This document shows, piece by piece, positions 1 through 64,000 of a DNA stretch of 64,000 bases. Source of the stretch: Strongyloides papillosus (taxonomy: Eukaryota > Nematoda > Chromadorea > Rhabditida > Strongyloididae); assembly GCA_005656395.1 (NCBI GenBank), contig SRSI01000050.1, positions 3,968,001 through 4,032,000 of the forward strand. The letters run 5' to 3'. Position numbers and translations under genes: made by a program. Position 1 is the stretch's first letter; the number at the start of each line of letters is the position of its first letter. The notes beneath the pieces are model-generated. The model saw nothing but the letters and a program-made list of their open reading frames with translations. It ran no database searches and was not told the DNA's origin.

Positions 1-7
1 CTTAATC

Positions 8-288
8 TTAACCTTTCTTCTTCTTAGTTTTCACATCAATCAATTTCTTTTTACTATCATTAATATCTTCTACTACCTCTGTTTTATCAAGTCTTACTGT
101 TTTCACAGCACAGAATCTTTTCTTCTCATTTACACTTGCAAAAGAAGTAAGTTTTTCCAATTTTTATTCTTAATTCTTCGTATCTTATAGTCGTCTGCAG
201 CTTCTCTAGGACATCTTCCGCAAGTTCTTTGATTTTCCGTCTTTGCACAGAACTTGACCAATTGACATACAAAACTGTTAGACCTTAA
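8..288 (+). pseudogene. Coding-like remnant with a 44-nt GT-AG intron (copy 1)
   Basis: On the plus strand a canonical intron (GTAAGT...CTTATAG, 147-190) separates two stretches that join into one open frame ending at TAA 286-288. The minus strand is also open across the same joined stretches and reads as a lysine-rich peptide with several cysteines (for example TCGRCPREAADD), ending at a stop at 8-10. The splice signals favour plus-strand transcription, while the composition of the minus-strand peptide looks more protein-like. In the second copy (5416-5690) a one-base length change upstream of the intron breaks the plus frame. I recognise no family and treat this as a remnant, possibly a fragment of a gene that begins left of the window. 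Confidence 0.3.
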
Positions 289-1845
289 CTTACTCTTTTG
301 GTTTACTCGCCCTTCAGTAATAAATCTTCGTGATGAAGACTAATAAAATTTTATTAAGTGATTTTACCCAGATAATTTAATACATATAAATATTGAAATT
401 ACATTCAAATTTTACATAATAATATTTTATCTTTAATAATCAAATGTTTTCTTTTTGATTACAAGTTGAAAATAAAAATTATATTTATAATTGAGCAAAA
501 ATAAATAAAAAAACATAAATTTTTATCAAATAAAAAGTCTTTCTGTTAAATAATTATCAAACACATTTATTAATCATTTCATATTGCCTACTAATATATG
601 AGGAATTAAATGATATTCGGAGTTTTAGTTTGTTGGGTTCTCAATCTTTCATTTTTATTATTGTTAGAAGAAGCATTATTGTAACTACTTTCCTTTATTG
701 ATTTAAAAAGCAGTAAATCTCTTAATGGTGAGCATGAAAATACAACGGTATAAAATAAGCCAAAAGTCATCAAATCAACATTCCAGTAGGCAATTTCTTG
801 AGCAATGCTCTCAACTAAATCACTTTTAACAGTTACAAAGTTTATGATTTTTCCAAAAGTGTATGTCACAACAATTGAATAAGCAAGAAAATTTATTATT
901 GTGTACACAAACATTGGAATATTTTGAGAATTCCTTATATTCCTTGTTTTGTAGTATTTTACAAATTTCACTGCTGAAGTAACATTCATGATTGTTGAAA
1001 GTGCAATTATAGGAATATTAATGACAATTGCGTAGGCTATTGCACAATAAGTTACATATAATGATTTTAATGTAATAATATATCCTTTTATAGATTTTGA
1101 ATATCTATAATATGGATGTAAAAAAGTCATTGCGATTCCATAGACTGATCCAAACAAAAGTGTAATAGTAAGGCATATGACGATTTTTTTCTTCGAAAAC
1201 CATATATTATATTTCAAGGGATAGACTAATGCAATAAATGTGTTTAAACTTGAAAGTAAAGATATTCCATATATATTAGTATGGCATATTTGAAGAATAA
1301 TATAGTAATATATAGCTAAACCATCGTTTTCTCTATAGAAATCTCCCATAATATTCATTCTAGCAGCTCGACTGCAAAAAAACATTGAAATCATAAGAAT
1401 AATATCACTGTATGATTTAAATAAAATTAAAGGAAAAAAGTTGTTATTATAAATCGGATTTCTTTTGATTAGCATCTCATTGGTTAGCCGGATAACAAAG
1501 ATAACCAGTAATATAATTGATGGAACAAAATAAGAAAACTGTATAATATCAGCAATTGTTATCATAGTTATGTGGAAAATTTTTAGGAGTATCTTTTATA
1601 AATATACAAGAATTGTAGTTTTGTGTTATGATACAAATAAAAGTAGTGTTCACATAAGCATTAAAATTTTTTTATAAAAAATATTTTAATGAATGTCTAC
1701 AATTTTTGTTTTTTTGTATGGTTGAAAAAAAAGATAAACATTATAACTGTTTTTTTTTAAAAATTAAATACAATATTTGTTAATTGTATTAAAATAAGTT
1801 TATAATTTAAAAAAAAATTCTTTACGTAACTATTTTTTATGAAAC
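29..1845. repeat. Duplicated unit, copy 1 (contains a chemoreceptor gene)
   Basis: This stretch is nearly identical in sequence and order to 5420-7236 in the same orientation. The match begins at TTTCACATCAATCAA and ends at the GAAAC of 1841-1845. It covers a spliced-looking remnant at its left end, an AT-rich spacer and a complete 7-TM receptor gene. Differences are scattered substitutions and small indels, so this is a segmental duplication with some age, not an assembly echo. Beyond 1845 the two copies part: copy 2 runs straight into a sequence (7237 onward) that reappears near copy 1 only at 4622, on the far side of an insert. Confidence 0.9.
606..1565 (-). CDS. 7-TM chemoreceptor (SRG/SRV-like), copy 1
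   Basis: A single-exon protein of 319 residues with about seven hydrophobic segments, starting at ATG 1565. The segment LVYPLKYNIWF at the end of TM3 and the start of loop 2 occupies the DRY-region position of nematode serpentine receptors of the SRG superfamily (SRG/SRV/SRU type). The C-terminal tail is short, polar and rich in Asn and Thr. Members of this superfamily are chemosensory GPCRs, usually in ciliated sensory neurons; the ligand cannot be guessed. It has a close paralogue at 5998-6957, about 89% identical by hand count, and residues 22-99 are the same in both. Assignment to the 7-TM class is firm; the exact subfamily is uncertain. Confidence 0.8.
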   Translation of the reverse strand: MITIADIIQFSYFVPSIILLVIFVIRLTNEMLIKRNPIYNNNFFPLILFKSYSDIILMISMFFCSRAARMNIMGDFYRENDGLAIYYYIILQICHTNIYGISLLSSLNTFIALVYPLKYNIWFSKKKIVICLTITLLFGSVYGIAMTFLHPYYRYSKSIKGYIITLKSLYVTYCAIAYAIVINIPIIALSTIMNVTSAVKFVKYYKTRNIRNSQNIPMFVYTIINFLAYSIVVTYTFGKIINFVTVKSDLVESIAQEIAYWNVDLMTFGLFYTVVFSCSPLRDLLLFKSIKESSYNNASSNNNKNERLRTQQTKTPNII

Positions 1846-2447
1846 CAGCCTTAGACCCGCCTTCGACAGGTCAGGACTGGTACGCAGAGCATATTGATTA
1901 ATAAAGATTTTTTTATAATAATTAATTAATCAATGTATGTATGTAAAAAATTGTTTCATTAAATTACATTTTTCTGGAAAAATAAAATAACCAATAATAC
2001 ATAGTAATATCATTTTTAATGCATGAAATATTTCTAAATTTTAAAATCATTTTATAACATTTATATTTGTTGAAACTGCTTAGTTAAGTTAAAAATTTAC
2101 TCAACAAAAATAATTTTATTTATATCCAAATAGTGGATAAAAATAAACATTTGAATCATTCCAAGTAATAATTTAGGTGACTTTCTATTATATTTAATTA
2201 AATTGGTATAAACAATTCAATATCATTGCTCTATAAATTACATATCTACCTTAATTTTACAAATATATGAATGAAAAAACAAAAAAATTAATACCTAAAG
2301 TAACTTCTTTCGTTTTTAAGCTACAAACTTCGTTAATGTTTTCATATTTTATGTAAGAATTTGTTCTATGTACTAAATTTAGTTTAATTTTCTTTAAACA
2401 ACCTTGCATAAAATAAAAAAATATTAGAAAATATTAATTTTTACTAA

Positions 2448-4600
2448 AAAAATGGTCATTATCTTTTGATCCATTACTAAATTCATTTTTCATTAATTTT
2501 TTAAATATTAATTTTCCTTCTCATTTTGGAGTTGAATCTTTCAAATGAGTCATAAATCATATAGTTTCTCTAACATTAAAAAGAGTTATTTCTGATAAAA
2601 ACTATACAAAAATGTGTCTAAAAAGTGGTGTTTTTAAACATACCTTGGTCAATTGTGAGCCAAAAGTTTGAGACACATTTTCCACACTAAGTTAGAACAA
2701 AACACATATATTAAATGTTTAACTGCAAAATTTGATCAAGTTTGAAAAGGTTTATGTCTGGAACAAAATTGATTTTTCAAAAAAAAACAGAAGAATCCAA
2801 GAAAAATACACTTAAAATTGATATAAATCGTTTCGTAGATAAGCTATGAACTTCGCAATAGTTTTATTTTTAAAGTTATTCCTAGATCTATTTAAAAAAA
2901 TCATGTTTACTTTATTTTGTCAAGTTTCCATTAAGTTAAGTAAAATATTTTATATTTTATTGAAATGTAATGGATCAAAAATCGTTTACCTCCTTAAAGT
3001 ATACTAAACCCTACTTGTTGTCTTATTGGCGATCATGACTTTTAATGTCATCATTTATAATATTATATAAACTAGAAATATGTGAAATAATTTTAGTGAT
3101 GATTTAAGAATGTTTCTAACTTTATAATTTTAGGTTTTATACTATTATACCGGGTGGCCGGCCAATTTCTCCTTTCTGTGAGAAGTTTCATACTCATCAT
3201 TCCAAATATTTAAAAATTTAATTTTTAAATATAATAAAAATTTGCAGTAATTTTTCGTAAAATCTAGTACATAGTTATATTTGACTTTTAAGATCATATA
3301 TTTTTACATTAAAATAATTTTAAAATTCTTTTACATATCAAATATTTGTAAAAAAAATGAATTACTGGTACAACAAAAGTACTCCTAAACGGAAAATAGG
3401 TAAACAAAGTGTTTTCAAGAGAGAAATTAGCCGGCTACCCGGTATTATTAGTTGCTACATTGTAAATCTGTGAAGAAATATAAATTGGTTTTCACAGTGT
3501 AAGTTCTTATATTATTTTCATTGTTTTATATAGCTTTTAGTTTTTTTTTGTAATAAAATTTACATCTTTCTTGCGTACACCTTTGTTCTTTTACCAGAAA
3601 GCCGCCCGTAAACTTAAAAATTTTACTGTTATAACTATTCAAATTTTTCATTTTCATTAAAAAAAGGTCATCATTTATTGACCCATAACTTGGCCAGTTG
3701 TTTATCAATTTTGATACTGCTATGTTTCCACACTATTCTGGAATTGTACCTTTCAAATGAGTCATAAACCAAAAAATCTTATTAACTTTGAAAAAAGTTA
3801 TTTTTGAAAAAATATTATGCAAAAACGTGTCTAAAAAAGCGATGTTTTTAAAATATAACTTGGCCACTTATGGACCATAACTTTTGAGATCCATTTTCCG
3901 CACTAAGTTAGAACAAAATACATCAAATGACTATTTGACCATAAAAATTGAGCAAGTTTGGAAAGAGTTATGTCTGGAACAAAATTGATTTTTACAATAA
4001 AAAAGGAAAAAAGGCAAAAAAGTCGACATTTAAAATAATATAACATCTTTTGTAGTTGAGATATAAACTTCGTTAGACTTAGTTCTATATAAAATGTATT
4101 AAGTTAAAATTTTTATTAAAGCGAACGATTGAATAAAATAAGATGAGATGAATGAAAATCAGGTTAAAAACTGGGAAATTATCCCTCTAAGAGACAGATT
4201 GGAATAAAATTCCAACTTATTACTTTATTTGTTTTCATTAAGTTATGACTGAATTATGGCTGTTTAACTTTTAAAATGTTTTTTCGAAATGGTTACCACT
4301 CTTTGGACCATAACTCGGCCAATTTTTAATGCAATTCTATAGTATTGTGTTTCCACACTATTCTGAAATTGACCTTTCAAATGACATATATACTATTATA
4401 TCTTATATATTTTGAAATACCGTTGATCCCTGGTCAAATCTATGGTAAAAAAAGGCCAAAAAAACTATGTTTTTTAAAGATAATTTGGCCAAAAACTTTT
4501 GAAACTTATCCAGCCTCTCTGTTTAAAAAAAACACATCTTTGACTATTTACCCACAAAAATCGGTTGAATTTGAAGATAGTTATGAGAGAGACAAATTTT
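2448..4600 (+). repeat. Three diverged copies of a ~0.45 kb tandem-like repeat
   Basis: Three direct, diverged copies lie at about 2448-2900, 3662-4085 and 4288-4600. Shared landmarks in order are TTTCAAATGAGTCATAAA, a run around TGTGTCTAAAAA, CACTAAGTTAGAACAAAA, GAGTTATGTCTGGAACAAAA (copies 1 and 2 most clearly), and a copy end resembling GATATAAACTTCG. The third copy is the most decayed. A further end-like fragment at about 2290-2345 hints at another truncated copy. No coding capacity is evident. The MITE at 3150-3442 lies between the first two copies. Confidence 0.65.
3150..3442. mobile_element. Non-autonomous MITE-like element with ~22-bp TIRs
   Basis: The ends are near-perfect inverted repeats: CCGGGTGGCCGGCCAATTTC on the left and GAAATTAGCCGGCTACCCGG on the right. 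TA dinucleotides flank both ends (148-149 and 443-444), as expected for a TA-targeting cut-and-paste family. The interior is AT-rich with no open frame. The GC-rich termini stand out sharply from the surrounding DNA. Size, TIRs and TA flanks fit a Tc1/mariner- or PIF-type MITE; the parent transposase is not in the window. Confidence 0.65.
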
Positions 4601-4621
4601 TTTTTTATTTCTTTTTATTAT

Positions 4622-4920
4622 AGAAACATTTAAGAACTCTATAGAATAAAAGCAATATCGTACTTTGTTCTTGAGAACAAATTACTCTTCGATAATTATA
4701 TTTATTTTGTATATGCAGAATTAAATTCAAAAGGATTAGTAATAATCTCTAGAACAAACTTGAAAGTATTTTTGATAAAATTTTGTGGTTTTCATAAAAT
4801 TAAAACTCATTGATGAGATTTTCACAAATATTTAATTATTATTTTGACAAAGTAAATAATGCTCTTTCGAATGAGTATACTATCATAAAAATATAAAAAG
4901 ATTAAATAAAGTTATGGTCT
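4622..4920. repeat. Downstream flank of the duplicated unit, left copy
   Basis: This matches 7232-7386 and then 7985-8137. Shared landmarks include AAAAGCAATATCGTACTTTG, GGATTAG.AATAATCTCTAG and CTCATTGATGAGATTTTCAC. In the right-hand locus about 600 bp (7387-7984) lie between the two matching halves and are absent here. The break sits at a short TTTGATAAA / GGTAAAA similarity, so either a deletion here or an insertion there is possible. Confidence 0.7.
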
Positions 4921-4937
4921 ACTAAAGACGATACGAT

Positions 4938-5408
4938 GGACATTCGCTTGTCCATGATTACTCATAATTTTTCTTTTTTTTTAAAATATCATTTCGCTCA
5001 CCTATAAACAAGCAAAATAGTATAAATTTTTTTTATACAAAATTTTGGTAAGCGGAATTTTTCAAGTTCTACTTGTGGACTGTTTTTATCCATCTCTTAT
5101 ATACGGTGATTAATGACACAGCGCAATAATTCCGGAATGCAATGCTATAGTTTTATAGACAAATGTATGAAACTGGTGTACATTCTTCGAAAAAACCATA
5201 AAAAATGGCTAGTTATACAATGAAACTATGTTAATACAAAATAAGAAAAATGCTTTTTCGCTTGTCCATATTTTGTATGTTACAAAAAAAAGCCATTTCG
5301 CTTACCCAATGGACAAGTTGTAACAAAAAAAGTGCTGTATCGTTTACCCATGGGTAAGTCAGAATTTTAAAAATGCCATTTCGCTTACCCATGGACAAGC
5401 GAATATCC
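4938..5408. mobile_element. MITE-like element with 18-bp TIRs and internal repeats
   Basis: The left end GGACATTCGCTTGTCCAT (4938-4955) and right end ATGGACAAGCGAATATCC (5391-5408) are inverted repeats matching at 17 of 18 positions. Inside, variants of the block TTTCGCTTACCCATGGACAA recur at about 5291, 5333 and 5373, spaced about 41 bp apart, with weaker copies near 4991 and 5253. There is no open frame. The right end lies about 11 bp from the start of the second duplicated unit at 5420. The structure suggests a small non-autonomous element with subterminal repeats that could serve as transposase sites; this is inferred from structure only. Confidence 0.5.
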
Positions 5409-5415
5409 CTTTTCC

Positions 5416-5690
5416 CGCTTTCACATCAATCAATTTCTTTTTACTATCATTAATATCTTCTACTACCTCTGTTTTATCAAGTCTTAGTTTTTTTTACAGC
5501 ACAGAATCTTTTCTTCTCATTTACACTTGCAAAAGAAGTAAGTATTTCCAATTTTTATTCTTAATTCTTCGTATCTTATAGTCGCCTGCAGCTTCTCTAG
5601 GACACCTTCCGCAAGTTCTTTGATTTTCCGTCTTTGCACAGAACTTGACCAATCTGACATACAAAACTGTTAAACCTTAACTTACTCTTT
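5416..5690 (+). pseudogene. Coding-like remnant with a GT-AG intron (copy 2)
   Basis: This is the counterpart of the remnant at 8-288. The intron-like GTAAGT...CTTATAG segment is preserved. Upstream, the stretch after GTCTTA has one extra base compared with copy 1, so the frame on either strand is not kept. No product is predicted. Confidence 0.25.
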
Positions 5691-7236
5691 TTGTTTACTC
5701 GCCCTTCAGTAATAAGGCTTTGTGAAGAAGACTAATAAAATTTTATGAAGTGGTGTTACCTAGATAATTTAATACATATAAATATTGAAATTACATTCAA
5801 ATTTTACATAATAATATTTTATCTTTAATAATCAAATGTTTTTATTTGATTACAAGTTGAAAATAAAAATTATATTTTTAATTGAGCAAAAATAAATAAA
5901 AAAAGCTTGAAGTTTTATCAAATAAAAAGTCTTTCTATTAAAAAATTATCAAACACATTTATTAATAATTTTATATTGCCTACAAATATTTAAAGATTTA
6001 AATGATAGTCGGAGTTTTAGTTTGTTGGGTTCTCAATCTTTCATTTTTACTATTGTTAGAAGAACCATTATTGTAACTACTTTCCTTTATTGATTTAAAA
6101 AGTAGTAAATCTCTTAATGGTGAGCATAAAAATAAAACGGCATAAAATAAGCCAAAAGTCATCAAATCAACATTCCAGTAGGCAATTTCTTGAGCAATGC
6201 TCTCAAATAAATCACTTTTAACAATTACAAAGTTTATGATTCTTCCCAAAGTGTATGCCACAACAATTGAATAAGCAAAAAAAATTATTATTGTGTATAC
6301 AAGCATTGGAACATTTTGAGAATTCTTTGTATTTATTGTTTTGTGGTATTTTGCAAATTTCACTGCTGAAGTAACATTCATGATTGTTGAAAGTGCAATT
6401 ATAGGAATATTAATGACAATTGCGTAGGCTATTGCACAATAAACTACATATGATGATTTAAATGTAATAATATATCCTTGTATAGCTTTTGAATATGTAT
6501 AATATGGATGGAAAAAAGTCATTGCGATTCCATAGATTGATCCAAACAAAAGTGTAATAGTAAGGCATATGACGATTTTTTTCTTCGAAAACCATATATT
6601 ATATTTCAAGGGATAGACTAATGCAATAAATGTGTTTAAACTTGAAAGTAAAGATACTACATATATATTAGTATGGCATATTTGAAGAATAATATAGTAA
6701 TATATAGCTAAACCATCGTTTTCTCTATAGAAATCTCCCATAATATTCATTCTAGCAGCTCGACTGCAAAAAAACATTGAAATCATAAGAATAATATCAC
6801 TGTATGATTTAAATAAAATTAAAGGAAAAAAGTTGTTATTATAAATCGGATTTCTTTTGATTAGCATCTCATTGGTTAGCCGGATAACAAAGATAATCAT
6901 TAATATAATTGATGGAACAAGATAAGAAAACTGTATAATATCAGCAATTGTTATCATAATTATGTGGAAAATTTTTAGGAATATCTTTTATAAATATACA
7001 AGAATTGTAGTTTTGTGTTATGATACAAATAAAAGAAGTGTTCACATGAGCATTAATTTTTTTTTTAAAAAATATTTTTATGAATGTCTACAATTTTTGT
7101 TTTTTTGTATGGTTGAAAAAACAAGATAAACATTATAACTGTTTTTTTTTAAAAATTAAACACAATATTTGTTAATTGTATCAAAATAAGTTTATAATTT
7201 TAAAAAAATTCTTTACGTAACTATTTTTTATGAAAC
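5420..7236. repeat. Duplicated unit, copy 2
   Basis: Direct duplicate of 29-1845, containing the second receptor gene. It continues directly into the unit's downstream flank at 7237, so it preserves the arrangement from before the insertion seen in copy 1. Its left edge lies next to the MITE-like element ending at 5408. Confidence 0.9.
5998..6957 (-). CDS. 7-TM chemoreceptor (SRG/SRV-like), copy 2
   Basis: 319 residues, single exon, starting at ATG 6957. It has the same layout as the copy at 606-1565: about seven membrane segments, LVYPLKYNIWF after TM3, and an Asn/Thr-rich tail. Differences cluster at the extreme N-terminus and in the second half (extracellular loop 2, TM5-TM7), while residues 22-99 are invariant and their DNA is also nearly or fully identical. 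Both genes have intact frames and probably both make receptors. Chemosensory function is inferred from the family; the ligand is unknown. Confidence 0.8.
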   Translation of the reverse strand: MITIADIIQFSYLVPSIILMIIFVIRLTNEMLIKRNPIYNNNFFPLILFKSYSDIILMISMFFCSRAARMNIMGDFYRENDGLAIYYYIILQICHTNIYVVSLLSSLNTFIALVYPLKYNIWFSKKKIVICLTITLLFGSIYGIAMTFFHPYYTYSKAIQGYIITFKSSYVVYCAIAYAIVINIPIIALSTIMNVTSAVKFAKYHKTINTKNSQNVPMLVYTIIIFFAYSIVVAYTLGRIINFVIVKSDLFESIAQEIAYWNVDLMTFGLFYAVLFLCSPLRDLLLFKSIKESSYNNGSSNNSKNERLRTQQTKTPTII

Positions 7237-8137
7237 ATTGAAGAATTCTATAGAATAAAAGCAATATCGTACTTTGTTCTTGAGAATAAATTACTGTTCG
7301 ATAATTATATTTATTTTGTATATGCAGAATTAAATTCAAAAGGATTAGCAATAATCTCTAGAACAAACTTGAAAGTATTTTTGATAAATCAAAGTATGGA
7401 CTAAGATTCATGAAAATCGTATAAAATAAAGATTGTGATGAAACTGAGTTTATCTAACAATTAAAATATTTGAAAATTAATGTAATTAAAAAATTTAATT
7501 TTAATTCAATTAATATTGTTTATAGATATATAAAGTCTAGACAAATTCACTTTAAGAATTCAATAAAAATAAACCTAGATTTTAAAATAAATTAATTTTA
7601 TTTGAATATCAAATTTAAGTACAGGTTGAACTGTAAATGAATTTTTGTTTTTTATATGCAAGGTGTCTCATAACTAATACCCATCTGCGAGCGTTAATTA
7701 CTTTTTTCTATGAAGAGATAAAAACGCGAAATTTTACAGATTAATAGAACTAAGAGACAATATTTTTTATTTCTCGTATTCTTAAAAAATTATGGTTCTA
7801 TTAAGACTTATGGCCATTTTAAAAAAATGTGTGTTTTCCCGCGCATGTAACTTATTCTAATGTGAGGATATTAAGGTGATTCTTTTACAGATCGAAAAGC
7901 CAACTTTTTTTGTAACAAAATCCTCAAGATCATAAATATCTAACTTCATTAACATTATTAAATTTTTAATTAAAAAAAGCATGATTTTTGGTAAAATTTT
8001 GTGGTGTTTTTAAAATTTAAGCTCATTGATGAGATTTTCACAAATGCTTTATCATTATTTTGATAAATTAAATAATGCTCTTTCAAACGAGTATAGTATC
8101 ATAAAAAATATAATAAGATTAAAGAAAGTTATGATTT
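7237..8137. repeat. Downstream flank of the duplicated unit, right copy
   Basis: Homologous to 4622-4920 at its two ends (7237-7386 and 7985-8137), with about 600 bp in the middle that has no counterpart on the left. The middle is AT-rich, without an open frame, and shows no clear termini of its own. Confidence 0.6.
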
Positions 8138-8274
8138 ATTAGGAATTGCCGATTTCGTACTTTTGGTAGAAAATTAGGTTATAAACACTATTTTTTTAAC
8201 ATATTTGATACCTAAGAGCATTATTATTATCAACAAATATGCTAATTTACAGTATATTGCTTATTTGTCCATAT

Positions 8275-9090
8275 GTGACCAAAAAAATTTCAATAAATTT
8301 TATCACTTAAATTTTTTTTTAAAATTATTTTTTAAAACACGTTTTGTGAGTCAATCGAACATTTTTAAAAAATTTGATACTACACAAATTTGTAACCCCC
8401 CTTTTTTATTTCATTAGTAAAAAGAGCAACTAAAAAAATTTATGTTGGCAAATTTATACGTCCTGAAACTTTGAGATACAGGAGCTAGAGTGAGTCAAAG
8501 TCGGAAAAATTGATTTTTAAAGTTTCCGGTAAATAGATTTTTCAAAAGATTAATATTGTTTTTAGGGGTAATTCTTTACAAAAAAAACAAATGAGCACAT
8601 TTTCGGCTTCGAAAATTTACATCTTTATTGTTTTTTAGAATTTTTTTAGTTTTTTCAATTTTTGAGTACAAAAATCAAAAAGCGCATGTTCTCGTTATGC
8701 TCATTCGATTTCTCATGTAATTTTACATCTAAATTCATGAAAAAAAGGAAAATAAAAATTGTAGATCATTATGTTCTTGAATTTAAGTGCAAAAATTAGA
8801 AAATCGCATGTTTCTACTATGCTCATTCGTTTTATTATAAAAAATTACCCCCAGAAACATTATTTATTTCTAAAAAAATTTATTTACCGGAAACTTATAA
8901 AAATCAATTTTTCCAAATTTGTATCACTGCAGTTGCTGTATCTCAAAGTTTCAAGCCGAATAAATTTGCCAACATACATTATTTCAGTCCCTCTTTTTAT
9001 TAATAAAATAAAAATGGGGGTAAAATTTTTAAAAAATGTTCGACTGACACAAAAAAACGGGATTTAATTAAATTGTTGTGGTCAAATAAG
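8275..9090. repeat. Large imperfect inverted repeat (fold-back)
   Basis: The left arm (about 8275-8615) is the reverse complement of the right arm (about 8805-9090). Matching landmarks are GTGACC / GGTCA at the outside, TGTGAGTCAATCGAACATTT against AAATGTTCGACTGACACA, ATGTTGGCAAATTTAT against ATAAATTTGCCAACATA, and TCCGGTAAATA against TATTTACCGGA. The spacer of about 190 bp contains a direct repeat of CGCATGTT...ATGCTCATTCG that also occurs in the arms. No frame of more than about 100 codons is present, and the two short frames here are by-products of the repeat. It may be a fold-back element or an inverted duplication of a repeat. Confidence 0.65.
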
Positions 9091-10425
9091 GAACTAATTG
9101 ATGAAAAAATTGATTTTTAATAATCAATTGACACAGTTGAACAATATACTAACGTAAAAAAACATTTTTTTATGCTCAACCAAAGGAAGATTAATAACTG
9201 TTGGTTGTATAAAAGATTACCATTAGTATAATTTTTTAAGTTATGGAAATGTTCTTAAAAATTGCCAGTTTTTTTAATAATTTTGTTAAATACATAAAAC
9301 AAATATATACAATAAACACATTAAATAAGCATTTAAAAAAATTTTTTAAATTAGAGCTATTAAAATAATAGGTCTTTAAACTAAAATTGCTCCGTTGTGG
9401 CAAAACTGAGATTTACTAGAACTTGACTCGCCAAAAACCTCGATGATACTGCCACTCTCAATTCAACCTTCTAATAATTTATTTATACTCTGATTTCCAG
9501 TTTCAATCATAATCATATTTTTACGCTTCGCGAATTTTTGTGGCAGATATAAATCTTATGTTGATTTGTGGGCTATTCAATTTTTTTAGTTTTTCAACCT
9601 TTTATTCACTTAATCCTCCAATCGAGATTAGTTCTTTTTTTTGTTGTATTCATAACAAAGTCATATGTGTGGAATCTTGCTTTATTTAAAATTTCGATAT
9701 CACTCAATGTGTTATCTTTATCAATATCTGAATAAATTATTAAAAATAAACTATTTATGAAAAAATTACAACAAGATTTTTTAGTAACAAGCGGGATTAT
9801 AACAAAGATACTAAAAAACGAATTTGTTTATACTAAAAATTCATCACTATATAAAAAAAACGAAAAACTTTTTTATCATCTGAACAACACAATCTTTTAA
9901 CATTTAACCGATCAGAAAATATATTTATAGGAATATAGTTTTTGGTGTCCCCCTTTTCAGACAATTCCCAATGCCCTCTGAATCTCCGACTGATTATTGA
10001 AGACTTTATCAACTATTCACTTTTATTTATCCAAACTTTATTACAATAACACACTCACAAATATAAGATTACAAAAAGTGGCCACCTAGGGATAACATTT
10101 ATAATTTACAAAATTATACTTACTTATACTTATCCTTCGATCTCCTAACGATTCCTGAGATCTCCCTCAACCGTCTATGAAACCCCTAGTGGTCTACAAA
10201 TACAAAATATTAAAATTACAATATAATTAAGATAATTAATAACATTACAATATAACACGTCATGCATATAAGATTTTGATTACATAAAAAAACGACTACT
10301 ACTATTACCTAAGTTAATAAAATGAATAATTTGATGACTCTCGCCACCTTTTATAATAACAAAAACAATGTTCTCGAATTTTCCAAACAGTTTCCCAACT
10401 GTCATATTTTACTGATCAATCATCA
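9091..10425. other. Gene-poor stretch with a possible coding remnant
   Basis: There is no intact gene. On the minus strand at about 9615-9745 a short open stretch reads as a plausible peptide (...IEILNKARFHTYDF..., then ...NLDWRIK) before stops, weakly reminiscent of a decayed FLYWCH-like or transposon-derived sequence; I would not assign it. From about 9945 to 10195 the base composition is clearly less AT-rich than its neighbourhood (for example CCACCTAGGGATAAC, CTCCCTCAACCGTCTATG), without an open frame. It may be a relic repeat or an RNA; nothing decides it. Confidence 0.2.
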
Positions 10426-10980
10426 ATGAAATGTAAATACTAATTATACTTTTAATCGTATTGATGAAATATTATAGCTATAATTTTTGTTTTCATAATT
10501 AACTGTATCCTGTTTATTATTACAATTTTACTCTCTATCATATCACTAAGACAATCATGTAAAGTAGCCGTCTACAATAATAATCATCTACTTTCATGGG
10601 ATATTGATAAGAATGCGAATGTGATAACAACATTTAAGTTGCCTTATTCCATTATCAATATGTGTTTATAGGAAACAAATAAAAAAACAGAAAGATGTGA
10701 GGAGAAACTTTTATTTCCTATCTCAATAATTGATAGTACAAAAATCGGAAGAAAAGAAAAAAGAATATCAAAATTTGATGTTAAACTTTTTTATCATGGA
10801 ATGTTTTATCTGGTGATATTTTTCGTTCTTCCATCAATGTTTTTAAATAACTTAGATGTAAGTTTTTTATTCATAACCCTTTATTTTTATATTACACAGA
10901 AATATTACAAGATTGATGAAAATTATTCAAAATTAATTGAAACAATCTTTAGCCAAAAAAATAAAATTAACAGTTATTAA
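10426..10980 (+). CDS. Small predicted membrane protein, four exons, unknown function
   Basis: Exons 10426-10432, 10478-10620, 10672-10857 and 10900-10980 join into one frame of 138 residues. The introns are 45, 51 and 42 nt, with GTAAAT...TTATAG, GTGATA...TTATAG and GTAAGT...CACAG borders. Without splicing, the second intron would put a TAG stop in frame. The protein starts with a strong hydrophobic segment (IIFVFIINCILFIITILL) followed by a basic, polar region. A second hydrophobic segment (FYLVIFFVLPSMFL) follows near residue 100, and the tail is charged. No family is recognised. The 7-nt coding part of exon 1 is the weakest point, so the true start could differ. Confidence 0.45.
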
Positions 10981-11377
10981 TTAGTAATACTTTTTGATGT
11001 GTAATTTATTTTTTACTAAATGTAATGAATGAATCATTTTCACATAAAATTTTAACAATTGTACTGATCTTCCTTAAAAATTTAATATAAAGATAACGGT
11101 CTTTAAAAAAATAACCTTTAATTTAATATTTAATTATATTTATATTAAATTTGATAAGAAAAAAGTTACACCTTATTCATGTGTAGTTCTTATCAATTTC
11201 ATAAACAATACCTTTTAATCATCTTATCGGTTTACATTAGAAATATATATATTTTGATAGTTGATTTCATAGAATCAAACAGTTAACTATTTAAATTTTT
11301 TTATATCTCATTTTTCACCTTTCCATAATTTCCATTATATATTTTAAAATTTTATTGTTTTATCTGATATATTAAAA

Positions 11378-11899
11378 ATGAACCAATTATTTTCTAATAT
11401 GAAAAGTAGATTCATGAATACATTTGTCTTTAAAAAGGACGATAACGATTCATTTGGTAAATCAGAAATTCGAATCAAACGTCAATTATCAAATAAAAAG
11501 AATGAAATGGTAATTGGAAGACAATACAATTCTGATCCCACAACAAACCCTGGTCTTGCTGCAGCTTTAAAAAATGTGTCAAAATTACCAAATAATTATT
11601 ATTCTGTTCCTAAAGGTATTTTAGCAACTAGGAGTATTACAAGAAGTGGATCAAGTGATGATGAAAAAAGTCAATGTGCAGTTAGACCTAGAAGTAGAAC
11701 AACATTGTCAGAAAAAGCGAATACTTTAGAGAATAGTGTTCTTGTAAATAAAAAAAAACCCAAATTTTCATATGGAAAACAAATTATTACGAGTAGGAAA
11801 CTTCGAGCTTCTTTCAACAAGCCTAAATTTGTAAAATGCCGTTCTTTAGATTCTACTAATATGATGTCTGTTAAAAAAGGTGACCTCGATTTCCCATAA
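11378..11899 (+). CDS. Unknown basic protein, 173 residues
   Basis: A single exon with a clean ATG after an A-rich leader. The protein is rich in Lys, Arg, Ser and Asn, with no hydrophobic segment and no cysteine pattern. Notable stretches are a basic N-terminus (MNQLFSNMKSRFMNTFVFKK) and several R-S/T-x-S motifs (RSITRSGSSDD, RPRSRTTLS, KCRSLDS) that resemble phosphorylation or 14-3-3 sites. It is likely disordered and intracellular. The convergent potassium-channel gene ends about 300 bp downstream. No homologue is recognised. The frame's coding-like composition and position suggest a real gene. Confidence 0.6.
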   Translation: MNQLFSNMKSRFMNTFVFKKDDNDSFGKSEIRIKRQLSNKKNEMVIGRQYNSDPTTNPGLAAALKNVSKLPNNYYSVPKGILATRSITRSGSSDDEKSQCAVRPRSRTTLSEKANTLENSVLVNKKKPKFSYGKQIITSRKLRASFNKPKFVKCRSLDSTNMMSVKKGDLDFP

Positions 11900-12202
11900 T
11901 TATTTTTATATTCCAATTATTCTATCTTTTATTAAATTTTTCTTATCATAATACCTATAATTCTATTTTCCATTGGAGTAAATATTTTTTTTGAATTAAA
12001 TATAATATTATTAAGTACATTATATATATTTATATTGATTATCGTAAACGATAAACATTTAAATAAAATCTTGGAAAAAGTTCAGTTTATTACAAAGATA
12101 AGATAAGAAATATTTATTATTTTTCAATTTAAATAATATATATATATAAATGTACAAAGAGTAAACATATATTATTAATAAAATTAAAAATTTTACAATC
12201 AT

Positions 12203-15200
12203 CTAACAACATTGGTCACGCATATCAATAATAGTTATTAAACTTTTTCTTCTACCTTTTGCTGTACCTGGATCGTGAACACCTTTTTCATGTTGAGTTA
12301 CGTATTCTAAAACTTTACCTTTTTGAACACTAGGTGGTAGGGATTTCTGCCTACCAATAGACGATAGAGATGTTCTTCTAGATGTTGATCCTTTTGACAG
12401 ACTTCTTGTAGATGCTTTATCATCATTTGAACTAGTATTTAAGGAACCACATAATGTTGTGTTACTTGGATTATATCGAATACCAGAATTATGGATATCT
12501 ACGTCATCATTTGTGTTATCAAAATCCAAACCACTTCCATCATCACTGCAAAACATACGATCTGGAATTAAACTATATTTTGGCCCTTCACTAACACCAC
12601 AATAACTAACAGACATAGCTTCTAAAGGTCCATCATTTGATTGTTGTGATTTTTCATTTTTGCTTCCATGGAATTTTCTTTTTATGGTATCGAATCTCTT
12701 TCTTATACTTCTAGGTTCTTTACTATATTCCCTTCTTTCACTTGGTGGTATATCACCACTATTATTTAATGAATTAATTTCATTAATATTTAATGGTTTA
12801 GCAGCAACAACTGATAAGTTGTTACTTTTTTGAGTTTTATATTCATTCAATCTTCTAGCTATTTTTAAATATGAATCATCTGTTTGGATTATTAAATCAT
12901 GTTTAACTGGCTTTTTTACTTCATTAATTTTATTAACTTCATTTTTAGAAGAGTTCTTATCACTTAATTTTCTATTATTTCTTTCCATTTTTTTAATTTG
13001 ATTTGATGTTAAAACTGTCATTAAACCAACATCAACAGATTCTGGTGGCGGAGTGGTAGATATAGCGATATGTATTAATGATGGACCAGGTGATCCAGAA
13101 AGTGAATGAGATTGGAAATTTGCATCACAATTTTCTGGGGATTGTAGAGAAGATGATGAAGAATGAATCTTTTCTAATTTGGCTAATTTTTCTTTCATTT
13201 CACCAATTTCTAACTCGTATTTTTTTGTCATTTCTGAGATCATAACATCTTCACGTATTGACGTTTGTTGTGATTTATCTTCACATTCATCAAAACTTTC
13301 ATCAATTGATGTTGATACATTAATAAAATCAGTATTTAATGATATCGTTTTGGTATTTATTTTTGATGTACCGTGATTTGCATCACAAACTTCTATTAAT
13401 CCGGTAGTACAACATTCTTTATTTTGATAGTGTTTTTCACTTGTTTGTGTTTCTTTTTCTATTGAATCAAATAATGTCATGGTACCTGATTCATTACGTA
13501 CTATATCTGGCTTCATCTCTAAATATAAATTTTCGACACTTCGATCAACCATTTCTTGAGGTCTTTCGTTACCCATATCTGTACCACAGTCAATTGTCAC
13601 AATATTTACTTCATAATTTTTTACTGACATTCCAACGCTTTTATCAGAAAATTCAACTTTTTTTAATTCTCTATCAATTAGTTTTTCTTCTATTGTTGAT
13701 ATACTTACACCCACAGACGCCTCTTCATAACCATCATAGGGTATTGATAAATCATCAACTATACTAGAATTATCTTCTTCAATTTTTAACGGTGCACTAT
13801 TTTTATCACATTCCAATGGATCATAACAAACAGTTCTTGATAAATGTTCAACAGTTGATTGATAATTATTTTGATTTTGACAATTTTTTTGTACTTCATT
13901 TTCACAAATAGTCATTGGGATTTCTTCTTTTATACTTATATTTTTAAATTCACATTCAACAATTTCATTTTCGATAATATAGTCAGTTTGTACAGAGCGG
14001 GTATTTGTACTTTTCATAACCATTTCATATTTTTCAGCAACTTGGTCGAGTTTGTTATTTTGATTATCTGACAACAAATGAGAAGCCACCTGTTTCATGT
14101 ACCATGGCTCACCATCCAACAAATGCTCTCTAATTTCATTGGCTTTCTCTGTATCACCACTCTCCATAGCCTTTCTATATTCCTCCTGCATTTTCATCAT
14201 TAAATCATAAAACCATTCTTCTATTTTGATTTGAATAACTGATAATAACATAGAAACTATTGATAAACCTATTATAACAAGACAAAATAATAACACGAGC
14301 ATATGAGGATGATCTGGTACAACATCTCCTAAAAAAATGTATAATTTTTTGTTGTTGTAACATAAATAAAGTGTTTTTACCTAAACCTATTGTTGATAAG
14401 GAAATAAAAAAGAAATATAATGATGTATAGTAGGACCATCTTTTTTCCCATATACAAAATAGTCCAGCACAAAAACATATCCATCCAATACACAAAAATA
14501 ATGCTAACCATATTGGAATAGTCCTTGATTCTCTAATGCATTTTTCAGCTACATCTTCATCAGGTATCGTCAAAATTGTGTCACCATTTTTTATCATTAC
14601 ACCACCATTATTTATATTTCCTTCTTCAATTTTCTTATTTTTTAGTAAATTACGTTTATTTTCTTTTAATCTATTTCTATATCTTATCCATTTATTGCTA
14701 AAGAATGTTGTTAATGTCCTTCCGCAATGTGATAAAATAGCTAAAACTAGTGGAATAGAAATGATACTGTAAATGATAGTCAATCCTCGTCCAATATTTG
14801 TTCTACAGTAAATATTTCCATATCCAATTGTTGTCATAATACTTCCAACGTAGTATAAAGCACCAATGAAATCCCAATCAAGTCTCTGTTCACCTTTTGC
14901 TTTCAGCAATTCATTTTCATAATGTGTAAAGATATCTTTAGATGTTATTAATTTTGATTCTAGTGATATAACATCATCTAACATAATATTTTTTAATCGT
15001 TTTAATGTTTCGTTTCTTAAAATATTTAATTTATTTTCTTCTAATCTTTTCATCTCAATTTCGTTCTCATGTTCTACATAATAAAATAAACCAGCTCCAA
15101 AAAAAGCATATATCAATAATATTAAAAATGGCGCAAAATGCCGTAAATTAAATTTATCATATAATATTTTTAACTATAATAATATTAATTAGTTTTTTTA

Positions 15201-16834
15201 TGATGATATTACAAAAAGTAGTTTTCTTACTTTTAAATAGAAAGGTGAATGATATGTGGAATTTTTATTACTACCACCATCTTCATTACATATATCATTT
15301 TTTGATTCATACATCTATAAATGGAAATTAACATTTTTTTTCTTAAACGTACAAGGGAACTAAATATACTTTTTCTAGAACCATATAAAAATTTAGTCCA
15401 CAAAAACTTTTTACCGGCACCCTCCTCCAAAATTATTCCTGTATCCCTACTTCTTAAACTTATATCACCTGCTGATAAAGATAATCTTGAGAATGGTCTA
15501 CTATAATAAAAAAATCAATCAAAATATATTGTTGCGTTTAGGAGAACACATAAAATTAAACTATTTCATTGTCTTTTTATTTTTCCCTTTCAAAAATAAC
15601 ATCATATTTTACACAAATACATTAGCACACCCATTTTAACAATTTTAACAAAAATACATCACTTCCATCTCATTAGAAACATTTTTTTTTATTATATACT
15701 AAATGGTGTTTGATTAGAATGTAAAAAATTACCTCCTCACTCAAAGTTATCATATGAATATATATTTAATGGATAAATAGATTAATTATTTTTATTTAGA
15801 AAATATAATTAAAAATTAAGCTAATTAAAAGTGTTAAAATTTCTAATGTTAAGTAGTATCTGATAACATGGAATTAAAAATTAGAAATTAATTAGAAAAA
15901 AAAGTGTATCAGTAGTAATATTTTTTTTAAAAATTCCAATTTTTTTATATTTTTTTCGAATAAAAACTTTATTATTTTAAAACTATAAAATAAAAGATAC
16001 ATAAATATTAAATGGTAAAAAATGAGGAAATTAATCTTATCAACAAATAAATTTTAAGATGAAATGATTAACATTTTTATAGTATTATATAAAGAAAATG
16101 TAAAATGATTGTTATAAGACTAATAGAATATTTTCATATGTTATTTATAGATTTAATAGATAAATATATGAATAAATCTTAATTTTACTAAAGTATTTTT
16201 TGATAAAAAATAATTTTTAAAAAGATTAGTAATATATTTACAATATATATAATTTTTTGTATAACACGTTTTATGATGAAAGAAAATATTTTAATTTTGA
16301 AAGTTAAAAAAATTATTAAACTTTAAAATATCAAATAAAAGTATATTGAATTTCAAAGTGAAACTTTATATTATTAAAGATTTACCAAAGTTTTTATAAT
16401 AATAAAAATATTTAGAGAAGTAACAATTTTAAATTGGCATATATCTTTTTTATATTAATAAAAATATAAACCAAAAAATAGTTTTAAAGTGAAAGTGTAA
16501 TAAAACGTAGATATGAGATAATAATATTAGGTAGATTATGACATTTTAAAAAAATATTTATCAAAAAATGAAAAAATAATTCTTACCTGACATTATCATA
16601 TCTACTAGCTCTTCCATCATCTTGATAAATTGTTTTCATAGGCCCATTTATTGGTGAACTTTGACCTAAAGAAGGTAGGAATATTGGAATAGATGGTATT
16701 CTCTTAATTTCACAATTTTTAGAATCGTTTTCATCATAGTATTCTTTAAAAAAACCACTATCTTTTTCTTGGACAGCTTTAGTTTTCTTAAAACTCGAGA
16801 TATCAAAATGTTTTATCTTTGTGAATATGGCCAT
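12203..16834 (-). CDS. Two-pore-domain potassium channel (TWK/KCNK) with very long C-terminal tail
   Basis: Exons on the minus strand: 16834-16587, 15500-15353, 15314-15231, 15173-14381 and 14328-12203 (3399 nt, 1132 residues). Introns are 38-57 nt except the first (1086 nt). The channel core has TM1 near residue 180, pore 1 with filter TIGYG at about 275-279, a TM2/TM3 pair, and pore 2 with filter TIGLG|D at about 422-427. The fourth intron (14329-14380) splits that filter's last Gly codon. TM4 follows (VLLFCLVIIGLSIVSMLL). K2P channels carry background K+ current at the plasma membrane. A cytosolic N-terminus of about 170 residues and a tail of about 650 residues rich in Ser, Asp and Glu with a short coiled coil are unusual. 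The exact worm orthologue is not clear. Confidence 0.92.
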
Positions 16835-17743
16835 ATGATAAAATAAATATAAAAAAGAGTTTATTTAGTGATAATGATAGTATGTAAGAGTTATTTAATA
16901 AAATATAATATTATTAATAAGTGGTTGTTTAAATAAATATTTCATTAACCTTTCTAATAATATTTCATTGACATAGGTTAAATGGATACCTCTTAATTAC
17001 ACTTCTCAATAACATATATAAATCTTTTCAAAAACTCGAAAAGCATTAAATGCCATTAATCTACCTTTGAATTTTATATTACTTTTATTTTTAATGATGC
17101 TAATATACACATCTATTTGTCAACTTCTGTCATCTATCTTTTCCTCTTATTGGTAGATATAAGAAATAAATGTATCTTATTAAAACAGAAATCTTAGCAC
17201 ATTCAATCAACAGATGTAATTATGTGTTACAGAATTTTTATCTTCCTCTAAATTTAAAAGATATATGTAGATGAAATAATATTTGAAGAATAAAAAGTTG
17301 TCAATGCCGGCAACATCAAAAAAAAGATGTTTAATTATAATGTTTATCAACAAGTATAAGTCAACAATCAAATTCAAAGACTTTTTAAACCAAATTTTTA
17401 TAATAACAAGAAGCTTTTACAATATAAAAAGAATAATTTTCTTTTTTATTACTTGTTTATCAAAATTATTCAAATTGATTTCAGGAAAATAATATATTTA
17501 CGTTAGCCAATTATTAATTTTATTTAATTATTTTAAATAAAAAGTGGTGTAATATTTTTTACTTATAAAAGCCAACGCAAAATGTTATAAATTTTTACTT
17601 TTTTCTTCACCTAAATGTAGTTACATAGTCAATTAGAAATATGTGATAATTACACATTTATTATCAAAATAACAATTGTTAGATTGATCCTTTTATCTTA
17701 ATTAAAAGCATATGATATTTTATTTCGAAATAGTCTCATTAAA

Positions 17744-18003
17744 ATGAATACTTTAATTAAATTTTTTATCTTTATTGCCATATTAATTGTTATGTAAGTG
17801 CTAATTTAATATAAGGTTAGTAAAGTTAGCTTCTTTTTAGGTTAAATGGTAATACATTTGATGAAGTAGAGGATTCAAAGAATATAGTTGATGAATTGTA
17901 CAAACCAAATGCCTCTGTATCATCTTCAAATGTAAAGGAAGATAAAGCTGAATCATTTGATGCTAATTACATATTACACACTTTTCAAAATTTGATAAAG
18001 TGA
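17744..18003 (+). CDS. Small secreted protein, 70 residues
   Basis: Two exons, 17744-17793 and 17841-18003, joined by a 47-nt intron (GTAAGT...TTTTTAG) that splits a Met codon. Residues 1-19 (MNTLIKFFIFIAILIVMLN) form a typical signal peptide. The mature part is about 50 residues, acidic to neutral, without cysteines or dibasic sites, and ends HTFQNLIK. It lies between the channel gene's 5' end and the convergent BRICHOS gene, whose stop codon is about 100 bp away. It could be a small secreted effector or peptide precursor; no family is recognised. Confidence 0.6.
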
Positions 18004-18104
18004 AAAATTTATCATTAAATTTTTTAATAATTCAATATTTTTTATTTTAAAATCATAAAATTGTATTAAATTAATGAACAGTAATAACATAATAAAAAAA
18101 ATTA

Positions 18105-20405
18105 TTAATTGGCAATCGTTTTCCATCCAACCCATTCTCCATATTCATCTCTAGCTGTAGATGCAGGTGATCTTGGATACTGCCAATGACCACCAGAAGA
18201 ATCTTGGTGAACTGAATACTTTGACCACTCAGGAACATAATATCTAAAACAATTCAATCTCCTTATACCAACAATACTTTCATCTTCATAACGTTGTCTT
18301 CTCTGAATTGCATAATCAGGAAGACAGAAATCCCAGCAATCACTACAACTTTCATCTCTTGGTTCTACAGTGTGTTTTAATTCAATCCATTTAGCATTTT
18401 TACAATCGTTAATTTCTGATGTAAACTTTGATTGTGCTACTCTAGAATCAATTGGACGTGTCTCATATTGCCAATATTCTTGCCATCCGAATTGAGTATA
18501 TTCTTCAGATTTGGTTTGCCTTAATGCATCCATTAGATGATCCATACTAGGTAATGCTAATCTATCTAATTGCATAAGAAAACATGTAGTATGAAGACCA
18601 TAGTCATTTGTTAAAGCATGATCAGCATAAGCTATATATCCAGTTCCAAAATCAATGGCAGTAAAACTATTTGACTTCAATGGTGGATTACCAACTAATT
18701 CAAAGTGTGCCTGATTAGGAGAATAGTAATGAGCATATAAATGAGATGGTGATCTTAAACTTTGGCTATTTGGATTCCTTTTCAAACATTCTTCGCATGG
18801 TGGTGGAAATAATAATAGATCTCTTGTAGCAGATGGATAAAATAACGCAGATAAAACATAAAACAGCATTATCAACCCTAATATTATGAAAGTTAATATA
18901 AGGCAAAGATTACAAATTAATTTCGGTGTCCATTCAGCATCTCTAAAGGCATAAAATAAACTTGAAAGACATCCTTTAGATTTATCAATAAAAGATACAC
19001 CATCTTTAGTTTTAGTGAGATTCTTAGACCATTTAACTGAATTTGAATTTGATGTGTTATTTGATATCAATGATGTTTGAGATTTTGGTGCATATATTGA
19101 TGGTGAACCTTCAAATTGCTGAGATTCTTGCATCCTTTTATATGAATCTTTACGTGTAAAAGAACTAATAAAATAAAAAATATATATTAATCATACTAAT
19201 TACTTACCTATCATCCATAGCAATATTACCTTGTCCACCATATTGCCATGAATTTCTCTCTGGTTTCAGAATTCCTTGTAATGGTGGTGATGTTTGTTGT
19301 CCTAGTGTCATCATACTATTACTTTTATTTTGGTAAGAATATTCTTGGGGAGTACCATTAACTCTTGTACCAATATTTGAAGAACCAAATCCAGAAATGT
19401 TACTGAATCCTATTTTTCCTTCTTCATGACTTTGTCCATATGGCGTACTTTTATATAAACTTTTTTTTTCAGTTTTTTCGAGAAAAGTTTCTTCTTTTTT
19501 TGTGAAAACTGGAACATTATGAATTTTGTAGTTACTTTGATCCATCTTGTCATCTGACAATAGATTTGCATTTTTATTATCAGTAAGACCGTGATGAGTT
19601 ATAATTCTAGCACCACCTTCACTAGTATGGACTTCATTAATATCATAACCAAAGTTTTGAATACCACTTGTGCTATTTAAAGAACGATCTCTATCATATG
19701 TTATATTATTTGGTTGTTGAGAATCTCTAAACTTAACGGATGTTGATGTTAAAAATGATGGATCTTGTGAAAAATCACGCTCTCCTGTATAATAATACCT
19801 AAAATAAATTTATGTAACTTATCATTTATGGACAAAAAAGTTTTTGTGTATAGTAACAATAGACAATATGTATTGTTATTATATAATTAAAATTCACCTA
19901 TTTAATCATTAAGTATAACATATTTTAACAATAAAAAGAGTATTTATAATGGGTGGTCAATATAAATTACTATCATAATTATTCAAACTATAACAATATA
20001 TCTTTTGTACTTTAAAATGTAAAAATTTTATAGTAGGAAATAAGTATTTTTGAATGTATAAAATTATTACCTTGAATCGATATCATTTAAAGCACTTATA
20101 TTATTACTTGTTAAACCATCATTAGATATAATAAATCCTGGGGTCGTAAATGTTTCAGAAGTACTTCTTTCTTCTGTATATGGACGGTAATTTATTGCTT
20201 CTAAAATTAAGAATCATTAATTTTTATGATTATTATTAATTGCTCTCTTCTTATATTGGATTAAATTTATTATCATAATCAAAGAAAATTTTATGATTAT
20301 TTATTTGTTAGTAAAATATAATTAAAAACTTTTTTACTTACCTTCATCAGTTATAGGTCTCCTAGATTCTGTGATATGTGTTTCAATAATTTCTATTTGC
20401 TCCAT
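18105..20405 (-). CDS. BRICHOS-domain type II membrane protein
   Basis: Exons 20405-20342, 20200-20071, 19798-19208 and 19164-18105 give 614 residues. The start ATG at 20405 is preceded by an AT-rich leader. The first 340 residues are polar and disordered, facing the cytosol. One membrane helix follows at about 342-372 (LCLILTFIILGLIMLFYVL), then a lumenal BRICHOS domain at about 411-527. The domain is recognised by AIDFGTGYIAYAD, the conserved Asp, the first conserved Cys in HTTCFLMQLDRL and the second in NDCKNAKW. A Cys-rich C-terminal segment (CSDCWDFC) closes the protein. BRICHOS domains act as chaperones for their own proprotein; the secreted client here would be the C-terminal part. Confidence 0.85.
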
Positions 20406-23236
20406 TTAAAATAAAATTATATTTAAATTATTCTTTTTGATATTAATATTGAGATTAGTTTTAAAAAGATAATATTTTTCTGTAAATAAAAATAATTATT
20501 ACTAGATAAAAAAAACATTTACATGAAATAAATAATATAGAAAAATGAAAGACGAAAATAGTGAACATTTTAACTAGGGTATATATGAATGAATAAATAA
20601 AAAATAAAATTAAATATATTACCTTGGATTAGTATCATTAATCTTCTTTTTAAATCATACACAATCAATTACCTAATCATTTAAAATATTTAAGGTTTGT
20701 AAATTTTTTATTTATTAAACTCAACTGTACATAATTTCCCCTCTTCCTTTAACTGTATACATATATATACTCTTAGGTAAGTATTAGAAAAATAACATTA
20801 AAAAAGGTAACCTTGAAATAATATAAAGAAAATTCAATATAACATTTAAATTTTAATTTTAAATATTAATAAAAGAAAATATTTATTAAAAAGTTTCATT
20901 TATTATTATTATCTATCGCTATTAAGGTAATTTTAAACATGTTTTTATATGTTAATTTGAAGCAATTGAAGCCATTTACACGATAATCAATGCTAATTTA
21001 TTAAATATATCTACATAAAAGTTCCAGTAAAATCTTTAAACTTTGATATTCAAAATTTTGATGTTATCAAAAAGGAATATCACAGTTTACAATGTAAAAA
21101 TATTTGTGAAAATTTTCTAAGGAAAAGAAGTCAAACTAGTTAAAGGGTCTTTAAATTTAACCATTAAAATAAAATAGATAAGTGAAGTATTTTTATTATA
21201 TCAAACTTTTAATATGGTATATCTATTTAGCAGTATCATATAATAATGTATAAAAGTAGTTTAAATATATTTTATCTGTTATAATAAAAAAAATTACATA
21301 TTTAACTGACCATAGAAATTTTTTTATTTTTTAGAGAAATAGAATTATTGAAAAAAGGTTATATAGAGAAAACGTATGTTATACTTGAAAAGAATCAAAG
21401 TGAGTAGAGAATTTTTCATGGTCAAATGAAGTATACACAATCAAATTGATACTTTCACATAAAAATATATTTTTAACTTTAAATTAAAAATCTAAAATTT
21501 ATTTGCCCTAAGATTATATAATATATATTGTCATAATAATAGAATTTTTATTTTATTGTCATAAATATATATAACCAATAAACCTATTTTAAATTTTAAT
21601 CCATAAATATTTTTCACCTATAACATATACCATTTTGTCATGAACATTCTTCAAAACTACTACTACTATTGGAATAGTAGTATGATAATTATGAGGTAAA
21701 AGAAAAGTTATTATTTAAATATATTTTATAATTCACTAAATAATGGTAGAAAAACAATATTTGCCATAAAATCACTAGAATATACTTTTTATTAAATATA
21801 TCTATTCCTAAAGTGGTCAATAAAATGATAATATAATTAGTACTTGATATGTTCTTTAGAAAATATTTCAAAAAGTGTTTGTATGTTATTTAAAAAGAAC
21901 ACAACTTAGGAAATACTTTTAAACCAAGAATATGAAAGATAATTATCAGTTGTAGAAAATATAGTAACCAATACAATTATTCTTTTTAGATGAATTCAAA
22001 CAAAGACACCTTTAGAAAATATATTTTGTGGAAATGAGAATAAAACACATTAGTACAAAAAAACTTGATTTTTTGTATTTTAAAATATCATAGAAAAAAA
22101 TAGGTGTATATAATAAATAATAAAAATATTTTAAGTGTAAAAATAAAAGAAATCATTATCTTTCAAACATAAAACTGATGGATGGAACACTAATTATTTA
22201 ATGACATCTTTTTAAATAATTACTAAATACGTTTAACGATAAATAATTTTGTTTTTTGACTCAAAATATAATTATTTAAATGTTTAATAACCAAATAATA
22301 GAATTGAACTTATATATGAATAGGAAGGTTAGAATATGTGATAACAAAATTCTTTTTGTGTGATGCCTTCAAAATACCCACAACCAAGTGGTGACCTAAA
22401 TATTAAAAGTATATATTTTATAATAATTCAGTCCTTTATCTATTATTATTGTAGATATTATACATATCTTGTCTACATCTAATAGATATCTTTAAATGAA
22501 TATGAAAATAATCTGGAATATGATGAGATCAAAATCATAGCTGGAAATTTTTGAAATATCTATTGAGGCATATAAACAAAAGGTAATTTATTTTGAAGAT
22601 TAATTCTTATGTAGATAATGTTGCATTTAAGAAGTTCCATTCACCAAAAATAGATGGTATTTTGGTAAAACTAGATATATCTATGTATATTTATATAGAG
22701 GATCAAAATGTCTATATATATTTTTAATTATTCTTACATAAATATTATAATAATTTATCACTATACAATATAATTTTATTATAACAATAATCTAATTCAA
22801 GAATATATATACACTTCATTATCCTTTATTTACCAGAGTTAAATGCATACTGTAACAGTTTGTTTTCAATTTAATTAAAGTTTTTGTATAATATTACATT
22901 GATATTTAAACCAAATCAGAAAATCATTTGATCTAGATAAAAAATCAACATATAATTTAATCACCTTTTGTTATATAATTATAGATTATTAAATTTTCCA
23001 ATCTTCACCAAGGTAAAATTATTTCTATTTTCAAGAATAGTAATTAAAATCATGTACCGAATTATTTTATATTATATAATCTTGGAAAACGTGGATTTAA
23101 AAAAATATTGTAAAATTCCAATGTAAATCTGATCAAAATAAAGTTACTTTAATATCACCATTTTTTTGTAATCATTTATTTCAATAACATTTTAATCAAA
23201 AAATCCCACTTTTGATTTAATCACTAATATTCTGAT
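20406..23236. other. 2.8 kb intergenic DNA, nothing recognised
   Basis: Strongly AT-rich, with many homopolymer and TATATA runs and no open frame longer than about 60 codons on either strand. It separates the divergently oriented BRICHOS gene and the four-TM gene, so promoters for both should lie here, but no specific element could be identified. Confidence 0.6.
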
Positions 23237-24081
23237 ATGAATGGACAAAATATTATCATTAACAATAACAATGCTAACATTAACACTAATCAACAAGCAA
23301 AAAAACCTCTTAAAAAACTTCTTTTTACAACCAAGCCAGAGATAACAATTTTAGTGGTGTGTATTTTAAGTTTTCTATCTCAAATTGGAATCTTTTATGT
23401 ATGTTTAATAAATATTATCTTTAATTCTTACTTTTTTCTAGTGTTTCTATCAAATAGAGAATAATGGGCTGTTAATTGCTTCTGGTGGATCTCTTATTAC
23501 GATGATTATTTCAATTCCATTTCTTATTAGTGGTTTTAAAAAATACAAATTCCAGAAACACCTTAATTTAGTATATATAATTATTCAGGTACATTTTTAT
23601 ATTAAGAATAATATTTTTATAAAGTTTTTAGTCGCTTTTTGTTGTTGCTTGCGGTGCTCGATTGGCTCAATACACATGTTATGCTTCAGTATTCAAGATT
23701 TTAGGATTCACTGGGATTGATCCATTGAAAAATATAAAAATTGAATTTTTTGAAGATGAAATAGATGAATGGAAGTCTTTATATATACATGCTGTTATTG
23801 GTGCTACTTTTTTAGCGATATGGATGTATAGTATTAGAACAGTTTATAACTTATATAGAAGAGTTTATATTGTAAGAGTATATGGAAATAATGGACAAGA
23901 AACTGGAGGAGTAAACAAAAAAAGTAAGAAAGGAGATGCAATCCCTCAGAAAATGGTAGGAAATGGACAGAATTTGATGGGAAACAATTTTAATACTCAA
24001 AATAATTTTGCAATCCCAACAAATGCCGCTAATATGCCAATGGCTTCAGGACCATATAATCCTCAAGTTTTTGTAAAGTGA
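23237..24081 (+). CDS. Four-transmembrane protein of unknown function
   Basis: Exons 23237-23398, 23442-23588 and 23632-24081 give 252 residues, with introns of 43 nt each (GTATGT...TTCTAG and GTACAT...TTTTAG). There are four hydrophobic helices: ITILVVCILSFLSQIGIFYV, LLIASGGSLITMIISIPFLI, a third around LVYIIIQSLFVVACGA, and AVIGATFLAIWMYSI. The N-terminus is Asn-rich and the C-terminal tail is polar (Gly, Asn, Pro). The tetraspan shape with short N- and long C-termini resembles nematode-specific membrane families. The loops lack the tetraspanin CCG motif. No family is assigned. Confidence 0.75.
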
Positions 24082-24172
24082 AAATCAATTTAAATGGGTT
24101 TCTTTTTTAAATTTATATATATGTATAGTTCAATATTGTTACTAATTTATCATAAAAGAATTTTATTAATTG

Positions 24173-27100
24173 TTACCATTCAAGATACATGGAAAATAAC
24201 ATTTTAATCATCTTCCAATACTTTAAAATATAGTGGACAAAAAAGGGCCAAATCGATAGGAAAAATATTATTTTCCATAGCGTTGAGTTGGGCATTCTTT
24301 TACTGATATTTTTATCTTTCTCCTTATCAATTAACATTTTTTTCATAATATTATTTTGTTCAATAACTGTGTTGGTTAATTTAACAACATCATTACTTAA
24401 TTCCAATGTTTTCTTTTCTAGTAAATTAATAAAACTAGAAAATGTTTTTGTAAATATTTTAATTGTATCCTCAGAGAAAGATTTATTTTCAGATAAAGGT
24501 GGTTGAAGCTTTGTTAACGACTCAAATTCCATGTCTTCAGTAGCATCAATATAATCACCATCATTACTCTTAACTTCTTCTTCAATTATTTGAGTTTGTT
24601 TCTTCTCTTTGGGTAAAATATTATTTTGATTATCACTTGTTACAGGATTATGCATTGAACGTCCTAATATTTTAAATGCCGGTTCAAGAACATCCTCTAA
24701 ATTATGATCTTTTTCTAACTTTAAAAAGTATTCCATCCCATAAGCTTCAATTGTGTCGTCTATCTGTTTATTAAACAACTCTAAATATTTTTTCATGGAA
24801 GTTTCTTTGTCCATTGAACCAAGTTTATTCCATGCATCCCATTTATATTTTTCTACAACATTCCAAAATGACGGCTGTTCTTGATCACATGGACCAATTG
24901 TTGATTGTTTAAAAAGTGAATAATAAGATAATTTTGTCTCATTAGATGTTGATATGGGTCCTAAAAATTAATTTTATTAGTTTATTGATAATTATACCAG
25001 GGATATCGTAGATATCCTGCAAGTATAATTTATATTATATAAGATACTAACGTAGTGAGATTGCTTTGCATAACGCGGTCTTTTCCTTGGATTTAGTCCT
25101 TTTCTTGCACGGAATTTCGGAATTCCGTACAGTTTTGGTGGTGCGCCACTATTTAATCAGATTTTTGTAAGTGATAAGGTGATACTGTACTCGTAAGGTG
25201 TGGGAACAATAATTTAACACAACAAGATTTATTATAATTAATTATATATACTCGTACATGTAACCTGGTGATATAAGGGAGTAAATATTAATGGTATTTG
25301 ATCAGCAAGTAGCTGGGTGATAGATAATTAATAATATTACAATAATTAATTAAGTATAAGTAATAATTCGGATTAAATTTTGATGGGTGGGTACATACGT
25401 TAGTATCTTATATAATATAAATTATACTTGCAGGATATCTACGATATCCCTGGTATAATTATCAATTATATGTCGATACTAACGTAGTGAGATTGCTTAT
25501 TTGTAGGAGAGAACAGTAGCACCGAAATTATTCCCAATTTCCTTATGATAAAACTTAAAGAAGGAGTGTTCAGATGCCCAGTTAATAGCTTCTATCATAT
25601 TTGTAATAGACCCTGCTATTTCATAGTATTTTGATGCAGCAGCTCCCCTGATGTTGTGTGGTCTACCTATATCTAAGCCAGCTGTTAGGTAGTAATTATA
25701 GATCCATCTTCCTAGTGTAGTTCCAGTGACATTTTTGTGTGGCTTGAAGTAACTTATCCACAGATTTTGAGAAGTGCGTATAGGCTCCGTACGCTTTAAG
25801 TACAAGGATAGGGCGGTGAGTGGGCATAAGCTCGGATTTGCATATTTTTGAATGTGCATTCTGTGGAATTTGTGAGTGGCTGTAGAATTTTTTGATCTTC
25901 CCGGGATTGTGAAATTAGCCCATGCATCCGAGAGGGTCATATGATCTAGAGACATTCTAGCAAGCTCGTTCATCCTTTGTGGCGATACAATGGAGATCAG
26001 AGTAATTGTTGTAAACGTCAAATCTTTGATAGACATTTCCATTGAGGCTGGGTTGTTTTCAATATGTCTCAGAATGATGTCCAAGTCAAATGTCATGTAT
26101 TTTTGAATATCATGATTGTAGTTATTCACTTGGATCCCTTTTATGAGTTTGCTTAGCAATGTTTTTTCATGGGATGAGAAGGTTACCTTACGTAACTTTG
26201 CTATGGCTACTAGTGAATTCTTTATTGTATTAACTGTAGATGGAGCGGCACTGGTAGCTATCTTTGATAGATATTTGGTGAGATTCTTAAAGGAGAAGTG
26301 TTCATCCTTTATTCCATTTTCTTTACAGAAGTTAAGGTAATTTCTCAAATGAGTGGAATAGGATTTTTGAGTGTTAACTGAGTAAGATTGTTGAATGGAT
26401 TGTGAAACTTCGGGATCCATGTCACTCAGTGCGACTTGAAGAAAATTCGGAAAAGTCCCACTTTGTGCTTTCGGTTCTTCATTGGAGTTGCACAGTCTGG
26501 AAAGTTAACTATATTATAACCATATAATTGTAGGATAGGGTCCCCGAATTGGGATATTAAAACTGGAAAATAATTTTGATTTTCCCACATTAGGGCTACC
26601 AGCCAAAGATTGCACTTGTCGGTACCCGCTTTACGCAGTACTCTGAGTACTTGATTACATGGGGGAAATGCTATTACTTCCTCATCAATTAAACCCTGCC
26701 AGTTGAATGAGTAGGCATTTCTTCTAAACGCTCGGTTATCATCAAATAACGTTACAAATTTATCACGAAATTTATTTTCATAAGATGCAAACAGATCAAC
26801 CGAAATTATTACATTAAATTTATTTAAAAGAAATTCCTTAATTTCTTCTCTTGCCTTTATAGTTAGAGTTGCTTCTGTTGGGCCTTGTAGGGTAACGGGC
26901 ATTGTTCGGGAAAGGCGATCTGCCACCTGATTGTAGGATCCTGGAATATGGTATAAGTTAATATATAGCCTGTGCTCGTAAAAGAAATCGAGTAGCTTTT
27001 CCGTCTCCGATGAGAGAAATATTTTATTAACACTTCCTTTATTATGAACCAACGCTAGGGTAGTTGTATTGTCACAGTAAATGTTAACTATTTTATTATA

Positions 27101-29364
27101 TGTATTTTGCAAAAGCCCGAAGCACGTGAAGGATAAGGCCATTAGTTCCTTCTCATTAATATGTTTAGATAATAAGTCGTCCGTAAAGTACCCTTGGACG
27201 CTTTGGGAAGTGTAATCAGGAAAATATACTATTCCTCCATAACTAACATTACATGCGTCTGTGTAAACCTCTATGCTCGCGTGGTCCTGATTATATCGCA
27301 GCCCATTGGTGGCTTCTATGTTATTGATATACCATGCTAGACCTTGCCTAATTTCCGTTGTTATATTCACATACCTATTGTAACTTGGAGGAAACCCTAT
27401 ACATTTATTTACGGCGCGTTGGAGTGGACGTGCTTTGATTCTTGTTAAGAAGTTTGCATAGGATGAGAATTCTATCATGCCTAATAAGCTATAAAGCTGA
27501 CGTGCAACTACCCTCTTGAGATTTGAGATGTGACGGGCTGCTTTAATAATGTTATCCAGCTTATCCTGGGGGAGGCGAAGTTCCTCTTTAAGTGTATCTA
27601 TCACTAAACCTCGATATTTTATTATATATTTAGGTGACAACTCACTCTTTTTCTCGTTAATGGAGAATCCAGCTGCACGTAACAAATTCATGCAGTATTC
27701 GGTATGACGTGTTAACAGATCCTTATCCGTATGAGTGATTAGAAAATCATCGTAAAATCTCGTCATTTTTATACCGTTGGCCCTTATCGTGGCGGTTAGG
27801 GTGTTTGTTATTCTATAAAATAGTCTTGGTGCTGAACTAGCTCCAAAGGGCAATACAAGGTAAATGTATGTTTTATTATTCCACCTGAATCCTAAGTATT
27901 CAGTTTGATGTGGTCGTACTGCACAGCTGTGGTATGCTGCGGATAGGTCAATAGAAGTTAAGAAGGCTTTAGGCTCGAGAAGATCCGTTACATCTTTTAT
28001 CGACTCACATTTAAAACTAAAATGTTGTATGTAATCATTTAGTGAAGAAAGGTCTAGTACTAATCTCATTTTTTGAAGTGGTTACTACCATTAGAGGGCT
28101 GATCCATTTGGGATTGTCGTGCTCTTTTATACTGTTGGAGCGGAGGAGATCTTTTATCTCATTTTCAATAAACTGTTCTTCTTCCTTTGAAGAGAATTTA
28201 TTCTTACCTATCTTATGCTGTGTTGGCTCACATAAGATACCTATATCTACACCGTTTATTATGTAATCAAGTAGCACCGTATCGGTTGGCGCAATCTTTT
28301 GCCAGAATGGTAGGCATTGGTGTATTGTATTGGGGGGCATGTTTGGGTTGATTATAACGTACCTTTCCGGCTCGATGTTAGCCGTATTATTGTAAGATCT
28401 TTTTCTGTTTTCCCTTTGGATAAACGAGAGGAGATCCTGTGGTGTATCGGCCACATTCTTGAATAATGCTTCGGCATGCTTAGGAAGTATTGAGATTCTT
28501 TCAGAACTATCCATACGAGTTACCTTCTCTTCCATATCGAGAGGTACACTGGGAAGCCCTTTGTTGAATTTGGGTGAGAAGTTTCTAAAGGCGACTTCTC
28601 TACGTATGTCACTTAATCCGTCGACAACATACTTGATATTAATGAGGGCACTGAGTACGGCACTTTTGTTATCTCCTGTTGCAGCTTCAACATTGTGCGA
28701 TAACATACAGACTGACTGGAGTAGGTGATCCTGCATTTTGGCAAGGTTGCTGTCTACTGACCTCATTTTTAATTTAGAGTAGTATGGGGTGCTGAAGGCG
28801 GGAGCGAGAAACTGGAGGTCTTGGTGAACGCCCATTCTATCAGTGATGCTCTCAATGGTTTCATGTGATATTCTTTTGCAGGAGAATATTTTGGATACCG
28901 CTTTCATACCTTGTTCAGATAACGTCATTGACTTTTTATTGTGCAATAGAGCGTTGATAAGTTGGTCATCGGCACTTTCTTCTGCCGGCTGTTGAGTTGA
29001 ATTGTCAAACAGACCCAGTATTTCATTATTATCAGGTTCTTCAGCCATTTGGAACTTGATTCGGCAACGATTTTGTTAGATATTAGTAATAATAACGACA
29101 AAATTCAAGGAAAAGAAAAAACTGATTAAATAGTGGCGCACCACCAAAACTGTACGGAATTCCGAAATTCCGTGCAAGAAAAGGACTAAATCCAAGGAAA
29201 AGACCGCGTTATGCAAAGCAATCTCACTACGTTAGTATCGACATATAATAGAAAATAAAATATATTCGATTACCTTCTTTAGGAAGATTCTGAATTATCT
29301 TTACAGCAGCCAAGAACATTTCTTCTAATGAATACTTTTCTTCTTCATTTTTTTCAATAAACAT
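24173..29364 (-). CDS. Membrane-anchored acyl-CoA-binding protein (ACBD5/MAA-1 type), intron carries a retrotransposon
   Basis: Two exons: 29364-29274 (starting MFIEKNEEEKYS) and 24960-24173, together 292 residues. The acyl-CoA-binding domain spans the junction at about residues 12-100: FLAAVKIIQNLPKEG from exon 1, then YYSLFKQSTIGPC and KYKWDAWNKLGSM from exon 2, matching ACBP helices 1-3 with the acyl-CoA-contact Tyr/Lys positions. An acidic linker and a coiled-coil-like stretch follow. A C-terminal membrane helix (IIFFLSIWPFFVHYIL) makes it tail-anchored, as in ACBD5 and C. elegans MAA-1. Such proteins bind long-chain acyl-CoA at peroxisome, ER or endosome membranes. The 4313-nt intron holds a DIRS element in the same orientation; without it the intron would be 49 nt. 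Confidence 0.9.
25043..25160 (+). repeat. DIRS left inverted terminal repeat
   Basis: 118 bp starting GATACTAACGTAGTGAGATT and ending ATTTAATCAG. It is the exact reverse complement of 29122-29239, with no mismatch found by eye. An outer extension of 57 bp (24986-25042) lies outside it. Confidence 0.92.
25161..25395. other. Non-coding DIRS interior between left ITR and internal complementary region
   Basis: About 235 bp without an open frame, AT-rich. This is the element's 3' untranslated part, downstream of the recombinase. Confidence 0.6.
25396..25498 (-). repeat. DIRS internal complementary region
   Basis: This 103-bp stretch is the reverse complement of the element's two outer ends placed side by side. 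Positions 25408-25464 match the left outer extension (24986-25042) inverted. The remainder to 25498 matches the right end, including CGACATATAAT and the start of the ITR. In DIRS1-like elements this region templates the joining of ends into a circle during replication. It overlaps the stop codon of the recombinase frame. Confidence 0.88.
25497..26420 (-). CDS. DIRS tyrosine recombinase
   Basis: 307 residues. The catalytic signature of the tyrosine-recombinase fold is visible: Arg in IVSPQRMNELARM (R149), H-x-x-R in HNIRGAAAS (H255, R258), His in NWASEHSFFKFYHKE (H285) and the nucleophile Tyr in FYHKE (Y291). An N-terminal core-binding region (YSVNTQKSYSTHLRNYL) resembles the SAM-like domain of phage-type integrases. 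The enzyme would integrate a circular DNA intermediate. The frame is intact, and its stop lies inside the internal complementary region. Six bases separate its start from the upstream RT frame's stop. Confidence 0.9.
   Translation of the reverse strand: MDPEVSQSIQQSYSVNTQKSYSTHLRNYLNFCKENGIKDEHFSFKNLTKYLSKIATSAAPSTVNTIKNSLVAIAKLRKVTFSSHEKTLLSKLIKGIQVNNYNHDIQKYMTFDLDIILRHIENNPASMEMSIKDLTFTTITLISIVSPQRMNELARMSLDHMTLSDAWANFTIPGRSKNSTATHKFHRMHIQKYANPSLCPLTALSLYLKRTEPIRTSQNLWISYFKPHKNVTGTTLGRWIYNYYLTAGLDIGRPHNIRGAAASKYYEIAGSITNMIEAINWASEHSFFKFYHKEIGNNFGATVLSYK
26426..28069 (-). CDS. DIRS reverse transcriptase / RNase H / methylase-like polyprotein
   Basis: 547 residues. RT motifs in order are RLVLDLSSLN, the motif A Asp in TSIDLSAAYHS, motif B LPFGASSAPRLF and motif C FYDDFLI (the YxDD box). 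RNase H follows with YTDACNVSYGGI, NEKELMALSF, IYCDNTTTLALVHNKGS and HIPGSYNQVADRLSR. The C-terminal part (IAFPPCNQVLRVL, LWLVALMWENQNYFPVL) matches the Dam-methylase-like segment typical of DIRS-group elements. RT motifs 1 and 2 lie upstream in the gag-like frame, so this frame alone lacks the start of the RT fingers. Its first ATG may not be the true translation start. Confidence 0.9.
   Translation of the reverse strand: MRLVLDLSSLNDYIQHFSFKCESIKDVTDLLEPKAFLTSIDLSAAYHSCAVRPHQTEYLGFRWNNKTYIYLVLPFGASSAPRLFYRITNTLTATIRANGIKMTRFYDDFLITHTDKDLLTRHTEYCMNLLRAAGFSINEKKSELSPKYIIKYRGLVIDTLKEELRLPQDKLDNIIKAARHISNLKRVVARQLYSLLGMIEFSSYANFLTRIKARPLQRAVNKCIGFPPSYNRYVNITTEIRQGLAWYINNIEATNGLRYNQDHASIEVYTDACNVSYGGIVYFPDYTSQSVQGYFTDDLLSKHINEKELMALSFTCFGLLQNTYNKIVNIYCDNTTTLALVHNKGSVNKIFLSSETEKLLDFFYEHRLYINLYHIPGSYNQVADRLSRTMPVTLQGPTEATLTIKAREEIKEFLLNKFNVIISVDLFASYENKFRDKFVTLFDDNRAFRRNAYSFNWQGLIDEEVIAFPPCNQVLRVLRKAGTDKCNLWLVALMWENQNYFPVLISQFGDPILQLYGYNIVNFPDCATPMKNRKHKVGLFRIFFKSH
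28035..29048 (-). CDS. DIRS gag-like protein plus N-terminal part of RT
   Basis: 337 residues. The first roughly 230 are helical and polar without a zinc knuckle, as in DIRS-type Gag. From FWQKIAPTDTVLLDYIINGV onward the sequence is the conserved lead-in to DIRS RT, including EIKDLLRSNSIKE and PKWISPLMVVTTSK. The frame then leaves RT coding at an A6 run and ends at 28035 within the next frame, overlapping it by 35 nt. The continuation of RT lies in the other frame immediately after the run. It starts at ATG 29048, about 75 bp inside the right ITR. Confidence 0.85.
   Translation of the reverse strand: MAEEPDNNEILGLFDNSTQQPAEESADDQLINALLHNKKSMTLSEQGMKAVSKIFSCKRISHETIESITDRMGVHQDLQFLAPAFSTPYYSKLKMRSVDSNLAKMQDHLLQSVCMLSHNVEAATGDNKSAVLSALINIKYVVDGLSDIRREVAFRNFSPKFNKGLPSVPLDMEEKVTRMDSSERISILPKHAEALFKNVADTPQDLLSFIQRENRKRSYNNTANIEPERYVIINPNMPPNTIHQCLPFWQKIAPTDTVLLDYIINGVDIGILCEPTQHKIGKNKFSSKEEEQFIENEIKDLLRSNSIKEHDNPKWISPLMVVTTSKNEISTRPFFTK
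29122..29239 (-). repeat. DIRS right inverted terminal repeat
   Basis: Exact inverted copy of 25043-25160, followed by a 10-bp outer extension (CGACATATAAT region) to 29249. It marks the 5' end of the element's sense strand. Confidence 0.92.
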
Positions 29365-29815
29365 TGTTGAAAAATAAATAATATTTTATTATAAATATAA
29401 TTAATTTGTCTATAATAAAAACAAATTACAATCAAAGGTAAAAAACATCGATGAACTGTTTTGGAAAGATAGATAGAGACATTTGATCAATGACATATTA
29501 TCAAGGAAGTTTTATTTATTTGTAAGAGTTAATAACGTTGTATATATTAATGGTGTAAATATATAGGCGTATTATAAAAATGTAGCCAAACTAGAATACA
29601 CTTTTATACATTATGGCTTTAATATTATTTTAAAAGTTTTTTTTGATAAAATATTATTTGATTTTTATGCATTCTTAAATGATTCTATCAAATTTAATCT
29701 CAAAATATATTCTTGGGATATTTTAACAATATTTTTTTTAAATATATTTAAATCTATTTATTTTTTAAATATGAACAATAATTGTATAAAACTTTATTAA
29801 CATATGGTATAAAAA

Positions 29816-32800
29816 TTAGACCCGTGATGAGGATTTAATTGATCCTCTCTCACCATCATTTAATTCATCTGTGTACTGATAAATACAAATATAGCAATCA
29901 GCAAGTAGTCTCTTTAATAAAGGATCTGTATCTTGCTGTAGTATTGGTAAAGACCATCCTGACTGTGATAACATTTCATACAAATTTTTAAAACCTTCAT
30001 CAGTTAACCATCTAGATAAATTTGGCACTTGTTTAACGGTAGGCACATTATAACCTTCAGATAGACCTTCGCGATCAGCCATAGAATCAAAAAATACCCA
30101 ACGATCGCTTTCAGGTGTTGATGAATTAACGTTACAATTTACAAATGATACATAATGTGATGTTTCAATACATAAAACAGCAGATAATTTCAATAAAATT
30201 TTTTGTGGTGATGATATTTCCTTTGTGATAACTTCACATGGAACATGTGTGCTTGAATTAATGTCACTATGTGCTTCTTTAAAACATCTCGAGCAATAAA
30301 ATACATCTTTTAAATAACATTCTTTCGTTAAAAAGCATTCAGCACATTTTTTTGTAGCAGGAAGCCTCTTGCAAAGTCTACATATCTTCGTATTAGTATA
30401 TACAACATTTGAAATGTCCAATATCATTGTTGGAAGAATTTTCTCAAATATCTTTACTTCACCGCTTCTTGGTAATTGAATAATTAGCAAATTAGGAATT
30501 TCACCAAATTCAACAGTTGATGAAAAAATTGAACGATCAAATAAATATTGAAGATTCATCAATTTTCTTTGTTGAAATGTCCATGAATCATCTGCTATTA
30601 ATGGGCAAATAAATGTATCGTGAATTTTGCCATCATTAATATTACGTAGTCTCAAGAAAGGTTTTATCTTAAATACTTTTTCAAAAAGAGCATTCATAAA
30701 TTCTTCAGGATCTTTTTCGTTTTCTGTCATACCTATTTGATCATTTAAAATTTTTCCTAGTAGCACTCTTAGTTTCAAAACATGATCAGCCCTAACAAAA
30801 TGAAATTTTCTTAGTGGATAAACTATTTCATTTTTCAAAATTTTCTGTACTTCATTAAATTCTTTTATATCATCAGGTGTCTTTTTTTTCTCCAGAATAA
30901 TTGAATCAAATTCAGTCGACTGGAGAAACATTGAATACAATGTTGCATCTAAATAACAACTATTATTATGACCTTGTATACCCTTAAATCTTCCAATTAG
31001 TGAATCATAAACCTTAGAAGGTTGTGATGGTTTTTCTTCTATTCCACTATCAATATTACCAAAGTTTTTTATCATTGGACCACCTATTTGCTCATGTTGA
31101 AATGATTCTGAATATGATGGTGGCGGACCAATAGGTTCTGTAGGCATGGATGATGAATAAAGTGGTGTTTTAATAGTCAATGCCAATAGCGGTACAATAG
31201 CAGTAGAATTATAATTTTTTTCAATTTTAGATTGTACTTTGATTGGAATAATTGCAGCCAAGTCTTTTGTTATTTTTTTCCATGTTGGCGGAGTTCTATC
31301 ATTAATTATCGTTATTATAGCATAACATTTATTATCATTAGCTATGAAAGAATGTTCAAAGACTGCATCTTTTTTGTAGTCAAGATATCTTACTATAACT
31401 TGATCTTCTGGTTTTAATTTTCTTTTTAATTCACTTTCTGCTATTTCTTTAGCAACCATCTCTTTATTTAATTTTTTTTGATGTTCGTAATCAGAAATTT
31501 TCCAACAAGTTTTTGAATGAACAAAAGCAGCTTTACCATCATCACATTGGAAATACTTTTTCCCATTTAATTCACCATTTCCGAAACCAACATCGTCATC
31601 ATCACACTGTATACCAATGAAATTATCCAAACTTGGTGATGATAATAATCCATAGTATTTCACTGTTCCGAAACGTTTTCCACCATCTTCATCACAAAAT
31701 ACTATACGTTCCGTAATATCAAATGATGCTCGAGTATAGTTGCTAATAACGTTTGATGGAATATATGGTATAATTTTACTTCCTGTTTTTGTATGTGATT
31801 TTGGTTTTATTAAATCTATTCCTTTATTAATACTTTTGCCAAGAGCTTTACGAAACGAATGATCTTCTTTTTTTTTAATATTTACTGTTCCATTTTGCAA
31901 TGGTTTATTTACGTTACTATAATATTGTTGGGATAATCCATCATACGTATTTGATGGTGTTATTATACCATTTGTAGTCTCTAAACCATATGTACCGTAA
32001 ATAGATTTCATTTGGTATTTTGTTTGTGGAAATTGCATACTATTTGATGTTGATATATTACTTTGATATCTAATTATATTAAAAAAAGTTTCATAAAATC
32101 AATAAAAATAATGTTAAAAAAATACCTATCATAATTTGCTGAATATTGTGGATTTCTCAAAGCACTTTGACTCGAAGCTCTTTGTCTAATATGAATTCTA
32201 TCACCGTTTCTTACAATATTTGGAGAGATATTTGAGGAAGGATAGTTAGAATATATTTTTTCTGGCCCTAAGATGTAAGTCGGTCTTGTTGATCCATTAG
32301 TTGCATAAAATTGTGAGTTCCCATATACATTTTTATACATACTACCCTAAAATAAATAAAATAAGAATATATTTTTTTGCTAAAAACATTAAGTTAAATA
32401 TTTTTAATATGTTAGGAAAAAAGAAATACACTTTAATAAAGTTTATTGTTAAAATAATTGAAGTGATAAATAATAAATTAAGATTAGTAAATATTTAAAA
32501 CATTCTGTTAATTGTTTGCGTCTATTAATAATTATATTATTAAATAATAGTAAATTTCAAAAATCAATGACATTTAACAAAAGTAAAATACACATTGTTT
32601 TCATTTAATTAAACATCAAATAACAAAATTTTAGCCCAACCTTAATACAACAAATTTTTACTAAAAATGGTTTATTTTAATTAGGGGAAAATATTTTCAA
32701 TATAATCATTTGATGTTTCTCTCTTAACATTTTAAAATAAATATGTTTATATAAAATCTATATACATATCAAGTTTCACTCTCTCTCTACTCACCTCTTA

Positions 32801-33923
32801 TTATTTTTATCAATACACATTTTTAAAATAAATATATATGTATCTATATATATAGGAGTCTTCTTCAATATATTAATCACCTTCTTCAAAACAAAATAAA
32901 AAAAACAAATAATATTCTAAAATATAGCAAAAATAATTTTAGCACAAAAAAATAATACATATATATATGCATTATGTATATATATTATATAACAGAGAAC
33001 ATGTAATTGAAAGAATTAAAGTAACAAATGTTTTTTCCGGATAAATAAACTAAGCGAAGGGTAAAAAAAAATTGCTGGCGATAGGGGTATTTGAAAGGAG
33101 GAAAAAATATATAAAATTTATGAGCTAACATTACAATGATAGTATATATCTACTTATACACAATTTTTGGAGTCTGTTTATATATATAAATTTTTTAGAG
33201 TTATTGAAATTTTTATAATGAAATGGGGAAATTGTAAAAATAAAAAAAATAACTTGCCTCAATAGAAACTTCAAATGAAATACCATTTTTTGGGGTATTT
33301 TGTGTAATTGATTCTACTTTTGCGGGATATAATTTGTTATCTATTTCAACTACACATTCACTACCTATAATTAAGTCCTGCAAGAAATCCATTCTTTCCC
33401 TATTGAAGAACATCCTCATTCTTTCATTTAAATCACATATACCAGCCAATATTCCTGCCTCCATTGTATTTAATGACATTGTTTTATCCTAAAGATTATT
33501 ATTATTTAATTAAAAGTCCACTCATTTTTTACTTACATTTTCCATATCAACAACCCCATATACATCTATATTATCTATACTTTTTTTAATTACTATTTTA
33601 CCTAAAGATTTGTTATGATAAGATCTTAAATAGTCGTGGTATTTGTCTAAAACTTCAATAGATAATCGTGGATTGACATCTTGAAGAATCGTTCCACACG
33701 ATATTGTGCAATAATTTAATATTTCCATTGTTCTTGAATCATAGATAAATCCATCGATATTTTCTGTGGTAATAAAACATCTTTCATAAGTGATTGTTGA
33801 ATGATAAGTACCATTGTCATACGTAATATTAGAACTTCCATGATCTAAGTACAAGGGATGCTTTTGTTTAAAATTATGGTCTTCTGATCTCATATGATAT
33901 AATGAAGTAACTTGCTCATACAT
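29816..33923 (-). CDS. cyld: CYLD-type deubiquitinase
   Basis: Exons 33923-33537, 33488-33258, 32346-32126 and 32069-29816 give 1030 residues. Exons 1-2 match the human CYLD N-terminal CAP-Gly region (DLIIGSECVVEIDNKLYPAK, then GISFEVSIE). A clear CAP-Gly lies at about 400-470 (NGELNGKKYFQCDDGKAAFV). The USP domain has the catalytic Cys in GIQGHNNSCYLDATLYSMF (about C651), His in CIETSHYVSFVN (about H918) and Asp in WVFFDSMADREG. A B-box-like zinc module (CRLCKRLP, CAEC, CSRC) sits inside it, as in CYLD. The enzyme removes K63- and M1-linked ubiquitin chains. The third intron uses a GC-AG border (GCAAGT). An AATAAA lies about 20 nt after the stop. Confidence 0.93.
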
Positions 33924-35054
33924 ACAATATTTTTTTGTCTAAAATTTTATAATAAAAAAGTTAAAAATGTGGAAAAAGTTAGAATGTTAGAAAGGTATTC
34001 TTGAATAGTAATGTACGCATATAATAATAAATGGTTATATGTGTACAATTATTAAAGCTATGTCAAGTTAACGATCAATAAAAAGATTCATCAAAAATTA
34101 TTTAATAGAATAGAGATTAAATCTACATCTTTAAATGTATATATAATTAGTGATGGCAAAAAAATGATATAATAAAGATAAAAGGAATGTCCATTTATAG
34201 TTTAAAGATTATTATATTCTTAAAATTAAGATTACGTATGGGTAGGTGAATGTGAATATATGATGATAAAAAATACATTAATATAAATAATTAATCAAGA
34301 AATGGAATATACAATATTTTATATGCACAAAAATATTATAATTATTTATTTTTATTAGGTTATCTATCAATATGTATTATAAAAATCAACTTTTTACTAA
34401 TAAATAAAACATTAAATTATTTTTTAAAATATATAAAATTGCGTAGTATCATTATAAGTATATTAATGATGATTCACCAATGAGGTAAAATATTATTTGA
34501 TGGAAAAAGGGAAAAAATTAAATCATTATCTAGTGTAGTTATGTAAAAGTATGTCTCTTTCAATAATATTATAGTTAAAAGTATGCGCGAAACACCAAAT
34601 ATTTGTGATGAAAATTTAGAAAATTTTAATGGAGTTAAAACTATTTTAAAAAGTTTAACTATATTGTGTTGGAAGATTATAAAATAATTGTAAATCAATA
34701 CTATTATTTAGAAAAAATTATCGAAATTATTTCATCTCATTTCTTTATACCTCATGTAAAAATATGAAATAAAAAATTAATGTCAAATGTAAATAATAAG
34801 ATAATTTTTTTCCCTGAAAACTAATAGATATACTTGCACTTTATCACATTGTTATTTCATTATTCATTCAATGTTATTATTTAAAGAAGTGTCAGATTTT
34901 TTCTAGAAAAGACAATATAACCCTTATTTACTATCAATTAGTTTTTATAAAGAAATAGAGAAAAAAAATAAAACTGTAAACATGTTTTTATTTTTTTTAT
35001 AATCAATACCCATATATGAATAGTTATATATAAAAGCTATTTTAGAATGGATAA
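33924..35054. other. 1.1 kb intergenic DNA, nothing recognised
   Basis: AT-rich spacer between CYLD and neuferricin. The sequence just upstream of the CYLD ATG (AATTTTAG at about 33939-33946) has the form of a splice acceptor and could be a trans-splicing site. No coding exon was found. Confidence 0.5.
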
Positions 35055-36081
35055 CTATAGTCGACAGCTATTTGATGTTGATGAACATGATTCGTACTCT
35101 CCAAGATTAGGATAATCTAAATCGCCACGATTACCTTTAACTCCAGGTGTCGAAAGGGGATCTCCAAAATTTTTAACACAAGCACATCTAAAACTTTTAG
35201 ATGACGGTTGAAAAAGTTTTCTTGGTACCCCTACCCAATCTCTCTTGATTCCTCCTGATCTATTTGAACACCACACTCTCCCACCACTAGATTGATGGAA
35301 CTCTGAATTACATGGAGGGAAAACCTCATATTCCTCAACTTGAGTACTGCGGAAATGAAGAGCTTTTTCAAGACGGAGTTTTGATTTTTCACCTTCTTCA
35401 GTTAACTCTCCATTGGAGTTATAATATGTTCCCTGCAAATAACCAACTAATTTGTATTCTCTTTCATAAAATTTGATCCAATCATAGATTCCCAGTAAAT
35501 CTTGGTCACTTAATCCATCTAAATGATCAACTAAACCCTCCTCTGTGAAATCACCAGTAACAAAAGCTCTTGTAGCATCTTTTCCAGCCAATGAATGGTA
35601 TGCTCCACCAGGTGAGTAATGTTTTGAACCACGTGATACGTCATATATTCTCCCTAATATTGCTAGACATGTTGGCTTTGATGGTCTTGAACCATCAAAT
35701 AAATTTAATTGTTCCTTTGTTAGGACAGGAAGACCTTCAAAAATAGAAAAAATATAATTATGTTTAAAAGTTACCCTCATTATATTTTATTTCAAATGTC
35801 TCCTCATCAAAAGTTTGATGTGAATGATTATCTGAGTCGAATAGTTGAATTTTTTCAGTGGCATATCCAGTATAAATTTTAAAATTATGGAGTGATTTTT
35901 TTAAAAAAGTTATTTCTCCCAATGATGTACATATCCATTGGAAAATGGTTGGGAATGGAATATTAATTTGATAGATAGTCATGATACAGGAAATTGCTAT
36001 AACTCCAATTGTTATAAAAGCTAGAGACTTAAAATAGAGATCTGGAGATAAAGTTGCTCTTTTTGTATAAGGCATTTTCAT
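35055..36081 (-). CDS. Neuferricin (CYB5D2-type cytochrome b5-like haem protein)
   Basis: Two exons, 36081-35775 and 35734-35055, with a 40-nt intron, give 328 residues. An N-terminal membrane anchor (FITIGVIAISCIMTIY) precedes the cytochrome b5-like domain at about 105-200: LTKEQLNLFDGS, CLAILGRIYDVSRGSKHY, YHSLAGKDATRAFVTGDF, IYDWIKFYEREY. The C-terminal half has the conserved neuferricin block (RVWCSNRSGG, WVGVPRKLF, FRCACV). Vertebrate neuferricin is a membrane-associated progesterone-receptor-family member that binds haem and is linked to neural differentiation. Neighbouring genes on the same strand are 0.7-1.1 kb away. Confidence 0.88.
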
Positions 36082-36748
36082 GATAAAAATGAATAAAAAA
36101 TACCAAGAATAATATATACTTTCTACCTAATAATAAATATTATCTTACTTGAATCATCAATACATTTATTTATTTTGTTGTTTCTTTAAAAATTTATAAA
36201 CAACCTAAAACATTTTGTTAAACAAAAATTAATATTTTATACTACTTTTAATTATATTTTGAGTAAAAAATTTTAAGTTATATTATATATGAAATTATAG
36301 AGAAAAAGAGTGAGTCAATATGATATATGATAAATTGAAAAGTTTAGTGGGAGAGTAGTAATAATATTTTAAGATAGAATTATTATTATAAACATATATT
36401 AGTTACAGAGACAGGATAGGTAATCAATTTACCGATCTAAATCATTTGTCTTTTTTTTAATGGAAAGAAACATTAAAATATAAGAAGATAAAATTATTTT
36501 GAATGTGTTATACTCTTTGCATTGTTTATCATTTGTTAGTAAATAACCTTTTCAACATATTTTTTCATTAACACATAACAAATAAATTTTCATTATTTCA
36601 AATGATCTATAAATTGATTAAATTATAGAAAATTACTAAATGATTTGCGTGTTGATAAATATTTTATTAATATTCATCATAATAAAAATGTTAATAATAT
36701 GAGTTATTTACAAGTAAAATTAAATAGTTACATTTTATGTGGAATGGG
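36082..36748. other. Intergenic DNA, nothing recognised
   Basis: About 670 bp of AT-rich spacer between the neuferricin start and the stop of the PX/pseudokinase gene. No open frame or repeat stands out. Confidence 0.5.
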
Positions 36749-38253
36749 TTAATTTGCCATTTTTTCACTACATTCATCATCGCAATGAGAAGGAACACTC
36801 CTCGAATAATTAATTAATTTATCTAAACGATAGGAATCTTTTTGAATGCTACATCCTCCTTGGTATAGTTTCTCACGATCTTCCTTTAGACGACTTTCAA
36901 TAGATATTTTAAGTTTTTCCAAAGTTGTAAGAATATTCTTTGGTACATCCACATTGTCAATATTCTCAAATTTTTTGTACTCAGGAATATCGAAAAAGAT
37001 GTTATCAAAAAGTTGTTGTAATGAAGGAAGAGTATTATTTGATGGTTCAAAAATACTTCTGAAAATTTGAACTGAAAAGAAATTAAAGTATTTAATTTAA
37101 ATATTGATGATTGTGAAATGCTTACATGCTTCATCTGGCAGATTTTTATATCCTTCATCTGGATTTTTATCAGGAAAGAATATACCACCACCAAACATTT
37201 CATAAAGACAATTTCCAAATGAAAAAACCATCATATCTTGAATAGTCTGTAAAAAATTAAAAGATATAACAATTAATTAAAATTTACCTTAACACTATTA
37301 GATCTTAACATTCCAGCTCTATGAATACTAGAATGGCCACACAATGTAAATTCAATATCAAAAAGATAAAATACTTTGTCATTAGTTTTGATATTACCAC
37401 AATGAATATCAGTGAAAGGATAATTAATTGAGTAGAAAAAAATTAAAGTTTCAAGCACTTGTCTTCCAATAACTTTGATATCATTTAATTGAAGTGATAT
37501 ACATTTTTTATGACTCCCGTATTTGTGAAGAAAATTATCTAGTGGTTTTTTGACATTCCATACAAAATCTCTCAAACTTCCTTTACAATTAACATTCCTC
37601 ATACAACCAATACCTTTTTCATCGACCCATCTTGAATCAACTGGATAGATAAATGGAAGTTTTAGTGAACTAAAGAATTCTAATATTTCATTTATATTAG
37701 ATATTTTTTCATTCTTTAAACTGTCAATACCAAATGGTAACCATGATAACATTTTTAATCCTTTCTTGGAACTGTTGTAAAAATAATTAATTTTATTTCC
37801 TCTCCAACCACATTCTACGAAATAAGAATCATCGTCATGAAATTTTGTTTGATTTCTCATTAAAACTAATACCCAATATTTATAATCACCGATAGCTCCT
37901 TTTTCAAGGCCGAAAAATTCCCAAACATTTTTATTTCCGTATAAAATTGGTAGAGAAAATATTGTATTGAGAAATGATTGCAAATGAAGTAATCTTTCCG
38001 ATATAAAAGCTTCATTCGTATTACCGAAATATTTTTTTCCCGGTAATCTTAAATATGAATGATAACCTTTCAGTGATTCGTTTAGTTGAAAAAAATCAGA
38101 ATATCGTTTTTGTAAGTACCACTTTTTAATTGGATAAACTCTCCTTCTACATGACAATAAATATTTTACGTGACCATTATCAATTCTCCAACCTTCTATA
38201 CGACAATCTAATGGATTCGTTATATCTTCTTTTAATAAATTATTTAAAGACAT
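36749..38253 (-). CDS. PX domain pseudokinase (PXK-like)
   Basis: Exons 38253-37288, 37246-37126 and 37071-36749 (introns 41 and 54 nt) give 469 residues. The PX domain spans about residues 15-125 (KKWYLQKRYSDFFQLNESL, LRLPGKKYFGN with the phosphoinositide-contact basic residues). A kinase-like domain follows. Its catalytic loop reads YPFTDIHCGNI where active kinases have HRD...N, and the DFG position reads LFDIEF, both as in PXK, where the loop is LHSGN and DLE. It ends with SFGNCLYEMFGGG and a short charged tail. PXK proteins bind PI3P-type membranes and act in endosomal sorting; catalytic activity is doubtful. It is shorter than human PXK because it lacks the WH2-containing tail. Confidence 0.85.
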
Positions 38254-40093
38254 TCAATAAAATAGAATAATATATAAAAAAAAATATAAAGAATAGCAAA
38301 TTATACTATAAAAAAATTATATTAAACAATAATTAAATATGTAAAAGAAATGATAAATAAATGGTGTAATGATATATATATGAAAAACAGTAACAATAAA
38401 GCTTAAACATGTGTGTTTAATCAAAAAATTGTATAACATGAATTATAATGAAGAGTAATAATTTTTAAACAGTGATTAACCATCAAACATTGTAGTTATC
38501 AAGTTAATGATATTGTCTGGTTGAAAAAAATATTTTTATAATTAAATCAAATAATTATTTTCAAAATTATTCTTATCAAAAACTTTTAAATAATTCTATA
38601 ACTATGCATATACTTCAAAAAACTATGTGAGAAGTGAACAAAAAAACATTGATCAGTTAAAAGCGTATTAGTACTCATAAGTAATATTTTAAAATAGTAA
38701 AAAGTAACAATTTTTAATTAAAAAATAGCTTTTTTAGCAATTTCATTAATCTTTCTTTTACACATACATTTTTATATTAATTTATAATGAGAAATATAAA
38801 ACTTCATTTGTAACATTAATTAAAGTAAAGGGAAATTGTCTTTTTTTCTAACATTTTATTATAATATAAAAAGAAAACCAAGATAAATGATAAATATGTG
38901 ATAAAAAATAATACTAGGTAAAAAAATGGGTACGTTATTTTGTTAGTTGTTTTATTAATAAAAATAAGATTTTGGTATTGTCAATCTAATACTATACGTT
39001 ATATTTATTTAAAATTTTATATATAGACATTTTATATAGGACTATTGTTGACAGGTTTTATTTGAGAATGTTCTCGTGTCTTTCAATTTATCTCATTTGT
39101 AAAATACTGTCAATATTATAAATGTTTATTAAATTTAAAGAACTTTTTAAAAAATTAAATCAATGAAAAAATTAAAAGAAATAGTAAAGATTCGTCGTCG
39201 TTTGATGATAAGTTTACTTGTATCTACTTTAATTATTGAAAAAGAAAAAGCTTATCTTACATATGATCACTTTTTTATACCATTTTATTATTGATACATG
39301 AAGTATTAGTGATAAATAAAAAATAAAAAAAAGTATTAGACTGAAAACATGTCGAGGTATCATCATTTACCAACTAACTATTTGAAAATGTTTGATGTCT
39401 ATGTCTTAACAATATATATTATAGATAGATATAATTTATAACAATTTAAGTAAAAAGAATAAAGATATTGGACTGTATGATATAAATATATGCATATATA
39501 TATATTGTCAACCATAATATACCCTTTTAAATAAGGAAATGGGACTTAAGTAAAACTAATAAATATATATTTAGTTAAAACATATATTCAACAGCATTAT
39601 TATAAAAAGAAATCTATATACTTATGAATTTATCCTTTGTTATCTTTTAATCAAAGATAGTTAGGTAAATAGGCATAAATTAAAATTCTTTGATAATTTA
39701 ATTATATATGCATATTAATTTTATTTACCTATTTATTTATTTTTAAAATAAAATTCGGAAAAATATTAGAAATATATATATATAATAAATAATATTATCA
39801 TAGTAGTGTTATGTAACGATTGTTATTGTTTTCATACAACCATTTTATAGTAGTAATAAACAGATTTTTACTATCTGGTTGATGTTATGAACAATGTAAT
39901 GTTTTGTCTCTTATCATATAACTTTTACTACCAAATAAACAATAATTATATATCCATTTATTAAATAAAAAATTTTACAATAATAATATAAAAATATATA
40001 ATAGTGATAAGTGAAAAAGAAACCAGTATTATTAAAGAAATTACATTTTTTTCTTCTACTTTCTTTTAACTTTTTTGTTTTTTAATTTAAAAT
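38254..40093. other. 1.8 kb intergenic DNA, nothing recognised
   Basis: AT-rich, with no open frame of note and no repeat structure visible by eye. It must hold the promoter of the PXK-like gene and the 3' end of the SLC26 gene. Confidence 0.5.
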
Positions 40094-42837
40094 TTAATAT
40101 GCTGTAGGTACATTAAGATATCCTTCCCAGATGTCGTTATCAACTTCAAGTTTACTTAATATACATAATGTTGCATCATTTTGACGGTGACGAGCAATTT
40201 CAACGGCGTCATACACAGTTGGATAGAAATTTTCTTTACCAACATATTTATAAAATCCTGAATTTTCAAATAATTCGCGAACAGAAGCTTTGGAAGCAGC
40301 AAAATACGTAAGAATATTCCTTTTATACAACTCCGCATGAACTTCTTTTATAGCATTAACACCCATATAATCAACAAAAGTAAATCCGGAACAATCAATA
40401 ATAAAATGACGTAATGGAATGTTTGTTTGTTGTGTTACTTCTGGATTCTCAAGAGCATTACATATTTTTTCTTCCACATTCTTATTGTTTATTTTTATGA
40501 TAAGATCTTCGGTTGTTAATGTATCATGGTGAGAATTTTCCCATTCCTCAATTGCTTTTTGAATTGTTGTTTTGAATCTTTCGATATTTGTAAATAAAAG
40601 TGGTGAATCAAAGCGATATACATAAATCCCATTGTAAAAACGCGCATTACTATATCTATTAGCATCTCTATATTCATAAGAATCCTCACAATTTGCTAAA
40701 ATATGATATGAAGGATATTGTGTCCTAAAGACAGTTGTCATTAGTGCATAAATTATTGAAATAGCTAGTCCAACCATGACATCAGTAAAAATTGTTGATA
40801 CAAATGATACAACCCATATACTCTATAACATTTTTTAAAAAAAATATATAAGGATAACTTACGAAGTCAATTCTACTGAGAGGATATAAAATTTTTAATT
40901 CCTTGAACTTTTTCAATAATCCTTTTAGAGCAACGACAATAATAGTGCCAAGAATGCACAGAGGAAGTTCACTTAAATAAGTACCTAAATAAAGAACAAC
41001 AGAACCAACTAAGAGTGAAGATGGAATTGCAGAAAACTAAAATATTATTAAAAAAATAATTATTTAGACTTTTAAATTTACATTTGTTTTTGTTCCTGCT
41101 TCAACATTAACAACTGTTCTTCCTAGAGAACAAGCACATGGATAAACATTAAAGAAACTTGACAACATTGATGAGAAACTAAGTGCATACAATTCTTGAC
41201 CAGGATCCACTTTATAATGAAGTTTTTTGGCAAACATTTTGGCTAATGATATATGAACAGCAACTGTCACAACAGCAATTCCAATTGCTTGTGGTAATAT
41301 TGAAGGAATCAATGGAAAATATGGCATTTCAAAGAAAGGCATTCCAACTGGTATGTCAGAGACCACTCTAACACCATATTTCTCACGAAATTGAAAAACA
41401 TTTGATAGGATCGTTGCAATAATCATTAAAATTAATTCAAATGGTAATGTAATTTTTGAAAATTTCTTTTTAAATAATGGAGAAATTACATCTTTACCGA
41501 TAAGTAAGAATATTGTTGAAGCAATTGATATATAGAGTGTAGGTAAATGTGTTTCTTTATTTTTGGAAAGTATATCACTACATTGTAATAAAAATCCACC
41601 CATACCATGTCTTCTAGGCATTCCACGTAGTCCAAGGATATCTTTTACTTGTGAAACAAGAACATAAAATGAGGCCCCTGTTGTGTATCCCGAAATAACT
41701 TGATCGGAAAAATATGTAGCAATAAATTGAAGTCTAAAAGTTGCCATTACAAATTGAACTATTCCAATGGTAAAAGTTAATGTTGTTGCTACTTTAATTG
41801 GTGATAAAATATCTGGATCGTATAAATCAACTACGGAACCAGCCATCAATGCCACAACAGCAAATGAACCAAGACTATTATGCTGTGATGTACCAAATAT
41901 CATGTAAAATAATGGAGCAAGTAATGATGTATATAAACCATAGACAGCCGGGACTCCAGCTAACTTAGCATAAGCAATACCTTGTGGTACATGCATAACA
42001 CCTACTAAAAAATAATTTATTTATTTAAATTGACGCAATTTATCACTAAACCTGTTATTCCACCAATGATATCAGGAATAATATTAGCCTTAAAATTATA
42101 ATTACGAAGTATTTGAAAAATTGGAACAAATTCAATAATTGCATTGGCGAATGCTCTTGGTGATTTAAATGGACGATAGTAAGGCTTCATAAGCGATTTA
42201 ATGAGTGTTCTTTTTGGGCCAGGATGATAACCATACTTTTTATCAAATTCTTCCTACAAAAAAAATTAGTAAATTAATGTTTATATTAATATGATTACAT
42301 GGTTCATCGCTTTTCTTCTATTTCTCTGAGTTGAAAGAATATCTATACTTGCTGTTGAACCAATTCTACTTAAACCACCCTCTTCCATTATAAAATCCAA
42401 TAATGTTCCTTTAGAATTATTTCTGAAAAATATCAAAAGAGGCAATTTATATAATCTTAGAAATAAAAAACAACTTTTTTAATATATTTGTAAAAAGAAG
42501 AATTTTTAAATATCTATTATAAAATATTTGTACATGATAATAACAAAAATGTATATATATATAAATAATAATCTTATAGATTAATACTGAACATACACAT
42601 GGAACTTTTAAGCTTATCGAATTTACATAAAAATACACTTAAAACTTAATTATCATACGAAAATTAATCTTTTACGGAACTTTATGAAAAAATAGTTACA
42701 ATAACATACCCTTTATCATGATCTTCTTTATCAGCATATATAGATGTTTCAGGTGTTGAGGGACCATCATAGTTATTATCTGAATCATATTGTGAGCTTG
42801 AAACCAATAATACCCGTTTAGCATCATCATTATCCAT
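40094..42837 (-). CDS. SLC26-family anion transporter
   Basis: Exons 42837-42710, 42422-42299, 42253-42052, 42004-41082, 41036-40863 and 40822-40094 give 759 residues. The family signature is complete: GITVGVMHVPQGIAYAKLAG crosses the exon 3/4 junction and is followed by VPAVYGLYTSLL. The transport domain continues through GYTTGASFYVLVSQ, and a C-terminal STAS domain (about residues 570-725) has the conserved HFIIDCSGFTFVDYMGVNAI. SLC26 proteins exchange sulfate, chloride, bicarbonate or oxalate at the plasma membrane; nematodes have several (SULP). The particular substrate cannot be inferred. A cytosolic N-terminus of about 110 residues precedes the first helices. Confidence 0.92.
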
Positions 42838-43652
42838 AAATAAGGTCTTTAAACTTTACGTAAACCTCAAAAAAGATGTTAGAATGTTATGTAAAGTAAA
42901 GAAAAACAATTCAGTATTTTTTTTTAATAAAACACAGGATTAATTTTATGATAAAAAGTACTTCTTCTTTTTATTAGAATTCTTTAAATTACAACTATTA
43001 TATAAATAAAAGAAAGATACCTAAGGTATTTAATTGATAATCTATATTCCACAGGCGTATAAAGTTATAGTAGAGAAATTACCATAAAACATAAATCAAA
43101 TTGAATGATAAAGTTAAGATAAATGCTAATGTATAGATATCATATATATGTATGACATAAATTGTCAAAGAATTATAATTTTTTAAAACTTAACTTTGTA
43201 TATTTATTTATTTCAAAGTTGTTAAGTGTATGTAAATATTAATGATATATCCGACTGATAAAAAATATAAATTTATAAACATCTTAATATTTGCTTTAAA
43301 AAAGAGAAAGAAGTGTAGACAATAATTTTTAATGTTATCTGATAAAAGTATAAAGAATTTTAGCATATTAATATATAAAAACTATTATTATCAGTAAAAA
43401 TTGTCTTTATCATTGATATTAAATAAAGATTTAAACGATATTTATTATCTCTTCAAATAAATATGTTTAAGTATGAATCTTCTACAAATTTATGATATTA
43501 ATTTTATGTGTCTTTATATGGATTTAATAGATGTATAATCTTGAAATTATTTTAAGATAAAAAATGTATGCAGATATAATGGTATTTATATAAAAAACAT
43601 TCTTCAGACAAAGATAAAATACAAATATTATGATATTTATAAAGTAACAAAA
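42838..43652. other. Intergenic DNA, nothing recognised
   Basis: 0.8 kb of AT-rich DNA between the SLC26 start and the GRK stop codon, without an open frame or notable repeat. Confidence 0.5.
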
Positions 43653-46233
43653 TTAAATTCCTGAATCAACGGATGTTGCTCTATTTAATAAAGCTCTAGT
43701 AACACTATTAGTTCTTTCTTGTTCTTGGAGCATAGGATCATGATTAACACCATAAATTTTTATTGCTTTTCTTCCCATTCTTTGAAGAAGTTCTTGAGAT
43801 ACACGATGAGCTGTTCTTAATGATGTATGCCATTCCTTTAGTGATATTTCATCTTGATTAGTTAAAATCACTTTTGTTTCCTTGAATCCTTCTTTTAATT
43901 TTATTATTATACAATTTTCACCTTTAACTGTTTGAAGTTCAGGAACCAACTCATCTATTTGATCCATAAATACTAATTCAGGTTTTCCGCCTAACGATTC
44001 TGGGTGTAATTCTAGACGTGAGGGGTATAATTTACCATATTTTGTTTGCCATGCCGAGGTAAATGGTCCACCAAGTCTTTTAATATATCCGTGAACAATG
44101 ACATCGGAATCTTTCTCTTCAACATTCATTCTTGATTTTTGTTTAGACTTTCTTTTACTTTCTAATTTATCTGCGTCCTGATTAACAACATCAAATACTG
44201 TTTCTGCAATTTCTTGTTGCCATCTTTCACTTATAATAATATTGAAATTTTTATATAATTCATTGTCAGCTTCAGTAAGTTTAACTCCCTTAACTTCATC
44301 ATCATCAAAATTTCCAATATCAAAGGCATCTGCAGCATTAACTTCACCTCTTGGTGGAATTAGCGGTGGAGTTAGTCTTCTCAAAAATACAACTTGCCAA
44401 TCTATATCTTTAAAAAATGGGTGTGTTTTTAATTCAAATGCACCTTTTCCTTTACAACCAAGCCTTTCATCAACACTTCTTTTTAAAAGACCTTCTAGTA
44501 AATCACGACAATCTGGAGTAAATCCCTGGTCTGGTAATTCAATATCTTGTGTCATTGTTATTCTATCAACTTCATTCTTATCTTGTTTGTTATTTTTTTG
44601 ATGTTGTCTAAATGGTGAATGTCCTTTAAGTAATTTATATAAAGTACAACCAAATGAAAACCAATCTGCAGAACTATCATATGCAACACCTTTTGCTAAA
44701 ACTTCCGGACCAAGATACCCATGAGTGCCACTAAAAATAGATTATATAAATTTAATAAAATGAGATTTTTAATTAAAAATATGTTTTACATTATATGTAT
44801 ATGTTTTCTAGTCTTTAATCCATATTATTATAACAAAAGTAGCAATTAAAATTTTTATATTAAACTTACACACTAGCATGAGGCTTTTTCTTTGAAAAGT
44901 CACATGCTAATCCTAAGTCGGATATTTTAACATGTCCATTCTCATCCAATAAGATATTAGCAGGTTTCAAATCTCTATAAACAACACTTCTACTATGCAT
45001 ATGTTCTAATCCTAATATAATTTCTGCTGCATAAAACCGTACTTCATCCTCAGAGAAAACACCATGTTGTGATAAATGGTAGTGTAAATCTCCACCATTC
45101 ATTAAATCTAATATAAAACATAATTTGTCAGATGTTTGAAATGCATATGTCATACATACAATAAAAGGACAATCTTGCTACAAATATTATTATTATATAT
45201 ATAAATAATGGTAAAATAAAAAGTTACCCCTGTTGAGACAAGACTTAACATTATTCTCTCATTTAATGCTAATGTTTCACCTTGTTTTAATTTTATCCGT
45301 TTTTTATCCAAGCATTTCATAGCATACATTTTTCCTGTGTCTGCTTTCCTACAACCATAAACTTCACCGAATCCTCCTCTTCCAATAATTCTATGAACAG
45401 AAAAGTCATTCATTGACAATTGCATATTTAATTCAAGATTCTTCCATTGACAAAATCGTGTAAATTTATCGGATTCTAGAAACTTCGGAAATACATCAGT
45501 TTTTAATTGATTACAAATTTCAATAACATATGGTTGAAACAAGTCAGGAGGGACATTATTTTTCATTAAATTTCTTTGAACCACTTGTAAAGATTCCTTC
45601 GAATAATTCTAAAAAATAAGAAGAAATAGATTTCTACTACTATGCCTTTACTTACATGAGAATGTGCTAACATTTCGACCATTATATTATGATCATATAT
45701 TTCTCTTGCTTTAAGTAATCTTTCTTCAACTGTTTCCATCTTTTCATACTCTTTAATCTAAAAATATAATAATTTTTTAATTATTTATAAATATCACACA
45801 AACTGTAAATAATATTTTTAAAAAGAAATTAGAATACGATTATATTTAATGAATATATATTTTATCACTAATACTTCTTATTTTATTTTTTTTAAAAAAG
45901 ATGAATATTTTAATCTTTTTTAGAATATATTTTTAAAAAAGTTAGATAAAAATAAATAATTTAACTTACTGCTTCGTAGAATTTTATTTGAGGGCAAGCA
46001 TTATCGGAGACATTCTCTGCAAAATCTTTTAATAATAAAAATCCTAATTTTTGATTAAAAATTTTCTCAAATCGTATTTCACCCGTCTTTTCAAGATACT
46101 TTTGCATGATGCTACGAACAGAAGGATCTGGGAGGATTATTTTTTTACTAGCTCTTGCAGCAGGTTGGCTACGGGATTTTTCCATAGCCATAAGATATGA
46201 AACATCTGCCAAAACAGCTTCCAAATCCGCCAT
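43653..46233 (-). CDS. grk-2: G-protein-coupled receptor kinase, GRK2/3 (beta-ARK) type
   Basis: Exons 46233-45970, 45757-45656, 45608-45228, 45177-44870 and 44730-43653 give 710 residues, the length of worm and human GRK2. It begins with the GRK2 N-terminal helix ([20 protein letters not shown]), then an RGS-homology domain at about 50-180. The AGC kinase domain has [33 protein letters not shown] and [22 protein letters not shown] domain ([20 protein letters not shown]) follows, for Gbeta-gamma and lipid binding. The kinase phosphorylates activated GPCRs to start desensitisation; in C. elegans, GRK-2 acts in chemosensory neurons. An oddity is that the APE motif of the activation segment reads GPE (HGYLGPEVL). 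Confidence 0.95.
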
Positions 46234-49200
46234 TTTCCTAGTTTTTGTTTATAATTAAAATTTAGTAGATATATATAAGTATTAGTAGAAGTTTTAACTT
46301 TGAATTGATAAAATTATATTTTTGAAACTCTAAAAAGCATACTAAAATAGAATGAGATTAATATATTTAAATAGTTTTATGTGTGTTAAAGATAAAAAAA
46401 CATTATTAAAAAATATAAAAAAAGAAGAATAATATTTCTATTAAATATAACGCTTTTTAAAGACAACTGAAGGAGATAATATAAAAGTGTTAACAGTCTG
46501 CGCAAAGTTTATGGATTTCAAATATACATTCGAAGAAATTTAAATAATAACATTTAAAGACATAAAACTTCTCGTCTCCTAAGGATATGATGTTGTTAAA
46601 AGAATTGATAATAGAAGAAATTATTTTTGTATAATCCTTTATCTTTTATGATAAATTAAGATTAAATTTGATCTTCAATAAGGAGCACGTGATAATATTT
46701 AGGACGATGAAAACATCAGTAATTTAAATTTTTTTATTTTCAATCAACATAAAAAATACGATAAATCAATGGTGTATAAAAAGGAAAAACATAGTTTATT
46801 GGAAGAAAAAAAAGGAAACAAAAGATATACATAATGGCACATTTCGATGTTATGAAAAGCATCTGTGTTATCCTAATCTTATTTGTTTGTAACTTCCTTT
46901 TCAATGCTTTTTTTAGAGAATATTCTTGTATTTTTCTATAAGATATTATATTTACAATGGCATTCATCAAAAACAAGGAATAATTATTGAAACCTTATAC
47001 TTCAAAACGTCATTCAAAATTAGTTTTAGATTAAATTAAAATTTCCATTTTATAAAAATTAGTTGAAAAAAGGCGTAAATGGAATTTTCATTTTTAATAT
47101 GAAATACTTCTAACTTCAATATATAACAAGATATAGAAGAATGTTAGTGTTATAACAAAAGACATATATTAAAAAATTATTCTCATTAATAGAAATATTT
47201 ACACTTAAAATAATAATGTCAAATATATATAAAAACATTATATTACCTTCTATCAAGTTTTAACCGAAACTCACTAAGTTTATAAAGACTTTATATATAT
47301 AATATATTTCGACTACATTGAGAAGAAGAAAGTTATAAAAGAAAATAATCATAATAACTCCAACCTCCATATATCACTTTTAATAATATTATATATAGAA
47401 AGATACAAAATGCCTTAGAATTTTTCTTATTAAATAAAAGATAAAAAATTTAATTTTTAGTTTAAAAGCACATACAAATATTTTAACATTAGAATATTAA
47501 AAAACTTTCATTTGCAAGCAAAAAAATAAGATATTAAAGTTTATGTTTTTATGGTTACTTTTAAAATAAAATTGTGTGGTTTATTTTTGGTTTAAATACT
47601 AAAATAAAAAGACAAGCACAAAGTTGTATTTTTAATATTTCATGCATTTCAAATTTATCCAGCTATTATTTTAAAAAGCCAATTATGAAATACTTAATAC
47701 ACAACTTTTTATGGAAATATTATTAAAAGGAATCTATTTTTGAGTATAAATAATTTGATAAAAACAAAAAATAATAATTTTTAATAAATTAAAATTATCG
47801 GCAACAAGATATTAATAAATAAATATAATATACATATCATTTGTATGTTTGATAAAGAGTAAATGCGTATACTTGCATTTCTATTATTATTACTATTATT
47901 GTTTAATATTCTATCTAGTCATACCCTATTAATTAAACATTACTAAGATTTTAAATTAAAATAATAAGTAAAATTTTAATAAGCCAAGTTGTAGCATTTC
48001 GACAAACACCATCATACACTTTGTAAATAAACATTTTAAATTATTATGTTTTTGCATCTTTATTTTTACAAGGAACTTTTTTTATATGTAAAATAAGGAA
48101 AGAAAAATTACATATATTCATACAAATTATGTTTAATTTATCTTAAAAATAACTTTTTTAACATAACCTATAATTTTTTTTTCTTGCTAATAATTAACGT
48201 CATATTTTTTTTTGCGACAATTAATTATCAATTGTCAGTTCATTTAATATTTATAAAATTAGTATATAGAAGTTTTAATATAAATATTTAATTAAAATTA
48301 ACAAAGGTACTAAAATATTATTTTGATAAGAATGTTTTTAAGACGATAGTCTTCTTTTTAAAAAGAAACAAACAAAAAAAAGGGTCTTAAAATACGCTGA
48401 GTAAATTTGAGTTTACACAATAATTCACACTCGTAAATTGGTGATAAATTTTTACATAATAAAGAGATACATAAATAATATGATAAGATGTTTTCTTTTA
48501 ATTGATAGTATAACTTATATCGATCTAAATATAATAGTCAAAGAAGACATTTTAACTATCAGCTGGCTACTTTGAGATATGGAAGAAATATAGTTTACAT
48601 GATATAAAAAGATGTTAAGCATGAAGAAGAAGACCCTATCGAATATGTACACAAATAAATATCTTTTTAAACATAAATAAAAAGAAGCGGTATTTTATTA
48701 TTTGCTTGTTACATTATTTATCACCAACCTCTAAAATATACAGTGATATTTGTGTAGTAAAAGCGACAAAATATGACCGTTGGACATTAAGATTTATATA
48801 CAAGTGCAAAGAGTGAAAATATGTCCTTATCACTGAAAACGCAAATGCCTTACACAATTATTCTATGCCCTTATAATCACGTCTTATTCTCTATTATTAT
48901 ATCTTTTTAAAATAATTTTTTTCAATTTTATCTACAGATAAATAAATGGCAATTTTGTTATAAAAATAAAACATCGATAATTACCACTTCCGGCAATATT
49001 TAATTTAAGAAAATACGTATGTATAAAGTATAATTTTCTAGAGAAGAGGAAAAAAATTTATTTTAAAGATCTTTTCGTTTTATTATTCACTTAATTTTTA
49101 ATAATAAAGAAAATTACATTGAATTTCCGGGAGAGGCAAAGTTTTTGAAAAAATAGTAAAGAAAAAACTTTCAATAAATAAAATGTTGATAATTTTACAT

Positions 49201-49376
49201 CTACAGACAATAAAAACACAAAACCTTGATGTAAGATTATTGAACATTTATTATGAAAAAAAATTAATTTTCTTTTTATTTATTGAATTTGAAGGACAAA
49301 TTTTATTTATAAAAGAAAAGTTTTTTTTTCATAGTAATACTAAGACAAATGATATCTTCACTTTTTAATAAAAAAG
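46234..49376. other. 3.1 kb intergenic DNA, nothing recognised
   Basis: Very AT-rich, with only short chance frames. No conserved peptide, repeat or RNA gene was recognised on either strand. It is upstream of grk-2 and downstream of TOLLIP. Confidence 0.5.
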
Positions 49377-50216
49377 TTAATTTTCGTTAAATTCAAGTAA
49401 AATGGTTACTGTAGCATCTTTGTTACCTCTTTTCTCCTCCAAAACACTTCTGATTACTTCCTTTTCTATATTTGGAAACATTAAAGTTAGTTCATTAAGT
49501 TCTGCCTCCTCATATAAAGCATTGTTCTGCGAAGAAATTTCCAAATCTTCCAATGGAATGGACCATTGAATATTATTTAGTGGTGAAAATGATATTTGAA
49601 GATTAATTATCCCTTCACGGCCTTCACCTTGTGCTCCAGATAATGGATACCACTCATCAAACTTCTCGCCGTCAAAGATTCCTTCTTTTAACGTTATATG
49701 TGCCCATGCAATACATTCATCTTTGGTAAATTGCTTTTCATCGTATATTTGAAGGAAAAATGAATCAACGCCCACTGGAAGGTAGGCATTAATAGTTTTG
49801 TCCCACTTGGGATTTTTACCACCATTAGTGTGAGTTGAAGTCTGAAAAGTTGTATTTCCCACACGAATCCTACAATAAGGATCCATTCGAACAAGACTAT
49901 AACTTTTTGTTAACTTAGCTTCTAAAATACGGATAATTAATCTTCCGCGTGTATTTAGAGGAACGAAACGATAGAATGCTTCTTCAGGATCAATATTAGT
50001 TATTGACGAAATACGTCCACTACTAGGACTAACGGCTCCAGGTAAACGTAAAAAATGGTCAGGCATATCTTTTAAAAGAAGAACCTTGAATTTAGAAAAA
50101 AAAGATGATATATATATCCTTTCACTTACTTTTTTTCTTAATTCTGAAATATCAATAAACCGTTGTTCTTGGAAAAATAATCCAGAGGATGATGAGGGTA
50201 CATCACTAGAAGACAT
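49377..50216 (-). CDS. tollip: TOLLIP (Toll-interacting protein)
   Basis: Two exons, 50216-50130 and 50084-49377, with a 45-nt intron (GTAAGT...TTCAAG) that happens to be open and in frame. Removing it restores the family alignment (ELRKK joined to VLLLKDMPDHFLRL). The product is 264 residues. A C2 domain at about 75-200 has LIIRILEAKLTKSYSLVRMD, PYCRIRVG and NPKWDKTI. A C-terminal CUE domain has the ubiquitin-binding MFP and di-Leu elements (LTLMFPNIEKEVIRSVLE...TILLE). TOLLIP links ubiquitinated cargo to endosomal and autophagic sorting through PI3P binding. The ATG is three bases after TTTTAG, as at a trans-splice site. TMEM17 ends 235 bp upstream on the same strand. Confidence 0.93.
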   Translation of the reverse strand: MSSSDVPSSSSGLFFQEQRFIDISELRKKVSERIYISSFFSKFKVLLLKDMPDHFLRLPGAVSPSSGRISSITNIDPEEAFYRFVPLNTRGRLIIRILEAKLTKSYSLVRMDPYCRIRVGNTTFQTSTHTNGGKNPKWDKTINAYLPVGVDSFFLQIYDEKQFTKDECIAWAHITLKEGIFDGEKFDEWYPLSGAQGEGREGIINLQISFSPLNNIQWSIPLEDLEISSQNNALYEEAELNELTLMFPNIEKEVIRSVLEEKRGNKDATVTILLEFNEN

Positions 50217-50451
50217 TTCTAAAAGCAATTTAATTCAAGCAAGTTTTAAAATTAAAAAAATCTTTTTATTTTATTTAAAAGTATCGAGAAAAAATTGTTT
50301 ATCACGAGTGATATATGGACTAACGCTTCTTTATCGGTTAAGTCTCCTAAAACGAAACATTAAAAGTTGATTTTACAAAAGCTTATGAAAAATAGGAAGT
50401 ATTTACACTAGCCCCAATTAAAGCTAGTTTACATAGTCCCGAAAAACAATT

Positions 50452-51106
50452 TCAGTTATCTTTTTTATTGTCGTCCATTAGAATTTTGTTCTTGAACACT
50501 TTTACTTGGTGATCAGCCATAGTATGAATTGTAAAGAACCCTGTAATAACTTCCACTAAAAGCAAAGTAAAATGAATCGATTGAGTAAAAATTTCCAATG
50601 GTAGTGGTATGATATCAGAATTAAAGAGCAAAAAGCAGGATACAGGTAATTGAAGTATCAATCCAGTTATCCAAGCACCAGATAAATTAGGAATCTTTAA
50701 AGAAAAACGTTTTTTATTATTAAATTTTTCAAAAGAATATCTTACATTTTCTTCTTTATTTCCAGCGTATGCCAAATACAGACGTATTATTTCTATACCA
50801 TAATGCACAATAAATATAGCTATCAAAATATCACAATAAATAGATGATAAATACTTAAACTAAAGTTTATATAAATTATCAGATTTCCTAATCATTCAAC
50901 TAACCTTCAAAATGAAACATATTATTTGAGATGTTAACAATGGGAGATACAAAGCAATATGACAAGATATAGATATTTGAAGGGGCAAACTTGATAAAGA
51001 TTCTGTAGAAATTTTAGTAAAATGATACATAAATATAAAAACTACCTGATTTTTGATTATTTGTTTGATTTTTGAATTTTAAAATTATATTACTTTTATT
51101 ATCCAT
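50452..51106 (-). CDS. tmem-17: TMEM17, ciliary transition-zone membrane protein
   Basis: Exons 51106-51046, 51002-50905, 50859-50746 and 50694-50452 give 171 residues. The third intron (50695-50745, 51 nt, GTAAGA...TTTAAAG) has no stop in frame and would add 17 residues if read through. Without it AGNKEEN joins IPNLSGAWITG, matching human TMEM17. Four membrane helices are seen, with the family signatures SSLPLQISI, EIIRLYLAYAGN and LILQLPVSCFLLFNSD. TMEM17 belongs to the MKS module that gates membrane entry into cilia, so in a nematode it should be expressed in ciliated sensory neurons. It is divergent from the MAD1 gene, with only 80 bp between the two start codons. Confidence 0.9.
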
Positions 51107-51185
51107 CTCTAATATCAAATGCATATTATTATTATTATCTTTTTCTTATCTTCGTTTCCATGGCGCTTACAATTGAAAACAAAAG

Positions 51186-53100
51186 ATGTCTTATAAAGAA
51201 CTTGCCTCTTACATTGGTAAGGTATTTTACGTTGCAACAGCATTTGTTATTTGTACTATTTAATTTTAGCCATGGCAACTATTGAAAACTTCAACGGTGA
51301 TGAACTTATTTTGCAAAAGAAAGAGTTAATTAGTAATGAAATTAGCAGACCTAATTCAAGAGCCTCCGTCACTGGATCTATATCAGGATTATCAAATATT
51401 TTATCAACTAGAAAACGTCCATTTGCATATTCTTCAGGATCAGGTTAGTATTTCCTTCTTCTAACATTAATAAAGTAATCATTTTTTAAGAAAGAATATT
51501 AACAAGCAGGTTTTTGGAAGCAAAAGAAGAAATTTCACGGTTAAAGGAAGATCTCGCAAATAGCAAGAACGAACTAGAGAAACTACAAAGTTATAAAAAG
51601 GAAAATAGTGAAAAATTACGGTTACTAACACTTGATGTAGAGTCTTTAAAATATGAATTGGAAAGAGAAAAGTCGAAGAAACTTATTGACAACGAGAAAT
51701 TATTACTTCGGAATGAGCTTCGTGATTGCAAAGTAGCACTGAAAAAAACTGTACCACAAATAAAGAAACTTGAAGCTCAAATTGATGGTGCAAAAGAGGT
51801 ATTGATGTTGAACAATTTATGGACTTCTACAGTGCAAACTTCAATTTTAAAGAAAAGTTGTTTTGTTAAAGATGAATTTATACCTTCGAATGAGGCTGTA
51901 AATGAGGTGATTAGGACAAATTATGAAGAGACAAATGGATTTACAAATAAAGATGATTTACAGGAACATTCTACTATGAAAGAAGAGCCTGATACTGTAG
52001 TTGGAAATAATAAATTTGTGGATTCTATTGCTATTTATAAAACTAAATTTGATATTCCTGAATGTTCCTTAAATAGTTATGAAGAAACGATATGTAGTCA
52101 AAGAAAAAAAATAGAAAAGCTAGATAATGATTATGCTATATTAAAAAGAGCCTACAACAAGGAGAAACAACGCGGACAGGATGTTGAAATGCTCACAGTT
52201 AAGTGCAATAAACTTGAATCACAACTTGAAATTCAAAGGAATCAGTACGAGTCATTGAGCAAACAAAATGCTGAATTACAGATGGGTATTTCTAGGGATG
52301 TTTTTAGGGAGTACAGTGGGAAAAATTCATTCAAAACAGAGTCTGAACTTTTGAGAAAGATTGTTGCTGTACAGGTGGAAAATAAACGTCTGAAAGGCCT
52401 TCTGAAGGATAATAATATTAGTGATGATTCTGATGGGGTGATTATGTTACACTTAAAGAACAATCTTGTCACAGATGCTCAAAAAGAAATGGTTAAAGAA
52501 CAGTTAGCATCTGAGAGCGGAGTTCTGTCTTGTGAGGAGAAACAAAAGCTTCTCGATGAAATAAAGAAATGGAAAGAGATAGCAGAAAAGAGAGAACGAG
52601 AAAGGGATGCTGCAGCTGGTATTGTTAATAGTATTATGGAATTTAGAAAAATAGTTAAATCACTGTTTGGATATGATATAAAGATAAAGAATAATATTGC
52701 TGAGCTGGTATTTGCAGAAAACCCAAATGATGTTTTTCAAGTTCAATTTGATTTGACTAGTAACAATTTTAATTTACTTGAGTCAGAAACTACAAATAAA
52801 GTTAAATTTTCAATTGATAAATATTTAAATGGGAAAAATTCTCTACCATGCTTCTTAGCTGGAGCATTTATTGAATTGTATCATTATATGTATGACAATC
52901 AACAAAATGATGAATATGAAGGATCTTCAACGCAAGTACAGGAATGGAATAATGAGGATGTCGATGAAGAGGAGGGGGAAGAAGAAGAGGAGTATAGTGA
53001 TAATAATTTCGAGGATGAAGAATATTCCTCAACAAATGGTGGCCAGACTTCTGGTGACCATGAGGTTGAAGAGATTTTAATCTTGTCTGATGATGAATAG
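51186..53100 (+). CDS. mdf-1: Spindle assembly checkpoint protein MAD1 (MDF-1)
   Basis: Exons 51186-51216, 51270-51443 and 51491-53100 give 604 residues. The ATG at 51272, three bases after a TTTTAG acceptor, is an alternative start if that site is used for trans-splicing. Most of the protein is coiled coil. A MAD2-interaction-like motif lies near residue 385 (GVIMLHLKNNLVTDAQKE, compared with KVLHMSLNP in human). The C-terminal RWD-like domain (about 455-535) is clear: FRKIVKSLFGYDIKI, DVFQVQFDL, NLLESE, NSLPCFLAGAFIELYHY. MAD1 places MAD2 at unattached kinetochores and nuclear pores. An extra acidic tail of about 60 residues follows. AATAAA is at 53172. Confidence 0.92.
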
Positions 53101-53724
53101 TTTGTCATTTGATTATTTTTTTGGAATTTTTATTAACTGTATAATTTTGTATCTATAATCATTAGATTACTAATAAATGTATTACTACTATTTAACGGCA
53201 AAAGTTTATATATTTGTACCAATAAATTGTTATATGTAGAAAGAATTAAGATTAAACTTCAAAGAATGTTTCTATTTGTTATTTTATTGAACAAATAAAT
53301 AAGTCTAGTTATTTGAAAAAGAATTTTATTACTGTAACGGAATAGGATACAAAGATTTTGTGTAATTAATTGTTAATTAATCTTTCAAAGAAAAGTGTGA
53401 AAAGTTAGAGACTTAAGAGTAAATAAGTAAATGATACAATAAAAATAAGTCGTTATAATTCCATTACCATTTAAATTTTCGTGAAAAATAGCTATTGTTG
53501 TGGTGAAAGAGAGAAAGTGGAAGTTATTAATTAAAGTATATATTATTTGCAATGGACTTTGGCAAAGTTGACCGTTTCTTATGAGTTAAGCGTGAAAGTA
53601 AACTAAAAGGTTGAACATTAATATATATTTAGAAGTTAAATTTACTTTGTATATCTTATTTGAACTTCTTATATAGTCTCCGATTCATTCACATTTACCT
53701 TCTCGTATTTCATTTATATGTATT
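53101..53724. other. Intergenic DNA, nothing recognised beyond the mdf-1 poly(A) signal
   Basis: About 620 bp of AT-rich spacer. AATAAA at 53172-53177 is 72 nt after the mdf-1 stop. The rest should include the promoter of the following gene; no element could be identified. Confidence 0.5.
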
Positions 53725-56700
53725 ATGAGTAGAAAAACTTTTATTTGTGTTATTTTCTATATTATTAATATTGTAATTAATGGTGCTGAAAAATGTAAAA
53801 TTGGAGATAATTGTGGTAGTTGTCAATTTATTAAAGTTGGTGATCAATGTCAGGATCGGTTAAATAAAGATGAAAGTTTGTTTTGTGATTCAAGAACGAA
53901 GTAAATTTAATAAAATTATTAATTAACTTTAAAATATTATTTTTAGTAAGATTAACATTCTTGAAAGTTCATACTTAGAATGTGATAGTATGCAGAATGT
54001 ATATGTTTTAAAACCCTGTTCAAGAAATGAAAAATTTATTAACGGCAAATGTGAAATATTAAAAGAAAGAAGAAAACGTCAAGGAGTTTCTGGAAGTGGT
54101 AGAGTAGGAGATTTCTGCTCATTTAATACTGACTGCCTTGCTGGGATGTTTTGCTCCACTGGCACTTGTGCATGTCTTTCAAATTTTGTTGCAATTCAGG
54201 GATATTGTTATTTAAAGAAAAATCCTGGTGAATCAGGGTGTCAATATTCTGAACAATGTTCGGCTATTTGGCCAGAATCACGGTGTGAGAAGAGTAGATG
54301 TATTTGTCCAGAGGACGTTAATGGAATTCCATATGTTATGTCAAAAACTAGAGATGGTGTTGTTTGTATACTTCATTCAGGTGAAGATACAGATGTGATA
54401 CCAAAATGTCCTCTTCCAGAGTATGATGATGATTTGTTAACAATGCCTGTATCACAATTACGTAATCCTGCCATGACAGATCCAGATGATCATGATATCC
54501 CGATGGGTGATCATATTAATCCTTTACAATTTTGTAATTCAAAGAATTCAGATTACACAAGTTTCCATCCAAATGGTGCTGGAGCATGTGTTTATGGCCA
54601 AGAACCATTTACACCAGGAAATGGAATATATATTGCAGATATTTATGATTGTGTGGAAGCTCCATCATCAATGTCTAATGTTAAAAGTGCAATGGAAGGA
54701 ATTTATGATATACACAGTGATTCTAATGGAATTTGTTGTCCATCTAGAGCATTTACATGTATACAACCAAAACGTGAAGCAGATTCTGGATCAGCAGCAC
54801 CAGCAGGTGTTCGACCACGTTGGTGGTTTAATTCTGTAACTGGAAATTGTGAACAATTCATGTGGGACCCATGGGATGAAAGTGAATTACAATCTTCTAA
54901 TAATTTTAAAACACGAGAACACTGTGAATCTTACTGTCTATTTACCTGTAAACGTGGATCACCTCAATATACATCTGGAAGTATTATGAATGAAGATGAA
55001 CCAATAAATAATTGTCAATCAACCGGAACATGTGGTGGAAACTATGAATGTACTTCAATTGGCTCAATGCAACTTTGTTGTCCTACAGTTGCTTCCATTT
55101 GTAGTAATAGTGGGGGTAGACCAATAGATCTTTTAAGAACAACAAATTTTGATCCTGGGTACACAATGAAAAGAACACATTCTTTAAATTTTGCAACCTC
55201 TTCAAGGTATTATTATGATTCAGAACAAGGAAGATGTATACCGTTTACATATAATGGAGCTTTTGGTTCATTTAATAATTTCAAATCATCAGGTGAATGT
55301 GAACTATTTTGTGCTAAACTTCAATGTCCGTATGGATCACCATTAAAGATTGGTTCCAGTAATCAAAAATGTTCTTCAAATGCTGAATGTCCAAGTAGTC
55401 ATGATTGTAATGCAGAACATGGTGTATGTTGTCCAAGACCCCAAGCAATTTGTAGTCAACCACTTCGTCTTGGTGATTGTAGACAATCAATTAGAAGATT
55501 CTATTATAATGCCGTATCAAAGGCATGTGAAAGTTTTGATTATACAGGATGTCAAGGAAATGATAACAACTTTGAAACATTATTAGATTGCCAAAATACA
55601 TGTGAAAATATCAGTCCAGAACCACAATGCCCACAAGGTGACGCTTACAAAGATTATCAAGGAAATTATTATGTATGTTCAAATTCAGGAACAGGTAATT
55701 CGTGTCCAGTTAATTTTGAGTGTTATTTTGATAATCATGTATGGGGTTGTTGTCCAACAAAGGCTTATACATGTTCATTACCAAGTCACAAAGGAATTCA
55801 ATGTGGATCTGGATCAAGCTATCGTTACTATTATGATTCACAAAATCAAGAATGCGCTAGTTTTAAATATAATGGATGTGATGGTAACTCAAATAATTTC
55901 CCAACAAGAGAAGAATGTGAATCATACTGTGGTGTAGCTAATTGTCCTAATGGTGGTTCACCACATCGTAATGAATTTGGACAGCTAACAGTATGTTCAT
56001 CATCGAATGTCTGTCCATCAACTCATGAATGTACCGTTATTAGTAGTGGATCGTCTGTTATTAATAGATGTTGCCCAACAAGAAACTATATTTGTTCATT
56101 ACCACCACAACAAGGATCATCATGTAGTTCATCACAAGCAATTAGATATTACTTCAATATTGTAACGAAGGAATGTACACAATTTACATTCAATGGATGT
56201 AATGGTAATTTAAATAATTGGATATCAGTTGAACAATGTAATAGTTTCTGTCGATCATCAGCTTGTTCTCCAGGTGACGTTGCTTATATAAATCCAAATA
56301 CAAATCTTCCATATGAATGCAATCCATCATTAATTAACTCATGTCCACTTAATTTCCAATGTACCTATGATCAATTAACAGGATCATCAGTTTGTTGTGG
56401 TGCTTCAGGAATGGATGTATGTCCAGAGGGTGAGAAAGCATTTGTTAATGCTGCTGATATGAGTGTTCGGGAGTGTCTTGTAAATGTAGAAGGTTCATGT
56501 CCTTCAAATTATCTTTGTAGATTTAATTCACAAAGAAATAGATATTATTGTTGTAGTAATATTAAAGGTGAATTATGCCCACATGGTAAGGCTGTTTTCA
56601 GAGATATGGCCAATAAAAATCCAATGAGGTGTACAATTGGTGGTAATCAATGCAGTAGTGGATACAGTTGTCAATCGACAATACCTGGAGCATTCCAAGG

Positions 56701-58637
56701 ATACTGTTGTTCGAATAATTATATTTGCCCTGATAAGGGTGAATTTTTCATTGAAGAAAATAGTCAAATGCCAAGGTCATGTACCATTGGAGCATTTATA
56801 ACATGTCCTAATGGATACAGTTGCCAACAAACTGTACCAGATTCAAATATTGGTTATTGTTGTAAAGGTGAAATAGTATCGTTTTCTGGAGGTTGCCCAC
56901 CAAATGAATATGTTTACATGAAAAATAATGAAATAGCTCAATGTGATCCGTTTAATCCATCAAATACTCCATGTCCACCAAACTACACATGTCAATGGAG
57001 TAAAAGTAATATGAGATATCAGTGTTGTAGTAGCTCTGTACAACCTCAGCAATCAAGATCAAGTAATATTAGCACAAAATGCACGTTTTTAGTTTGTTTT
57101 CTTTTATTATTTATTGTTTTTTGTTTTCCACTATTACAAAAGAAGTTTATTAACAAAAAATTAATTTTTTTCTATTTCAGTGGCTTCATTGGGATGCCCA
57201 AATAATCAGATAGCTTATAAAGAACCAGGAACTTCAAATAGTAAAATATGTACTGCTGGAGGTAATGATTGTCCTTTAGGATATTTCTGCTTATTTATAC
57301 CATCACAAAATCAATATCAATGTTGTGGAAGTGTTGGAGGATGCCCAAATAATTCAGTAGCATTTATTGGAATGTCAGGAGAAGCACAAGAATGTTCACT
57401 AACGAATAATAATTGTCCTGATGGATTTGGTTGTATTAAGACTTCAAGTGGATCCTTTATTTGTTGTACAGTTGAAGAAGTTAAATGTTCCGGTAATGAA
57501 GTTGAAGTCGATGGGAAATGTTTGCCAAAAGTGGATGTTGATGAAGGATGTATTGATACAAAACAGTGTCCCGAAAGTCTAGTGTGTTCTCAAGATTTAT
57601 GTAGATGTCCACCAGATATGGTTATGATTAATGGAAACTGCAAATCATCTTGTCCACAAACTCAAGTTATGATTGAAGAAAAATGTTATGATTACAAGGA
57701 AATTGAAGAACATTGCCAATTTGGAGAACAATGCAAAAATGGAAGTGAATGCGATGATGGAATATGTCTTTGCCCAGAGGGAACAGAATTAATCGACGGA
57801 ATATGTAGAAAATCAAGATTTTCTGCAAGACCAACTTCAGCAACAAAAGTAAATGGAATATGTCCTATTTTAGGTCAAGTTCCACTAACGGATTTGTCAA
57901 CAAATAAATTAAGATATTGTAATCCAGGTAAGAATACATGTCCAAAAGGATTCTCCTGTCAATGGAGTCCAAATAATCAGAAAAACATCTGTTGTGGCAA
58001 ATCATCGTTATCATCAAATTCATTGATGAGTGGAAATCTAAGATTATCAAAAAATACTAAGGTTATACCTAGCTTAGAGAATGTATGCCCAAGTGGTAGC
58101 CCTTATCTTGTAAATGGATCACCACAATCATGTTCTAAGAATGCCTGTCCTTCTGGTTTCAAATGCTCCTATTCTAAAAGAAGAAAACAATACTATTGCT
58201 GCAGCAGTGAAAAGACAAAAGATACTAATGGTTGTCCTAGCGGAACACAATCACTCTTATTCCCATCAACTGGAACACCAGTTCAATGTTCTAACATGGG
58301 CCCAGATTCCTGTCCATCCGGATATCGTTGTACAAGATCATTAAAATCAAATAACTACCAATGTTGTTCTGAAGCACCATCAATAAGATATTCTCCAGGA
58401 AAAAGTACTAAAGGAGTAAGTGCCTGTCCTTCATCACAAGTACAAGTTTCGAAGGTTCATAACAATAGAATTATTAAGAAATGTTTAAATGAATGTCCAA
58501 AGGGCCAAACACCTATAAAAGGTGTATGTCATGAAGGGTTATTCAATGATGATCCACTAACTTTTGATGGAGAAGACTTTGAAACAAACAACCTTTTTGA
58601 AGAACAGCCATCTTCAGTAGCTAATAATAAATTGTAA
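53725..58637 (+). CDS. Large secreted Kunitz/EB/cysteine-repeat protein
   Basis: Exons 53725-53900, 53947-57062 and 57181-58637 give 1582 residues. A signal peptide (residues 1-20) is followed by a possible furin site (KERRKRQ, near residue 100) and EB-type modules (CSFNTDCLAGMFC...). Five Kunitz domains lie at nt 54758-54937, 55100-55312, 55451-55603, 55772-55930 and 56093-56251. Between and after them come about a dozen lustrin-type repeats of the form CP.G...C......CP..Y.C......CC, and more EB modules near the end (DEGCIDTKQCPESLVC). Such proteins in nematodes are extracellular and often cuticle- or moult-related protease inhibitors. Kunitz 3-5 have six cysteines; Kunitz 1 and 2 lack the C2-C4 pair. 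AATAAA occurs at 58688. Confidence 0.88.
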
Positions 58638-60119
58638 AGTAATTTATACATATCAATTTCCGTTATAATAAAAATGTTCTATCACTTAATAAATTACTAT
58701 CATTTTTGTAAAAAACACACAAAAAAATTTGTCATTCTGTTGCATAATATGCATATAGAAGTTATTCATATTTAAAATATATAAAATATTATATATATTT
58801 GTAGCCTCCCTTCATAACCAGCCTTTTAATAAATTATATTTATTATATTATTATTATGCCATCATCAATAGATAAGCTAAACTTGTTTTTAGCTAACAAA
58901 ATCCTAATTTTATTTTACTAAATATACTTTTTTTTTAATTAATAAATGTTATGTGCTAATTAATAACTTGTTAATACTACTGCTAAATAGGGGGTATGGT
59001 GTATGATAACTTGTAACATGAGGGAAATTTGTTAACTATAACGCGATAATTGATAGAAATAATAACTACAAAATATTAGTAAAAAAAGTGTCAAGTACGA
59101 ACACTAAGAATGGGACAATTACTTCACCAAAAGAATTTTCTTTAAACATTAGTTAGAATTGTACTGTTATATAAAAAACAATTTTAAAAAATTTTTTTAA
59201 AAATAAAGAAATAATTATTAATAAAATTATTAGTCTTCAGAGTAACATTCACAACAATTCATAACGAAATAACTTCCTTCAAACCTATGCACTGAGAAAA
59301 ATTTTGCGGATAGAAACCGCAAGCATTTGCGGTTTATAATCAAAATGGTAAACCGCAAGTTTTTATAACCGCAAAATTATTCTAAACGCAGTAAAATTAT
59401 GTTTTCTTCTACCACGACATTTACAACTGTTGATACTTCTTCGGTAAAAGATTCCACATTTATATACGATCTATGGTTTTTGATCAAATGTAGAAAGAAA
59501 CAAATAGTTATTATTATAAAAAACATTATTTAAATGTTTATTAAACATGTTTTACCTTTTTTTTAAATTTTAAAGAATTTAAAATTTCTTTAATTGATAA
59601 ATAATAATTTCAACGATAGTATGAATATTTATTTTATTAGTAAAATTAAATACATTTCATTTGTAAACAAAATATCTGAAAAAATATAAATTTAACTAGG
59701 TCAAATTTTCTATCAACTGCAAAAAGCCGCACAAAAAATTTTCCTCAGTATATATAATAAAAATTGTTATAAACTATCAATTTTCTTTGAACTTTTACAA
59801 TGTTTCATCTTCTCTATTCTAAAAATACAGTGAATAAAAATAAAATGCAATAACATCTTCATTCTAAAAAACAACATGAGCCTTCTTCTTCTTTATCGAT
59901 AAAATCAAAAGGTAGTTGATCTTAGAAAATTTTCTCAATAAAGCTTTAACACTATATGATAAAAAATTCTAATAAATTGCCAATTTTCTTTGAACTTTTG
60001 TATTATAAAAAAAAACTTGATATATAAATAACGTAAATTCAATAAAATCCTCATTCAAAACATCTTGTTATATCATCAATTTTATCTAAAAACATCTAAC
60101 TTTTTCTAATTTTTTTTAG
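58638..60119. other. 1.5 kb intergenic DNA with a cluster of TGCGGTT motifs
   Basis: Mostly AT-rich spacer after the Kunitz gene. The one feature is at 59314-59373, where AACCGCA/TGCGGTT occurs four times. Two of the four form a perfect 9-bp hairpin with a 4-nt loop (59314-59335). Confidence 0.5.
59314..59373. promoter_or_regulatory. Cluster of four RUNX-consensus-like sites (TGCGGTT)
   Basis: AACCGCA at 59315, TGCGGTT at 59328, AACCGCA at 59351 and AACCGCA at 59367. The TGYGGT core is the known binding consensus of RUNX transcription factors (RNT-1 in worms). Four copies in 60 bp of DNA that is otherwise about 80% AT is unlikely by chance. A role as an enhancer for the upstream or downstream gene is inference only; a simple repeat relic is also possible. 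Confidence 0.3.
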
Positions 60120-60229
60120 GAGTTCATAAGCTCCAATAAGTAACGAAAACTAACGCAATAAGAAAAGTAAGTAACACTCCATCTAATTATTACAAAATAA
60201 TAATTTACTACAGCTGACCGATAATAAAA

Positions 60230-60922
60230 ATGAATTTACTAGAAGATAACACAGGTGAACTGATAATCGAAAAGTGCTATAGTTCTTGTGGTTTGAGGAG
60301 AGTAAGTCTTACATTTAGTGAGAATCACGAAAACTTAGTTTGGAGAACATCAAAAGAGTATCTAGAGAGATCAAATCCTGATGTCTACTATGAACTAAAA
60401 AGAAGTGATTAATCACCTGCCTCCAAAAACGATACTAAAGGTAAGATAAGTTTTAATGATTCAATGACTTTCCTTTAGGGAAATTCCAACAATACTGTAT
60501 CGTCCTTGACAGAATGAACGACCAAGGAACGGACAAATTACTTTACATTGGAAAGGAACTAGCCAACGTTATGAAACCCACTGTAAGGAAATTAAAAAAC
60601 AGATGAAAAATCTCTTGAGCAAGAAAGAAGAAGAACTAAAAAAAGAAAACTGAAGCTACAAAAACGAAAAGAAAAATATATCGGGACAAGAATCGTGATA
60701 GAATTAATAAAAGAAAAAGAGAATACAACTCTAGACTCAGAAAGCTGTGGGAAAAAAAAAACAAACATGCCAACAACCAAGTGAAGAAGAGTTGGCAGCC
60801 AAAGCCAATGCTAAAGCTCAGAGGAAAAAAAGGAAAAAAAAGGAATATAGAGAAAAAACTCGTGAAGAAGTAAATAAGAAAGTGAGAGAATCTCGAGCTA
60901 GAATCCAGGATATGATTTAAAA
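60230..60922 (+). pseudogene. Broken copy of an unrecognised coiled-coil gene, upstream copy
   Basis: A 5' untranslated intron (60167-60213, GTAAGT...CTACAG) precedes ATG 60230, and a second 38-nt intron lies at 60441-60478 (GTAAGA...TTTAG), so this was once a transcribed gene. The frame is stopped by TAA after residue 60 (...ELKRSD) and continues past it without further stops through the second intron (DRMNDQGTDKLLYIGKELAN) to TGA near 60603. Downstream, Lys/Arg/Glu-rich coiled-coil text continues in three different frames (KSLEQERRRTKKRKLK; YRDKNRDRINKRKREYNSRL; EEELAAKANAKAQRKKRKKK), ending at TAA 60918-60920. It resembles the gene at 60993-62448 in order and composition. No known family is recognised. 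Confidence 0.45.
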
Positions 60923-60992
60923 TATTTCTGATTTAACTTGAAATATTTAAGAATATATAAATAAAAAGAAATGTTTCCAAAAGTATTGTATT

Positions 60993-62448
60993 ATGGCGGA
61001 AAACATTGATGGTGATAACTCAAATCACTTACTGTACTGGGGAAAAGGAGGACCGAACAGGTTTCAAGATCACATCACTGAAATAGCTCAACAGCTAAAG
61101 AACGTAATGAGTAAAAGAGAAAGTGGGCACGTCATTGCCACCAACACAACCCACTCCAAATACTTGGTAATGGCAATCATGCTGTTGCAGCGCAAAAGAA
61201 TCAACATTCTAACAATACAGCGTTATGAATGTGAGCGGGACTGTCTGGTAGATGAAGCGATCCTGATAAATTCTAAAATGTCAATGTGGATGAATATCTC
61301 AAAGGGCATATCCCTAAGAAAGGAGAATATCAACAGGGAGGAAAGATCGAGATGCCTCACGGACCTTGTGAAGAACCATGTGGAAACATGCTTTAAAGAA
61401 TTATCCACAACTTCAAGAGTGATTGTTGCACGTGGTGAGGACTACACGCACCAATGTCCAGTGTGCTCGACAATAAAGCCAGATGCGGGTGCACTGTCCA
61501 GACATGTAACGTTGTTTCACACACGGAGCAACGACGAATTCAAGAACGAAGAAATCCTTAAGAAAATCCGCTTATATGATACAATGCGGTACGAGGAGTA
61601 GGTGAAGAAGATGACGGACTCTGAATTGGCGGAGTTCCGAGAGAGACAGAAATTCCACCGGAAAAAATGGGAAGAGAGGAGAACAGAGGAGGAAAGGGTT
61701 GCCAAAATCCAGAGGGATAGTAAAATGAGGGCAGAACGGCACAAGGCCATGACAGAAGAAGAGAGAAGCGAATACAACAGAAAAGTTAGGGAGAAGAAAC
61801 AGAAGAAAAGAGAAGAAGTGGCAGCAAAGCTGGAGACTCTTCCTAAAGACTCCAGTGAATACAAGCAACTCCTAGAAGCAGAAAGGGTTAAGAAGGAGAA
61901 AAAAGTGGAGGACCATAGACAGCGGAAAAGAAAAGCCAAAGAAATGGCTGCCTCCATGGCCTTGTTACGTGAAGACGATGAAGCCAAACTGGAACACGAT
62001 AGGGGAGATGGAAGAGAAAAAAGAAAAAGAAAGAAAGTGGAAACAAACCTCCTACCAAAGAAAAGTAGAGAAAAGGAAAGAATGTCTCAACCTTCCAGAA
62101 GACAATGACTCAAGAATCGAGATGGAAGCTAAGATACAACAGGAGAAAAAGAAGAGGCTGGAGTATGAGGAGGGTCGTCGGGAAGAGAAAAATAGAAAGG
62201 ACAACGAGAGGCAGAGAAAATTAATTCAAGAACACAAACGTTGTCTAGAAGAACTGCCTCCCGACGACCAAAGGCACATAGAAGCCAAAGAGTATTTCGA
62301 GAAAAAAAGAAATTACAACAGGGCGTACCAGGAGAAACTGAAGCAACAAAAACTGCTAAAGAAAATGAAAATACAGATACAATCAAAAATAAAGACTATC
62401 ATTTTAAAATGTGCTGTATTACTCTTCGATGTAGTGTTAAAAAAATAA
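60993..62448 (+). pseudogene. Zinc-finger plus charged coiled-coil gene, interrupted, downstream copy
   Basis: The first frame, 60993-61601 (202 residues), has a globular-looking N-terminus (HLLYWGKGGPNRFQDHITE) and one C2H2 finger, CPVC then 12 residues then HVTLFH (C-x2-C-x12-H-x4-H), near residue 155. After TAG at 61599 the same frame stays open to 62108 as a highly charged coiled coil (SELAEFRERQKFHRKKWEER...). Coding character then shifts to another frame, to 62448, where similar repeats continue (ECLNLPEDNDSRIEMEAK, CLEELPPDDQRHIEAKEY). The L-x-x-LP-x-D motif recurs in both frames. GC content is clearly higher than in surrounding DNA. Function is unknown. The finger-containing first frame could still be an intact protein. 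Confidence 0.45.
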
Positions 62449-64000
62449 AATATTCATTTTTTTTTATTAATAAATGTTATTTATCTTAAATATTCTAAGT
62501 ATATTCAATTTTAAAAAAATAAATAAAATAATTATCATAAATGTCAAATCACTATAAAACAAAATGAGGTAACGTTTTTCATAAATTCATACATTTTTAT
62601 TTATTATTGTTTGTGGATTTTTCAGGAAATGTATTGTATATTTTAAAAAACAGATATATAAGTTGTTTTGACTGTATATAATGTTGAAACGACACGCATA
62701 CTTGTTATAATAAATTGCCATGACTTTTTATTGACATGTACATACATTTCTTATAAGTTATCATACATTTTTTAAAAGTGAATGATTATATTAATATAAA
62801 TGTATGATCAACCTTAAAAAGTGGACTTCATTTTTTTACCAAATTAACTATACTAAATAGCGATTTTATACATGTTAAAACGACCGACACAAAGAAATAA
62901 TGCCAAAAATTCAACATTTCAACAGAAATCGTTGATCTTTTTATATTTTTCATAAAACATACGAAAGATCGTAATTTATAAACTTTGAAATAGTAAATTT
63001 TATATGTAATAATTACGTTTTTACAACTAATACTGTCTTTAAGTAATGTTTAATTATTTTTTATTATTATCGCATTTTTTAATTAATTTAGTCTATTTTT
63101 AACAAAAATATTTATAAATTAACCAAATTCAAGAACATGAGTAATTTTTAAAAATTTAAAGTAATTTTAAAAAGTAGTTTTTTAAAACAATAAGTATTTA
63201 TTTTGTTACTTTAATAATTATATGTATTTTTAAATAGCTATTACTAATAATTTTATTAAATTATAGTATACAAATTACAAGAAAATTGTTTAAAAAGATT
63301 CTACAAGTCTAAAACAATAATATTCATAATTTATTACTTTTGATATATAATTATCGTATATAACAATCATAATTAATTAGTTTTATCTTTCTAAAGATTT
63401 TTACAGTAGTTAAGGTTTACATTTATAATATTTTTCTTCCACTTTGAATCTTTCTTAACTCGTTCTCGAAAATCATAGGGTTTCACTTTATCACTACACA
63501 CAGAAAAAAAAGGACAAATTTTGACAAATCTATCTATAATGTAAAAAAATGTCCCACCATTTTAAAAAATTAAATATTTTTCAAATTTTAAAAGTATCAT
63601 GCGATAGCAAAAAATTTTTAAACGACGCAAAATACTGGATTGTCGCATACATTTTGTCGTTTTTTTTAAAAAAATATATATGTTTGACTTTTTAAATTAA
63701 TGTGACTTTTTTAAATTTTGATATTTTTATGACGTTATGCTCATTTTAGATCTCAACTTGTTTTTTATCTTTATTTTATAAAATAAGTTATTAAAAGTCA
63801 ATTTTGTTTAAAGTTATTAATGTTTTAATAAAAATCACTATTTTAAACAATCTATTAACAACAATAAGTTTAAAAATTTACAACAATAATAGAGAAAAGC
63901 AGTAATTATTTACTCACACAAAGTATTATCATTTAAAAATATTATTTTAGTATTCGTTCTTATTTTAAATTAAAATATATAAAAATTATTTTTTTTACTA
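62449..64000. other. Terminal 1.5 kb, nothing recognised
   Basis: Extremely AT-rich DNA with homopolymer runs and no open frame of note. No repeat shared with other parts of the window was seen. Confidence 0.5.

Follow-up and report, generated by a model that had tools for sequence, protein, structure and literature searches.

A complete DIRS1-like retrotransposon family with inverted terminal repeats in the nematode Strongyloides papillosus

The anatomy of DIRS1-like retrotransposons was defined by Piednoel et al. (2011), and where that paper deals with nematodes it reports no well-conserved DIRS1-like copies in 12 species (PMC3266345). Szitenberg et al. (2014) record Dirs1-like elements in Enoplia and Dorylaimia, and their account of Chromadoria gives a single marginal, partial Dirs1-like copy, in Pristionchus, and a count of 0 YRE in S. 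ratti (PMC4157794). DIRS1-like elements were nearly absent in that 2014 survey from the nematode class to which C. elegans and Strongyloides belong. Automatic annotation gives 221, 412, 460 and 17 'DIRS' copies in four Meloidogyne species (PMC5465968), counts which qualify the absence from Chromadoria, and Meloidogyne 'DIRS' is also mentioned in PMC7593179. In the reniform nematode, 'Gypsy/DIRS1' is the heading of a repeat-annotation table, given without anatomy in the part of the paper that holds it (PMC7960049). For Strongyloides, the word DIRS is absent from the retrieved text of a 2023 omics review (PMC10676819), a synteny paper (PMC10676810) and a study of small RNAs in S. ratti (PMC9203780). 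We found no description of DIRS elements in this genus in the open-access literature searched.

We identified a DIRS1-like element of 4,265 bp in Strongyloides papillosus, at positions 24985-29249 of a 64,000-nucleotide stretch of contig SRSI01000050.1 (the whole stretch of DNA that was analysed, called the window below). The first-pass annotation, made from the letters alone, had proposed a complete DIRS1-like element in a nematode at 24986..29249. These coordinates are correct to one base, the coding strand is the minus strand, and the identification is borne out by an arrangement of inverted terminal repeats (ITRs) and an internal complementary region (ICR), the ITRs having been measured in all 22 near-full copies of the family. 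The element consists, in sense order, of the left ITR, a gag-like ORF, pol (with RT, RNase H and a methylase-like, or MT-like, region), the tyrosine recombinase (YR), the ICR, the right ITR and a right extension (rE). It begins with ATTATATG and ends with ATTATCAA, and the alignment of copies shows that the same start and end are kept by all 22 near-full copies. The extent is further fixed by the recovery of both ends among different flanks in each of these copies and by element-free paralogous sites. Together these observations support a complete DIRS1-like tyrosine-recombinase retrotransposon with the ITR/ICR plan and without split direct repeats.

The left ITR (134 bp, 29116-29249) and the right ITR (25034-25166), both on the minus strand, share a core of 118 bp without a mismatch (29122-29239 against 25043-25160). 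This perfect match, already seen in the first-pass annotation, stands well clear of chance, as exact inverted matches reached 22 at most when the element was simulated 200 times with a first-order Markov model. When mismatches are allowed the ITR spans 134 bp, and the window copy agrees at 130 of 133 aligned positions. The same 130/133 is found in 19 of the 22 copies, and the other three match at 127/133, 129/133 and 128/131. The rE (49 bp, 24985-25033, minus strand) is matched only by the ICR. An internal complementary region had also been claimed, and it is present without mismatch in the window copy: its left part (34 nt, 25465-25498, minus strand) is complementary to the left end, its right part (70 nt, 25396-25465, minus strand) is complementary to the right end including the rE, and the two parts share a single base. 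Since these matches cover the final 70 nt at the right end and the initial 34 nt at the left end, the ICR spells the junction of a circle, being the exact reverse complement of the predicted junction TATCAATTATATG. In the window copy the ICR and rE were compared base by base, and for the other copies they were taken from the matches listed in the genome search.

The PAT elements of nematodes (Pat1 of Panagrellus, and those of Caenorhabditis and Pristionchus) are also RT-RNase H-YR retroelements. However, the pages of Szitenberg et al. (2014) that describe them give them split direct repeats and give Pat1 a Gag zinc finger (PMC4157794), neither of which was found here. The split direct repeats that mark PAT (A1-B1-A2-B2) were not found in the element, and the terminal and internal repeats of the window copy are all inverted, as the first-pass annotation had stressed in setting the two kinds of element apart; a CX2CX4HX4C zinc finger was not seen in the gag-like translation when it was read by eye. 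Membership of PAT by structure is therefore rejected. The inverted repeats and the aligned MT-like stretch also differ from Ngaro and VIPER elements, which have split direct repeats and no MT-like domain.

The gag-like ORF (346 aa, 28035-29048, minus strand) has its ATG at 29048 in a frame that is open from 29075, and no Pfam family matches it. The pol ORF (551 aa, 26426-28081, minus strand) holds the RT (about 27602-28033), RNase H (about 27035-27280) and the MT-like region (about 26612-26809), all on the same strand. The RT matches Pfam RVT_1 at 6.4e-18, and residues D45, D111 and D112 are invariant in an alignment of 12 pol proteins. The Pfam match of the RNase H is weak (0.12, below the cut-off), but the same alignment shows D275, E312, D337 and D388 to be invariant, so that both domains are confirmed as first read. 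We take the three RT residues to have catalytic roles, and the four others to have the corresponding roles in RNase H. The methylase-like segment aligns with a stretch annotated as Dam in relatives, but has no Pfam match in the window copy, and a Dam match was reached in one other family at an E of only 0.09. Its motif reads FPP here and NPP or CPP in several relatives, the cod protein excepted. To judge by the pol alignment, the segment is probably homologous to the Dam-annotated stretch of those relatives and degenerate.

The YR ORF (335 aa, 25497-26504, minus strand) has its tyrosine codon at 25548-25550. The window YR matches Pfam Phage_integrase (0.0024) and SAM-like (8e-5) profiles, both below the cut-off. 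We aligned six YRs that represent five families of this genome, broken or later-read YRs having been left out; R177, H283, R286, W309 and Y319 are invariant among them, and a profile of the six matches the XerC-like protein 4a8e at 5.2e-13 and Cre at about 1e-3. The R177, H283-x-x-R286 and Y319 residues align with the R, H-x-x-R and Y of 4a8e, which we take to be catalytic; W309 falls one place before a 4a8e histidine, presumably catalytic as well. The recombinase had been credited with all catalytic residues, and this holds for the conserved R, H-x-x-R and Y but not exactly for W309, which is one place off. An AlphaFold2 model of the YR is of modest confidence (mean pLDDT 71.6), with the last 55 residues poor, and it matches Cre and its derivative Tre (Foldseek 8e-9, TM 0.60). 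Homology searches at E 0.001 returned no YR homologues outside S. papillosus. The S. papillosus match is an integrase-domain protein that, over 215 residues, has 100% identity with the YR of a different family of this genome.

Other copies, which the first-pass annotation had suggested looking for, are present in the same genome. We identified at least 22 near-full copies with different flanks and one fragment in 58.2 Mb of sequence (79 contigs). Of the near-full copies, 18 matched end to end and four lack about 60-69 query bases within gag. The fragment is 96-98% alike to the family, is the only one among the matches listed, and was left out of all 22-copy counts. Pairwise difference over the 22 copies averages 0.40% and reaches 0.74% at most, and there are groups of three, four and four copies with no substitutions between them (some indels are present) at unrelated sites with different flanks. 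The identity of the ITRs had been read as a mark of recent insertion, a reading that does not stand: since the same 130/133 occurs in 19 of the 22 copies, including copies 0.74% apart, the match is a property of the family and not a measure of how old one insertion is. The zero-substitution groups at unrelated sites are the better sign of recency. The possibility that the ITR match is an artefact of assembly, also raised earlier, was rejected: the 22 copies have distinct flanks, and a public RT-domain protein of S. papillosus matches one copy at 99.8% identity over 444 residues. Searches with the pol protein returned two S. papillosus proteins at 99% identity and an S. venezuelensis match at 83%.

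In the window copy gag and pol lie in separate overlapping frames. Nine of the 22 copies have gag-pol as one frame of 882 codons, and in seven both this frame and the full 335-codon YR are open. The gag-pol region is not one open frame in the other 13, and in one of these it is broken only near the end. The gag/pol split is common to the three zero-substitution copies that include the window copy, and another frame-interrupting change is common to four zero-substitution copies. Because these interruptions are common to copies at unrelated sites, they suggest that interrupted copies have been mobilised in trans; frameshift translation and gene conversion are alternatives. Polymorphic sites in gag-pol are distributed 14/16/30 over codon positions 1/2/3 (21 copies, L022 left out), a mild sign of constraint, and in the YR they are distributed 7/7/5, with no constraint visible.

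Three copies (L019, L020 and L022) have in common a 61-bp deletion in gag that occurs on two backgrounds 24-28 substitutions apart, and a fourth (L021) has a different gag deletion that overlaps it. A spliced intron was considered as the cause of the 61-bp deletion and rejected, as the lost stretch does not end in AG. The presence of the deletion on two backgrounds suggests exchange between copies or template switching, and a fragile site is a further possible route.

The window copy lies in sense orientation within an intron of a gene with an acyl-CoA-binding-protein (ACBP) domain. The intron (24961-29273, minus strand) has GT...AG ends and measures 49 bp without the element. It separates exon 1 (29274-29364, minus strand) from exon 2 (24173-24960), which is on the same strand as the element. 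The joined exons match positions 1-75 of the 76 in the ACBP profile (E 8.5e-24), compared with positions 17-75 for exon 2 alone (2.4e-21). A neighbouring gene (window 29816-32098, minus strand) has a CAP-Gly match at 3.6e-11 and a ubiquitin-hydrolase match below the cut-off, and is presumably CYLD-like. At another locus, the right flank of copy L020 was seen by eye to place the copy a few bases upstream of an ATG that reads MKMELPNPYLVGAVSLFESLGKRI..., the start of what looks to us like an LSm1-type protein. The insertion there might affect expression of the adjoining LSm1-type-like gene.

The flanks of each of the 22 copies were joined and run against the genome in two queries. Scoring covered 40 of 345 candidates for the first query and 40 of 481 for the second, whose list is without several copies' own flanks. 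Element-free paralogous sites, another quantity that the first-pass annotation had proposed to look for, were found within the genome for at least seven of the 22 copies (L008, L011, L012, L016, L018, L021 and L022), a lower bound because only those candidates were scored. The best matches are 95-99% identical for six of the seven and 84% for L008. We read ten of these sites, four for L011 and one for each of the other six copies. The nine sites of the six close cases consist of the left flank, one A and the right flank, with nothing duplicated or lost, and the L008 site is too diverged to fix the junction. Insertion was thus precise and without target-site duplication at six insertions.

The target sites are biased over the 22 insertions. 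Position 0 is A in all 22 by definition, +1 is T in 17, +2 is A in 16 and T in 6, and +3 is A in 21. With A making up 38% and T 37.5% of the background, the bias has a P of 1.7e-4 for T at +1 and 2.4e-8 for A at +3. The circle reads A-T-T-A from the same point, and positions 0, +1 and +3 of the target tend to agree with it, the favoured target A-T-A/T-A corresponding to A-T-x-A of the circle.

A route of integration can be proposed from these features. A transcript of the sense strand (the minus strand of the window) would encode Gag, a Pol with RT, RNase H and MT-like regions, and the YR. The ICR, as the exact complement of both ends joined, could template the restoration of the ends and the closure of a circle. 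The YR would then recombine the circle junction TATCA-A-TTATATG with a short matching genomic site, A-T-A/T-A being favoured, and the outcome would be an insertion without target-site duplication. For this family we infer transcription, a circular intermediate, recombinase activity and present-day mobility.

Searches with pol and YR also identified further, very divergent DIRS loci in the genome, of which 12 were read (L029-L033 and L039-L045). By DNA, RT or YR they fall into seven groups besides the window family: L029/L031/L043, L030/L044, L032, L033/L045, L039/L042, L040 and L041. Terminal and internal repeats, inverted as in the DIRS1 plan, are found in 11 of the 12 loci, which lie on contigs C30, C2, C29, C19, C7, C42, C26, C12 and C50. 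The repeats were found directly in ten; the left repeat of L032 is just outside the stretch first read and was located by DNA search (135 bp, 99%). The repeats of L043 have decayed to 80-93%, and the relic L041 has none. In L040 gag and YR are retained, but the stretch of only about 850 bp that separates them is too short to hold pol. The ITR/ICR plan is therefore present in at least six further divergent families, or at least seven counting that of the window, and the predicted circle junctions of eight of the other loci are also centred on AATT, ATT or AAT. Beside the DIRS copy L040, the first 1 kb of contig C26 (L040:1-1062) contains 22-bp tandem units in opposite orientations on its two sides, possibly a subtelomeric or satellite structure.

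Close copies are few in each of these families: about 100% identity between L030 and L044 and between L033 and L045, and 92% between L039 and L042. DNA searches also found kin of L029 and L032 at 78-88% and diverged pieces at 66-85% for L029, L030, L033 and L040. Given the few close copies and the diverged pieces of the other families, DIRS elements look like old residents of this genome and the window family like a young burst. The loci point to a diverse set of DIRS elements in Strongyloides.

The relationships of the RT were examined in two trees. Of 114 pol rows, 106 entered the quick tree; the other eight, filled to less than 35%, were dropped (Haemonchus and both Coccomyxa proteins among them). 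This tree groups the rows of this genome with the S. venezuelensis relative (9 rows, 97 SH-aLRT). The careful tree used 56 hand-chosen rows, with the near-copy L031 and the fragment L041 left out; L040 is absent from every RT tree. In it, where branches are long, the seven Strongyloides rows group together (94/90) as sister to the PAT-like and DIRS1-like rows, and the 14 PAT-like rows form a 100/100 clade without any Strongyloides row. We assigned the labels PAT-like (Trichostrongylus, molluscs) and DIRS1-like (cod, Daphnia) by the named hosts, presuming that these reflect the element type, and not by the repeats. Placement of the RT and YR inside PAT, together with split direct repeats in other copies, had been named as an outcome that would count against the first-pass reading. 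The free tree leaves the element outside PAT, but an AU test does not reject PAT placement: p is 0.458 or 0.601 when the seven rows are held with 14 or 18 PAT-like rows, and 0.201 when the window element and its S. venezuelensis relative are held with core PAT. Holding the seven rows with the DIRS1-like rows is not rejected either (p 0.588). In two of the four tests the held tree is slightly better than the free one (p 0.601, by 2.56 log units, and p 0.588).

We tentatively suggest, as a reading that could well prove wrong, that Strongyloides has its own old and radiated DIRS clade with ITR/ICR repeats, outside canonical DIRS1 and PAT; that the inverted-repeat plan either goes back to the ancestor of the DIRS order or had more than one origin; and that interrupted gag/pol copies have spread in the youngest family, implying mobilisation in trans by intact copies. 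The AU tests would also allow descent from the PAT lineage with inverted repeats gained secondarily, so that the ITR/ICR plan is homoplasy, and the sections of Szitenberg et al. (2014) on this point report a Dirs1-like lineage among PAT and homoplasy of the repeats (PMC4157794). However, this history would have to be reconciled with the exclusion of Strongyloides rows from the 100/100 PAT-like clade of the free tree, with the ITR/ICR plan of seven divergent families in one genome, the window's included, and with a Gag in which no CCHC finger was seen by eye, although two mollusc PAT-like relatives (P0091 and P0095) carry one; we regard it as improbable. That the family is no old resident but recently entered the S. 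papillosus/S. venezuelensis lineage by horizontal transfer is unlikely in our judgement. Such an arrival would account for 22 near-identical copies accompanied by only one fragment (96-98%) among the matches listed, and Table 1 of the 2014 survey has no YRE for S. ratti (PMC4157794). However, S. venezuelensis has a relative with a protein identity of about 83-85%, diverged pieces of other DIRS families occur in the genome at 66-88% nucleotide identity, and the Strongyloides families tested group together in the RT tree.

That the element is a dead or assembly-generated repeat seems hardly credible. One copy near a contig end has clustered indels, and gag-pol is interrupted in 13 of the 22 copies, as such a repeat might be. 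However, all frames are open in seven copies, the 22 copies have distinct flanks, six insertions have precise junctions, and public S. papillosus proteins are 99-100% identical. We are highly confident that the family is one of DIRS1-like retrotransposons of autonomous type and has multiplied recently, with circle formation and YR integration as its proposed route.

The DIRS1-like family of Strongyloides is real, complete and young, of an ordinary type in an unexpected place. Its kind is already known, and the element is a new member of it and perhaps represents a new clade. A genome with at least seven families, one of them with 22 near-identical copies and element-free sites, offers an animal setting in which to check the circle-integration model, and the Strongyloides families bear on whether the inverted-repeat plan had a single or a repeated origin. 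Among nematodes, the elements of Romanomermis culicivorax and Enoplus brevis are also classed as Dirs1-like in the account of Dorylaimia and Enoplia in PMC4157794, and are likened to ours by description only. Meloidogyne belongs to the same suborder, Tylenchina, and its DIRS copies are annotated without anatomy in the part of PMC5465968 concerned, so that DIRS1-like and PAT elements are not told apart. The pol described here is very divergent, with mostly 22-42% identity to its matches outside Strongyloides. In contrast to metazoan DIRS1-like elements, gag and pol are fused in some copies; the two ICRs share one base, whereas three are reported for most DIRS1-like elements; and the length of 4,265 bp compares with a mean of 5,160 for such elements in the survey figures of PMC3266345. 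Among metazoan DIRS1-like elements, close counterparts are DpuDIRS3 (Daphnia pulex) and BmDIRS1 (Bombyx mori), for which the descriptions in PMC3266345 give, as here, ITRs with an rE and an ICR, the RT, RNase H, MT-like and YR domains, and an ATT start. In Table 3 of that source the rE of DpuDIRS3 is 50 bp, against 49 bp in the present element, and BmDIRS1 combines the ATT start with an ATA end.
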